From: Stachybotrys elegans | Lineage: Eukaryota; Ascomycota; Sordariomycetes; Hypocreales; Stachybotryaceae | Direction: 5' to 3' | Assembly: GCA_020746835.1 (NCBI GenBank) | Contig: JAGPNK010000021.1 | Location: 352,417 to 416,416, forward strand | DNA length: 64,000 bases | Shown: positions 1-64,000 of the stretch, piece by piece | Numbering within the stretch: position 1 is the first letter of the stretch | How the letters are laid out: each line of letters starts with the position of its first letter | Notes under the pieces: model-generated | Database searches by the model: none | What the model was told of the DNA's origin: nothing | What the model saw: only the letters and a program-made list of their open reading frames with translations | Position numbers and translations under genes: made by a program

Positions 1-1401
1 TGGAACCGCTGAGGAAGGATGAACATGCCAATAAAGGCTGGGCCACCTAAGAGGAATTGATTCCTGTAAAATACATCTAAGTCAACAGGTCCGGATCATG
101 ACGACTCGTGAAAGGGGGTAACTCACGCCAGAACGCTTATCATGCGCCGATTCACAAAGAACCTCCACGGAAGGACAGGCTCCCGAGTCTTTGCAGCGAG
201 GGTGACGTAACGCTCCCAGATGCCAAGTGCAATGTATAAAATCCCCGACGCTGTCAACAAAGTGATGACATATGGTGACCTCCAAGGGAACAAAGCATCA
301 GCCTCTTCGAAGCCAGCAACAAGGCTGAGGGTGGCAAAGAGGAGCAGCACGGCTCCCGGGATATCTGCTCTCTGCATGATGGACTTGCTCACAAGACCGT
401 CCTCCTTCTTGGATTGGTCCTGCGTGGCTGCACCGTGGTATGGGAAGCCATTCGGGATAGAAATCCAAGCAATGACAAAGGCAATGGCTGCGAGTGGGAC
501 ACTATGGCAAGGTGAGCGGACTGGCCAAAAACCCGAAAAGGACAGACAAGACTTCGGCTTACTTGATGATGAAAATCCACCTCCATGTCGTATTGGCTGC
601 AATGGCACCGCCAACAATAGGGCCTGACAGAAGCGCCAAGGCGCTGGTGATGTTGATGTAGGAAACGTACTGCGTGTACTTTTCGGGTGGCACAATCTCC
701 ATGATTATGATGGTGCAGATCGAGTAGCAGCCACCGCCGCCGATACCTTGGAATGCACGGAAAACGATACTGGGAGCAATGTTAGCCAGACATGCGGAAC
801 GAACAGAGGCCAATACGAGCACCATGTACTTACACTTGGATAAAAGTTTGAGCCGCACTGCAGGCGGCAGAGAAGATGATGAAAAAGGCAGCTGATACCA
901 AGAGCATAAACTTGCGGCCAAGCATGTCGCTGAGCTTGGCGAAGATGACAATTACGCCTGCCAGCAATCAAGAACTTGTTAGAAAGCCCGCAGTCATGGT
1001 GGGTAGTTGAAGCAACTCACCTACGTAGCCGAGCAGATAGCTTGCTACAATCCACCCGACCAGCTCGAGGCCCCCAATGTCGTCTGTGATGGCCACAGCA
1101 GCCGTGATGACAATGGGGATCTCGAGAAAGATCAAGAACATGAGAATAGAGATCCTGGTGGGTTTGGTCAGTGGTGTACTTGGTTGCCTATGTGGTGTAG
1201 GGGGGTCTTCTCACGCTGCTGTGATTGCCCAGAACCTCCGACCGTGGACATAGACAATATTGTCTTGGCCGTTGGAATGGGTTTCATCCACGATCTCCAC
1301 GTCAACTGCCTCGCCGTGGTGCTTTGGGCCGGCGATGACAGTGGACTGGAAGCCAAGGGGGAGTCATCTCCACTCAACGGAGGCTTGGATTCGTACTCCA
1401 T
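1..1401 (-). pseudogene. MFS drug/metabolite transporter (DHA2-like), 3' end off the window, frame break in exon 1
   Basis: Major facilitator superfamily transporter of the fungal 14-TM type, expected in the plasma membrane exporting drugs or a metabolite. Exons read on the minus strand: 1401-1215, 1154-1021, 957-834, 769-563, 501-127 and 63 to beyond base 1, all with GT-AG borders and consistent phases. Visible motifs: GRRFWAI before TM1, LEIPIV, SYLLGY, KLSDMLGRK (loop 2-3 signature), FQGIGGGG, GPIVGGAIA (antiporter motif C) and WRWIFIINVP. The C-terminal half lies outside the window. Oddity: the only plausible start (1401) and the rest of exon 1 are in different frames. They join only if one base is added near the run of five G at 1357-1361. 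So this is a frameshifted allele, a sequencing error, or a gene with a different unseen first exon. Transporter identity is firm; intactness is not. Confidence 0.72.
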
Positions 1402-3243
1402 CCTGCTAGAGTTGGGAGGACTTGTCTATTCTGCTGTTGGGATGACGGGCTTTGTGGGATGAGGGCTTAGTTCACGGCCTCTGTGTTCTAAGCAAGGTCC
1501 CGAATTACACACTGATTCTAGTTTATATGACGAAACGGACCGGTAGCTTCTTTGCCGCTGTACATGCTACGTCTGACTGGCAACAAAGTTTGATCATCGC
1601 CGGCAGATCGCAATAGGATAGGTGGTACTGAGTATGGAGCGCTCGGTATGAACCAAAGTCCCTTTAAGGCTGTACACGTAGACCGAAAAGGTACAGATAA
1701 AGGTTCCAGGCCTGCTCCGAGCTTATTTGATGCAGAATGCAGAATGCAAAGTGCAAAACGTAGGGTAGCAGTGCACCAGGATTGCCTGCAAACATGGGCT
1801 GGCTCCGTGTTGCCCGCAATCGATGTAACCCTGTGCTACTGACCTACCCGTATAGGACAGTAAGCGGCCCCCAATCTGCCTCGAATGGTAAAAACGGTCG
1901 GGCGGAGTGAATTCGTTATTAGCCTAGCTGTGGCGTGTCTCGCTGTAATGCATACAAGTGGCTACTATGATCTGCTGGCCATAGAAAGCCGCATGACTCC
2001 GTTGTTTTTTTCTTCTCCTTTTTGAACACGTATTAGTCAAGCATCGCGGGATGCAACGCTGCCGGTGGATTGAGGGCAAATGCTACCTCGCTACGGATCA
2101 GCTATCATCACCGATCTGTCTCGGCTTATTGGCCTGCCTGTCAGTGGGGGCTCACAACAGCGAGCTTTCTGACTAATATTCGTCTTATCAAGGCCATCGT
2201 GATTAGGTTATGTCGGCCGCCAGGGAAAAGGATCTCCGTGCCGTGATTGGTGGCCTTGAAGCCGAGCCGCATTGGACACTGCCTGCAAGTTCAACTTTGA
2301 CTAATATTAGTAACAAGTCGAAGTGGAAGAACGGATTGATGCAAACAAGGACAGGGTATCGTCTCCTTCTCTGCCTTGGTCATCGGCTGCTCTGATGCAG
2401 CTGGGGGCCCTTGCCGAGGCTCAAGACGTCCTCACGATTATAACCCATCGTTCTGTGAGCACTTGATGTTGCAGGAAATGTTGGATAGGAATGGATTTCC
2501 AATACCTAATATATCGGCGTTTAATGGCAAGCGTTCTTGTGATGCCGCCTGTCAGACATTTCATGACGGGCGAATGAGCACCGATAGCAGGCAGTGGAAT
2601 ATAGGCCCCAGATGCTGCTAAGCGTTACGGCCCGCACGCTCAGAAGTGTCAGCACTTCATGCCGGCCCCTCTCAAAGCAAGCTATCTCTTGGGTTATGTT
2701 CTCGTTGCATGTGATGTCAGCTTGGCGTTACAACGCGCTCCCCACGGCATCGTCTAGCTCCATGTCCGTAAATAACACCGCATAGATATTTACAAAGTCC
2801 AACGCTGGTGGTGGTGGTGGTGGTGGAGTTTACGTGCTTATCAGCCCCCATGCTGCGATGGCTCTCCATCTTGAGCAAAACTAGCAGGTTTGGAACACGA
2901 CCGTGTCTTGGCGTAGTTGTGAGCCTATACGGGCCGAACTCACGTTGGTTGAGGGCTGAGGTGATTTATGACGCCAGTCGAGGGGTACTTTGGAGAATGC
3001 CACCATGAATCTGGAAGGTATTGAGCCCCTTGGCCAAGGGTGAGTTGATCCACAGAGCACTCCGATTGTACCTGGAGCTATCCCGATCCGTTTATGCTCC
3101 AGCCAACAGGAACTGGCGGTTAGATTAAGAAGTAAGCCACATAAGCCACCGATCGACACTGGTGCGTTCGAAGCAACATCGCGTCCTTTCAGCTCATCTT
3201 CACGGCTGTATACTTGGTCAAGTTTACGAAGACTCACGACGCC
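1402..3243. other. Intergenic region, no gene seen
   Basis: All reading frames here are short, lack family motifs and cannot be joined by splice sites. The region separates the transporter and the P450, whose 5' ends face each other, so it should hold both promoters. Besides the short TGG microsatellite I see no structure. Confidence 0.6.
2806..2826. repeat. (TGG)7 microsatellite
   Basis: Seven perfect TGG units in the non-coding stretch upstream of the P450. Confidence 0.9.
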
Positions 3244-5007
3244 ATGTTTCACGACATGTCATTTGGCTTTCTTGTTGCTTGCAGCACTTTAGCAGGCATC
3301 TCCTACGTATGTACAACCACCACTAAGCCAAGCTACACCATTTTCTAATGCTTGGAAACACAGCTCTTCATCCGGACTTTCTACCGGCTTTTTGTTCACC
3401 CGCTGAGCAAGTACCCGGGTCCGTTGGCCGCCAAGCTCAGCGGTTTGTTTGGTGTCTTCTATGCCTACAAGACCAACCTACACGTCAGGACGTTGGAGGA
3501 CCATGACAAGTACGGTGAGGCTGATCCATGGCTATAACTTATCATCGAATGGAACTGATGTCCAGAAAACAGGGTCTGTAGTTCGTCATGGCCCCAACAA
3601 GTTGGTTTTTAACACGGTCGAGGCTCTGCGTGGTAAGGCTCCCCTGAAAGGGCGCATGAGGGAAAGTTTAGTACTGACGACTTATGCAGACATCTACAAG
3701 AACGACCAAGTCACCAAGTCGCAAAGCTACCTCGCGTCCCAACGAAAGCCTGGTGTTTTCAACTTGTTCAACGCGGTTGACCCGCAGCTGCACCACCAGA
3801 AGCGAAAGCTGGCCGGTCGCTTCTTGAACAGGAGGTCCATCGACGTATTCGAGCCCGTCATGATCCAGCAGATCGACACGTTCATCGACCAACTGGCGGC
3901 GCACTCTGCCAGTCCAGAGAAAGAGCCGGTAAACATGACACCCCAGACCAAGTACCTCGCCATCGATATCATGGGGCAACTCCTATTCGAATACCCCTTG
4001 AACCTGCAGACCGAGTCTACGCACCGCCACATGTCGTACTCGAGAGCCAGCTTCGCCTTCAACGTTGCCTTTCAGATCCACTCCATCGCCAAACTAGGCA
4101 TCAGCAACATTCAATCTGCGTGGTCCATCTTTAGCAGGAAGAACTACGTCCATACTCTGGCTAAGATCATCCGAAGTCGCCTAGCGCAGGGCAAGCACAT
4201 CAAGGAGGATCTCCGTTTTCTGTCAGCAAATATGACGACTCCAGAGGATGACCAGGAATGGATCAACGACGCGCAGACCGAAGCGCTCTGGCATATGCTC
4301 GCGGGTAAGATCGCCTCATCCTCTCTCAGCCACGTCCATGGCGTACTGATCAATAATGTATAGGAAGCGACACAACTTCCACGCTTCTTAGCGCACTAAC
4401 ATTCTACTTGTCACGCAATCCCCGCTGCTACGAGCGACTCAGCCAAGAGATCCGCTCAACTTTCAGCCAGGACAGTGAGATTCGCAGCGGACCTCTTCTG
4501 GCAAGCTGCGTCTACCTGCGCGCATGTCTTGAGGAGACATTGAGGATAACCCCACCATTGCCCGGAACGCTATGGCGCGAGGAAAGCCCCCGGCCATCTA
4601 CTGAGCCCCTGATTGTTGATGGTCACGTCATACCCGCGGGTGTAGAGGTCGGCGTCAACACTTATGCCATTATGCACAACGACAAGTACTTCCGAGAGCC
4701 GTTCGTTTTTAAACCCGAGAGATGGCTCGAAGGGGCGGAGCCCGGAGAATGCAACAGGGAGGCTTTTGCGCCATTCTCATTGGGCATACGGGGCTGCCTA
4801 GGGAAGTCCATGGCATACCTAGAGGCAAGTCTCACCACGGCCAAGATGCTGTGGCACTTCGACTTCAAGGAAGCCCCGCGGACGCCAGGGACCGCAATGA
4901 AGGTGGATGGGCATCCGGGCGGTAGACCCGGCGTGTTTCATGTCGCAGACTCATTCGCTGCCCTCCACGACGGCCCGTATCTGCATTTCTCCCGGGTTGC
5001 TCTGTGA
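3244..5007 (+). CDS. Cytochrome P450 monooxygenase
   Basis: Haem-thiolate monooxygenase anchored in the ER membrane by an N-terminal helix; substrate unknown. Five exons: 3244-3306, 3364-3514, 3573-3632, 3690-4304 and 4364-5007, giving 510 aa. The start is chosen because the short first exon supplies the hydrophobic anchor just before the proline-rich hinge (HPLSKYPGPLAA). Diagnostic motifs: I-helix AGSDTT (residues 296-301), K-helix ExxR (Glu354-Arg357), PERW, and the haem loop FAPFSLGIRGCLG with ligand Cys441. All essential elements are present and the length is normal. The overall look is that of the large fungal group that includes isotrichodermin C-15 hydroxylase and related secondary-metabolism P450s, but I cannot assign a subfamily. 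It is divergent from the MFS gene and about 1.2 kb from the SDR, which would fit a small metabolic cluster, but no backbone synthase is in view. Confidence 0.9.
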
Positions 5008-6188
5008 AGTTGTGGTGGGGATAGCTTCTCACTGGATTCTAGTCGCTTCTGTATTTGAGATATCGTGCTACGTTTGGAATGAAACTACATTACTCAGGGC
5101 TTAAGAAACCCCCACGCATTCTTACCAGTTGTTTGCGCGGGCCTGTGTAGACCCTCAGTGGGAAAAGGCGATCCGTCTCTTACGGTTACCTAGTTTCGAA
5201 GATTTCTTGAGGAGCAGGCCCCCAGATTGGTCAAATTGAAACGTTTCACTCAACTTCCAACGGATTGTCGCACTCCGAGGTACCACCGGCTCCAGACTTT
5301 GAGCAAAAGCTTGGCAATCCTGTGGCAACATTCACATGTGACAGGCAACCCTTGAAAGAACTGCGCCGCATGGATCTTGAAGGCGGCGTCGGGACTTTAG
5401 TAATACCCAGATACCCGCTCAGCCACCTAGATACAGCCTATCTAGGCTTGCCAAGCAAGATCTGTACAAAGGGCTAGTGGGGGGTTGGGCAAAGTCTGTG
5501 CCGCGATTATACCCATGCCGGAAGTTTCTGGGTGCCGTAATGGCGCTGTAGTATTGCAGAGTAGCATTGCATTGATGCTCGGCCAATGGCAACCTAGAAT
5601 GGCCTGTCCTCGTAGGGTAGCAGTGGAGGATCAGGTCTGCAGGTTGATCCTGATTGCGGCACAGGGCGCCCGATGTGAGCAGGCCGCAGAGTCATATCTG
5701 CCCAATTTAGGCGGGCAACATGGTTCCCCACCGGCAGAGGAGATCAAAGGGCGGGAAAAGGGCAACATTATTGCACTTGTAGGCGTCAGATCTCCCTAAA
5801 CGCGGGGCTTATCTGGTCATCTCGTATCTATTGCCAAGGAGGAGTAACCAATGTAGTAGACCTGCCTAAGTTGAACAATCAGCTCTGATGCTCCTAGTGC
5901 CTGAATGAGTGACGGCGCATGGACATTGGTCAAAATGAGTAAACGAGAGGGCGTGCCTCAATTTCTGGTAGGATATCAGTGGCCGCAATGGGGGGCTCCC
6001 TACGGCAGCATAAACAGGGGTAAAATCAATAGCCAGTTGGGCAGACGTGCGCAAGGCGAATCGTAGTTCAACGTATTAGGTACAGATACAGGAACAACGG
6101 CTGGTCTCGTGACGCATGAACAGCCAACGAGAGACCTGAGCCGAACAAAGTAGATACAAGTAATAATCTGGCTCCAGGACTGTCGTCT
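5008..6188. other. Intergenic region, no gene seen
   Basis: Lies between the converging 3' ends of the P450 and the SDR. Open frames of up to about 100 codons occur (for example 5485-5799) but show no recognisable motif and no splice partners. Confidence 0.55.
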
Positions 6189-7415
6189 CTAGGCGGACGG
6201 GTCCTTTGGCTTCATGCCCGAGACACCAAACTGGCGCCCCCAGTTCTGAACCTTCTTGTCCATGTCGCCACGGACAAAGACCATGATGATGGCCAGCCAG
6301 CCGGCAAGAAACCAATCAATTAGCCCATTCAAGAACCCACCCCTGATGCTGCCTCCCAGCATGCTCCGCTTGACGAGACCCGACTGGAAATCCGTTGTAA
6401 TGATTTCCTCTCCAGACTCCAAGGAACGGATAGACTTGGCTGCGATGGCTTCGGGAGTCTGGGGAGCATCCCCCTCCTCAAGCTGTTTCGTCAAATCAGA
6501 CTTGACGCGGTTCTCATTATCGAAGCCCTCGCTCTGAATGCCGGCTGGGAAGATGGCATGGATGCGCACTCTAGGCTCGCTGGGGTACGCGGCAGCATAG
6601 AGGTTCATCTCCTGGGACAAGGTGTCTGCGAGGGAGCGCAGAGCAGCCTTGCAGGGACTGTAGGGCGAGTAGCCGGCGAAGCTGTAGAAGGCGAGGACTG
6701 ATCCAGTAAAGATCAGGTGGCGCGGCGCGGGCGGGCTGCTTGGCGCAGTGCCGGACGAGTCGCGCTGAGACGGTGAAAGCCACGATTTCAACACTGCGTG
6801 CGCCATGTAGAGGCCGGTGAAGTAGTTTGTCTGCATCTGAGAGGAGAACAGGTCGACTGGGCTATCGACGAACAGAGTCGGGTGGGATGCACCGGCGCAG
6901 CACCAGACCTAGATGGCCGATTAGCATCGCGAATGCGGAGAGAACTGGAATCACGATATCCTTTTGGAGCTCTTGGCTGGGAAATGGTCTTGGGGATTGC
7001 TCACAATGTCTGGCGGGCTACCGCCGTTCCATGCTATTGTCTCGTCTACCACTCGAGTCGCCTCGGAGGAGGAAGTCAAATCCGCACTGATGTATTGGAA
7101 TCGCTGTGTGCTGGTGTTTGAGGCCCCCTCCTAACTCGCGAGTCAGCGGGATCCCTCAACGTTGGTGTTGCTACATGCGGTCGCATACCTTGACATGATC
7201 TAATCCCTTTAGCAGCTTCTCGGTGTTGCGCGCGACTATGACAACGTTGGCACCCTTTTCGGCAAGCTGACGGGCGACGGAGAGGCCCATGCCGGATGAG
7301 GCACCCGTCACAAGGGCAGTCTGGCCATTGGTGTCAGCAAAGCTCCCCCGGGAGGTGGAAGCGCACTCGTCTGTCTTACTCTGCCGTGAACCTGGAACGC
7401 AGTCTTGGGCGCCAT
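6189..7415 (-). CDS. 3-ketodihydrosphingosine reductase-like SDR, copy 1
   Basis: Short-chain dehydrogenase/reductase resembling fungal Tsc10/KDSR, which reduces 3-ketosphinganine with NADPH at the ER in sphingolipid synthesis. Exons (minus): 7415-7380, 7320-7189, 7130-7005 and 6908-6189, giving 337 aa. The 12-codon first exon is chosen because it ends in VHGR and splices directly to TALVTGASSGMG, the expected Rossmann start. Cofactor motif TGASSGMG at residues 17-24; catalytic Ser168, Tyr181 and Lys185 (YSPCK). A C-terminal hydrophobic segment (around WFLAGWLAIIMVFV) followed by a basic tail fits an ER anchor. A paralogue with the same exon plan lies at 40448-41621. The related fumonisin enzyme Fum13 is also of this family, so a role in a sphinganine-like natural product is possible, but nothing else here demonstrates it. 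Confidence 0.88.
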
Positions 7416-8296
7416 TCTGGATAATGCGTAGCGACTGAATTTCTTGCTTTGGTCGTGCACGGATTGCTCTTGGACGCGAGGGAGCGCGGGGTGGTTGATG
7501 TGATTGTGAAGGATGATGAGAGGGGGGAACGAGCGACGGTGGGAGAAGCAGATGCAAAACCCGCCTTCCTATTAAGGCCATGTGCCTGGCGTCCGCCTCT
7601 GGTTGTGCAGCAGACGGGGCTGGAGCCAGCAGCCCCCTGCCAGGGATAAGGCTGTTGGTGTGGTGGTATTGTTGTTTGATATTGGGGGCCGTCCAAGGAG
7701 GAGGGAGGGAGAGGGAGGCTGGCGGGTCAAAAGTTCCGCCGGCAGAGAAATGTGCACAATGAATTATGCTTATCACGTAAGTTACGACAGGATTGACTGG
7801 ACAGTCGGCTCACGGTGAGGGGAATTCCTAATCCCTGACTGACCTCTCTGTGATGTAACGGTAACTGTCCAGTAGTATGTCGACTTTGGGACTTTGGACC
7901 ACCACCCTTGTATTAATGCTCTTAATGCACGCCGGGGCCTATTTTTGGTAAGCCAAGCCGGGGTCGATCAAGAAGTAGGCCTGTCCAGGCGGCGGAGGCC
8001 ATCGTGGCGTAGGCCCGCGGCGGAAGCAGCAGCAGCAGCAGCAGCATCCTCCTCGCCTGCAGAGGAAGGGCGAGAAGGATGGCTGCCAAGCTTTGGCCGA
8101 CATCTGCCTCTTGAGATCCCCATCGTGTGCGCCGCACGCTGGAGGCCACCTGCCCATTCAGCGTCGTGGACTTGGCACATCAATCACCACATATGTAATC
8201 CCCCAGACGGCACATTTTATGGGCTATGTAGATGCGGAGTATCCTGCGCAGCCAACATCGTCTATTGTCCTCATTTCCAAGTTAGCGCTACCAACC
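7416..8296. other. Divergent intergenic/promoter region
   Basis: Separates the 5' ends of the SDR (minus) and the rhodopsin-domain gene (plus). Open frames on both strands read through it but are low-complexity (serine/proline or alanine/leucine runs) and lack motifs. It contains an AGC microsatellite. Confidence 0.55.
8025..8045. repeat. (AGC)7 microsatellite
   Basis: Seven perfect AGC units upstream of the rhodopsin-domain gene. It creates the poly-Ala and poly-Leu runs in spurious frames here. Confidence 0.9.
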
Positions 8297-9504
8297 ATGG
8301 ACGAGGATACCATCTTGATCGTCGGCATCGCGCTCGGCGTCCTGGCCATCATTACCGTGATAGCCCGGTTCGCTGTCCGGCACAACAAGAAGGCCGGCTT
8401 CAAATGGGACGACTGGATGATTTTGGTCTCCATTGTAGCCATGATCATCACCGACGTCCTGGCCGTCTATGGTAAGCCACCCGAGGCTTTCGCCCATGCC
8501 GTCGCGAGCTGCAACCAGAGATGGTAGTTCTAACAAATCCTGTAGCCATTATTGTTAACCCAACTGGTCCGGAAGCCGCCACCAACGCAACACAGACTGA
8601 GCATTACAGCGAGGCAGACCAGGAATATACGAGGCTCACTTGGTCGCTGACAGTCGTGTATTTCTTCACTGTCTCCAGCACCAAATTCTCCATCGTCTTC
8701 ATGTACCACCGTCTCTTCTATGTCGACCGCTCGCTCCGACGCCAGATCTGGGCTCTGTCCGTCATCATCGGCGGCTACTGGATCGGGTGCACGGGTGCAA
8801 ACCTCGCCAACTGCATCCCCCTCAAGTACACTTGGGTAAACAGTCTTGCCGACCCGAGGTACTGCTTCAATTACAACCACTACTGGTTCGCCGTCGGCAT
8901 TGTCGAAGCTGTCATCGATGTCCTTGTGCTTCTGCTGCCCATCCGAGTCATCCTCAAGCTCCAGTTCAGCCGACAGCAGAAAATTGCCGTCATCTTCGTC
9001 TTTCTCTTGGGAGTACTGTACGTATCCAATCTCATTCCACAGCCGCTCTCTTTCCTGGCCAGGACTTGGACTAATTTGGTGTGAAACTGCAGCGTCATTA
9101 TCTCGGGTATTCTCAAGACGGCGTTTGGGTACATCCCCGGAAGCCGCCAGCCTTCGTTCGCCAACACCCAGCTATGGACCACGATTCACATCTGCACGGG
9201 AATCATCTGCGCCTGTCTTCCCATTTGCTGGCCCCTCATTACACGTCTTGGCAGGATCTCGCCCTCGACTTGGTCTGGAACTACATGGATCCGCAAGTAC
9301 TGGTACAGCCCCAGCGGTTGGTCTTCGCGGGAGCAGCAAGGAAGCAACAGGCCCACTACAGACGAGAGACGCTTCAATAAGCTCACAAACAACTTCACCA
9401 GCAGAGGCTTTGATGTTACCTTCAGTTCTGCTGGGGGAGAAACTCAGGAGGACGAGTATCCGCTGTCCAAGATGCAATATCAGTCTACGACCTCAGCCGT
9501 ATGA
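8297..9504 (+). CDS. Fungal rhodopsin-domain (SAT4-type) integral membrane protein 1
   Basis: Seven-helix fungal membrane protein of the family often annotated SAT4/PTH11-like or 'fungal rhodopsin domain'. Its biochemical role is not established; some relatives act in signalling. Exons: 8297-8471, 8546-9017 and 9093-9504, giving 352 aa. The start is the first Met before the first hydrophobic helix (MDEDTILIVGIALG). Family landmarks: WDDWMI in the first loop, YFFTVSSTKFSIVFMYHRLF, the conserved pattern around CIPLKYTW and RYCFNYNHYW, and DVLVLLLPIRVILKLQ before TM6. The C-terminal tail after about residue 265 is polar and Ser/Thr-rich, as expected for a cytoplasmic end. It lacks a CFEM domain, so it is not a PTH11-type receptor in the strict sense. 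A second member lies at 26311-27764. Confidence 0.87.
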
Positions 9505-10486
9505 CGCCTCATAACGCATCAAAGCCCCTAACTACTGGTCAAATGTGGGAGATTAGCTGGCATTGGCTGAACCGAGGCGGGTTCGCCAACTGTTTTGGAG
9601 AGGGCGCAAGCTTTGTGCGACACATGTTGTAGCATAGCGTAGGCACCGACAGCTCAGCATGTTTGGCCATCTGCCAGCAGCTATCTGTCCACAATGAGTA
9701 CTGTAGCGTTATTGTTCTATTCACTTTGCGCGTATCTGCCTCATTGCCTATGTATGTGGTTTATTAGGGATAGCCCGCTTCAAGTCACCGATCTCCACGA
9801 GCGTTGTTCGATGTCCAGGTGCCCTTTCCGATACACTAACTCGTTGTCCCAATCTCGGCTCTTGAGGATTCAATACCGAGATCTACATGAGCCCACGGCA
9901 ACAAGCGTGGCGGGAGAGCAGCACAGAGTACCGACATCCAGGTGGGTGGCCGCTGTTGGCCCAGGCTTCCATATCGGAACCCCGCAGTCCTTGTCAAGGA
10001 TGCATTGGCAGCAATACAGAAGCTAGCAAGGGTACGGATAGCCGAGCTCAAGTAGCTAACCACCGAAGCTGACTGCATCAAGTGTTGGCCCCCAAGACCC
10101 CCATGTAGGCCCAGATAACGGAATTGGCAATGAGCCCGTGGCACGTCGTATGCGCCAATGTAACCCTCTGTCTGCAGGGGGTTGTGTCCCACCCGAAAAG
10201 GCTGTGAAAAGGGCGATCCAATAGGGCTGGGCGCGGCGGGTTCAATTTCGGCTGACGAGAACAGGAGCGGGAGTGGAAGATCAGCAATGAGGGGCAGGGC
10301 CGACTCCTCCCTTCATCGACTCTCCGTGGTGTTGCAGTCCTGCTTTCTGGTTCTACTTTCCGATAGAGTACTTGACCTACTCTGGCTGCGGAGCGAGGCC
10401 GTTGCTGCTTGCACGATTTCTCGCTGTCTCCCACGCACCTCGACGTTTCTGCTCTGTCACTGGTACCCTTAGACACAGCCATCGTC
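9505..10486. other. Intergenic region, no gene seen
   Basis: Open frames on both strands (for example 9836-10192 minus) show no motifs and no plausible splice partners. The last few hundred bases should hold the promoter of the downstream thioesterase-like gene. Confidence 0.55.
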
Positions 10487-11565
10487 ATGTCGGTTCGCCT
10501 TGTCCTGCTGGGGATGCTGCCCCCTCTGGCCTATGCTCTGTACAAGCTCGACGTGGCAGCCCAGCTGGTCGAGTTCTGCACAGGCCCGGGGTCTTACAGT
10601 CGAATCTTCGCCGTTCTTGTCTTGGCCTGGAACTGGAAGTCGCTGCCGTTTGTGTGGACTGTAAGACAACCAGATCTATTGTTTACTTCGTCGACGAGAG
10701 ATGCTAATGGCGATGTATCGCGTAGTTCCGAGTTTTTTACTCCATGATTCTACACCTTGGAGTCCGTCCCTTCCATACGCATACGCCCGACAAACTCTTC
10801 CACCCCGTCATCAGCCAGTCCCACGCCTCGCTGAACGAGCTCGACTATCGCTTGCATAAATCCAACTCGACATACCTTGCAGACATAGACATCGCCCGGT
10901 CCCATCTCGCCTCGCACCTGCTTGCGCGCGCTGGCCATCTTGCGTACCAAAACGCAAAGACCCGTTTCGTCATGGACCCGTCCGATCCGTCGCGTCCTGC
11001 CCGAGGCGGTTTCAATATTGGTGTCGGCGGTGTCTTCTGTTCCTGGAGAAGGGAAATCAAGCCTTTCCAGCAATATGAGATGTGGACTCGCATCCTAACC
11101 TGGGATCGCAAGTGGCTATACATCATGACGCACTTTGTGCAGAAGGGCGCCATCAAGCCGAGCTCCTGGGACGCTCCAGAGAACTTCGGTCCGACGCGAA
11201 CGAAAAGCGGCAAGCCTGAAGGCTGGGAGAAGAAGGTCTTTGCAACTGCTGTGAGCCTTTACATCTTCAAGATTGGTCGTTTGACTGTACCCCCGGCTAC
11301 CATGCTGCAAGGAAGCGGCTTGCTTCCAGAGCGCCCTGGTGGTTGGCTCAAGGATGCCGACATCGACCAAGACGCTCCCGAGGTCAATGGCTCAGCTGAG
11401 CCCGTTTCCGAAGCCGATTTCGAAAAGGGGAGCTGGCAATGGGTTGAGGCAAGACGCAAGAAGGGCCTGGAGTATGCCCGGCACTTGAACAACATGAACG
11501 TCGATCTCCATGGGGAGTTCGACTGCGGTGACGACGGCGCCCTTGGCCGTTTTTCCATCGGGTAA
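10487..11565 (+). CDS. THEM6-type thioesterase-like membrane protein
   Basis: Hot-dog-fold thioesterase-like protein of the THEM6/'capsule polysaccharide biosynthesis' type common in ascomycetes; no substrate is established. Two exons, 10487-10660 and 10726-11565, giving 337 aa. The start gives a hydrophobic N-terminal helix (MSVRLVLLGMLPPLAYALY) suiting a membrane anchor, followed by a second hydrophobic stretch spanning the intron. Family features: HASLNELDYRLHKSNSTYLADIDIAR (the conserved Asp/Asn-rich hot-dog helix, here split as NELDYRLHKSN and DIDIAR), then a beta-rich part with IGVGGVFCSWRREIKPFQQY and a final segment beginning KGSWQWVEARRKKGLEYA. The C-terminal third is more acidic and variable. 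Alternative: a non-catalytic hot-dog protein. Confidence 0.82.
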
Positions 11566-12417
11566 TGCACAGCAAAGACCTTTGGGAACGCCTGATATTA
11601 TTCGCTGGCTGCCGCGGAGATGTCTACTTGATCGCCAACTGTGTTAACTTAATAACCTCGCAATGTCAAGGACAGATGTAGCTTAGAACATATTTGTTAA
11701 TAATAGTGCAAATCCGATTACAACTAGTACATATCATCACAGGAGGGCAGAGTCGGCTGAGTAGAGTATCCTGTTCGGCACTCATGAGGCACCCAGCGTT
11801 TACTCGAATGCCGAGTGCTACGATACGGTGCGGCACGAACAGCTAACGCTCTGGGTAGCATCGAACTGTGCGTACAAGTGGCCTATTACTTGGCGCAACT
11901 TCTGATCCCAGGCAGTCAGCGGCCCGTGCAAGGGTTCTCAGAGCTGCCTACAACAGGTTCGGTTTGCATAATGTCAGCACCATTAAGGTAAGACTGCGGC
12001 AAAGTCACCCCACTCTGTATTTAGCTCAGAAGGCCCGATGGTTGCGATAAATGAGATCTGTCTGATATCCGTGGAGTCGCAGTAGCCAAAGGGGTGTGTG
12101 GGTGTGCCCGTTAGGGGGGGTGCCAATGTGCCACCAGCTGCCCTAATAAGTCGAGGCTAAGTGATCTGACTAGATCCCCCGCCATCCCGCCAATATTCCC
12201 CATCTCCATTTAGGGGTAACGGCAACTAACGGGGGATGAGGACGGTGGGGTTGTTGTTGACACATGCCTCGCGCTTCCCCCGGTTTGTGGTGCGTCTTCT
12301 TGTATAAGGAGGCCCAGACACCGACTTAATCACATTAGAACACCGCGTCTGTATCAAAGGTTCTATCATCATATCATATTCTAGGCTCATCCACGAAACC
12401 GTCCCATCAGCTACGCA
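11566..12417. other. Intergenic/promoter region upstream of the SDR
   Basis: No credible gene. The distal part is mixed sequence; the proximal part carries G-rich tracts and a TATA-like element about 115 bp before the SDR start. Confidence 0.55.
12303..12308 (+). promoter_or_regulatory. TATA-like element of the SDR gene
   Basis: TATAAG lies about 115 bp upstream of the start codon at 12418, a usual distance for filamentous fungi. Assigned from sequence and position only. Confidence 0.45.
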
Positions 12418-13477
12418 ATGACAATGAACGGTAACGCATTTGTGATTGGAGCCGGTAAGAAGTCTAGCATATGCGACAATGCTTCTGACAAAGTACTAAG
12501 CTGTGGTGATCTCTAGGAAACGGCATTTGCAGGGCAACTGCGATAGCCTTTGCGAAAGAGGGCGTCAAAGGGCTGTTGGTGGCCGACCTTGATCTCGATG
12601 CTGCCCTGAGAACGGCTGAGGAGTGCAAGGCCGCCGCACAGAACCCTGATTTCGTTGTCAAGGGTATTCAGCTTGATGTCTCGCTCCCGGAGGCAGTGAA
12701 GGACGCTACTTCCCTAATGGTTGAGACCTTTGGACGCATCGACTACTGTGTGAACGGCGCTGGAGTAAGTATCTTGATCTTTCTTCCAGCCTTGTATTAA
12801 ACACCTCCATGTCTTGTATGAAAGCACCAGCTGACAAAAGGACCATAGATCACAAGCGCTTCACCTACACACATTTCCAAGATTGACTTCAAGCAGTTCC
12901 AAAAAGTCTACGATGTCAATGTCAATGGAACCTTTCTTGTCCTAAATGCCGTGTCGGATGTGATGGCTACACAGGAGCCCCGTCCCAACGACGAGACCCA
13001 GCCAGGTCGAGGAACATCGCGCGGAAGCATCGTCAATGTGGCCTCTATTACGTCGACCGCTGCCCTTCCTCGAACAGCAAGCTACACGAGCTCAAAGCAC
13101 GCCGTCTTGGGCTTGACTCGCGCCGCAGGTTAGTATCACTCCTTGATTTTTGGTGCTCTCCCACACCTTGTCTATGTTTCCCTTCTAGAGACTCCCGCTG
13201 ATACATTTTTCTCTCCAATCACACAGCCATCGACAATCTTGAGAACGGCATCCGTGTCAACTGCGTCTGTCCATCGTGGGTCGACACGCCAATGACCCAA
13301 CGGGCATGTGACAACACCCCAGGCTTCGATCGCCTGGTCAAATCCCAGCTCCCAATGGGTCGGATGGCCATGTCGGAGGAAATTGCCGACTCAATCATAT
13401 TTTTGGCCAGCTCGAAGGCCAGCTTTATCACCGGAAGCAGCCTCATGGTTGATGGCGCGCTCTCAATTCGTATTTAG
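12418..13477 (+). CDS. Classical short-chain dehydrogenase/reductase
   Basis: NAD(P)-dependent oxidoreductase of the classical SDR group; substrate unknown. Four exons: 12418-12454, 12517-12764, 12849-13128 and 13227-13477, giving 271 aa, the family's usual size. The start gives MTMNGNAFVIGAG, which splices into GNGICRATA to complete the nucleotide-binding loop GAGNGICRA (a variant of TGxxxGxG, with the Thr replaced). VADLDLD supplies the acidic residue after beta-2, which by family rules favours NAD(H). Further: NGAG, the active-site Ser in NVASITS, YTSSK with catalytic Tyr and Lys, and the C-terminal VNCVCPSWVDTPM and TGSSLMVDGA. No partner gene in the immediate neighbourhood points to a pathway. 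Confidence 0.9.
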
Positions 13478-14491
13478 CAGCCCATGCCGATGGCAATGGC
13501 GAGGAAATGAGATTCACCAAAGGCAACATATATGTTAGCTGTATACAGTAATCATTTTGCTTTAGTGGTGTACCATGGAAGTCCCCTCGCAAGCGTTGAA
13601 CATGGATTAACCGCATAAGATCTCGACTATTTATCCGACTTAAGAGATTGCAATCCCCTTCGATATTCAGTAGTTGGCTGGGATGCGACATGTCAACCTG
13701 AAGTCGATGTATTGGGGCTACGATGCGCATCGAATATCAACAGCCAGTATCTACAATGGACGGTGGCCTGAGGCTCATGCTTCTAAGCAAGCGCTGCGAC
13801 GGGATTGCTAACTTGCCAAAGACGTGCTCCCAGAGTCGGATAAACAGCCGCAGTTTCGAGAATATTGGAACGCTTCTATTCTCTGGCAAGCAACTAGAAT
13901 GGTAACTCTCTTGGGTAATTCACCAATTCCAGTGATTGTCCAACCAGGCGGCCATAACGTCAACCAAACGCCATAGCTTCATCATTAAGCCAAAACCAAC
14001 TGCCCAGAAACTAAAACGATTCGCCAGAAAGTGAAAGTCATGACTGGTAATATATAAATTTGTCCCACGGAAAGGAATAGAGTGCAGGATCCACAGAATG
14101 AAGCCAAAGATAGGACGGAACAAGAGAAACTGTATTCTTTCATAATATCAAGTCAAAGGTTCCGCCACAGGGCACATAGGAGAGGCATAGAGAGCAATCT
14201 TCATGTGACTTAGACATTACCTCCCTTGAAGCCACAAAGTCAAATACTCAGCCGGTTCATGTAGCTGTCTGTGAGGGTACAGACTGGTGCCTCCATCATT
14301 AGCCACCCTGCACTTGAATTGTTGCAAAAGTCTGAGCAACAAGGAACGAACTAGTAGGATGGAAGAAACAGGGACGATATTGCTTTAGGCAGCTACTGCA
14401 AGTAAACAGGACATCAAAGTCAAATCTCTATTGATGGTCTATAACTCTAATTATGCAACACACCGCACCCAGAACTGCATCACTTCCAAGT
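13478..14491. other. Intergenic region, no gene seen
   Basis: Lies between two converging 3' ends. It is moderately A+T-rich with only short open frames and no motif. Confidence 0.6.
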
Positions 14492-15925
14492 CTACGCGCC
14501 AATCACCTCCGCCGCGGCACGGTAACCAGCGCGAATCGCACCATCCATGTATCCGACCCAGTAGTCCGACGACTCGGTGCCTGCAAAGTGGATGTTGCCC
14601 ACGGCCTGTTTCAGGGCAGCGCCGTACTGAGAGTAGATGCCAGGCCCAGCGACGGCGGTCGGTCCACCAAGCGAGTATTCCTCGCGGTTCCAGACGAAGA
14701 CTGACCATTCCGTAGCGTTCCTCGCCCTTTCGCCAAAGTAGCTGACAAAGTTTGTCTCAATGGCTTCCGTAATCTCCTCGTCGGTCTTGTCGATGTAATC
14801 GCGCATCTCGTCCGCGTTCATGAAGGCCATGATGGCACCATACTCGCCCTGGGGGCTTGACAGGTCATACGTCACGCGGCCCTGGCCAGCGTCGCTCAGG
14901 ACTTGACCCGTAAGGCCCTCTTCGGTCCAGAAAGGTGTGTCGTAGACGGCGATTCCCTTCCCGACGGCACCCATGCGCATGAGATTCTGCACGGCTTGAC
15001 GGGCGGGAGGAAGAGGAGGCGTGAAGCGAATACGAGCCGCGAGAGGAGGCGACATGGCCACTATAACGTGGGCACCCTTGAATGTCTTCCCGCTCTTCGT
15101 CTTGACATCGTAACCCTTCTTCGTCTTGGTAACACTGGTGACGGGCGAGTTGAGGGCGATGTTGCGGCTACCCAGGCGATTGGTAAGGCCCCTCGCGATG
15201 GACTCGGCACCGTTCTTCATACGCCACATCTGCGCGCCGCCCGTTGTGCCCGTGAGGCGCTCGAAGGCGCCAGGTGTGGACTCGTTGCCTCCCGCAGCAA
15301 CGTATGCGACAGTATACAGCAGTGACAGCTCGTCCGCCTCGACGGAGAAGAGGCAGCGTGTCATAAACTCGAGCATCCACATGGCAGAATCATTGAGCTC
15401 CAGACTGTCGAGCCACTGCTTCAGGGAGACTGCATCCCACTCCTTGGCATCGGGGTGGTTCCAGGGGTTCTGGACGTCGATCTGGGCGGCCATTTCGTTC
15501 AGCGCAGTCTGGGCGCCGAAGACCTGCCAAAGACTGTCCTCGCCGATCGGCGGGAGGGGGCCGAGGGGACCGGTACTGGGATAGAGTTGCCTGTCGCCTT
15601 GATACCACAGAACGTTGTTGCCGTTGTCGGGGATCTCAATGCGCTCGATGCCAAGCTCGTCAACGAGTGCAAGGGCCATATCTTGGGTTGGGCCCAAGAA
15701 CGTGCCTCCCACGTCTACATAGCCGCCGTTGTCCAAAGAGACAGTGTGGGCTCGACCGCTGGTGCGGTTGCGTGCTTCGAGCACAATGAAACTCTTGCCT
15801 GCCTCGGACAGTGCTTTGGCAGCCGACAAGCCCGATACTCCGCCGCCGATGATGATGGCGTCATAGAGCTTTTCGGCGAGCGAGGGTGTCGCTGCCAACA
15901 GAAAGAGGGAGAAGGAGAGTCTCAT
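14492..15925 (-). CDS. Secreted flavin-containing amine oxidase
   Basis: FAD-dependent amine oxidase: oxidative deamination of an amine (or amino acid) giving an aldehyde or keto acid, ammonia and hydrogen peroxide. One exon, 477 aa. The second in-frame Met (15925) is chosen because it gives a compact signal peptide (MRLSFSLFLLAATPSLA); an upstream Met at 15946 would add a charged septapeptide. Motifs: IIGGGVSGLSAAKAL (FAD Rossmann loop), LEARNRTSGRAHT (the usual GGR is SGR here), the MAO-type GPTQDMALALVDELGIE, and the C-terminal FAGTE...WVGYMDGAIRAG flavin region. Length and order match fungal monoamine oxidases. Export is inferred only from the leader; most characterised fungal MAOs are intracellular, so this is a less usual member. 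Confidence 0.88.
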   Translation of the reverse strand: MRLSFSLFLLAATPSLAEKLYDAIIIGGGVSGLSAAKALSEAGKSFIVLEARNRTSGRAHTVSLDNGGYVDVGGTFLGPTQDMALALVDELGIERIEIPDNGNNVLWYQGDRQLYPSTGPLGPLPPIGEDSLWQVFGAQTALNEMAAQIDVQNPWNHPDAKEWDAVSLKQWLDSLELNDSAMWMLEFMTRCLFSVEADELSLLYTVAYVAAGGNESTPGAFERLTGTTGGAQMWRMKNGAESIARGLTNRLGSRNIALNSPVTSVTKTKKGYDVKTKSGKTFKGAHVIVAMSPPLAARIRFTPPLPPARQAVQNLMRMGAVGKGIAVYDTPFWTEEGLTGQVLSDAGQGRVTYDLSSPQGEYGAIMAFMNADEMRDYIDKTDEEITEAIETNFVSYFGERARNATEWSVFVWNREEYSLGGPTAVAGPGIYSQYGAALKQAVGNIHFAGTESSDYWVGYMDGAIRAGYRAAAEVIGA

Positions 15926-16094
15926 TTTTATCTTTATGTCCCTCAAAGGAAAAAGAAAATTAAAATTTTTTTAAGGCCAGTGAAGACAGGGAAGAAGGCA
16001 AAATGAGTGACAAGCGACGAGCACCGACAGTGCAACAGAGGCAATTCCTGTGGGATGTGACAATTGTGAAGACTACAAGGCAACGAGCATCTGA

Positions 16095-16102
16095 TATTTA
16101 TA
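16095..16102 (-). promoter_or_regulatory. TATA box of the amine oxidase gene
   Basis: On the minus strand this reads TATAAATA, about 170 bp upstream of the amine oxidase start at 15925. Position and a perfect consensus are the only evidence. Confidence 0.45.
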
Positions 16103-17170
16103 CATAACGTTCTGCGGATGCGAGGAAAACTGGGCGCATCGTGACGGCCGCAGCTGAGCGTAGACATTGGTGCCCTGTCGTCGGCCTCGAGCACGCTCTG
16201 CTGCAACAGTGCGTCCCTTGTTCCCCAAGACTCTAGGATTGTGCCACTAGGCCGCCTGGCTTCACGGACCGAAGGAAGTCCCTTGCTTCCATTATTGATT
16301 CTCGACCCGATAAAGGGGTGCTGTCTGTCCGCATCAGGCCGTAAGCCATTGACCAAAGTGCAAATAAAACCCTGTAGCCGAGCCTGGCTTATGTCGCATT
16401 GCACGTGCGGAAGGTATCATTGCCCCTCCCCGACTCGCATGGATAAGTAGCATTGGCGAGATTGGCCATCCCTGCTCTCCTGCTTCACCTGCAGCTGTGC
16501 GGCTGGGTCGATGTAACGCAATCGCCGGATGGCGCCTTTGTGATTGTTCCCCCTCCTTTCTTCTCCCCTCGCGCTCCCCTCGCGCTCTTACGTGATGCAT
16601 AATGGGTCTATCCGCCTGTTCCTGAGCTAGATAAATACTTCTCAATCTGTCATAGTATCGGATTCCGTGCCGCTCGCGTGGCTCGATCGCCTTGGCGGCG
16701 ATGGGTCACATTGATGACTGCGTTGTTTTCCAACATCCCTGGGCAGAAATTCCTTCCACCAAGTTATTTTTAACCGTACAGAATGTTCCAGGCGCGCTCT
16801 CTGCATATCTGCGATCTGGGCGAGTGTGACCTGATAACATGGGCGAACCGCATGCAATGGTCGTCACCTAGGGTGATCTAATGAGAGTATACTCCGTAGA
16901 TAGCACGATACTACGTGGTGGTCATTTCATTTTAGGAGGGAAAAGTTAGCCTACCGAGGAATGTGTCGCCCATCCGCAGCCGACACTCAACGCCACTATT
17001 GCCTCGATTATGATAGAGTAGATGCGTGCAGTGAGGAAAAAGAATAATAGTGTATGCAAACAATGATAGTTACCCTACTGCCCGCAGGGCCAAAGAACAG
17101 GGTCAGACAATAAAGGGATCGTCAGACTGCTAACATCACCCGTTGGCCGGAGGCACAGAACAATAAGGGG

Positions 17171-17198
17171 CTGCGGCTGCGGCTGCGGCTGCGGCTGC
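17171..17198. repeat. (CTGCGG)n hexanucleotide repeat
   Basis: Four perfect CTGCGG units plus CTGC, about 210 bp beyond the 3' end of the nuclease-ATPase gene. Confidence 0.9.
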
Positions 17199-17410
17199 AA
17201 GGTTAGCAGACTGGGCTCTCGATGTGTATACGTATCGTACCGTTCGTCGGCTCTATCCCATCGGGGCACAGAATCAGGAATTCACAAATTTTGAAGGCGC
17301 TGCTTGTGCGGGCTTGATGTTCGACCTTGATATTTCTTTTCATACAAGCATTTGCGCTGGCCCGAATATTGACCAGTGCTTCCCTACTCTTACACCCTAC
17401 TTACACTACG

Positions 17411-20400
17411 TCAGACATCTGAATTGGTTTTATACAAGACCCCCCTCTCGCCCATCTGTGCCCTGACGACCGAATACTGGCCCTGCTCCTCTGGGTCTCG
17501 CTCAATGAGATAGCGGCTATGGGTAATCACTACAATCCAATCCGCCACCGTCTGCGACAAGATCCCACACAGTCTGACCACCGCCGCCTGCCCTGCCTCG
17601 TCAAGGCTGTCGAAAACCTCGTCCACCAGGAGGTACCGCGCGCGATGAGCGCTCCGGGCCCAAGACAGCTGCAGCAGAGCAAAGAAGAGTGCGAGATCGA
17701 CGCGCTTGCGCTCGCCACCTGAGCGCTTCCCGTATGCTAGGGAGTGGTGCACGGCAAGACTTCCGTCGAGCACAGCCCCGGAGCTGGCTTCGTCGTTGGT
17801 CATGGACTCGTCAATGGATTCCGTCTCGAAGAGGGAGCGAAGCATTCCTGCAGCTACGACGCGCGTATGGCGCGTATCGTCGTACAGGGCCGTGAGAACC
17901 TGCGCGAGCAGCGTATTCAGTTCCGACAGCGACTTGCCCAAGACGAGGTCGTGGAAACTTGCCGATGCCCTAGCCGTGGATTTGGCCGAAGACGAGACAC
18001 GGCGGGTGCGCCTCGCCATCGAAGAGGACCAGAAAGCAAAAAGCTCGCGGTCTGTAGCGATCTCTTCTATTTTCCTAGTCAGGGCATCTTGCTCCAGGCG
18101 TAGAGAAGCGAGAGAGGACTGCTCCGTTGTGATGAGGTGCCTGTACGTGTCCACGTCGCGTTGTTTGAGGCTGACTTGCTGCTGCAAAGCCTCGCAGGCG
18201 CTCTGTGCCTGGATGAGCTGGGCGAACTGCTCTTTGATCGCAGCTGAGCGGTCCATGGCAGACTGTTCTTGGGCGATCATTACATCAGTCTCCTTCTCCA
18301 GATTCCGGAGCCGTAGGGCGCTTTTCTCGAGATCTTGTCGAGCGACATGGATATTTATTGTCTCCTGATTGGGCTGGAATTCCACTCGCCGAAAGCTGCG
18401 TTTTAGCATGCCATATACCCGCATGAGTCCTCCGAACGCCGCTGCTTGGAAGCGGATAGTGATGAGCTTCACAGCATGGAAAAGTCCGGTAGCACGAGCA
18501 TCCGCCAAGCGTTTCAGTTTTTCATCCAGTGCCAGCCGAGCCTGAGCTAGCCAAATCGCTTCTCCTGCTGGCTTCTCCTGCAACCGGCTCACAAACTCTC
18601 CTAGTCGTCGTAAATTCTCCTCCTCAATGTAAACCCGGTTCTGAAGGGTCACAAGATCAGAACGAACATCGATGGCGGACTGAGACCCCTCATGCAAGCC
18701 ATGGGGCTCCTGACATCTTTGCCCCGTGCACGTCTGGCTTTCTTCAGTGTCAGATTCTTGGACGATCTTAGATTCGAGGACCTTGCGCTCTTCAACGGCT
18801 GTTTCCAAGGACAAAACAGCCTCCTGGGACTCGGACTCAAATCGGTTCTGGGCCTGAGCAAGATCCTCAAGCTTCCCTTCCATATATTTGATAGTGCCCA
18901 GTAAACCATTCAGTTGACTATTGAGTCGCTCCACGTCATTGTCAACATGTTTGAGCAAAAGCCTCGAAACCTGTGCACACTGGTCAAGGATTGATAACCC
19001 GAGCGACGCCCCGATCAGATCGCGCCGCTGCGCCACTGACATGCTCAAGAAGCTGACTGCACTCTCGTGTCCCAGAACAACAGTCCTGACGTAGGTTTCA
19101 TAGTCTGTTCCGAGCAGCTCATTGATGGCTGCCTGGGTTGTTCGTGCATCGGGATGTTCAAGTTGCAACTGTGGCTCTCCATGCAGCGAAACTATGACCC
19201 GGTTCCCTTCGACTTTGTGCTTGCGATAGCGCGTGATGGAGTAGCCGTTGGCAAACTCTAGCACGACGGAGCAGTTTTTGCCCTCGTTATCATTGATAAC
19301 ATCGTTGGCTGCAAGCCCTGCACGTAGGCTGCGTCCAAACTGGCACCAAACCATCGCCTCAACAAGAGTGCTCTTGCCAGAGCCATTGTCGCCAACCAGG
19401 AAGGTCAGTCCACGTGGGACATCTTGGTGGAAGTCCAAGGTGATGGTTCCCTGCACGCCGAGAAAGTTGGTGATGGTGAGCTTCCGTGGCTCTGCGACGA
19501 AGATGTGAGTTTCCGATTTGGCGAGCTCAGCAGTGGAGCCTGTGCCGACAGGGCGATATGACTTGTCGAGAAAGTCTTTGTGGTTGATTTCGCCGTCAGT
19601 GTCCTGATCGGTCCTATGGTGTGAGGCTTGGATGACTCGCTGACCGATTCGTATCAGCTCGTCTCGTCGAGACACCAGGGACTCGTCAAGATCTAGCGAG
19701 TCCACGTACTCCTGAACCGCTGATATCAGATCGAGTTTCTTGGGCTGCGGTTCGGGGCCAGAATCATTCTGGGTTTCCGAGGCCAGCGCGACGTCCTTTG
19801 TTGTCTCTACGGCTGCCTCATCTTGTTTGGGTTCCTGCAGTGGTTGAATGGCAGCGTCACTTGCAGGGACCGATGCACCAAACCCTCTGAAGATTCCTTT
19901 GTCGGCGTTGAGAGCCAATCCTATCGGGGTCCAGTTACGCACACTTCGAACACCGAGTGAAAGAAGTTTGTCGCGAGCCGTCACATACTTGTACCGAGTT
20001 AGGTCTCCTAGGAGCATGACATGCTTATCCATTACGGCACTTTGGTCGACTTGGCCATCGAGGACTTGCTGCAGATTGGCCGTGGTGTAGCCCACTCCAT
20101 GGGGGTTGATGAGCATTTCGTGCTCGAGTGTCTCTGGATTCAACAGGAGAACTCCCCGTTGTTCATCGTACAGATCAGCCCAACTCAATTGTAAAGGAGA
20201 GCCGAGATAAGTAACGCCCCCCATAGCTGAAGAAACGGCATGTCCCAGGTTTGGCTGAAGAAGGGTTTGGTGAGCGTGAAAGTGCCCCGTAAAAGTCCGA
20301 GCCAGCGGAGAAAAACGGTCTGCACCCGTGAAGCCACGGTGCGTGATGGAGTTGGCCACGGGAGGCTTGTCAGGGTCAGCAGAGACGACATGCCGCTGTG

Positions 20401-20905
20401 TTATTGCTTTGTTGATTGCAAGGTGAGCAAAGGCAACCGTCTCGCGTGCCTCGGCAGGATCCAGGGCAGCGACAGCACTGATCAGCTCGTCCTGCTCCTC
20501 GCGGAAGGGCAACAGCAAGACGCGTCGACCATCCCACTCGTGGCTGGCGACGCGACTATGGACCGAGATGAATGGATCCAGGCGGCCCACTTTGAGGGCC
20601 TCCAATGCCGTCGTCTCATAATCGCGGCGGTAGGCGAGGTCATGGTTGCCGAGGACGATGTGGACGCGTGGCACGACATCGCTGAGGAGGCTGACGAAGC
20701 GGTAGCAGGCGGAGAGGACATGCGTCGGCTGCATGGTACGGCTCGTCAGCAGGTCGCCGCAAATGATGACGCGCTCGACCTTGTTCCGTGACGCCTGTCC
20801 GACGATCCATTGCGCTGTCTTGCGCACCCGGTCAAGATCATGGTGTTTGAAGTGAAGGTCGCTGAGGAGCAGCCATCGCACGGAGCCGGCCCCAAGCCTT
20901 TGCAT
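17411..20905 (-). CDS. SbcD/Mre11-type nuclease fused to an SbcC/Rad50-type ATPase, single polypeptide
   Basis: One uninterrupted 1164-codon frame. Residues 1-330 form a calcineurin-like metallophosphoesterase of SbcD/Mre11 type with every metal motif: SDLH (15-18), CGDLL (49-53), GNHD (86-89), His161 and GHFH (207-210). A low-complexity acidic linker (345-390) leads to an SMC/Rad50-type ATPase: Walker A GDNGSGKST (505-513), coiled coil about 645-955, ABC signature SGGERKR (1062-1068), Walker B YLLVDE (1091-1096), D-loop SLDE and H-loop Thr-His (1128-1129). In bacteria SbcD and SbcC are separate subunits of an ATP-dependent end-processing nuclease; eukaryotic Mre11 and Rad50 are also separate. 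The coil is much shorter than in SbcC or Rad50. At its turn is CTGQRC (726-731) rather than the zinc-hook CxxC. The usual Q-loop Gln seems to be His613. Lack of introns contrasts with most neighbours. Likely role: DNA end repair; compartment unknown, no presequence seen. Confidence 0.9.
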   Translation of the reverse strand: MQRLGAGSVRWLLLSDLHFKHHDLDRVRKTAQWIVGQASRNKVERVIICGDLLTSRTMQPTHVLSACYRFVSLLSDVVPRVHIVLGNHDLAYRRDYETTALEALKVGRLDPFISVHSRVASHEWDGRRVLLLPFREEQDELISAVAALDPAEARETVAFAHLAINKAITQRHVVSADPDKPPVANSITHRGFTGADRFSPLARTFTGHFHAHQTLLQPNLGHAVSSAMGGVTYLGSPLQLSWADLYDEQRGVLLLNPETLEHEMLINPHGVGYTTANLQQVLDGQVDQSAVMDKHVMLLGDLTRYKYVTARDKLLSLGVRSVRNWTPIGLALNADKGIFRGFGASVPASDAAIQPLQEPKQDEAAVETTKDVALASETQNDSGPEPQPKKLDLISAVQEYVDSLDLDESLVSRRDELIRIGQRVIQASHHRTDQDTDGEINHKDFLDKSYRPVGTGSTAELAKSETHIFVAEPRKLTITNFLGVQGTITLDFHQDVPRGLTFLVGDNGSGKSTLVEAMVWCQFGRSLRAGLAANDVINDNEGKNCSVVLEFANGYSITRYRKHKVEGNRVIVSLHGEPQLQLEHPDARTTQAAINELLGTDYETYVRTVVLGHESAVSFLSMSVAQRRDLIGASLGLSILDQCAQVSRLLLKHVDNDVERLNSQLNGLLGTIKYMEGKLEDLAQAQNRFESESQEAVLSLETAVEERKVLESKIVQESDTEESQTCTGQRCQEPHGLHEGSQSAIDVRSDLVTLQNRVYIEEENLRRLGEFVSRLQEKPAGEAIWLAQARLALDEKLKRLADARATGLFHAVKLITIRFQAAAFGGLMRVYGMLKRSFRRVEFQPNQETINIHVARQDLEKSALRLRNLEKETDVMIAQEQSAMDRSAAIKEQFAQLIQAQSACEALQQQVSLKQRDVDTYRHLITTEQSSLASLRLEQDALTRKIEEIATDRELFAFWSSSMARRTRRVSSSAKSTARASASFHDLVLGKSLSELNTLLAQVLTALYDDTRHTRVVAAGMLRSLFETESIDESMTNDEASSGAVLDGSLAVHHSLAYGKRSGGERKRVDLALFFALLQLSWARSAHRARYLLVDEVFDSLDEAGQAAVVRLCGILSQTVADWIVVITHSRYLIERDPEEQGQYSVVRAQMGERGVLYKTNSDV

Positions 20906-21634
20906 GGCTCATGGCGGTGATGAGAGGACGAATAATATAGAAGAAAATGCTTCCCTCCGAAATGCAAAGAGACGTCAAGGGTTCAGGCAGCGCGATACAT
21001 TTTTTGGAGAAATGCTCATGTCATGGATGATGTAGTTTTTTCCAGGTTGAAGCCAGCAAAATCACGATAAGATAAGCCCTCCCACCAACCAACTCAGCCA
21101 AGCAACCCAGTTAGTAGAAAGATATGGCGAGACGGCCCATCAAGTGCCATTAGAAGAATGAAACAAGCCGTTGATAAAATATTATATACTACCGTAATTA
21201 TGCCAGCTCATCCAGAGTTTTATTACATGTCTCAACCGCTATGTGAGATGTGAGATTTCCCGTTCATGTACCCCAATGGGATACAGACCAGCGACTTCGA
21301 GGAGGCCCCCTCTGACGATAAACACAGCATAATTGCGTCGCACGAGGCGCATTGAACCGGATATTTACCACCCTGCACCAACCTTCCCCTACATACTACA
21401 TCGCCCCCAACTCGCCCCCAAATTACGTCCCAATCTATGGCGCCATACGTGTTGTAATCATTGCGCCGAAACAGCCGGCACAGTTACTCGGCATGCAAAA
21501 CGTGAACCGTCATCAGGCAAGTCTTCGTAATCCTCAGCCTCCCTGAGAGCAGGGGAGCGACACCCAAATCCCCTTGCAGAGCTAGCTGTCTGTTCTTCCT
21601 CTGTATTCATTCTCCTAGGCCCAAATTCTCCACT
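20906..21634. other. Divergent intergenic/promoter region
   Basis: Separates the 5' ends of the nuclease-ATPase gene and the TMEM53-like gene. Short frames only. The part near 21.15-21.25 kb is A+T-rich. No clear TATA box at a standard distance. Confidence 0.55.
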
Positions 21635-22465
21635 ATGAAGGCTCTTCGGATTTCTCCAGCGGCCTCTCTCTACTCCCCAACCAACTGCACTCCCCAAAAT
21701 GCCCCGAAACTCATCGTCCTGGCACCTTGGATATTTGCACACGAGAGTCACATAGCCAAGTACGTTGAAAGATACCGAGCCTTGTATCCAAGTGCTTCTA
21801 TTCTGGTCATCAGATGTTTCCTTCGACACCTTTTGTGGCTTCCCACAGGACGGGCAGAGCTGGCCCCTGCTGCCACCACGATTCGAAGCATTCTTGATGG
21901 CAGCAAAGGCCAGCCCAAGCCTCAGATGCTGCTACACGTCTTCTCCAACAGCGGTTTGGGCACGGCATGGCAGGTCAACAACTTGTACGGAAAAGACGGT
22001 GCGGACAAGGACGATACACGCCTGCCCCTACATGCTACCATTTTTGATTCTACGCCTGGTCGTTACGACTATTGGGCTGTGGTCTCGGCATTGTTGTTTG
22101 GAATACCATCTGGTGCCTTACTTATGCGCCTTGTCATGGTGCCGCTTGCGCACCTGCTGAGCCTAGGCATTTGGACGTGGTGCAACGTGCTGGGAGGCGA
22201 GGACTGGGTCCTGAGATGGGGACAAGCGGCCAACAATCCAGCGCAGATACGGGAGACGTGCCGCTCGTATGCATATGGCAGGGCCGATGCGCTTGTGAGG
22301 GCACAGTGGGTTGAAGCACATGCCGCAAAGGCCACCGAGTTGGGGTTCCGTGTTGTTGAGCTGGCTGATTTCGGCCCAGAGAGCGCCCACGTTGCGCACT
22401 CTAGAAGTGATGCAGTGCGGTACTGGAACTTGGTAGCAAAAACCTGGGATGCCGCATTGCTTTAA
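21635..22465 (+). CDS. TMEM53-like (DUF829) alpha/beta-hydrolase-fold protein
   Basis: Member of the DUF829/TMEM53 family, predicted alpha/beta-hydrolase-fold proteins of unknown substrate, some associated with membranes. Intronless, 276 aa, normal length. The start is the first Met before the first beta strand. Family features: the strand KLIVLAPWIF, ERYRALYPSASILVIR, the nucleophile-elbow equivalent HVFSNSG (Ser104 as candidate nucleophile), FDSTPGRYDY, and a C-terminal SAHVAHSR supplying a candidate His. A hydrophobic stretch in the middle (VVSALLFGIPSGALLM onward) could associate with membranes. It is divergent from the nuclease-ATPase gene; no functional link is apparent. Confidence 0.85.
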   Translation: MKALRISPAASLYSPTNCTPQNAPKLIVLAPWIFAHESHIAKYVERYRALYPSASILVIRCFLRHLLWLPTGRAELAPAATTIRSILDGSKGQPKPQMLLHVFSNSGLGTAWQVNNLYGKDGADKDDTRLPLHATIFDSTPGRYDYWAVVSALLFGIPSGALLMRLVMVPLAHLLSLGIWTWCNVLGGEDWVLRWGQAANNPAQIRETCRSYAYGRADALVRAQWVEAHAAKATELGFRVVELADFGPESAHVAHSRSDAVRYWNLVAKTWDAALL

Positions 22466-22896
22466 CTGTTTATTGCTTTTTCGACAGCCGGGAGAAAGGC
22501 AGCAATCAGCCCAGAAGGGAGGCAATCATGTAGATGCAGGATGTTAGCAGTAGTTGCAATACACAATATTCAGCACAACTGGGACAGTTCCATGGAATGA
22601 CAACGCTGTCATCAACTGAGATAGGGTTCTGGTTGCCATGCTCATAAGAACACCACCAGATTTTGTTTTTGTCCGCCTGAAGATCAGCGGGTATGCCAAT
22701 CCTCCGTTTGAGGCTCTGGCATGGTAGAGGCGGACCGTGCCGCTTCAACCAAGGCAAGCAAGCGACGAGACCATCTGCCACTTTAGGATTCAAACTCCCC
22801 GCTTGTCATATCTTGCCTGGAGAAAAAACAATCCCACAAAAAGTGAGCAAGCATGGCGTCCTTGAGATCGCAAAAAGAGAAGTCAAGCTTGTGAGA
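22466..22896. other. Intergenic region upstream of tRNA-Ala
   Basis: Only one short minus-strand frame (22506-22793) without motif. On the minus strand this is the 3' flank of the tRNA. Confidence 0.5.
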
Positions 22897-22968
22897 TGGA
22901 GATAGAGGGACTTGAACCCCCGACCTATTGCATGCAAAGCAAGCGCGCTACCACTGCGCCATATCCCC
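22897..22968 (-). tRNA. tRNA-Ala (anticodon UGC)
   Basis: A 72-nt cloverleaf folds on the minus strand. The acceptor stem GGGGATA/TATCTCC has one G-U pair. The D stem is GCGC/GCGC. The anticodon loop TTTGCAT carries TGC. The T arm is GGGGG-TTCAAGT-CCCTC, which includes the B box. The discriminator base is A. There is no intron. The first anticodon-stem pair (27-43) is a C-U mismatch; the other four pair normally. Confidence 0.93.
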
Positions 22969-23203
22969 GGGACTTCTCTGGGCAAAGCAGCGTTGCAATA
23001 TCGATTTGTGTCCCGCGGTGGTTTGGTGCCATGGTTATTTGGGCGAGCTCACGGAGTTTGGTTGTATTGAAATGCCGTTGTAGAGTGCCTGATTTCAAGG
23101 TGAATACGGGAATCAATTGATACATGCAAAATAGCGAATGTGATAAACCCAGTCAACGCCAGACCTAACCATACAGCTCCCGCTCCCAAACACAGCAAGC
23201 CCG

Positions 23204-25450
23204 TTATCCATGTCCATTCAAGCCATTACGGTCGTCGAGGGTCGATCGGAAACTAAAAATCTCATTCCGCCATCCTCCCACCTCATACTGATACACACGC
23301 TGCGCCGCCTGACGTCCCTCTTCTTCCCAGACGCGTACCAAGCTGCCTGGCGCATACTTGCCACGGAACACGCCCTTGCTGGGATAGACTCCAGCTCTCG
23401 TCTCTACGTCAGGGTCGGGCTCAGGCACGAGGCGGGCAGCCACAGCCTTGAGGAATCGTCCGAGGTCGCCAGGGTTGGCAATGCGTGCTGCTCGGAGGCG
23501 CTCTCGGGCAAACACCAGTTCCCGGTTGAGTGTGTGCACGGCTTGGGCGATGAGGTTGCTGATCTTGACCTCCATGGCCTTGCGAACAAGAGGTCGGATA
23601 AAAGGCTTGAAGAACCAAGCCAGGCAAGCGAATCGGGACTTGGAGAGCTTGTAATTCAAGTGGTGAATTTTGACATCGACACGCTTCAGGGTCAATAGCT
23701 CCTCTAGGCGACCGAGACCGACCTCCAACGTCATGGTGATGTCGATGCCGCGTTCGTCGAGGTGGAAGCCAGCAATTCCTTGGTCCACAAAGGATCCAAT
23801 GCCCGGATGGAGGCGCGTCCAAAACCCGACATCGTCGGCTGCAATGGAAAGGCCTGCCATCTTGAACACGAGCAGCGACGTCATGCTCGACGTGGTTCGG
23901 CTCAGGCCTTTGCGCACATCAATGTCGTTCTGTGTCATTACCCGCAGACGGTAGGGCAGGAATGAGCTGTTGTTGACTGTTCGGCCAGGTTCGAGGATCA
24001 GATTCTCAAGAAGCAGGTCGATGGAAGGAGTGGACACCTCGAGGCGAGGGATGGGAATGTACTGGATGGCCTGGATGAGGCGAGGCAGAAATACGTTTAC
24101 GGAATCTGTCATGAGTTGATGGTTGACGTATTGGCCGGACGGCGAGAGAATGTTAATAATTCGGGACGAAGTGCGCTTAAACTTTTGCATGTCGGCATCC
24201 TCGGTGACGGAGTGCAGGGCGACTCGTATGTCATTGAAGAGCTTGTCAAAATTCTCACGCAGATGTGACTCGGCAGTGACTTGATTGAACTTCTCACGGA
24301 CCTCCTGTGTCCTATCGTCAAAGTTTTCATAAAAGTCGAGGTCTGTCAAGCTCTCCTGGAGGAGAGCTGCCAGCTTTTCGGCAATGTTGTTGAAATCGGG
24401 ACTCGCGCGTCCGTCCTCGACAAGTTTATTGAAGGATTTTTCGACATTCTCCCAAGCCTTTCGGTCGCCAAAGGAGACTATGAATAGCCAGAAGTTCTTG
24501 AGGGCGCGGTCGGTTTCCTCATTCTCGTTAACATTGTCCTCCAGCTCGCGTGCAGTGTCGAGGACGCCTCGGGCGTACACCTTGAGGTATTGGCGAACGA
24601 GCATGGACAGCGTCGAGACGGAGTCGGAATAGTCGCGCTTTTGCCGGAGCTTCATAACAGTCTGTTTCAGTCGATCAAGCAGCACGTCCTTTTCGTCTCC
24701 TGTGAAATGCTCGACCACACTCTGCTCTGCTTCGTGCACAACCTCGGCGCCACCTTGGGCGAGAGCGCTCGCAACATCCTTGGCCTCGTCTTTGAGATCG
24801 TCCTTGGAAGGGCCCGCCTCAGAGCCGCCGTTTTGGCCTTTGCTGGATTCGCCCACCTCGTGTTCGGGCTCGAGACGTTTCCCCGTTTCTTTGGAGACTT
24901 CGGAGAGAGTAAAGGCCGTGTCGCGCAGAATCTCTCTTCCAACGGTGCTGAGATCGGACAAGAAGAGGCGGAAATCCGAGTTTGTAAGAAGCAGAGACGC
25001 GACCGTTTGTAGGCTCTTTGCCGTGGCAGCTGCGTCTGCGGAAGCCTTGGAGGCGGATGCTTTGGCCTGGAGGGCGGTAGTCTCGACGTCGACTCGTGAT
25101 TTGGCGAGGTACCAGATGAAGTCCTGAATCTGGTCTTTGGAGTTCTTCTGGTGGAGAATCTTGATAAGCTGCTCTATCCACAGGCGGCAATCGGACACGA
25201 GGGCTCTTCCCGGGCCGCTGAGCTCCGACATGTAGGGGTTCAGGGCATCGGAAGAGAGGGTGGCGCGCAGGATGGCGATGGCTTGTTCGTTGGAGGGCAT
25301 GAAGCCCTTTCCGAGGGCTCGAACCATCTGATACGTGTGCAGCTTTTCGTGGAGGCGCGCTTGGAGCGCCGTGTCTTCGTCATATTGGGGCAGCAGCGGT
25401 TGGCGCTCGGGATCGTCGACGGTCGATCGGCGGCGGCCAAAGCACGACAT
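23204..25450 (-). CDS. HAM1-like (BPI/LBP-fold) protein
   Basis: Large fungal protein matching the HAM1 N- and C-terminal domain family (formerly DUF4449), whose C-terminal half resembles BPI/LBP lipid-binding folds. Exact role is not established; lipid transfer or membrane association is a family-level inference. Intronless; 748 aa from the Met at 25450. That start is preferred over an upstream Met (25558) because the family begins with a short Cys/Arg-rich peptide followed by PERQPLLPQYDEDTALQ, which follows it directly. The N-terminal half is mainly helical (EKLHTYQMVRALGKGFMPS; LIKILHQKNSKDQIQDFIW) with an Ala/Ser-rich coiled segment (LQAKASASKASADAAATAK). The C-terminal half has the beta-rich part (LSIAADDVGFWTRLHPG; DERGIDITMTLEVGLGRL) and amphipathic helices. 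No signal peptide or clear TM segment. Confidence 0.85.
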   Translation of the reverse strand: MSCFGRRRSTVDDPERQPLLPQYDEDTALQARLHEKLHTYQMVRALGKGFMPSNEQAIAILRATLSSDALNPYMSELSGPGRALVSDCRLWIEQLIKILHQKNSKDQIQDFIWYLAKSRVDVETTALQAKASASKASADAAATAKSLQTVASLLLTNSDFRLFLSDLSTVGREILRDTAFTLSEVSKETGKRLEPEHEVGESSKGQNGGSEAGPSKDDLKDEAKDVASALAQGGAEVVHEAEQSVVEHFTGDEKDVLLDRLKQTVMKLRQKRDYSDSVSTLSMLVRQYLKVYARGVLDTARELEDNVNENEETDRALKNFWLFIVSFGDRKAWENVEKSFNKLVEDGRASPDFNNIAEKLAALLQESLTDLDFYENFDDRTQEVREKFNQVTAESHLRENFDKLFNDIRVALHSVTEDADMQKFKRTSSRIINILSPSGQYVNHQLMTDSVNVFLPRLIQAIQYIPIPRLEVSTPSIDLLLENLILEPGRTVNNSSFLPYRLRVMTQNDIDVRKGLSRTTSSMTSLLVFKMAGLSIAADDVGFWTRLHPGIGSFVDQGIAGFHLDERGIDITMTLEVGLGRLEELLTLKRVDVKIHHLNYKLSKSRFACLAWFFKPFIRPLVRKAMEVKISNLIAQAVHTLNRELVFARERLRAARIANPGDLGRFLKAVAARLVPEPDPDVETRAGVYPSKGVFRGKYAPGSLVRVWEEEGRQAAQRVYQYEVGGWRNEIFSFRSTLDDRNGLNGHG

Positions 25451-26310
25451 GTTGGGGCGGGAGGCCGTGGTCGACACGGCGAAAAGATGGCAGTTGGTGT
25501 TCGTCTCCCTAGTGCCGTGGTGCTGTCCTTTTGGGCGGCAGCATGAGGTGTGGTGCAAGGTCAGGTGGTGGTGGTGGTTGTGTTGTGTTGGGGTCGCGGG
25601 TATTTGAATGGTGACGGTCGCGTTTGCATTTGCATTTGTATGACGTCGTTATCAGGCGCCCCCAAACTTATTTCTGGCCGCGAGGAAGGTGCTCTGACGA
25701 CTACGTTACGCAACAACATCTGCTATGGCGCTTTGCCTCGAGTGGCTTGACTTTGAGCCACACAGTATTTCACAGATACGAGCAGGCAGCCATCTTTGAA
25801 GTCGTTTGGCATCCCCCCGATCATTAACGTCGTAATTGACAATTCAAATCCTCGTCTCCCCACCGCTGCTAAATCGGGATCGCGATCCAGCTCCACCTCC
25901 GCACTCTGCCTCCATTCGCCTACCCTAGAGACAAGACACCGACGAATCTGCTCAGCAATCATCATGACGTACATAAAATAATGAGGCTTCACATTGTGTA
26001 GTTGCTCCTTTCTCTCGTAAAATCCACATGCTGGTGGGATTCTTTATGTCATTATGACCATAATGGAAGTAATAGCAAACAAAATCACCCACGTCCATTC
26101 TATGAGAACGATCTCGATGAAGCTCGTCCAATAGACTTGCCGATAAAATCAAAGCGATTAGAAAAATATGGAATGAATCCAGGCATTGAACAGGCCATAA
26201 CATGCTGGTACAACAATCTTTTCATCGATAAGGAGCTTTACAGCACTAACGGACCAAGATGGGGTTTTAGACACATTCTGATCCAAGACTCTGAGATCTC
26301 TATAAATGTA
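25451..26310. other. Intergenic region, no gene seen
   Basis: The 5' flank of the HAM1-like gene (G/T-rich tract near 25.56 kb) grading into A+T-rich sequence with only short frames. Confidence 0.55.
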
Positions 26311-27764
26311 TTAGGAACTATGCTTGATCTGTTCTTCAGAAGGCCTCTTGCCATCCCGTGTATACACAGCAGGCAGTGGCGCCATTTCTATCGAGTCCTC
26401 GCCACTCGTCATGCTGGAATTCTCGTAGTTGATTGTGACTTCCTCCGTCTTCATCACGCCGTGACCCAGTGGCGTCCGGTTTCCCGAGCCCTTGGGGTCC
26501 TGCAGCGCCTCTTCTGAATCCTGCCACCCCGTTGTAGACATTATGACAACCGAGTTCTGTCCATACTTTGAGAAGCCGCCATTCCTTATAGATTTGCGGA
26601 AGGTCGTGCCCGATTCCGTGTTGCCACCCGACTTTCCTTCCGGACCGTTGCTTTTGGAGATGTTGCGGAAGTAGCTTCGGTTGCTCGACTTGATTTCTCG
26701 GTACAACATGCGTCTGAGGTTGTCAGTAGGCCGTCGTGATACACGTGTCGCCGGAAAAAGGGAACACATACAGGATAGGGATGCTGATGGCCATGATAGA
26801 GACAGCGGGCTCGGCAAGGGTCCAGATGGTAAGATCGACACGATCATAGGTAAAGTCGAGGCTTGTCATATTGACCACCAGCACAGACTTGACGATAGCC
26901 GTTGCTCCAGCACTGAGCCTGTTAGCAAAGGCCAGAACCGGGGTATTGCTGCTCCACCACCAGCCAAGGGGGGGTGGGGGGTTACTTACATGGCTCCCAG
27001 GCTCATGGCGATTGCAACGCCGAGGCGCTCGCGGCGCAGCATAGACATTCCCATGAGGATCTGCCAGGGGAGGAACGCAAGAACAAAATCCAAGGCCGCG
27101 GAATAGTCTGCCCGAAACCGTCAGTCACCAGGAAGTGCGAAACAATCATGAGTGGTGCCATACATGCTGCAAAGAGCTGGAACTTGACCAGCTTCGTCCT
27201 GTCCCAGCACGTACCAGGGGCGTTTGCATCGACTACCCTCTCGAACGGCGTGCATTTGGTGAGGCCGAAGATCCAGACCAGGTTCAAAGATATGTTGATG
27301 GTGATGATGATGAAGATGAGGGTAAACTTCATCCACCGACTCGTCGTCAGCCGGTAGAGAGTGACGGCAAAAGACGTCTTGCTGAGCGTCGTCGCCATGA
27401 TGCCAAACGCCGCCACCATGATCGTGTTGAGGTTGATGGTCTTTAGGTTCTCGGCGCTGATGGTATCGATGTGGCTACCGAACCCAAGAGACACGATGTA
27501 CGTGTTGATGGAAACCGAAATCGACAAGCATACCTGTGCACCAAAGGACCATGAGTAAACCCGCAACATGTAGCCTTGACATTCGGCCAAGGCGATAACA
27601 AAAACAGTAGAACTTACCCAAGCAGCTATCAACAGGTGGTCGTCCCACCACAAACCCCGACCACGCCATAATTTGCAGTAGGTCCTGAGGAAGAGCAACA
27701 CGCCACTGAGGAGCGCAAGTGACCAGCAGGACACAATGAGACGGGTACCTCGTTCCTCGGCCAT
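26311..27764 (-). CDS. Fungal rhodopsin-domain (SAT4-type) integral membrane protein 2
   Basis: Second member of the seven-helix fungal rhodopsin-domain family. Exons (minus): 27764-27618, 27533-27164, 27107-26990, 26918-26772 and 26713-26311, giving 394 aa; the acceptor of exon 4 could be 6 nt downstream. The start gives MAEERGTRLIV just before TM1. Landmarks: WWDDHLLIAAW (first-loop Trp-Asp-Asp), LGFGSHI, TLSKTSFAVTLYRLT, CTPFERVVDANAPGTCWDR (the disulfide loop before TM5), DFVLAFLPWQILMGM and RRERLGVAIAMSLG. The 120-residue tail is polar with Asn/Ser/Gly runs and EEVTINYE, expected to be cytoplasmic. It is clearly different from the copy at 8297-9504 and has more introns, so this is an old paralogue, not a local duplication. 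Confidence 0.87.
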
Positions 27765-30311
27765 TGTTCAAAAGCCTCGCCGTGCCTACCAGGTCAAGGC
27801 ACAGATAAGGGAGAAAAAGAAAGAACGTGAAAAAAAAACAATGAAAAAAACAAGGGCGCCGATCGTTCTTCGTCTTCAAGAGATGGCATGTGGGTTTAAT
27901 GATCCCCTTTCTAGGAGGTAATCCGGGGAGTAAACAGTCCAAACTTTAGCTTGGTCACGGCAACAACCGTATTAATGTACAGAATTTTCTTGCGCAATTT
28001 TGGTAAAAGGCGACAAAGGGCCCTCTCCCTTGAAGCACAAAAGACTGGCTGCTTGTTTAGGTATGGGAATCCCGGAGCCATTTAGGATTGGGCAAGGATC
28101 GTCTTACATAAAGCCACGCTTGTTAACCAAGGCACGGATCTGACTCCGCGTCGCTTGGAAAAGAGGAAGAGGGCAGCCACCTCGTCAACCCCAAAGGACA
28201 TGGACATCATGTCATGAACCATGCCATTCTCGCGCACCATGCAGTAGATTCTAATGAGCTGAACACCTGTTCTGCCGGATCAAACGGCGGGCATTCCCAC
28301 GATGACCTGACTTACCAGAGCACCTACCACTTCGCCGTGGCCTAACCTCTGGAGAGCTTAACGTCGGGACGGTCGGGGTCGGGCGGGCTGGCGGCGCGGA
28401 CCACCCGCGACGCTGTCGCTCGCACCACGGCACTTGGACGCGCTAATCCATGGGTTTCTTGCTTGGGCCCCAATGGTACTTTAGTCCGAACTCTGAGCTT
28501 TAGCCGATGCTCTAGCCTCGCTCGCGTAGAAATAATAAGGAGGCAAGATTTCTGGGGCCGCAACTGGACGAGACAGTCCGTCGCTGGCTAAACCTTCGGG
28601 AGGCGTACGGTTGGCGGCACTGATGACAGGTGGATGGACGTTTGAAGGCGGCACATGGATACTCACTCACCTTGACTCAGTGGGATGCGTCCCTGCGGAC
28701 CTCGGGGTGGCTGAATATACTTTGGCTAGAAGAGATTTCCATCTTCCAGTTCAACTAGCACAAAGGATGATTCGAGATCGAGTCATAGATACCATGCCAT
28801 CGTGGGGGTGCGATCGTGAGAACCAGGTAAGCACCCTTGCTCATGCTGAGGGGGCTCCTTGCAAATCTCAGCACAGCATTCGATACACGTACATATGCAC
28901 TGCCCAGTGCCCCCATGCTACCACGCGCGCGCAAGATTGCTGGGGTTTCTAACACGGGAAAATACTAAGGACGCTAGGAGTAAATTTTGCACCGGCGTCC
29001 AGAACGGCGTTTTAAATCCAAGGCTTGATGACGCCGGCTCTTCTTCATCGGCTTTCCTTATTGCGGAAGCTTCCTAGGACATCAGCACTAATGTCATGGA
29101 GGGTGCCTGAATCATGTTCCTGCATACACGACGCTCAGCTACCCCTTACCCCCCAACTTCGGTATGTAGACGAACTACCGGATTTGGCTGGATAAGGCGC
29201 CAGGACGATGAAAGAAGGACCCTGAAAATGAGCAAGAAGCACGCGAGAGACAGGCGCCGCGCAAAGATGGATGGCATGGGGACTGTCACCACCATATCGT
29301 GCAATGTTATGCAGGTTTGCCAGGGCCTAGTTCTGGAACGGCTTGATGGAGATTGAAAGGATACATGTGATGGTTAATATGTCTATTATATACCAGGGAT
29401 CCCCTCTGTGACACAAACCACCTGATTTTTACAACTGGGGGGCCATGCTGGGGAACCTGGAGCCATCTATGGGACAGAGCTCGTCCCCAACTCGGGTGCC
29501 TGTGCCCTCCCGTCATCTTTACAACGAGAAACCCGAGCCCGACGCTAGGAAAACCATCTCTGGAGCCGGACGAAGACAAGCCGGCGAACGATGTGGAGAA
29601 GAATTTGACCCCAAAACCCGCAGGTCCCCCCCTCCTATGGTGGAATTCTTACCCCAGAGACACCGGCCTGGTCTAGCTGGTATAAGTCTGGCGAGGGGGA
29701 ATAATTGTATTGCTAATAAAATATATGTCGTCTTGGACATTGTTGATCTTGTCCGGTTGAAAAGTCTTGTGGGATGGAGAATTCCCATCTCGCTTGAGAT
29801 GGGAGATGGGAGATGTGGCTGGTGGTCCTGATCGAGAACAGCACGTGGAAACCGGCGTGGGAGCCCTGAATGGGAAAAGAAACGTGGAACACAGGGACGG
29901 ACAGGAGGGGAACGAGGGAGCAGCACATCGATGTCGATAACGCGAGGGCTCTGCAGCGCTAACCACGCATACCGCAAGGATCGTCATTTCTCACGAGGAG
30001 GCTATCGATGAATTCGATCCTTGGAAGCACCGGCAGAATCTCCGGGAGCCCACCCCAAATCACCAAGCGCCATCCGAGGCCATCCCTTGGCAAGCGACCT
30101 TCCTTCCTTCATTCCTTTATAACCTGGTTGGTCTCGCGATCGACAGCCACGTACATGCAGCTAACCCAGTTCATCCCTCTCCCATCCCCCGTGGTGACAC
30201 TCGTGAGACACACCTTGTCCTGCGAAAAGTCAGACCTTCCAAACCCTTCCCCTCGTTCTAAGTTCAAGCCTCTTTTTCTTTCCTATTTTTCTGTTACGTT
30301 GTCGATTCAGG
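27765..30311. other. 2.5-kb intergenic region, no gene seen
   Basis: The region just upstream of the rhodopsin-domain gene has poly-A tracts (about 27.81-27.85 kb). The rest is ordinary-composition DNA with short frames lacking motifs. The last part, C/T-rich near 30.2-30.3 kb, should be the promoter and leader of the esterase. I see no tRNA and no intact mobile element. Confidence 0.55.
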
Positions 30312-32191
30312 ATGCAGCTCCGAACGCTAGAGGGGCTTGCCCTGCTTCTGACAGGCCTGTCAACGTCCGAGGCAACACCCTTTCGGCCGGGGGCCAGTGA
30401 TCTTCTCGTGCCGCCGCCTCCTCCTCCTCCCGGACCTGTACCTGGGCGCGAGGACAGCCATCCTCCCCCTCAACCTCGGGAGGAGGCTAAGACCCCCGTG
30501 GCGCATGTCGCCAATGGCACATACCTTGGCCTATGGAACGAGAAGTACGACCAGGACTTCTTCCTCGGCGTGCCCTACGCCAAGCCACCCGTTGGTGATC
30601 TGCGCTTCGCTGCGCCTGAGCCCCTGGACGAGGCCTTCGAGGAGCCTCGTCCGGCTACCGAGTATGGCTGGATGTGCATTGGCTACGGCTCCGACACTTC
30701 GGCGTTGGGCAACCCTGTCTCGGAGGACTGCTTGACGCTCAACATCGTCCGCCCAGCTGGATACAAGGCTGGTGACGACCTCCCCGTCGGCGTCTGGGTG
30801 CATGGTGGTGTGAGTTTGACCAACAACCCCCTCCCCCCCCCCCCCCCTTTTTCTTTCTTTCTTTTTTTCTTCTTCTTTTCTTCTCTGGTGCTTAGTTCAT
30901 GGTCCGCTGACTTTCCCATTTATAGAGCTATGTCAACGGTGGTTCACGCGACCCCAGGTATAACCTCAGCTATATTGTTGATCAGTCAGTTGAGATCCGC
31001 AAGCCTATGATTGCCGTGTCCATCAACTACCGGCTGTCGTACTGGGGCTTCCTCTTCAGTGAGGAGATGCAGCAGGAGGGCGCCGGAAACGTGGCCTTCA
31101 AGGATCAGCGCCTGGCGCTCCAGTGGATCAGCGACAACATTGCCGCCTTTGGTGGCAGCCCTGACAAGGTCACCATCTGGGGCGAGTCAGCCGGCGCGCG
31201 CTCGCTCGGTATGCAGCTCATTGCTTACGACGGCCAGCACAACGGCCTGTTCCGCGGCGCCGTGCTCCAGAGCGGAAGCCCCGTCGCCGTCTTCAAGGGC
31301 GCGGCCGAGTGGCAGCCCTACTTTGACGCCCTCTCTGCCAAGACTGGCTGCGGCGATGTCGGTGACCGCCTCGGATGCCTGCGCCAGCTTCCCTGGCAGA
31401 CGCTCAACGACGTCTTCAACAACACCAACCCACTAGGCGTTGCCTCGCCGATATTCACTGCAGTCATCGATGGGGACTTTATGACCGACCAGGGCGCCAA
31501 CCTGCTCAAGCAGGGCAAGTTTGCCAAGGTTGCGCTCCTGACGGGCAACAACTTTGACGAGGGCACTGCCTACGGAAGGCAGGGCATCAACACCGACGCC
31601 GAGTTCCAGGCATGGCTCTCCAGCCTGGGCTTGAACACGCAGCAAATCTCTGATATCGAGGCCATCTACCCCGACAATCCTCTACTCGGCATCCCAGCCT
31701 TCCTCATCGGCCGGCCTCCCACTGTCCCATACGGCGCGCAGTTCAAGCGCGCGGCCGCCTTTGCAGGCGACTACCAGCAGCACGCTGGTCGCCGTCTCCT
31801 GGCCGAGTCGTATGCCGCCGCCGGCTTGCCGGTATTCTCGTATCTCTGGAACGTGCACGTCAACGGCCTCCCCATTGTTTTTGGCGCCACGCACTTCCAG
31901 GAGGTGGCATTTGTCTTCAACAACGTCAACGGCGACGGCTACGCCATCAACCCCTTTGCCACGAAACCCGAGTCGTTTGTCGAGCTGGCAGATCTGATGA
32001 GCAAGATGTGGGCTGCCTTTATCCACAGTGGCAGCCCCGAGCTTAACAAGTGCAAGGTCTGGCCGCAGTACACGCTCGAGAAGCCTAACAACATTGTGTT
32101 TGATGTCAACCGCACGGCTCTGCACTATGTTGAAAAGGATGACTATAGGGAAGAGGGTATTTCATACCTACTCAACAACATCTTTGTCTAA
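30312..32191 (+). CDS. Secreted type-B carboxylesterase/lipase
   Basis: Alpha/beta-hydrolase of the carboxylesterase type-B family, hydrolysing esters of unknown identity outside the cell. Two exons, 30312-30809 and 30926-32191, giving 587 aa. The start gives a signal peptide (MQLRTLEGLALLLTGLSTSEA), followed by an unusual proline-rich stretch (LLVPPPPPPPGPVPG, about residues 32-46) before the catalytic domain. Family signatures: FLGVPYAKPPVGDLRF, EDCLTLNIVRP (second signature), the oxyanion-hole WVHGG split by the intron, nucleophile elbow WGESAGARS, acid NNFDEGT (Glu) and the catalytic His in THFQEVAF. The domain is complete and of usual length. The intron carries a 15-C run. Its promoter lies in the long upstream gap. 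Confidence 0.9.
30827..30886 (+). repeat. Pyrimidine tract with a 15-C run inside the esterase intron
   Basis: Fifteen consecutive C at 30833-30847, then CTTT and TTC units, within the intron 30810-30925. It is almost wholly pyrimidine on the coding strand, so it probably acts as a strong polypyrimidine tract, and it is a likely slippage site. Confidence 0.85.
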
Positions 32192-32770
32192 CGAACCCGA
32201 TTTCCTTCGCTACTAATAATACACATATGCATATAGCTTAGACTGTACATATTTACTTTGGTTATTTCAGCCTCATGTCAACACATGCAGGATAGACTTA
32301 GAGGCTTTCTGGTATGCACTATGAAGTGTAATGAGCAATATAAAATTCGTTCTCATCTCTGGCTTTATCCGATGCTTTGTATACTTGATAAACACCTCCC
32401 TGATGGCCTGGATGAAGTGTGGCTGCATATTTAATCCTAGAATATTTGTCTCATCGATTTCTTTATTCCATATTATGCATCTTCTCGCATGCAGCAATAT
32501 TACTGCCTGCCAGCTGATTGTCGCACCAAAAATATGCCGAGGTTGAACGGCCCTCGGTTCCTGGATTCTGAAAGTGGAGCCGCCCTCGTCCAATGAAACC
32601 CGCCACAAATGCCGCCTATGTCATGGTCGGACTTCGCATCACCAACAATCTCACGACCCTATGCCACTGCTGACCGGGGATTCTGGGACCAAGACACCTC
32701 GCACGCATGCGACGCGCTCCTTCAACGGTCTGCAAGCGTCTCTGAACCGACTACCAGGTCCCTCGCTGCC
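32192..32770. other. Intergenic region, no separate gene
   Basis: A+T-rich 3' flank of the esterase to about 32.55 kb, then the 5' leader of the thioesterase. An in-frame Met at 32609 would extend the thioesterase by 54 residues of unconserved-looking sequence. Confidence 0.5.
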
Positions 32771-33943
32771 ATGGCTGCGCCGTTGAACCGCAAGGGCTTC
32801 TACGAGGCCATGGCCTTCACGCAGCTCGACGACGGGTCCGAAGTCAATGGGAAGCCGACCAAGAACTTCATCAGCAACTCGCGCGCTTGGAAGCCCGGCG
32901 AGGAGCTCCCCTGGGACTCACTCCGCAACCTTCCCGACTTCTCTGTGAGGCAGCTGGGGCCTGGCGCGTTTGGCGGCCACGTCTATGCGCAGGCGTCTTT
33001 GGCGGCAGCCAGAGTCGTCGAAGAAGAGGACAAGGAGGCCCCGCGCAATGAGAAACTCGCAATCCACGTAAGCTGCATAATTCGAGGCGGGCGTCGTACG
33101 CCATTCCATTATTAACTCCGGCAGTCCATCCAAGGCGTATTTACCAATCCCGGTCTCGTTGATCGGCCATATCTCTATCATGTCCAAGAAGTCGCGTCGG
33201 GAAAGTCATTCTGCACTCGCCAAATAACGGTCCGGCAGCCGGATCAGCCGTCGAGCAACCCCAAGGGCCCTTTCCCTACCAGCGATGCGCAACTCCCAAT
33301 GGCAAATGTCTGCTTCACCAGCATCGTCACCTTCAAGAGGCCGATTCCCCCCATTGACGATGTCCAGCTATCAGAGCCACCGCAGACTCGATTCGCAAGC
33401 ATTCTAAACTCAAGAGCCCCCGACGAGTGGGAGCCGAGCCCGCAGGCCGACATCGACAAGCTGAGGGAGCTGTTCCCCAATGCTGGGCACGGCGCTTTCC
33501 CCATCGTTGACATGTACAAAGTCGACATGCGAGGCTTCAACGAGGGCAAACCCATCCCAGAGCGTCGCGAGCTGCTGCTGTATCGACTACTGAAACCGAT
33601 ACCTAAAGAAGACGTGAACGCGCACATTGTATGCCACGCCTATGAAGCCGACAGGAACGGCCTTTTGATGCCTGCCAATTACCTCGGCTACGGATACAAC
33701 CTTGGCACCGTGGCCAGCCTCAGCTACTCTTTCTACATCCACGTCAATGGGGAAGAGGCGGTCATGGATGGAGAAGGCTGGTGGATCCAGGAAGTGGGTT
33801 GGCCGAGGATCACGGCTGGCCGTGCCATGCTGGAGACGAGAATCTGGGGCCCCGACGGCAAGCATGTGGCCAGTGGCTACCAAGATGGTGTCATCTTTCC
33901 CCAGAGAAAATCTCCAAAGGCGCCCAAAGAGCAGAAGTTGTAG
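32771..33943 (+). CDS. TesB-type acyl-CoA thioesterase
   Basis: Double hot-dog acyl-CoA thioesterase of the TesB/ACOT8 family, hydrolysing acyl-CoA to free acid and CoA. Two exons, 32771-33067 and 33125-33943, giving 371 aa. This start is preferred over the one 54 codons upstream because family similarity begins close to it. Features: the first hot-dog with PGAFGGHVYAQASLAAARVV (central helix) and the linked strand YLYHVQEVASGKSFCTRQITV, then the second hot-dog with ANYLGYGYNLGTVASLSYSFYIH and, near the C-terminus, DGKHVASGYQDGVIF (the conserved GxxxAxxxQxG-like end). The C-terminus QKL resembles a weak PTS1; ACOT8 and related enzymes are peroxisomal, so peroxisomal location is possible, not shown. 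Confidence 0.85.
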
Positions 33944-34756
33944 ACGGATGGTACATCTAGAACATAGATTTGCAAAGAACTTCAAGCGTAGTACAGAATG
34001 GCTGCTACTGATGTCCACCATCGCGTGCTATTCCCTGCCGCGACAAGCAAGCAGGCATGTAAATATTTAGAAATGCGGGGATACAACCCATGTCTTTGAT
34101 TTCATTAAATCGCCGGGCTGGTAGAATGTGCAGTTCGTTGTCGCTCATGCGCCCCAGTTTGAATCCTCCCCAACGGGCTGTCGAACCGGCAGATGCAGAA
34201 GCAAGTGGGAGACAAGCTTTCTAATAGAAAAAAAACCATCTGAGATAGACTACAGGCCGGGGTCATGTCGATGTTTCTGTAGGATTGCATTGCTTGCGCA
34301 ATTTCCACGAATCAGAGCTGGATGCAATCTGTCGTGCACAACCGCGGGGTGGCATCAAGGAGCCTCGTTGCGTCTCCCCCACACACACTCGGCAACCCGA
34401 GGGTCCGATTTCTGCTCGGATCGGAAGCTCAAATATATATAGAAGAGAGCCTTTTGTTGTGCGGTGGCTACCTGGATTCAGATTGGTGGAGGAATCTCCT
34501 GTTACTCTATCTCAGTCTAGACAACTCCAATGGGTGGCACTGTCTCCTGCACTGTCACAACTCTCAATACTGAGTCCTCGGAACGACAACTTCCTCGAAT
34601 AATATGGCTCTTTTAGCACCTGGTGTATTTTGAAGCACTTTATGCCAGGATGCCGCTGCAACAATCTGCACATATAACTTGTCGATCGTGACCACGGCTT
34701 GACAATTCTGGTACCAGTAAGCCGACAGAAAACGATAATCATTCTCAACCTCCAAG
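33944..34756. other. Intergenic/promoter region of the pectate lyase gene
   Basis: No gene. A short A+T-rich element (AAATATATATAG) lies near 34.43 kb, about 320 bp before the pectate lyase start, farther than a usual TATA box. Confidence 0.5.
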
Positions 34757-35910
34757 ATGCAGTACTTTACTCTTCTCGTTCTCCTGCCAGCCGTTCTGGC
34801 ATGCACCAACCCAGACACAAACTCGTGTGCCAGTTTCATCAAGAGCAACCCTGCTACCGCCTCCGCCTTTTGCAACTCCTTCACCCAGGCCGTCGTGACC
34901 GCCACCGTGGGCCTCCCATCATGGGCTAGCAACTGCAATAACAAGCCAAGCATGATATCTAAGGAGTGCTCCTGCTACTACACAGGAGGAGGTGGTGGCG
35001 GTGGCACTAACCCACCGGCGCCGACGTCGACTCAAAATGGAGGCGGTGGAGGCGGAGGCTCTGCTCCCACCGGACTCACCACTACTCTTCCTCAATCCTC
35101 CGGTGCTGTCAGCAGCCCAACACTTATCACCGTTGGATCCGGTGCCGTATTTGATGGTGGAATGAGGATGTACGATCGCTCATGTATGGGTTATCGCCTC
35201 CTTCCTGTTTACGATCGATGCTAATTGGCTACCAACAGCCAAGGTCTGTGAAGAGCAGTCTGAGACTGGTGAGGACGACGCCATTTTTGTCTTGGAGAGC
35301 GGAGCTACACTCCAGAATATTATCATAGGCCCTAAGCAGGCTGAAGGTGTGCACTGCCGTGGAACCTGGTAAGACCCTGCCTGGCGGTACCATAGCATCG
35401 ACTAACAAAGTTTCAGTACCCTGAACAACGTGTGGTGGGCTGATGTCTGCGAGGATGCCATGTATGTCAATCTTTATCCACTTCCACAAGCCTCAGCTAA
35501 TTGTATCATCCAGCACCCTGAAACAAAGCAGCGGCACGTCGTACATCAACGGCGGCGGCGCTTTCAAGGCTGCCGACAAGATTGTGCAGTTCAACGGTCG
35601 CGGCACAGTGGAGATTAAGAACTTCTACGCTGAAGACTATGGAAAGGTTGTCCGCAGCTGCGGAAACTGCTCGGGCAACGGCGGACCGCGCAATGTGCGC
35701 ATCAACAATGTCATGGCGAGAGACGGCGGCGTGCTGTGTGGCATCAACACCAACTACGGCGACACGTGTTACGTCACAAACTCGTGCCAGGACGGCAATA
35801 AGATTTGCGATAGATACCAAGGAAATTCTAGCGGTAGCGAGCCTTCCAAGATTGGCTCTGGGCCGGATGGTAACTACTGCAGGGCGACTGGGTTCACGAC
35901 CAATTGCTAG
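34757..35910 (+). CDS. Secreted pectate lyase (PL3-like) with a Cys-rich N-terminal module
   Basis: Polysaccharide lyase cleaving de-esterified pectin by beta-elimination, secreted. Exons: 34757-35183, 35239-35368, 35417-35461 and 35514-35910, giving 332 aa; splice phases agree throughout. Signal peptide MQYFTLLVLLPAVLA. Residues about 16-75 are a small Cys-rich module (NSCASFIKSNPATASAFCNSF...ASNCNN...KECSCY) of a type found at the N-terminus of several fungal extracellular proteins. Two Gly-rich linkers follow (about 77-100). The catalytic part carries PL3-type landmarks: [71 protein letters not shown] and NYGDTCYVTNSC. The usual PL3 core is present, so it looks functional. Module function (wall or substrate binding) is unknown. 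Confidence 0.9.
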
Positions 35911-36381
35911 GGGATAATTAACACTTAACTTGTTACACAGTAACTTTGCACGTTTAGAGGTGTCATTGAATTCGTTACCGCCAGGTTGAATGATTCGTGT
36001 GCTTTATTCTTTTGATCTGGCCTTCTGAAGTGTTTGGGTTTGTATTTCAAAAGCCAAAGAGCCGGTGGGAATATCAACGGCTCTGCAATTTACACTTGTA
36101 TTCCGGGTGGTCGGGTGGTCTGCTGTCTTTTCCCTGGAAGATGGGTACGTGTTTTTGTTGGATTCCCCAGCCCTCACCCTGATCTCACCCGGCTCCTCCC
36201 AAAGAGCAAGCATAAACCGGTGAGACTCACCCAGCTCGCCCTATTGGCTAGAAGATGACACGCCGAAGAAGTTTCCGACTGTAAATCCTATGGAATTGAA
36301 ATAGTTACATGATGCTAAGCCAGTGATGAATGCTGATAAAAGGACCAGTCTGATGCTTCATGGAGTAGTATACGAGACAGA
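35911..36381. other. Intergenic region between converging genes
   Basis: Shared 3' flank of the pectate lyase (plus) and the tyrosinase (minus). Short frames only. Confidence 0.6.
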
Positions 36382-37740
36382 CTACTGATATATGTAGCAG
36401 TATGGACCATCGAGGGTGTCCAGGAGGCTTGCAATTGTTTGCGGCTCGACATTTAAGAAGGGCAGCTCAATCAGGTCGTCGAGGGTGGCATTGCGACTGG
36501 GCGGCGCGTTGCCAAACGTCAACGTGCCAGAGATGGTCTTGGCATGCGCAGGGTGCAGCGCCTGCCACATCCAGTAGAGGTGATCGACCATGGAGTGATG
36601 TAGGTAGAAGGCAGGATCGACAACACCAGAATACAGGTCCGAATTCGACCCTGAGAGCGTCTGGTGGCCGCCCGAGTGGATGCCGGGGAGGCCGATGCTC
36701 TGAGTGTCGATTTCCCGCTGGAAGCTGGCAATGTCACGGGCCGTATCGCGGATAGTGGCGTTGTAGAAAGCTTCTTTGGTGTAGATCTGCGATGCAAGCC
36801 AGCTGCTTAGGTCACGCGTCACGCAGTGTGGGTTGTAGTTGAGCTTGTTAGCGATGCCGACTCCTATGAGACCATCCTGTCCAGGAGATACAGGGCCTAG
36901 GTTGGCAGATTGGCTGCCAAATCAGTACTGGAATGGTGTTTGAGAATATGGATGGACGTACTTGGCGAAAGGACCGCTGGCGATGCAACCACCTCCCTTG
37001 CCGGAAGGTATGTGCAAGCCACCGCCACCGGTTGAGCCGTTGTGCTCGACAAATGAGCCATCCGAGCCCATGCTAGTATCGGAGCCGTCAAACACGGGCG
37101 ATTTGGAGAGGTCGTCCTGGTTGGCGAACCAGTTCCAGTACTGCAGACGGTTAGGCGTTTTGGCATACAAGCAGAGAGACGGTTCATACAGGAAGGTAGC
37201 CGGTGTAGCCGCATTCGTTACGAAGTGCCTTCTCGTACGACCAAATGTAGTGTCTATGCCAAGTCAAGAAGTTTCCCTGAAGAAGAAGCGTCAGTATTCA
37301 CGATGCAAAGGCTGGCACACTTCTTACAGTAATATGAATACTCATGGTTTGATTGATATGCTGAGCTGCAAAATCGTCATAGCGAACTCTCGTACCGTTG
37401 GTGAGTGAAGGGTCTGTCTGTGCCGGTAATTCTAGGAGACACTTGACCGCCCCAATGTATTCAAGTCGTTCGTCTCGACCCAACGACTCCCTGTGGGCGA
37501 AGGCATGAGGCATGATAGGCCAATGTTGCTGGGTGAGGGGACTTACCAGTTCTTTCGAATACCTGCAGTTTCCAGAGTGCAAGTACTGTTTCGTTCCAAG
37601 ACTGCTGTTGGCTCAGCCTCCACAAGAGCAGCAAAGGCTTTGTCTTTGATGGGCTGAACATAGTCTGTGGGACATGGAACCGCTGCTACTGCATTGAAGA
37701 GAAAGGCAGCAAGAGTTGTCTTAAGAGTGACGGAACGCAT
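36382..37740 (-). CDS. Short secreted tyrosinase
   Basis: Type-3 copper monooxygenase/oxidase acting on phenols, outside the cell. Exons (minus): 37740-37547, 37490-37328, 37276-37190, 37140-36962 and 36913-36382, giving 384 aa. Signal peptide MRSVTLKTTLAAFLFNAVAA. Copper site A: AAQHINQTMSIH, then FLTWHRHYIWSYEKAL. Copper site B: GIHSGGHQ, then DPAFYLHHSMVDHLYWMWQ. PYWNWF between the sites is the expected motif. The model ends soon after site B, so it lacks the C-terminal autoinhibitory domain of long fungal tyrosinases; such short secreted tyrosinases are known in ascomycetes and bacteria. The exon 5 acceptor at 36914-36916 was chosen because the alternative CTAG acceptor breaks the frame. 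Confidence 0.88.
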
Positions 37741-38483
37741 CGTGCTACAATTGGGCAGAGGACTAGCCGAGCAACAGATTCTGGTTGGTAAGAGCAGAGG
37801 AGGAGATAACCCAGCCCGGCCACTTTATACTTCTGTGAAGGCATATCATTTTCCGAAACAAGAATGTACTAGCCTTGATGACGACGGTGACAGATGAAGA
37901 TTCGGAGCAGGGGCAAAGCCCCGGTACCGTTTCTGAAAACACATATGAATCAGAAGGAATCGCTCCACCAAATATCCCTTGAAAGTTTGGGTACTGCTGA
38001 CCGGGACCAACAAATTATAACAATGTTTCCACTTCGGGCAGGCGGCTGATGACGCTGCTGGTTTTTGCCGGCATGGACGGTGGGATACCGATCTGTCAAA
38101 TCTGAGAGGCGGCCGCCCGTGCTTTGCCAGAATTTCACAGCACACAGACGAGTGAGGGGACATAACGGCAGCACATGTCAGAATTTCTGGTTGACTCCCC
38201 TGCTAGACAAGCATCTTGCGAGGCAATGGGTAGTTCGGTATTTATGCGGGCTTGACAGGCTCGCATTTGCTATACCACTTTCCAAATACAGAACCCATGT
38301 AATTGCCCGATAGTACCTCCGCAAGGACTAACATGTATCAGAGAGCCCCTCGAAAGCCAACTCTCCCCCGATGGCCCCTAAGCTTTCTCAGCCAATCCTC
38401 TCCTAATAAATGCCCAAAGGATCGGCTAGGTCTCAGATCAACAAGGTCTGCGGATTTAAACCAAGGTCGGAGAATGGTATTGG
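37741..38483. other. Intergenic/promoter region of the tyrosinase
   Basis: No gene. It holds the tyrosinase promoter and the 3' flank of the LYS9 gene. Confidence 0.55.
37823..37829 (-). promoter_or_regulatory. TATA box of the tyrosinase gene
   Basis: The minus strand reads TATAAAG about 85 bp upstream of the start codon at 37740. Consensus and distance are the only evidence. Confidence 0.5.
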
Positions 38484-40145
38484 CTAGACCATCTTCTCAA
38501 CCAGCCTAATGCCTTCCTTCTCAAGGCTTGCTCGAATCGGGTCGCAGATATCCTTCGAATACGGCGCCAGTATTCCAGGCTTATTAAAAGCAGGAAGCCC
38601 ATCCAAAAGCAACTGTGTGGCGATACCGCATGTGATTCCGACTGACTTGGACATAGCTGAGTAACCATCAGGCTCACCAAACAGCTCAAGAGTGGCGGTG
38701 ATAGTGTTCTGGGATTCCAATCAGCTTCTTTGCTGAACAATAAAGGGGAATGCTTGAGAACCCGACTTACCGTTGAGCCATCCTTCCATTCAACAACAAA
38801 CTTATGCTGGAGCATGACCAAATCTCGCTCTCCGGGTAGGAAGCTACAGAGTCTTGCAAGCCTCGCAGAGAGCGTGTCCAACAAGTTTCCTTGCAGCTTG
38901 GGTATGTCACTAGAGAACAGACCCATCCACCGAAGCCCTGATATGACGTTGGATCTCTCTTCGGTAGATGAAAAGGTGCAAACTTTGTCGATCTGTGCGA
39001 TCAAATCCTCCTCTGCTGAAGTATCTGCCCCCGTTGCACGCTGTTGTATTTGGGCCCATGTCATCCCGTCATTGAGCCACGGCTGGGGAGACGAGTCAAG
39101 CCAGCCAAGTTCAATGAGAGCCTTCACCAATGCAGGATTTCCCTCGTATCGAAGCGAGCCCCGAATAACGGTGTGCGCCTCAGGAATTTGATAGGCCTCA
39201 CGAAAGGGAACAGAGTTCCGGTTGGGATAGGCTACAAACGAGTACCCATCCAATACGTGATATGGTTGGGCTTTTGCCATGAGCTTTTCCCGTGGAATCT
39301 CGACAACATGGCCATCTTGGAGGAACGTTGCCGAGTTGTACTTAGACAGCAGCGCACCACGCGGGGACCAGGAGAACTGAGCAAGAGCCGATTAGATAGA
39401 TGGTGATGTTGAGAGTGGGGATGCGTGAGCGGGTCAAAAGATGCCAGAGTGATTGTCACGGAGCCATACCTTGAATCGAAGTGGATTATCTGCAGCCTCA
39501 GGCGCAGCCAAACCCCCACAGTACGAATAGAACTCCTTGACCTACATGGCAGGTGAGTAAACTCTTTCTTAAAGGGACGTATACCAAGACTATATACCTT
39601 TCCTCCTTTCTCGTGAACATCCGTAATGACCTTTACAGCATAGAGGTGGTCGACACCAGGATCAACACCAACCTCGTTCAGGACAGTGATGCCGGCTTCC
39701 TTGGCTGATGCGTCAAGGTCAAGCATGGCAGGAGATACGTAACTTGTAGTCACAACATTTGTTTTCCCCTTTATAGCCGATCGAATTACAACGGGATGGT
39801 GAATAAAGGGAACGAGAGAGATGACGATGTCATGCTCGGCAACGACGCGATCGAGGTCGGGGGATTGAACATCCAGGGCAATCGCTGTCAGGCGGGGTCT
39901 CCCAGCGACGAGTTTCTCGGCGGCGGATAGCGTGCGGCAAGCTAGAATCCACACGTAAATAGTTAGGACAAGATGAATGCCCCATGGCCAAAAACAATGG
40001 ATATGAAGCAGCACAGAACATGGGAGCCGCAACAGCAACGCCGGTACTGACCGAGAGTGAGGTTGTTATTGACGTTTCTGCATAGAAAATCGACACAAGG
40101 CTTGGCAACCATGCCGCTGCCGAGCACGAGGATATTTTTCCCCAT
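38484..40145 (-). CDS. LYS9: Saccharopine dehydrogenase (NADP+, L-glutamate-forming)
   Basis: Penultimate step of fungal lysine synthesis: aminoadipate semialdehyde and glutamate form saccharopine with NADPH, in the cytosol. Exons (minus): 40145-40052, 39941-39598, 39541-39470, 39376-38771 and 38708-38484, giving 446 aa, the length of yeast Lys9. The start is fixed by the N-terminal dinucleotide loop KNILVLGSGMVAKPCVDFL. Further landmarks: ALDVQSPDLDRVVAEHDIVISLVPFIHH, NVVTTSYVSPAM, EVGVDPGVDHLYAVK, EFYSYCGGLAAPE and NPLRFKFSWSPRGALL (across intron 3), and the C-terminal ATLELFGEPDGYSAMSKSVG. The exon 1 donor is GTCAGT, a weaker form than its neighbours. All parts are present and the gene should be functional and conserved, making it a good anchor for comparing gene order among species. 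Confidence 0.95.
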
Positions 40146-40447
40146 GATTGCAGATCGCTGCGATGGTTTCAAGCACGGTATGTGGGTGGGTGGGTGGCTC
40201 GGCTGATGAAGATGGGAGATCAAAGAATTTCTTTTTAGTATATTTGCTGCTGTCAGAATAACACCAAAACCGAAATCGGCGGTTGAGCGGGGGAATATGG
40301 TACAAAGAACACGTATCTAGCCAGACTGTGCGGTAGTTACCGTTCCCTTCACCAAGCCATCAGGCCATGTTTCTCTATGTAAGTTTCCGTCCGGGCTCCA
40401 TAGATTTGGATATAGGGGCGATGCAGTTTTACGGCGCCACCTCCTTG
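40146..40447. other. Intergenic region upstream of LYS9
   Basis: Just 302 bp between the LYS9 start and the 3' end of the second ketosphinganine-reductase-like gene (same strand). It should hold the LYS9 promoter. No other feature seen. Confidence 0.5.
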
Positions 40448-41621
40448 TCAGGCACTGCTGTCTCTCTTCATACCCGAAGGTCCAAATTTGCGACCAAATG
40501 CCTGAACCTTCTTATCCATGTCCGAGCGTAAGAATACCATGACAACAATCAGGAAACATGCCAGAATCCAATCAACGAAGCCGGCAAGAAAGCCCCCACG
40601 GATGCTGGTTCCTAGCATGGCGTTTTTGGTCAGGCCAGTAATAAAGTCGGTTGTAATGAGCTCTTGTCCATTCTCTAAACCTTTGATGCTCTGCGACGCA
40701 ATCACCTGAGGAGTGAGAGGGTCATCGACTTCCTCCAGAAGCTTCGTAACATCCGGCTTGATTTTGTTTTCGTTTTCAAGGCCTTCCGATAAGATAGTTG
40801 CAGGGAAGATGGTGTGCAAACGAACCCGAGGTTTGTTTGGATAGGCAGCGTAGTAAAGGTTCATCTCCTGGGAGAGCGTATCGGAAAGAGACCGAAGCGC
40901 AGCCTTGGCGGGACTGTACGGCGTGTAACCGGTAAAGGTATAGAAGGCAGAAATCGAGGCAGTAAATATGAGGTGACGGGCTGGGCCAGAGACAGCGCTC
41001 TGATTATCATCCGAGCCCTTGAGCCAATGCCTCAGGATCGCGTGAGCCACATATAGCGATGTGAAGTAGTTGCTATTCATTTGCTGGGAGAAGACTTCAA
41101 CGGGAGTGTCAATGAACAGAGTTGGGTGGGCAACGCCCGCACAACACCAGACCTGCAGACAGAGTCAGCGCGCCAGATATCTAGCGCATGGAAAAGACAT
41201 GGGAGGCCCTCACAATGTCTGGTGCAAACCCATTGTTCCATGCTACTACTTCATCCACGACTCTGACAGCTTCAGAGGACAGAGTGAGGTCAGCACTGAT
41301 CTGGTGGAAGCGTTGAGTTTCTCGGTTCTTGGCGCCTTCCTAGCTCCTTTTCAGCATTGTGTACCGTCTAAGTTTGGATATTCAGATTGATTTACTTGGA
41401 CATAGGCCAGGCTTTTCAGAAGCCTGTCTTGGTTGCGGGCAACAATGGCTACATTGGCGCCCTTTTCTGCAAGCTGACGGGCTACCTCGAGTCCCATGCC
41501 GCTGGACCCCCCTGTGATGAGGACTGCCTGCTGAAGTCAGAAAAATTGAGATCCGACGATAAAACAAGGAGAGGAGCTAACATACCCTCCCTTCAACCTC
41601 GAAAGAATTTGCGAACAGCAT
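40448..41621 (-). CDS. 3-ketodihydrosphingosine reductase-like SDR, copy 2
   Basis: Second SDR of the Tsc10/KDSR type. Exons (minus): 41621-41586, 41524-41396, 41339-41214 and 41152-40448, giving 331 aa. Introns fall at the same places as in copy 1 (first exon of 12 codons, third exon of 126 nt in both). The start gives MLFANSFEVEGR, splicing to SFITGGSSGMG. Cofactor loop TGGSSGMG; catalytic Ser163, Tyr176 and Lys180 (YSPAK). C-terminal hydrophobic anchor around DWILACFLIVVMVFL, then a basic tail. By eye well over half of residues match copy 1 in the last exon, with the same ends (MDKKVQ...SGMK). Both catalytic sites are intact. Which copy is the housekeeping enzyme cannot be told here. Confidence 0.88.
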
Positions 41622-42315
41622 GGTAGAGTCGGCGGCGTAAGCAGTAGAATCCAAGTCAAACAAAGATTAAGGCTGAAGAAAAGGTAAGTCAGCCAAGACG
41701 CCGTTTATGCTTGTAGAACAGGAAAAGGAGGTAGAAGGGGAAAAAGGCAGAGGCGGGGAGAGGGCTAGCTGCATTATGTTGTTGTGCTAAGGAATCCAAC
41801 GTAAGCATGGAACTAGTAGACCCATTCTCAGAAGATAAAGGGAAGATAATCATCAAATATTGGTTTGCAATGGCGCTACAAACTTCGTCAACCTAACTAT
41901 AAGCAGCCATAGCCGGGATGTGGCTCCTGGCTCGCCCATAACGTTGATACCATCACCCAGCCCATGCAGAGGTGGATCACCCGAGACCCTAGTAGCGCCT
42001 CAACAGACTTCATTTGGCTGCGTAACGGGTAGGAAGTTAGAGTACATCTACAGTTCAGACACCTAATGAGATTAGGGTTCTTCAACAGAATGTGAAGACG
42101 ACGCTCTTCTGCTTGATGCTGAGGGAAACATAATTGTTCGTCTCCTCTTGTCAATGTGATATCCCAGAACATGACACTGAAAGTATGTAGGGGTAGTAAA
42201 GTTCAATTATTATCAAATCTTTGAAATACATCCATCATGCGACGCACAAAGATAGTCGACGCTCATCTCGTATCAAATACATCATCGCTTCTCGTTCCGT
42301 ATCTCCGTTCATGAT
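41622..42315. other. Intergenic region, no gene seen
   Basis: 5' flank of the second SDR and 3' flank of the hydrophobin gene. Short frames only; mildly A+T-rich. Confidence 0.55.
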
Positions 42316-42665
42316 TTAAGGGTCAACACCAGCGGGGGTGTTGCACAGGATACCCTGGTCGAGAATAGGGAGGACACAGCAGCGGGCACGCTGGCCGATG
42401 GCAGCGCAAACCTCGGAGAAGTTGTCGGCCGAGGTGACGGTCTCAGGGGCTGGACGGTGTCAGTGACGGGAGCGGGACTTCGGCGTGACAAAGTCGAAAA
42501 CTTACGCTGACCGCAGTCAAGGTCGGCGACACCAAGAACATCAGTGGCACAGCACTGGGCGCTGCCGTAGAGGCCAGAGCAGGGAACAAAGGTCTGGCGC
42601 TCCTCAACAGGGACAGCGGCGGCCAGGGTGGCGGCGAAGACGGCGATGGTAGCGAAAACCTTCAT
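42316..42665 (-). CDS. Class II hydrophobin
   Basis: Small secreted amphipathic protein that self-assembles on aerial hyphae and spores. Exons (minus): 42665-42506 and 42449-42316, giving 97 aa. Signal peptide MKVFATIAVFAATLAAA. Eight Cys at 29, 38, 39, 51, 68, 77, 78 and 89 give C-X8-CC-X11-C-X16-C-X8-CC-X10-C, the class II pattern. Conserved class II segments visible: CSGLYGSAQCCATDVLGVADLDC and CNTPAGV (shown here in parts: CSGLYGSAQCC, VLGVADLDC, CAAIGQRARCCVLPI). The intron after the fourth Cys is at a usual hydrophobin place. The strong TATA box upstream fits high expression. Class II hydrophobins occur in ascomycetes, supporting the assignment of the window. Confidence 0.96.
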
Positions 42666-45122
42666 TTTGGCGGTTGTTGGTTGATGGTTGATTTGGGCTG
42701 AGAGGGTAAGATATGATTGGGTTGTATTGAGTTGGTTGCTGTGGATGGAGATGAGAAAAATTGCGAGAGCGCGGAATGTCGTCGTGTATTTATACTTTAA
42801 CGCCCGGGACTCAGTCCCCTCTCGCCGCTACATCATATTATAAATCCAATGTCTGCTTCCCCTTGATCCCCTTTTCCGTCCATCGATCTGTCCGAACCCA
42901 CAGGTTGGGGCAACGATCGGCTCGCTAATCCTCCTCCCTAGCTTCCCGGAGTCTTTGTCCTAGACCTGCGTCCGCTCTGTCAGGGGGCTATGGGACCAAG
43001 AGGGTATATTAGACCGACCCCTGCAGGATAGCATGGCGGGTTTGTCGTCATGATAGGATGATGAAAGGTGTCTGGCCGTGAAGAATAAGCAAGTAAGTAG
43101 CCGAGCTGGAAGGAGGCGGCTTAACACCCTATCTTATGGCGACGATCATTGCTATGCTGGACCATGGTTGCGAGATATCACCGCAGTTCAAGAGCAGTCA
43201 ACATCCTGGACTAGCTGAAGTTGGTGGCAAACACATCTACGAAAGCATCATGTAAGAGATGAGTGGCTGTAATAGCGTCCTCTAATCACTATCCCTGTGG
43301 CCTGGCTCAGTGTCCCAGGCGACTTTGATATGATCAAGAGCTGGCATTGCCCCACCGACGACCCGAGCCCACCGCCGGAAGATTATTCACAAGAGGAGCA
43401 CATCTCACGATCTGGTCGTTCTAATTACCCGTTGCGGCAAGGACAGACAGGGTTGCCCCCAACAATCGACATCATCGCATCTGCAACAACGGTCAGGTAC
43501 AGGTGGGCGCAACGGTCGCCACCCAGCTCTGCCCAGAATAAACCGTACGATGACGATGCGGATACCGGGTTGGGACCTGGAGCCCGGACGCGATTGTGGC
43601 TGCTAGCCCTCTGTGCCACCGATTGATGGAGGTGCAGCGCCTCAGGGGCAAATGTAACCCCGGCGTGGCATCGACGATCGGCAAGGGGCAACGCATGAAA
43701 ACAAGGAAATTCACGATGCTGTGGACCAACCACGTTGTCGAATTGAGCCAACTGGACCTGCCCAGGCCCTGCGTTTCCGATCGGCAAAGAGGGTAATATG
43801 CAGGCTATTTCGTGTTTCCTCGAGGTATGTATGTGTGATGAATGGGGTATAATAGCTGGTCCTAAGGGGCGAATCTCCCCACGTCATCACGGAGGGTCGG
43901 CAAGCGGTGGAGTAACGTATGCCAAGCGTGAGCCTTGCCCCGGCAGATTTCCAACCCTCAGCATTTCCTGTGCATCTACTACTACGATCAGCGAAGGAAT
44001 TCTGCTGTGAAAGGGGAGCTCCGCCCCTGTTTGGCCCAGTTCGCTGGGTCCGAGGCTCGTGTCTACAGAATTGTCGTCGTGGCGCAGTCTACAGTTGTCG
44101 AGGTTGGGGCGAGGGTGGTTGTTGACCGAAGCCACTGAACGAACAACGAAAAAGATGTCATTGGGACGCGCAGAGTAGGCTTGGATTCAAACAGGCTTCC
44201 GAACCTGACATAGTTTCCAACGGCAAAGTTGCCAATGGTTATCTGCATATATGCTCCACAGCGCCTTCAGAACACCTCGCTCATTACATCATGGATATCA
44301 CCTGCGACGCTCAATCTGGCACTGCAATGCAAGCCACGTCCTTGCTGAACTCTGGTTGGCCAATCAAAGCCTGCAAGTCTAGGCAATGTGAACAGCGAGC
44401 TGAGGTGACGGGTTATAATAGAGATGTCTTATAGTTAGAAGTCGCTGTTATACCCTGGGGATCCTTGTAACGTAATGTGATGCGATGACCCGGGGATGGA
44501 TTGCCGGGCTGCAAAATGCCCCAGGCGGCCCGCGACGCCCGTCACGTAGTGAGGAGAGACTGTCTCCCGAAGCAAAGAATCCTGCCTCATCCGATCTTAA
44601 TGTGAGAATTACCAATCCAAGGCTCTATCAATGACGCTGTTGCATTTTCCATCATTCATGACAACATCTAGGACAATTTTAATCTTGGCAATATAGGGAG
44701 AAAGGTCCTAGCAAAGCCTGTTTTTGAGCTCCCTACATGCAAGCCTCTTCGACAGCGCTTGGGGCCTTCGGAAAATGCGGCCTTGGCTGCAGCCCGGGGA
44801 CGACACAGACCTCGCGCCCCCAAAACGCTGGCCAGGACGATGTGCCCTTGGTGGCAGTTCCCGAGTTCATTATCTCCCGATTTCAGGTAATTTTCAGCAA
44901 CGAAAAGCCTGGTTGGCATCTTTCGTCTACCGGGCCCGGCGATGCTGGCCTTCATTGAACGATAGTATTGTTTAAGTGCAATGTTGGGTGGAGAACAAGA
45001 CGAACACAATACAAGACAGAGAGGAAGAAACGGATGAGAGACAAGGGAAAGGTGATTTTGTACATATAAATGGTGAGTCTAATTAGCCTGCTCTGGATAA
45101 CAAAACTATCTATGTCATACAA
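42666..45122. other. 2.4-kb intergenic region, no gene seen
   Basis: Frames of up to about 120 codons (43297-43626 plus, 43425-43787 minus, 44668-45009 minus) overlap antisense and show no motifs. The first few hundred bases are the hydrophobin promoter. No tRNA or mobile element recognised. Confidence 0.55.
42787..42794 (-). promoter_or_regulatory. TATA box of the hydrophobin gene
   Basis: Minus strand TATAAATA, about 120 bp before the start codon at 42665, with a C/T-rich leader between. A good consensus at a normal distance. Confidence 0.6.
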
Positions 45123-45806
45123 TCAATGAGACTTGGCAGATTCCTTGTCCACCCTTTCCCCCAACATGGTATCGATCCATCCCACTGCATCCTTTGGGTC
45201 CAGCCTCGTTCTAAAGTCGGGGTCGGCATGGATGTTGCGTACGATGCCCGAACTATCTACAAGCAGCGTTGCCGGGATCGGCACCTCCCAAGTGTCCTCA
45301 GCATTGCGTGCATTGAGATCGACCCCGAGAGTGGCGTGCAGCTCCCGCGCCGACGACTGGTCGTAAAGCAGGCCAAGCTTCTTCGCAAGCTTATTGTGAA
45401 GGTCGGTCAGCACCGGGAATTTCAGCTCGTGTTTCTCGGCCGTGGACAGGCTGTAGTCCGGGAGCTCAGGCGTGATGGCGACGAGTGAGACCCCACGAGC
45501 CTGAAAGTCGGCAAGATGGCGCTGCAGAAATTGTAGTGCTATGTTGCAGTAGGGGCACCAGCCTCCACGGTAGAAGGTAATGAGGAGGTGTCCTTGCTTC
45601 AATAGCTCGGCACGCGAAACTTCTTTGCCAGTGGCATCCGTCATGTGGAAGTCTGGAAGTGCATCGCCGACCTGAATGGTAGCAGAGGGGTCGAATTCGC
45701 TCTGCTTGCACTTTTCGAGGCTGCCATATATCTTGTCAAATACGGCTGGATCGGCAATAGTCTTGATGTGGTTGGAGATGCCCTTCAGTTGCTCTTGTTG
45801 GCTCAT
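45123..45806 (-). CDS. Peroxiredoxin-like (AhpC/TSA) protein
   Basis: Thioredoxin-fold AhpC/TSA family protein; members reduce hydroperoxides with thiols. Intronless, 227 aa. The start gives MSQQEQLKGI, with an N-terminal helical extension (residues 1-40) before the fold starts at VGDALPDFHMTDATG. The active-site region is FYRGGWCPYC: a CxxC motif where peroxiredoxins of this subgroup have the peroxidatic Cys. Then LVAITPELPDYS, FPVLTDLHNKLAKKLGL, and the conserved cis-Pro segment PIPATLLVDSSGIV followed by DFRTRLDP. It is more like the bacterial-type 'peroxiredoxin-like' subgroup than typical 2-Cys Prx. No targeting signal seen. It is divergent from a Zn2Cys6 regulator across 352 bp, which suggests a shared control region. 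Confidence 0.87.
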   Translation of the reverse strand: MSQQEQLKGISNHIKTIADPAVFDKIYGSLEKCKQSEFDPSATIQVGDALPDFHMTDATGKEVSRAELLKQGHLLITFYRGGWCPYCNIALQFLQRHLADFQARGVSLVAITPELPDYSLSTAEKHELKFPVLTDLHNKLAKKLGLLYDQSSARELHATLGVDLNARNAEDTWEVPIPATLLVDSSGIVRNIHADPDFRTRLDPKDAVGWIDTMLGERVDKESAKSH

Positions 45807-46158
45807 GTTGACGATTGAAGATGGAATTAAGGTGCAAATAAATGTTTTGTGTACACAGAGATGATTTTATTGTAAGAACTGGAGACAGGTAGAGATTACT
45901 TCCATGCGAAATGAATTCTCATTTATATTCATTTGTTTCGAGAACTGTCTCCTTGTCCAGCATGGTGATTCGACCGAGCTGTCCGAGCAAGGCGAGGCAA
46001 GACGAGGCAACCACAGACTTCAGTTGGGTTAGTGGGTCTTTTCGTCCGAACTCGTCCGAACTCGGCCAGTCAGACCGAGTCGTCCGACCACCTTTGCGGT
46101 GCAACTCTGTTTCGCCATCATTCGCCCCATGGTACCAGCTTGAGGAGCAAATTTCGCA
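45807..46158. promoter_or_regulatory. Divergent promoter between peroxiredoxin and Zn2Cys6 regulator
   Basis: 352 bp separates the two start codons. Tandem GTCCGAACTCG-like and GTCCGA units occur near 46.04-46.09 kb, along with CCG-type trinucleotides of the kind Zn2Cys6 proteins bind. The site assignment is an inference. Confidence 0.4.
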
Positions 46159-48159
46159 ATGCAAATGGGGCACGGAACACCCAATACGTCCAAGCGCATG
46201 CGTCTCGGGACCAAGAGCTGCACCGAATGCCGGCGGCGCAAAGTCCGATGTATCTTCGGAGACGGTGAAGGTCGATGCCAGCAATGCATCGCCCATGCTG
46301 CCCAGTGCATATCTCAGGACACAGCGGGTCCTAATCCCGGGAGCAATGAGACGGAGGACCTTCGAGCGCGTGTGGCAAACATGGAAGAGATGCTTCGAAC
46401 CGTATACCAATCGATCCAACAACAGCCCGGCACCCGTCATGCCGACACTTCCCAGCTCACACCATCCACAAACTCCCCTGGCTACGCGACTCAAGGGTCT
46501 GATACCCACATGGCTAGCGATCATGAGACCGGTGTGTTTGTCAATGCACCGCTCGTCCAATTCCTGCGCGACGGGTTGACCGCGCAGCTTCCAGACCTGG
46601 CAACGCAGCCATCGCGGCAACTTATCGGGCTACCATCTCCGGCGAATCCAATATTGCACCTTATCCCAACAGAAACGTGCCTAAGAAGAATCTTCCAATC
46701 AACGCATCGGTTTTGGTCCATATGGCCTCTTGCATCTGTTCCTATCCAGGCTCCGGAAACTGGATTTCCGCAATCGGTAGAAGATGCTATTCGTTTTGTT
46801 GGTGTTTCTCTGTCTTCAGGATCCAGCGGTGTAGTTGCAAAATGCCTTGCATGGCTGTGTTTGTGCATACAGCAATTACCAAAGGACTTTGAAGAAGTTG
46901 AGGCTCGATTACCTCTTCGCGCTAAGGACTTGATCTCAAGCTACCTGGAAAGGATCGATTCCATAGTTGTCAGTCTGTCGCCGCCCGCATCTGACACGGA
47001 TTGTATAGAAGCCATGGTGCTTCAATATAAACTCTTTGTCAACATGGGAAGGCCACAACGAGCTTGGAAGTGTACGAGAAATGCGCTGGATAATGCTCTC
47101 CTCCTGGGGCTTCATCGGTCAGAGGGCACATCATCTACCCGTCGTTCCTATTTGTGGACTACCCTTTGGCACCAAGATAGGCATCTTGCCCTCTTTCTAG
47201 GTTTACCATACACCGTCCCGGAACAGCATATTATGCTCGCCAATGGTAATGGGGAGGCTACACCGGACAAAAAGGTGTTGCATCAGCTAAACATGATATG
47301 CGGCTACATCATTGATAGAGACCAGAGCCACCATAGGGACTCAGGCTACTCATCAACAGCTCGAATTGTGGAAGAGATGGAGATACTGGAGGATATGATA
47401 CCTAAGGACTGGGCAACGTCGGATTTGGAGGATGGATCTACTCCTCTGGGGGTTCCCTTTTGGAGACGAGCAACCGTGTTGCTCTTTCACTTGGCCAACC
47501 AGCACGTACACCTCCCCTTTGCAGCTACAGCAATCGATGACAAAAAGCACGCCTACAGCCGATACATGGTTCTCAAGTCTGCGGAAAACATCCTGCAAGC
47601 TCATGAAGGAATCAGAGCATATGGAGGAGTTCCAATTATCTGTGACTTCCTTGACTTCTGCGCGTTCAACGCTGCACTGTTGCTGGCAGTAAGCCTCATG
47701 TCCGAGAACTCCCAGAGATCGTCAGATGAGGCTGAGAGACTCTGGGGAATGGTTACCAAGTTTACCGCCCAGATGAGACAAACAGCGGACGTACTTGAGT
47801 GCTCAGTAGCAGCTCAGTCTGCGCAAGTCTTGGAACACATCTTTGCAGCTTACAACGGACAATATGAAGGTCCTGAGAGGTACAAAGTCACGATCCCCTT
47901 CTTCGGTCAGTTGCATATCAAGCATCCACAAAGGAGAATGCAAGTCTGCGATGAGAGCTCGGCCACACACAACACTATCGAGGCTGCGGGCTGGCAAACT
48001 GGCATGGAAATAAACTCTAATATTTTGATTTCCGAACTCCGTCAAGTTTCCAAACAGCCGAGGAGCTCGGGGCTGACTGGTGTCTCGACACGAGCTTCTT
48101 CAACACATATAACTGGAACGAGACATTCGAGTTTACTTCGGTTTGATAAAAATATCTAG
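46159..48159 (+). CDS. Zn2Cys6 fungal transcription factor
   Basis: Fungal-specific transcription regulator. One exon, 666 aa. The Zn2Cys6 cluster near residues 21-50 reads CTECRRRKVRC then CQQC and C, that is C-X2-C-X6-C-X8-C-X2-C-X6-C, binding two Zn and typically CGG half-sites. A coiled-coil-like stretch follows (ETEDLRARVANMEEMLRTVY, about 70-90), a usual dimerisation element. The central domain typical of the family (Fungal_trans) is seen around LQYKLFVNMGRPQRAWK, ALLLGLHRSE, SYLWTTLWHQDRHLALFLG and GLPYTVPEQH. The start is the first Met; a Met at codon 3 or 14 is equally possible. Divergent neighbour is the peroxiredoxin, so control of redox or detoxification is a testable guess, not shown. 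Confidence 0.92.
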   Translation: MQMGHGTPNTSKRMRLGTKSCTECRRRKVRCIFGDGEGRCQQCIAHAAQCISQDTAGPNPGSNETEDLRARVANMEEMLRTVYQSIQQQPGTRHADTSQLTPSTNSPGYATQGSDTHMASDHETGVFVNAPLVQFLRDGLTAQLPDLATQPSRQLIGLPSPANPILHLIPTETCLRRIFQSTHRFWSIWPLASVPIQAPETGFPQSVEDAIRFVGVSLSSGSSGVVAKCLAWLCLCIQQLPKDFEEVEARLPLRAKDLISSYLERIDSIVVSLSPPASDTDCIEAMVLQYKLFVNMGRPQRAWKCTRNALDNALLLGLHRSEGTSSTRRSYLWTTLWHQDRHLALFLGLPYTVPEQHIMLANGNGEATPDKKVLHQLNMICGYIIDRDQSHHRDSGYSSTARIVEEMEILEDMIPKDWATSDLEDGSTPLGVPFWRRATVLLFHLANQHVHLPFAATAIDDKKHAYSRYMVLKSAENILQAHEGIRAYGGVPIICDFLDFCAFNAALLLAVSLMSENSQRSSDEAERLWGMVTKFTAQMRQTADVLECSVAAQSAQVLEHIFAAYNGQYEGPERYKVTIPFFGQLHIKHPQRRMQVCDESSATHNTIEAAGWQTGMEINSNILISELRQVSKQPRSSGLTGVSTRASSTHITGTRHSSLLRFDKNI

Positions 48160-48515
48160 AAAATAAATAGTCGTTGTCGTATGATTAGTCTTAATGATAC
48201 CCTAACAGATTGTTTCATCAGAGAATGGGAAAGTAGCTGAGACTGAATCTGTCAGTACTGATTGGAGATCACTCTTCCTCTCAACTACCCCTCATCCCTG
48301 TGGTGCCTGAGCAGTTTCCCAATCTCATCATCCTTGATCAGATTGGGTCACGAGTTTTGGCCTGCATACTGACCTCACTCCATGTCACTGGTGGTATGAA
48401 TTTAGGTAAAACTTTTAACTTGTTTTTGTATTTTCTAGTCATTTTTTCTTGTTTCCAGAATACCGGCTACTCCGGTTTTATAGGGCATACATCATGCTCC
48501 GAGAATCGCTGGACA
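48160..48515. other. Intergenic region between converging genes
   Basis: Shared 3' flank of the regulator (plus) and the GMC oxidoreductase (minus). No gene seen. Confidence 0.6.
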
Positions 48516-50201
48516 TTAGTCCTTGTAAGCGAGGATCTTGGCGACGGCAGCCTCGGCAACAACCATCACAATGGCTTGGGTGTTGCCAGTAGGCAGATCG
48601 GGGTGGATACCAGCATCGGTGACAAACTGTAATGATTAGCATGTGTCTTTACTAGATTTGAAGAATGAAGAATTACTCACCAAGTTGTCCGTGCCGTAGA
48701 CCTTGGCATTCAGATCAACGACCGAGGTGCCGCCCATACGACCGTCGTCAGTTCCCAGCTTGGTGGTGCCGACAAAGTGGTTGCCATTCGTGCGAGACTT
48801 CAGAATGGCAGTGGCATTGGTAGTGGTGTTCATGGCAAGGCCGGTGCCGGGGGCGGTGAAGATGTCGATCATGTTCTGGACGAAGCTAGTGCTGGCCTCG
48901 ATATCGGCCTCGGTCTGGAGATAAGGCGACTGCTCAATAACAGTTTTGCCATCCTTGTCGAGACCCAGAACACCAGTGGAGGTGAGACCATGGGTCAGAT
49001 ACGAGGTGACAGTAAAGACGCCCTTGCCTGACGCCGCACAGGAGCCCTGGAAGTAGCGGGTAGTTCCATCCTGGCCCTCACGAGAGGTGAAGTAGATGAG
49101 ACGGTGGCGACCCTGAGTGAGGACGCCAGAGCCCTGGCTCTCATACAGACCAATGTTCTTCTCATCAGAGCTATTCAGCACGCTGGCGGTGTTCAAGGGG
49201 CCCCAAGTCTGGTTGGACTTGACAATGATGGGGAAAATGGGATGGTCCTTGAGGTTCTGGCCAACGGGCAGGTTGATCCAGTCCTCCTCGGGAGGAACCT
49301 CGACACCAGAGTCCTTGGCAGTCTGGATCTGGGCAGCGGGACCAATGCCAGAGTGGAACAGGATGCGGGGAGTCGACAGAGAGCCAGAGGAGAGTACCAC
49401 ACGGCCCTTAGCCGCCAGCTTGACAATCTGGCGCCTTCCAGAGGATTCGTACTCAACGCCAGTGACGCGGGAGCCTTCGCGGATCAGACGAATAACCTTC
49501 GCGCCGGTGCGAAGGGTAAAGTTGTCGCGCTCCAGGGCGAGAGGCAGATAAGTGCGGACCGGGCCGGCTCGCAGCGCATCCTTGATGTTCCACGCGGGGT
49601 AACTGTAGACTTCGTGCTTCTCATCAGGCTGATCAATCATGTCAATCGACTTCCAGCCGAGATTGCCGAACAGATTGGACAGAAGAGAGTAGAGTCCCTG
49701 GTCGTAGCGCTGGCCATCCTCCGAGGGCAGGGTGCTTCCGGGGTTGCGGTCGTACAGCCTCTGGGCAGCCGGGGCAATATCCTCCCAGTTCCAGCCCTTG
49801 GGCCAGTTCTCGAAGTCGTGTGCAGGGGGGTGGACGAAGACCATGTAGTTGATGGTGGTGCCTCCACCGAGGACACATGCCGAAGCCGGAGTGTCGGAGC
49901 AGAAGTACTCATTCCACAAGGGAAGTGTGTTCACGGCAGAGGAAAGGGCAGGGACATCAATGGGGGTCAAGGTGTCGTTCCAGGGAAGTGTGTAGTTGGA
50001 TCCCGTAGCGACGGTAGGGCCGTGGCCTCTCTCGAGGAGAAGGACCTTGTGGTTGGCAGCCGAGAGCCGCTCGGCCGTGATGATGCCGGAGGGGCCACCA
50101 CCGACAACAATGTAATCGTAGACATCACGGCCACAGTTGGAAGCAGCAGATGTGGTGGTGACGGCCCATCCGAGGCCGGCAGCGATGTGAGAGAAGCGCA
50201 T
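48516..50201 (-). CDS. Secreted GMC oxidoreductase
   Basis: FAD-dependent glucose-methanol-choline family oxidase/dehydrogenase, oxidising an alcohol or sugar; substrate unknown. Exons (minus): 50201-48681 and 48626-48516, giving 543 aa. The second Met is chosen because it begins a signal peptide (MRFSHIAAGLGWAVTTTSA); a Met 12 codons upstream would put charged or polar residues ahead of it. Motifs: DYIVVGGGPSGIITAERL (FAD loop), VLGGGTTINYMVFV (first GMC signature region), SSGSLSTPRILFHSGIGP (second signature), catalytic His in NHFVGT, and the C-terminal GIHPDLPTGNTQAIVMVVAE. The intron splits the C-terminal FAD-binding segment; its removal restores the expected end. Several NxS/T sites agree with secretion. 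Confidence 0.92.
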
Positions 50202-51099
50202 GGTGAAGAGGGGTAAAGGAGTGTATGAAGATGGCACTTGACCAGCTGCAACCAGAAGAACGGGCGGGATTCATTTTCCCTTATATTGATTGACCTGATT
50301 GATAAGCTAGGCTATGCTCCATCAAACTCTGGTCGTCGCATTCACTTGTGTGGACCATGGGCGGACGCAATTACCGACTTTGTGGAGCAAGATACGCAAT
50401 TCCCTTGCATACCAAGATCTCAACCAGGCTTCCCTGTCAGTTCAAGATGAGACCCCATCGTGTTTCTCCAACTCCACACCGACCCATCAATCCGGTTGAG
50501 CAACTGCCATTGACACCGATTGACGAGTTTTCTTCGACAGCCATCTAGCAAGGCCCCCTCATTATTCTGCTACCGTGCAGGCATTTCTTCAAGAAGCCCC
50601 GTAGCATGACTCGAAGAAGCGGGTTCGGAAGGAAAATAAGCTTCAGCTATATGTAGCTTGTTTTTTCTGCTTCTCTTCCCCCGCATGTCGGCATGTTAAC
50701 GGTTGTGCTTAGCTACATGCCGACGAGACAACCATGCCAGACTGGAGCTAGTTCGTGAAACGGACAGGTTTTTCTCTCGATCCGTCAATTTCCATCTGTT
50801 TTTTTCTGTCTCCACAGATCACTCCACCATTGAAACCTTGGAGCCGAATTTTTCCTTAGCTTGTTTCCCATATCACTACGTCACTGGATGGGCGAGCTGG
50901 GGTGGTTCCAAGTAAGAGGCGTTTTGATTAGAAGCCTAGAGGGTATCTCGATGTTAGCAGACTCGTTGTGTGTACGTAGCGTTCGACGTTCGTTGATCTA
51001 TCCGACTGGGAGGGGAGGCTGGCCCTAAGTTGCTGGCGTCAAGGCCACGACGCCAAGATGGAAACACAAGACGGGGGGTAAGGGTTTATCACTTAATAG
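50202..51099. other. Intergenic region, no gene seen
   Basis: Holds the GMC gene promoter and the 3' flank of the HET gene. Only frames under 75 codons, no motif. Confidence 0.55.
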
Positions 51100-53391
51100 C
51101 TAGATAATAGTGAGCAGCTCCAACTCTGTATCCTTCTCCTTCATAGCCTCGCCATCCATAATACCATGAATATAGGCATCAGCAACCAACTTGAAGGGGT
51201 TGCCTGGATTTTCAGCTTCCTCTAGACTCGGCTCAGGACGCAGGATGATAGGGGCTCGCGAGCCTGGGAGGATATATATAAGATCCCCATTCGCCATATT
51301 ATCCCTAGCCATCCCTAAATACCCTCTTTTCGTCACAAATAGTCGTCGCCGGTAACATCTATCTGTCAGCCGGCCGAAGGTGTTCTGCTCATTGCCAGAA
51401 GCATCAGCCGCAGGGAGCCATGAAGGGTATTCTTGACTAGCAGGTAGTTCATCTGTGGGCTGGCTGTTATTGTCTTCCGCGTTAGTACCTTTCCCGATCC
51501 TATGCATTCTACCTATGTACTCTGCCAACTGAGCAATGGTTTGATTTGTGGCTCGTTGATTGCTGTGTTCCCCAGTGCGGTGATCTTTTAAGAGTGTTCG
51601 CCACCATGCGTTGCCCCAGGTTCCGCCCCCAACATAGTGTTCACCTGGGGAGCGGGCTTGGACTCGACTGAAATCATAAGAAATTGCGAGTTCTTTTCTT
51701 TCCTTGACATGCGGAAGGTCGATACTATAGGCCACGAAACAGTCCATCTGGTCGTTGCGTATTGGTCGCGACACCTTTTCCACTATATCAAACTGTACCC
51801 CTTCGACCTGCAACGCTGCTCCGCGAAAGTGCGCTCGGCATGTCGTGTTATTGTCCGCAGAAAAGGCTCGTAGCTGCTTGTACCAACTAACATATATCGA
51901 TTGACATCTGAAGTATATGTCAGGCCACACAGTCCAATCAATAGCCCATGAAGGCATGTGCATAGAACTGCCTGTGACGATGCAGTCCTTGTCGGGGCGT
52001 GGCTCTGCACAATCGCCCTCAGGTTCGTTTGGGTCTTCAGGAGGGTACCCAGCAAATGATAGAGGCAATAGTTGTCCTGTGTGCAGGATGAAGTCTGCGC
52101 ATGCGTCTGCGAATACAACGCCAACCTTTTCATCATAGTTTGGGACGACGGAGTTTCGACCAGCAAGGCCCAACAACGCATAAATGCGATCACGGGGGTC
52201 CTTTGATACGCGATACATGTGTTGAAGGCCCAATTCGATTATGGAAAGTCGCTTCTTTTCCAGGTGGCGAAGGTCACCCACCTGACCAATCTGGTCCAGC
52301 ATTAAGCCGAATGATATTCTTATATTGCCGCGGGCGGTGACCGTTTCGATGTCCACGTAGTGTCTCGGCATGGTTTGCCATGGAATTTCCCGTTGCAGAT
52401 CTGACCTCATCTGGGCCACAAAGTGCTCTCGGGCCTGCATAAACACCTGAATAGGGACAGTCACGGATCCAAAGAAGAAGTGAGCATCTGGAGCGACTGC
52501 TGCCTCTTGCACAACCCAGAGCCTTCTGAACCAGGAATCTAGTGACAAGGGATAGAGAACATTCGCCACTAGTTTGGAATACAACTTGTGTTTCCAGAGG
52601 TTGGGCAGGAAAAGGGGAACCTCGTTCCAGTCATTTCCATCAGCGATCAGCCTGACTGACCACGCAACATGAAGACACCAAGCGTACGGGAAGCTTCCAA
52701 CGTTCAACGAGGTAGCAGAAAGCAGGTCTCGATCTTCTCCAGGAAATTCCAAGGTTTGGAGTAAGTCTTCCCAGTTCGATCCATAGTCTCGGCTATCACC
52801 CGTAAACAACCAAGACTTGTTATGCAGGTCCAATCCTCTCTCTGCCTCTGCTTCTGCTTCTAATTCCTCTGATTCCGAACGAGATATATCAGGGAAATCC
52901 CAGGGCCCATTTTGAAGACAGATCAGGCATCTGAGACACCTTGAATAGATCTGTCCCATAATGGTCACCTGGTGGTTCCGCTCAGCCACGTCGCTTTGGT
53001 TGATGCAAAGCGCATCGACCCAGAGAGTGAAAGGCTTGTAACCCTGCAGGGGGAACAGACGCATGATAATAGCATGCAGGTTCAATCCCACTTCGATGGG
53101 GAACCCATCGACTAGGACTGGCGTTGGAGACATGACACCTGGCCTGCCCCAAGCATACGACAGCGCGTTGTAGGCGGGCGGATTTTGCAGGTTGGCGACC
53201 GTCATTTCAGCTATGATTGGCTGATTCTGATCGCCCGAGGGGAACAGCTTCAACAGGCGGATCTCAAGGCTGTTGGGCTTCAGGGGATATCTTTCGTATA
53301 GTTGAGATGTATTAAGTCTGTCCTCTGTTGTTGAGGGATCTGAGGCCTCGTCTGATAACATTGTAGTAATTTTGAGTGTTGATGGTTTCAA
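51100..53391 (-). CDS. HET-domain (heterokaryon incompatibility) protein
   Basis: Member of the large fungal HET-domain family; characterised members trigger cell death on fusion of unlike individuals, though most are uncharacterised. Intronless, 763 aa (or 753 from a Met at codon 11). The HET domain starts at about residue 74 with YNALSYAWG, followed by LNLHAIIMRL, LWVDALCINQSDVAERNHQV (124-141 region) and MGQIYSRCLRCLICL. A long middle part follows, including SLDSWFRRLWVVQEAAVAPD, and DPRDRIYALLGLA typical of the family. The C-terminus RLFVTKRGYLGMA and DLIYILPGSRAPIILRP is the common HET-protein end. No NACHT, WD or ankyrin part is seen. It is the last gene before the A+T-rich block. Confidence 0.92.
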   Translation of the reverse strand: MKPSTLKITTMLSDEASDPSTTEDRLNTSQLYERYPLKPNSLEIRLLKLFPSGDQNQPIIAEMTVANLQNPPAYNALSYAWGRPGVMSPTPVLVDGFPIEVGLNLHAIIMRLFPLQGYKPFTLWVDALCINQSDVAERNHQVTIMGQIYSRCLRCLICLQNGPWDFPDISRSESEELEAEAEAERGLDLHNKSWLFTGDSRDYGSNWEDLLQTLEFPGEDRDLLSATSLNVGSFPYAWCLHVAWSVRLIADGNDWNEVPLFLPNLWKHKLYSKLVANVLYPLSLDSWFRRLWVVQEAAVAPDAHFFFGSVTVPIQVFMQAREHFVAQMRSDLQREIPWQTMPRHYVDIETVTARGNIRISFGLMLDQIGQVGDLRHLEKKRLSIIELGLQHMYRVSKDPRDRIYALLGLAGRNSVVPNYDEKVGVVFADACADFILHTGQLLPLSFAGYPPEDPNEPEGDCAEPRPDKDCIVTGSSMHMPSWAIDWTVWPDIYFRCQSIYVSWYKQLRAFSADNNTTCRAHFRGAALQVEGVQFDIVEKVSRPIRNDQMDCFVAYSIDLPHVKERKELAISYDFSRVQARSPGEHYVGGGTWGNAWWRTLLKDHRTGEHSNQRATNQTIAQLAEYIGRMHRIGKGTNAEDNNSQPTDELPASQEYPSWLPAADASGNEQNTFGRLTDRCYRRRLFVTKRGYLGMARDNMANGDLIYILPGSRAPIILRPEPSLEEAENPGNPFKLVADAYIHGIMDGEAMKEKDTELELLTII

Positions 53392-53929
53392 AATGGCCCG
53401 GGCTAGCGTTCAGGCTCCCCTGTATTTCACAAGATGGGGTGCTTGGTACGATGGGGTAGTCTTTTCGTTACGGGTCTGTTATGGCTGCACGGCATGGAGA
53501 CTGAAACCGCGTAGTTCCTATATGCTCTTGAGCGTGAATAGCAATGGACCATAGATGACTAGGTACTTGCAATTCTAAAGTAGCAGTCCCACGCAATGCT
53601 AATTGTAACGTGGCATCTTGAGTACGGACAATGGCACAATGCGGCACAGGCACGACTCGGTAGTTTTCTACAAATGGATATGACCAGATAAGCAAACTAC
53701 AGGATAAGTGGTACACATTAATGCCTCAGTAGCAGGCAAAAATTATTGCCAGGCACAGCCTGCCACAGAAAATGCGCAGCACTAAAGTACATCAAATTCC
53801 ATTAAACTAGAAATATATGTAGGCCTATGACCCCGCCGTGTAAAGATTTCAAAACAATGAAATGGCACGCAAGATCCCACATGGCTGCGGCAAGTGCTGT
53901 TCTGCCATTAAGGCCCTAATCTTAAGTTT
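53392..53929. other. Transition to A+T-rich block
   Basis: 5' flank of the HET gene. Composition is normal to about 53.9 kb and then changes abruptly. Confidence 0.55.
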
Positions 53930-54160
53930 AGGATAATCTTTTAGAATAATAATCTACTATAACTTTTATTCTATAAATTTATTAAATATACTATTAAGCT
54001 CTATTAAATATAAAAAAAAAAGAAAAGGTCTTACTACCTTTAACTAGCTATATAAAGCTACTATTATAAAGTTACTTTTATTAAGCTATTACTAAAGTAT
54101 ATATAATAACCTTTTAGAACTCTATCTATAATAATATCTTAATATAAAGTAATAGTAATA

Positions 54161-54194
54161 ATATTATTACTACTATTAATAGTAGTAGTATTAT
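54161..54194. repeat. Imperfect inverted repeat, about 34 bp
   Basis: Centred on ATTAAT: the left arm with TTACTACTATT pairs with the right arm AATAGTAGTAG, with one G-T and one mismatch. It lies in simple TA/TAG-rich sequence, so it may be chance. Confidence 0.5.
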
Positions 54195-54274
54195 CTTTAC
54201 TACTACTATTAATTTCTTTACTATTATTAATAATTTTTTTAATTATTTTAATAATATATATAAAATTACTCTCT

Positions 54275-54640
54275 CCTGAGCATAAGGTTTAAAAGGCTTG
54301 CACTGTTTTTTTCACTGTCTTTTCTAGCTTACCCTGGACCCATTCCTACACACCGTTGCTGACTAAGCAGGTTCCCCGCATCACGTGACCAGCGCCCAGC
54401 TTCCCCCACGGCTCCTTCGCATTACATGCTTCTTTATAGCTTTCTTTATAGCTTAGCGCATAGCTTCCGCATACAACTATAGCTTCTGACGCATTGTATA
54501 CTTCTGCACACGACTATAGCTTCTAATACATTGCTTGTCTATTTTACATTACAGGGGCATTAGGCATATAATTTAGTAAGAAGGCAGTAAGAGCAATTAA
54601 TTCAAAAACCAACCTAAAAAACCGACTAAAAACCCTAATT
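54275..54640. other. Normal-composition island inside the A+T-rich block
   Basis: About 300 bp with usual base composition and several CG dinucleotides (including a CACGTGACC segment), flanked on both sides by the mutated block. No reading frame of note. It includes the tandem 37-bp repeat. Confidence 0.6.
54464..54537 (+). repeat. Two tandem 37-bp imperfect repeats
   Basis: Unit 1 is 54464-54500 and unit 2 is 54501-54537. They share CTTC-GCA-AC-ACTATAGCTTCT and CATTG segments. Most differences are C/T or G/A transitions, as RIP would produce between copies. Confidence 0.7.
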
Positions 54641-57600
54641 GAAAAACCAAGCCAATTCCATTAAGGCTTCTAAAGCAAGCTATATATCTCTATTCATGCT
54701 AGGGCCCTATAGCTAGTATTTGCTATTGCTCTTAATATATTCTAACTCTATCTCTAGCTTTCTCTCTAGCTTCTTACCCCTTCCTTTATTTCTTTTTCTA
54801 AGCTTTAGATATAATTTCTCTTTAGAATTGCTATATATTAAGGGTATATAAAAGTCATTTTATTACTATTAGTAATATTACTATTAGACTGCTTAAAAAG
54901 ACTTACCTTAATGATAATATTATTAGGGATGTAAATAGAGGCAGTAGCTAGGGCTGCTATAGCTACTTATATAGCTATTAAAATAAGGGAAAACGCAATA
55001 CTATCTATAAAACAGTTAGTAATATAAATAGTAGCTTATAGTTAGACTAAACTAACTAATCTAAAAGCTAGTATATTATATAATTTTAGAAAAGTTATAT
55101 AAAAGAGAGAAAAGTATAGTATTTTTAGATTTTTAAAACTAATCTATTTATATAAATTTAAGTAGCCTAGCTAGAACTCTCTATAGTAACTTAGGCTAAA
55201 TTTTCCTATTTTAATTATTTTTAAAAGTAAATTTATATCTTTATTAAAAAGTCTATTTTAATTTAAAAATAGAAAGGCAAGCTATTTATACTATATATAT
55301 TAAGTCTATTTAATTTTATTTTTAGCTTCTTTTACTATTTATTTTATATTTATTTTTAAACTTTTTATTTTTAGTAACTTAAGCTCTAGTCTTTTATTTT
55401 ACTAGCTTTTTATTTATATTCTTAACTATAACTAGAGTTTAATTTAATCTTAAGTAAGTTACCTTTTAGTATAATATTAATCTAAATAAAGAGACTTTAT
55501 TAAGGGCTAGGCCTTTAAGTTTATAAAATAGTTTTAGGGTTTTAAAAGGCTAAAAACTAATTAATTTAGTATTTTTAAGTATAGTAGTATAGTTTTAGAC
55601 AGTATAGTATTTAGTATAAAATTAGCTAGCTATAACTTTAGGTTTTTAAATATTATATATATAGATCTTCTATTAAACTAAGAGTATAATAAGCTTATTT
55701 AGAATTAAACTTCTTTTAGTTTTAAAGATTAAAAACTACTAAACTAGTTTTTAGCTTTTAAGTCTAAATCTTTCTTTTATAAAAACTATTATAGCTTTTT
55801 CTTTTACTTTAAGATATAGATTTATTTTTAAATTAATAGAGCTAGTATTTTTTATAAAATAAACTTATATTTTAAAAATAGTACTATAGTAGGGAATTAA
55901 TATAGCTTTATATTTTCTAGTATTTAGAAAGATTTTAAAAACTTAAAGAATCTCTTATAAAAGTTTTTAAATTACTATAGCTTTAAGTAATAGTAAGTAA
56001 AGAGTTTATAATATATTTTTTAGTATATTTAGCTTTAATTTAGCTAGAGATATAGAGAATACTTTATTAGGGTTAGGGATTTTATCTCTTAAAACTATAG
56101 CCCTAAAGATTTTAACTATAACTATATTAATAGCTATAAAAGCTAAACTAAATATACTATAGTTAGGGGCTAAAATAGATACATCTATCTTAATATTTAT
56201 AACTAGATTATATAGTTTTAGAGATTTAGTTATTTCTATATTAGTCTACCTTTTCTTTTTTTATTATAGAAAGGCCTTAAAAACCTCTAAAGTTTAAGTA
56301 AAGAGAGAAACTAAATAAAATACTATAGATTCTAAATACTAAATAGTTTTTTAATTTAATATAGTATTCTATTTAATTAAATACTAAATCTCTAAATACT
56401 ATTCTTTCTTTAGGTTATAGATATTATTTATAAAGGCCTACTAGTTACTAAAGAATATAAAGTTTCTCTTAAAGACTACTTTATATTTATAAATTATTTA
56501 GACTTTTTAAAAATAAAAAAATAACTAGCTTTAGTATATAAGGTAATTTAAGTCCTTTTAGTTTAGTTTATTATTTATAAAGCTATATAGTATCTATATT
56601 ATAAACTTAAAGGCTATATTATAGTTAGCTTATATTTAATAGACTTTTTTAAAAGCTTAATTCTAAAAGTAAAGAGTATTCCTTAGTATTTTAATAAACT
56701 AATTAGTTAATTTTAATATTTACTAAACCTTATTATAATACTTCTAGCTCTAGACTTATACTTTAAAAGGCTAAGTACTAACTATTTCTCTAAAGATTAA
56801 AAAGATCTAGAAAATAACTAAATAATTATATCTAAAGTTATTAAATTATCTAGTAGCTAGAATAGTAATAAATAAGTATTTTCTAAAGAATTTAAAAAGA
56901 ATTAAATATTAAGTCTAGATATTTATTAAAAAGGTAATTCTTTAGTTTAAATATATAAATAGAATATTAAAGTAATAGAAAATATTATAAACTCTATTTT
57001 AAATAAAGCTAGTTTAATAGTTTTTAGAAAAGAACTTTCTATTTTAGATTATTTTTTAATTAATAACTCTATAGTAGAATTTTTATCTATAGGTCTAGCT
57101 ATAATAGCTTTTTTTTATAAAGCTACTATATAATATAACTTAAACCTATAGATAATTATATAAATATTTAAGTATAGTATTAGAGTTAAGTAGAATAGTA
57201 CTATTACTATTAAATTAAAAAAAATAGTATTAGTAGAAAAGGCAATTAAATAGTTAAGATTATAGTATATAATTCTAAGTAAGGCTTAAATCTTAAAGTT
57301 TAAAAGCTAGTCTTTAATAGTAGCTTTAATTAAAAAGCTTATTAAATTTAAGTAATAACTATACTAGTTTTTAATATTAGAAAAGGCTATAGTTTTATTA
57401 AAAATAGCTTACTAAACTTCCTTAGTCTTATTAATAGCTTTTTCTAGCTTAAGGTATAATAAATATATTTAGTAAATAGATTATAGAATAGTAATAAATA
57501 TAGGGATCTAAATATTAAGTTAATTAGTAAGCTCTTTATTCCTTATATAGTATAAAGCATTAGAGCTATAGCTAGAGATTTACTTAATTCTTAGTAATAA

Positions 57601-60600
57601 AATATTATACTTAATAATAGATATAATATTATAATATAAAAAGAATAAATTAGCCTTCTATATAAGGATATAAATCTAGCTTATATAGAAGCTATATAAG
57701 GCTATAATTAAATAGTTTATTAGTTTCTTTTATTAAATAGATATATATAGGCTATATTATAGTAAAAAGAGAAAAAGGTTTATATAGTAAAATGCCTAGA
57801 AAGAATAAAAAGAATAGCTTATATTATAGTAATATTATAGCCTTTAATAGACTTAAATAGTAATATAAAGGACTTAAAGAAGGTAAAGATAGAGCTTAAA
57901 GAGGTATATATATATATAAATAAGAATAAAAGAGAGAGAGAGAAATATATAGAAAAAAAGCTTAAAAAGTATACTTAAATAGATTATATAGCTAGTAGCC
58001 AGTATATATAAATTACTATAGTCTAGATATACTCTATATATTACTTATTTAATTACTTAACCATTTCCTAGTCTCTCTTTGCCTTCTCTTTTCTTTTTAA
58101 ATCTTTTTCTCTTTATCTTTCTTTCTTATAGTTTTCTTTTAGCCTTAGCCCTCTTTCTAGCTTTATTTATATCTTTATAGCTTTACTGATTAGTTCTTTT
58201 ATTATAGATCCTTCTAGTCTTAGCTATATAGCCCTTTTTAATATTTTAAACTTTACTATATATAAAGTAAAGAAATCTAACTTTTTATAAGCCTTTAGTT
58301 TTAATTAATATAGTTACTTAGCTACTATAATAGGCTTTTAAGCTTAGTTAGTTTATAAAATATAGCTTATATATTAGACTATTTAATTTAATTAACCTTA
58401 ATATAGCTAACTATCTCTTAAGTCTTTTATATCTTTAAGATTTAAGTAGTTAGTAATATTAATATTAAAATATAAGATATTTCTATTTACTATAAAATAG
58501 CTATTTATAATAGCTTTAAAAATACTTTTATTTTTTAAATCTTTAGCTTTAAGTCTTTTAATATTTCTATACTTTTTAAGCTCTTTTTTAAAGAGTTCTT
58601 TAAGTTTAAGTATACTTTTAAATTTATTTAAAATATATCTATCTATTTAATATATATTTCTTTAAAGCTAAGCTCTTTTAATAAATAATTCTAGTATACT
58701 TTTATTACTAAGCCTAAGTATATAAAGGCTTTTTTTATCTCTTAATATAACTCTTTAAATCTCTATATATATAGCTATTATACTAATACTCTTATATATA
58801 CTATTTCTTTTATTTAGAAGTATTTTTTCTATTCTTTTCTAAAGTATATTTTTTATTTTTCTTTTAGTAACTATATTTATATTAACTATATTTAAAAGGC
58901 TATAGCTAGTATTTATAAATATTAAGCTTTTTTAAAGTATTTAATAGATTAGACTATTAAGTTTAATTAAAATATTTCTTTCTTTAGCTATAATATTCCT
59001 AGAGTTTAGTTTACTATTTAATACTAGCTTTATTCTTTTTAAAAGCTTTTAAACTATATACTAACTTTTTAAATTATTTAGCTTTTAGTAATCTTTAATT
59101 TTAACTTTAACTATCTTTTTAAAAAAGTAATAGCTTAATATAAAGTTTATTTTTTTTTTAAATATTCTTTCTAGGCCTTTCTTTAATTATTTTACTATTT
59201 ATTAAAAGTACTGCCTTTTTTATACTATTTTTAGTTTTATTAATTAGCTTAATATTAAATTAAATAATCCTTTCTATATTTATAAAGCTAGATATATTTA
59301 ATTAAAAGTATAAAATCCTTTAATATACTTAGAGTTTATAGTCTACTTTATTAATTACTAACTCTTTCTATTTATTTACTCTAGAGTCTATCTTTCTATT
59401 AGACAATATTAGCCTTATATTCTTTATATTTAAAGCTTAATTATTTAAGAATAAAAAACTAATTATCTTTCTAAATGCCTCTTAATTTCTTTATTAACCC
59501 TCTTTATATAAAAGTAAACCTAAGGCCTAATTAGTTTATTTCTATAAATTAATTATTATATAGTTTATAAAAGTTTATTATTAGTTCTATTTAATTAACT
59601 ATTATTTATTAATTTTTAATAAATATACTTAGTTTTATTTAAATATAAATATTTTAATATAGAAAATTATAATAGTAATAATTTATTATTAGTAATAGCT
59701 TTTTAGTCTTAGTTTATCTAGATTAGTTAATTTTCTTTTCTAAATTAAATTTAAAAAGCTAAGCTACTATTTTATAGTTTATATCTTTCTTAAAGTTATA
59801 GTCTCTATAGATTCTAGCTATTCTTATTAATAAGAATCTATTATTAATTTAATACTACTATATATATAATTTAAATATTATTATTATATTTTAATATCTA
59901 TAGATATTTAGCTTAATAAAAGAGTACTATTAATTATTTATTTAAATAGAGATTAATATATAGATATTTATAAAATAGAATAATAGTAAATATATCTCTA
60001 ATATTAATAGTTACTATTTATAATATATAAAGAATTTAAAAACCCTTTTTAATAGAAATAAGTATTTTTTAAAAGCTAATTTTAAAGGTAGTATATTAAA
60101 GTAAAATATAGTTAATTACTAGTTAGTAATTTAGTAGTTTAAAGAGTTATTAAAATAAATTAAAGTACTAAATATACTAAATTAGAATATATAGATAATA
60201 AAGAGAAAAATAAATAGAGAATAAAGTATTAAGTTATATTACTATACTTATTTTTAGCTAGAAGTATATTATAGTATAAAAGGCAAGTTTTAAAAAAAAA
60301 AGAAATCTCTTTATAAAGGGTTTTTATAGTAGTAATAGTTATACTTCTTACTCTTTTATACTAAAGAAAAATACTTACTATCTTTAGTATAGTTTAGTTA
60401 CTTTAGAATTAAATAATTTTAGTAAACTATAAATATATATTCTAATAGAATTCTTTCTATTAGATTATTAGTATTAATAGTTAAATCTTAATATTATATT
60501 TATATTTAGGGCTTCTTTAAATAGATTAAGCTTTATTATAGTTTAGATTATTATTATAGTTACTATTATTTAAACTATTTAATCTACTTATACTTAGAAT

Positions 60601-63600
60601 ATTTCTTTAAGCTAGAGCTATAAAGGCCTAAATATTCTCTAGTATATATTCTTAGCTATTATTAATTATATCCATCTTTATCCTTTATAAAAGCCTTTAA
60701 TCTATCTTTATAAAAGGTTTCTTTAATAGGCATTCTATTTAGGTTTATAAGCTTATATAAGCTAACTATCTATACTTAGCTCTAAATATAGTATAGTCTA
60801 TTCTATCTCTAAGCTATTTTTATAATAGTAAATAAATTATTTACTCTTTTAATATTATAGACTAAAACTAAATTATTTAGTTTTAATAGTACTTTTTTAA
60901 TCTTTACTAAATTATAATTATTTATTTAGCTAGCTATTCTTTTCTAGAATTTAGTAACTTTATTTCTTATATACTATATATTACTTTTCTTTTTTTCTAG
61001 AATTTAAATTCTAGCTTTAAGAAATACTTTTTATAATATTACCTTATTTTAGTTAATTAAATACTATATAAAATACTTAATTTCTAATAGATAGATTAGC
61101 TTTTATCTATATATTAAGTAAAATAGAGACTAATTATAAAATAACTATAGAGAGATTCTATTTATAAATATAGTTAAACTTAACTATTTAATTTAGTTAG
61201 TCTTTACTTAAGCTAGCTTAATAATAGTTATAATAAGTAACTAATACCTAGCCTTTATAATATTATTAACTTTAAAGTTATAAGCTAAAATAGTAATAAT
61301 CTATATACTAATCTATTTTAAAACCTTAAAAAGGTTTTTTTAAATTCTAATTCTTTATTAATAACTATTATAATAATTATTCTATAATAAAAGATTAGTT
61401 ATTTTATAAAGATAGTTATTAATTTAGCTAAAATCTTTTATACTAGTATTACCTCTATCTATTTAGTAAAGTTATAATATACTTTATAAAGAAACTTAAA
61501 CCTAAAGTAAAATAGTATATATTATATATTAAAATAAACCTTTATTATAAATAGCTCTAGTTTAGTTAATATTACTTTTTCTATAGGTCTCTATAATATA
61601 AATTTCTAGTATTCTAGATATATTTTTAAAAACTAATATAGATCTTTATATATAGATTTCTAGTAATATTAGGTTTATAAACCTTTAAAAATAGTAATAA
61701 AGTAATAGTATTTAAGTTAGTAATATATTATAACTATTAAATCTCTTTAAATAGCTAGATTATTTATAATTAACTTAAGGTTTCTATTAGATTTTAAGGT
61801 TTTTTTAAAAAGCTATTTATTTCTAAAAATATATTATTTAGTATTTATTTTTAGTTTTTAAAAACTAGCTCTATTTAATTTCTTTTAGTTTTCTTAAAGT
61901 CTTTAAATACTATACTATAGCTTTAGATTTCTAAAAGTATTTATTTTCTAAAATATTATTAATTAAGAGTATATTAAGTTTCTAATTAATAAAGTTTTTA
62001 ATATTCCCTTTAATAATCTAATTATAAGTATTTAAAGAAATAAATAGCTTTTTAAATAAACTATTTACTATTCTATTTTTCTTTCTAAATATATACTATA
62101 TTATAAAGTTAAAGAGTAAATATAGTTAATCTATTTAATAATTAAAACTATTAGAATATTCTTATATATACTATTAATCTAGCTAATTAAAACTTAAATA
62201 TTTATTTTAATATAAACTAAACTTTATAAAAAAAGTTTTATATTTATTTAAATATATATAGTATAGCTTTATACTTTCTTTTAGTAGTATTATATTTTAT
62301 TTCTAAAACTAGCTATATATTATTTTTAAATCTAACTAAATATCTTTTTTCTTTTAGAATTTATATTAAATAAATACTTTATTTCTTTAATAAAGTATTT
62401 ACTATTAAAATAATCTTACTATAGTCTTTTTTAAAGTCTAAAGTAACTAAAATAGGTATTATTATTATTATCTTTTTAAGAATATTTATTATAGCTTATT
62501 AAGCCTTACCTTATATTTATTTAAACTCTTTTTTTAAAAGATTTATTAATAGTTTAGCTATTAGTATAAAGCCTTTAATCTAAATATAGTAAAACCTAAC
62601 TAATTTAATAAAAGACTAAATATTCTTTAAGTAGTAGTATTTAAGCTATTTTAGAATCTTTATAATCTTAGCCTTATTTAGCTTTTATCTATAGATTTTA
62701 TAAAAAAGCTAATAATAATTATAGATTTTTAGTAAAACTTTAATTTAAGCCTAAAGATTATATAACTAAATAGTTTAATATTAATAAATACTTTATTTAA
62801 GTTAATTAAATATTTTAATATAAAATAGCAAACTCTAGGTATTTCTTTAATATTATTATATATTAAAGTTAGTCTCTTTATTAAAATATTATTTAAAAAG
62901 GGTTTATAAATCTTTAGTATTAAATTAAATAGTATTTTACTTACTATTTATTAAAACTAAATTACTAAGTTTATAGTCTTTTAAAGCAAGATAGTATATA
63001 ATAATAGTTTAATAAATATATTAAATATTATTATATTTTACTTTTAGTAGCTAATAGAATCTAGTTATATTTTAAAAAAAGTCTACTATTAATAAAATAG
63101 TATATATTATAAAGTCTTAGCTAAATTCTTTTACTTTAAATACTATATTTATATTTTTAATTATTATTTTATTATAGTATATTATTAAATTAATTAATTA
63201 AAGTTTTTTATTTTTCTTTTAAACTAAAAACTAAGGATTTTTATAGAGTTTATAGTTTTTTTTTAATAAACCTTAGTTTATTTTCTATTTAAAAAAATTA
63301 ATAGCTTTAAACCTTAGTATAGCTAAGATTAATATAAAGCTAGATTATTAAGTATTATAGAGAATTATCTTAATAATCTAAAGTAATATTACTTTAAGAT
63401 TAAGTTTTCTATATTCTAAGAATTTCTATATAATAGTAGTTTCTCTATTTAGGAAAATCTAAATAAAAATACTTTTTTTCTATAATTATAATATAATTAT
63501 TTATTAAAATCTAATTCTATTTAGTTTAATTTAATTAAAAACCTTTCTTTAAATTAAGAATCTTAAAGTAATATACTTATAGTATAGTATATTTTTCTAG

Positions 63601-64000
63601 AGTAAGTTTTATATTTTAGTTTACTTTCTCTCTTTCTATCTAGGGTTTCTTTAGGTATTAACTTATTTAATAAAGTATTATTTATTAAATTAATCTTTTA
63701 ACTTTTAGATTTATATATAATATTAATCTAAATAAATAACTTATTATTACTAGATTAATAAAGTATTTCTCTAGGTAATTTATTTAACTTTAACTTTTTA
63801 TATAGCTTTCTTTTTATTACTATTACTCTCTTTCTTTTATCTTTCTTTAGTTCTTTAAAAGCTTTTTATAAATATTAAAGATAATTAGCTTAATAATTAC
63901 TTTAGCTACTTTATTATTAATATTTAAAATAATTCTTTTATTAAAACTTAAGTTAAATACTATTAATTATCTTTTCTTTTTTATTCTCTTTACCTTTATT

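Follow-up and report, generated by a model that had tools for sequence, protein, structure and literature searches.

A single-chain Mre11/Rad50-type protein in Stachybotrys elegans and its fungal family, which has lost the zinc hook

A gene of Stachybotrys elegans encodes, in one polypeptide, an SbcD/Mre11-type nuclease followed by an SbcC/Rad50-type ATPase, two halves that are usually separate proteins. The gene lies at 17411..20905 on the minus strand of the window, by which we mean the whole stretch of 64,000 nucleotides analysed here, and its frame, which starts with the ATG at 20905 and continues uninterrupted through 1164 codons to a stop, needs neither stop readthrough nor an intron. 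An earlier sequence-only reading had described this intronless frame without giving its strand, and each of the motifs that it quoted is present in the 1164-residue translation: SDLH (residues 15-18), GDLL (50-53), GNHD (86-89) and GHFH (207-210) in the nuclease half, and GDNGSGKST, SGGERKR and YLLVDE in the ATPase half. Pfam searches recovered Metallophos at residues 12-165 (5.9e-7), AAA_23 at 475-688 (1e-15) and SMC_N at 475-1136 (1.5e-14), with SbcC_Walker_B falling narrowly under the cut-off (26.9 versus 27 bits).

The nuclease and capping domains occupy residues 9-326 (19928..20881; all features given here are on the minus strand) and include the conserved Mre11/SbcD metal ligands. They are followed by a linker predicted to be disordered (residues 326-388, 19742..19930, pLDDT <50) and by a helical segment (residues 393-430, 19616..19729, with helices at 393-403, 408-411 and 414-430) which, judging from its order and position, is the putative counterpart of the Mre11 helix-loop-helix that binds the Rad50 coil. 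The N-lobe of the ATPase spans residues 470-637 (18995..19498) and carries the Walker A motif at 505-513 (19367..19393), with K511 conserved in 93/93 rows. A short coiled coil with its tip comes next (638-963, 18017..18994), and then the C-lobe (984-1164, 17414..17956), which holds the ABC signature at 1062-1068 (17702..17722; S1062 in 91/91) and Walker B at 1091-1096 (17618..17635; D1095 in 92/92); the D-loop and H-loop are also present. Across the family, the catalytic residues are invariant in 73 of 79 aligned rows. The predicted structure resembles SbcD and the Rad50/SMC heads, with the capping domain, linker and helical segment ordered as expected.

Homologs of the entire protein are found in other fungi. 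Among the best 120 of 252 matches in a whole-protein search, 103 aligned over at least 90% of the query and all 120 matched profiles of both halves, which were made from the fungal fusion family itself; one of the 120, P0002, is a shorter gene model of the window's own protein. This agreement excludes chance. It also makes an artefact, either an assembly join or two genes misread as one, highly improbable, even though some database gene models of other fungi contain one half only. All 84 organism-named homologs among the best 120 of 252 belong to the Sordariomycetes and cover several orders. One hit, P0191, on a 5 kb contig, carries the name of a Dothideomycete, Lasiodiplodia mahajangana, and is either a real outlier or a mislabel.

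The most distinctive feature of the family concerns the coiled coil. While the catalytic residues have been kept, the zinc hook has been lost, and this loss is apparently new. A CxxC motif occurs in only 1 of 93 aligned family rows, where 2.3 would be expected by chance, and in 4 of 119 family proteins, as against 57 of 58 non-fungal SbcC-type clusters, the latter comparison being based on clustered frames after exclusion of 17 of 106 loci (9 without a Walker A pattern and 8 with a coil shorter than 100 residues). The hook of the host's own Rad50 reads CLLC. The hook had not been part of the sequence-only reading. At the hook's place the fungal protein has a tip that is predicted, with low confidence, to be helical (18404..18688; helices 740-776, 785-802 and 808-834). 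The predicted structure of a Trichoderma homolog, P0024, has a tip of the same topology, an agreement that is not independent, because its alignment overlaps that of the window protein. A transmembrane tip was ruled out, with hydropathy reaching 1.6 or more in just 10 of 93 rows. One study describes this hook as a constitutive Rad50 dimerisation module for which an SMC hinge can be substituted, and reports that it bridges the two Rad50 arms (PMC6969161).

Fusions of Mre11 and Rad50 (MRFP/SbcDC) were reported in 2011 by Yoshida, Claverie and Ogata, with members in Mimivirus (R555), a moss, algae (a diatom and Micromonas), slime moulds, a Clostridium kluyveri plasmid, a Deferribacter megaplasmid and Bacillus phage 0305phi8-36 (PMC3175470). 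Hence the general statement in the sequence-only reading, that the two are normally separate subunits in bacteria, phages and eukaryotes, has had known exceptions in eukaryotes and viruses since 2011 (PMC3175470), while its description of a single-chain SbcD-SbcC-like protein in this fungus holds. The resemblance extends to the order of the parts, with an N-terminal Mre11 nuclease before the Rad50 ATPase, to a region of capping and helix-loop-helix length plus a linker in most members (the fungal helix-loop-helix being assigned by position in the predicted structure), and to the separate retention of canonical Mre11 and Rad50 in most cellular members; in the published tree, the known fusions fall outside the canonical clades (PMC3175470). 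That paper names no fungi and mentions neither zinc nor the hook. Two viral fused frames that are not from it, L080 and L095, both have CxxC, in contrast to the fungal family. Our literature searches found no description of a fungal Mre11/Rad50 fusion, and no study of a one-chain nuclease of this kind in Trichoderma, Podospora or Fusarium; the fungal branch thus seems to be unreported.

As the sequence-only reading had expected, the same genome also encodes a separate Mre11 (contig C45) and Rad50 (contig C56), both of them far from the fusion by profile scores. The canonical complex (MRX/MRN) shares the fold and catalytic residues with the fusion, but consists of two chains, has a zinc-hook coil and shows very low sequence similarity to the fungal protein; E. 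coli SbcCD likewise has two chains, and its profile scores against the fungal fusion are weak. Both halves of the fusion score nearer to phage-type SbcD/SbcC (T4-like gp47/gp46, Herelleviridae and huge phages) than to the host's Mre11 and Rad50. The phage pairs supply the closest sequences for each half and share a short coiled coil and, mostly, a nuclease gene that comes first, although they are encoded by separate genes and retain the zinc hook.

The phylogenies place both halves outside canonical Mre11 and Rad50. In the ATPase tree, from which 2 of 49 rows were dropped (a Cetobacterium SbcC and the viral fused L080), the family forms a clade with phage proteins, one plasmid row and one Anaerolineae row with 95/91 support; in the nuclease tree the Anaerolineae row L097 is miscut, with 37% of columns filled. 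A virus-type SbcD-SbcC gene pair that became fused is the origin that these sequence comparisons favour, without proving it. Derivation of the halves from the host's own Mre11 and Rad50 through fusion is highly improbable: against fungal-family profiles the host's Rad50 scored 20.2 and 0.4 bits and its Mre11 -2.4 bits (in crudely pieced rows), and AU tests rejected a union of the nuclease with the host's Mre11 (p 0.033). For the ATPase heads, a grouping with the host's Rad50 was not rejected (p 0.225), nor were the other two ATPase alternatives (p 0.142 and 0.057).

Acquisition was not recent, because the family covers several Sordariomycetes orders, the branch leading to it measures about 1.9 changes per site in the nuclease and ATPase trees alike, and the GC3 of the gene (0.63, with 0.67-0.72 in host genes) is host-like. 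A recent bacterial transfer was rejected on this GC3 and on a contig search that recovered no relative in 52 stretches; a second search with a phage-type SbcC found at least five relatives among 592 stretches. The search for a fused copy in phages and plasmids was negative: the fusion matches 2734 records of the phage collection and 912 of the plasmid collection, none over more than 80% of the query, and the viral fused L095, used as query, has no plasmid match. By fold, the top viral hits are an entry of 1009 residues from a Listeria phage and several long ones from giant viruses, at 11-16% identity; a related Listeria phage has SbcD and SbcC as separate genes. We also rejected a giant-virus origin as such, given this low identity and the separate clade of the viral fused frames in the nuclease tree. 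Of the acquisition from a bacterium, phage or giant virus considered in the sequence-only reading, a recent event is thereby discarded and phage-type descent is retained as favoured but unproven.

We consider it rather likely that the protein works alongside MRX as an accessory nuclease. It would dimerise through the nuclease domains and through ATPase heads that close on ATP, and the ATP-driven motion of the heads would give a manganese-type nuclease site access to DNA. By analogy with SbcCD, the targets would be DNA ends, hairpins and protein-blocked ends, and in the cell may comprise hairpins, palindromes and foreign or extrachromosomal DNA; since the hook is gone, end tethering is not among the expected roles. 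The site of action would be the nucleus, given the scant space for a mitochondrial leader and the basic K/R residues clustered in the junction loop of 63 of 91 rows. An organelle nuclease for mitochondrial DNA maintenance, a role that the sequence-only reading had entertained, is very unlikely: the nuclease domain is predicted to have its first strand begin at residue 11, and in 15 of 17 aligned rows the start is no more than about 10 residues from the window's ATG, the extended N-termini of the other two gene models (P0084 and P0113) being the one point in its favour. Service as a reserve or specialised form of MRX, either in meiosis or in the general repair of double-strand breaks, would fit the common fold and catalytic residues and the coexistence of canonical Mre11 and Rad50, yet it is a fairly unlikely role for a fusion whose sequence is very far from the canonical pair and which lacks the reported bridge of the Rad50 arms (PMC6969161).

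It is possible, if doubtful, that the accessory nuclease serves in genome defence, as a fungal counterpart of SMC-type anti-plasmid and anti-phage systems, cutting DNA that enters the cell, is extrachromosomal or transposes. The family gene tree is at odds with the fungal orders, as expected if the gene moves or turns over (the AU tests of fungal orders used 29 rows chosen from 108 and were run after the tree was seen); a Helitron domain is present in one Dactylonectria paralog, a Colletotrichum gene model fuses the homolog to a HET gene, and the window has a HET gene of its own at a distance of about 30 kb. Against this, no defence partner was found among the 20 window ORFs scanned besides the fusion (out of 89 with 130 aa or more), and in PADLOC the ATPase mad3 ranks first (1.2e-21). 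Membership of a known anti-phage family was rejected, with matches confined to the ATPase part, as was a telomere connection (no match). Cargo of a mobile element was also rejected: of the 20 ORFs scanned out of 89, 16 belong to ordinary families (amine oxidase, DUF829, HAM1-like, thioesterases, esterase, rhodopsin-like, SDR, saccharopine dehydrogenase, AhpC, Zn2Cys6, GMC oxidoreductase and HET) and 4 have no match.

The best reading is that of an old, maintained family of accessory ATP-driven DNA-end and hairpin nucleases, possibly viral by descent, whose cellular role we infer. More tentatively, a viral-type pair may have undergone a single fusion and domestication in early Sordariomycetes, with later loss of the hook and gain of a helical tip, to give a nuclear DNA-end nuclease without hook bridging that would probably guard against foreign or mobile DNA and itself have moved between orders. 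A family that retains the Mre11-Rad50 catalytic residues but has no hook offers a natural experiment on the purpose of the hook, and an enzyme encoded by one gene, with 1:1 stoichiometry built in, would be useful for structural studies. In genetically tractable fungi such as Trichoderma, Podospora and Fusarium, the family makes an accessory end nuclease available.

A single frame of 1164 codons, beginning with ATG, occupies 17411-20905 on the minus strand and holds every SbcD/Mre11 and SbcC/Rad50 motif from which the sequence-only reading had proposed a nuclease-ATPase fusion in one chain. The frame is real, and a Pfam scan of its protein places Metallophos at residues 12-165 and AAA_23/SMC_N across residues 475-1136. 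That reading had also held the fusion to be unusual, the two proteins being normally separate. The fusion is confirmed, but its kind has been known since 2011, when Yoshida, Claverie and Ogata reported thirteen Mre11/Rad50 fusions outside the canonical clades and proposed their spread via viruses, plasmids or transposons (PMC3175470, accessible text). The fungal family, on the other hand, is apparently new to the literature: a word search finds neither fungi, fungus, zinc nor hook in the accessible main text of that paper, the accessible portions of a DNA-repair review on filamentous pathogens (PMC9779921) and of the T. reesei genome paper (PMC5496416) treat ordinary Rad50/Mre11 only, and no other description of fungal fusions, or of fusions generally, surfaced among the matches listed from the open-licence literature.

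A homolog search of about 5.8 billion proteins (E <= 0.001) gave 252 matches, the best 120 of which are listed, including the window's own protein in a shorter model (P0002). Alignments span at least 90% of the query in 103 of the 120 matches listed, and 92 homologs (alignment A3) are 43-63% identical to the window protein. Both halves are present in all 120, as judged by profiles made from the family itself and circular as to membership, and the same profiles of both halves reveal no lone SbcC among these 120 of the 252. Organism names accompany 84 of the matches listed, and their genera are all Sordariomycetes, mostly by customary classification and, for Conoideocrella, Sporothrix and Apiospora, by look-up. 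The shorter matches bring in Xylaria, Apiospora, Sporothrix and Magnaporthiopsis, besides an entry labelled Lasiodiplodia, a Dothideomycete. In a Dactylonectria estremocensis paralog (P0184), a Helitron_like_N domain lies at residues 706-840, downstream of the ATPase N-lobe where the coiled coil is expected; either a Helitron has inserted there or the gene model is a chimera.

Fourteen chosen sites were checked in 93 aligned rows, and 73 of the 79 rows that cover all fourteen are the same as the window throughout. Walker A K511 is retained in 93/93 rows, D51 in 83/83, H88 in 90/90 and N87 in 87/90, while 46 of 91 rows have G and 41 have S at the position of the signature's second glycine. Two Fusarium proteins, F. 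sambucinum P0108 and F. poae P0104, lack several of the catalytic or ATPase residues and, from their sequences, look like decaying copies or paralogs; P0091, P0094, P0095, P0097 and P0107 are each altered at a single tested site. Because the catalytic sites are mostly conserved, we regard the enzyme as maintained, with occasional decay.

One unexpected trait of the fungal family is the missing zinc hook, the CxxC motif at the coiled-coil tip that serves Rad50 as a dimerisation module (PMC6969161, accessible text). Of 93 fungal rows, 1 has a CxxC within the stretch that aligns with residues 641-950, against 2.3 expected from cysteine content; a less strict count over the interval between the two ATPase lobes gives 4 of 119 among proteins P0001-P0121, the sole carriers being P0054-P0057, three of which bear Trichoderma names. 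In these four the motif may be a hook regained or a product of chance. The tip is weakly conserved in the family alignment. By comparison, when 69 SbcC-type frames from outside the fungi were compared (no two with the same string; viral, phage, plasmid, bacterial and Asgard loci), 68 carried CxxC in their coil, against 2.3 expected, as do 57 of 58 clusters at 90% identity and 40 of 41 at 50%, with 17 of 106 loci excluded from the clustered count for want of a Walker A match or a coil. Both viral fused frames (L080 and L095) hold the motif, and both hook cysteines are invariant in a joint alignment of ten viral SbcCs. We take the absence, on these sequences, as a loss within the fungal family. 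The one non-fungal frame without CxxC, viral SbcC L070 (from about 4005, plus strand), has an intein-like insert into which the P-loop (NGAGK) passes directly, probably an intein inside the Walker A motif.

The fungus was also expected to have its own Mre11 and Rad50, and it does: Mre11 lies on contig C45 (PF04152, 1.9e-46) and Rad50, with hook CLLC, on contig C56; therefore the fusion is extra. An AAA_23 search of the genome gave 12 matches, and the identities rest on the three strong ones, of which those on contigs C60 and C23 look Smc5- and Smc6-like by their frames. A search of the S. elegans genome with the fusion protein (E <= 0.001, 4 candidates scored) matched only the fusion itself. 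A tRNA-Ala (TGC) gene at 22897-22968, minus strand, lies about 2 kb away, and a HET-domain gene at 51100-53409 some 30 kb away; in a Colletotrichum karsti gene model (P0070) the fusion and a HET gene are joined, and both associations may be due to chance. From 54000 to 64000, GC drops from about 50% to 14-24% as far as the contig end, an AT-rich block of the kind produced by RIP or present at centromeres; the TTAGGG triplet repeat is absent from the whole 64-kb window.

As for acquisition from a bacterium, phage or giant virus, phage-type descent is favoured but unproven. Against head profiles built from the fungal family (ATPase N-lobe and C-lobe), SbcCs of Herelleviridae, a plasmid, huge phages and T4-like phages score up to 90.9 bits for the N-lobe and 51.7 for the C-lobe, compared with 20.2 and 0.4 for the fungus's own Rad50, a row pieced crudely across introns, and -1.2 and 8.3 for E. 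coli SbcC. Phage SbcDs reach 83.2 bits with the fungal nuclease profile, E. coli SbcD 19.4 and the own Mre11, likewise pieced crudely, -2.4; most viral rows were retrieved by likeness to the fungal family, which biases these scores in their favour. PHROG profiles fit the fusion best (181 bits, NCBIfam 71, Pfam 59). Against a phage source, however, Asgard N-lobes score 47-63 bits and a single Asgard C-lobe reaches 26, and among the SbcDs those of Aeromonas phage 31 and Herelleviridae have just 14.9 and 21.4. In the ATPase tree (47/49 rows) the fungal clade groups with virus-type proteins at 95/91, in a clade that also takes in one row from a plasmid and one from Anaerolineae, and the nuclease tree (49 rows) gives the same grouping with unstarred support of 90/85 and 84/94; the fungal stem is about 1.9 changes per site in both.

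Trees of each half had been proposed as a check; both place the family outside ordinary Mre11 and Rad50, yet AU tests reject none of the ATPase alternatives uniting the fungal family with its own Rad50 (p 0.225), with E. coli SbcC (0.142) or with Rad50 and Asgard (0.057); union with the own Mre11 has p 0.033. No close donor was found in separate searches for unfused relatives: the nuclease half returned 33 family pieces (50-76% identity), then 11 unnamed proteins at 23-28%, and the ATPase half, with the best 7995 candidates by shared words scored, 52 family members, then 15 proteins without organism name at 22-36%. GC3 carries no sign of recent foreign origin, since the fusion gene, at 0.63, is only slightly under the neighbouring and repair genes (0.67-0.72). 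Both halves occur at 69 viral loci: the nuclease gene precedes the ATPase gene at 58, follows it at 8, and the two share a single frame at 3. Open frames overlap in 15 of the 58, an arrangement that we infer would readily yield a fusion.

Within fungi, the gene tree is at odds with the orders. AU tests on a tree of 29 rows chosen from 108, after an agreeing 63-row tree had been inspected, reject as single clades the ten Sordariales (p 0.00035), the seven Fusarium (p 8.8e-5) and, with the window excluded, the fourteen Hypocreales sequences (p 6e-10), and support is 100/99 for a group made up of ten Sordariales with five Fusarium rows. Species names are those of the protein records, and rows are assigned to orders by the customary classification of those species. 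Either movement of the gene from one order to another or an old duplication followed by losses would suffice to explain this pattern.

A role in organelle DNA, as had been suggested, finds no footing in the window's protein, which leaves little room for a mitochondrial leader; a basic cluster in the arm-head junction loop, present in 63 of 91 rows, could serve nuclear import. The catalytic residues and a predicted fold are in evidence; by analogy with SbcCD (PMC6265447, accessible text), the single chain would dimerise, ATP would bind between the heads of the dimer, and the enzyme would clip hairpins and DNA ends.
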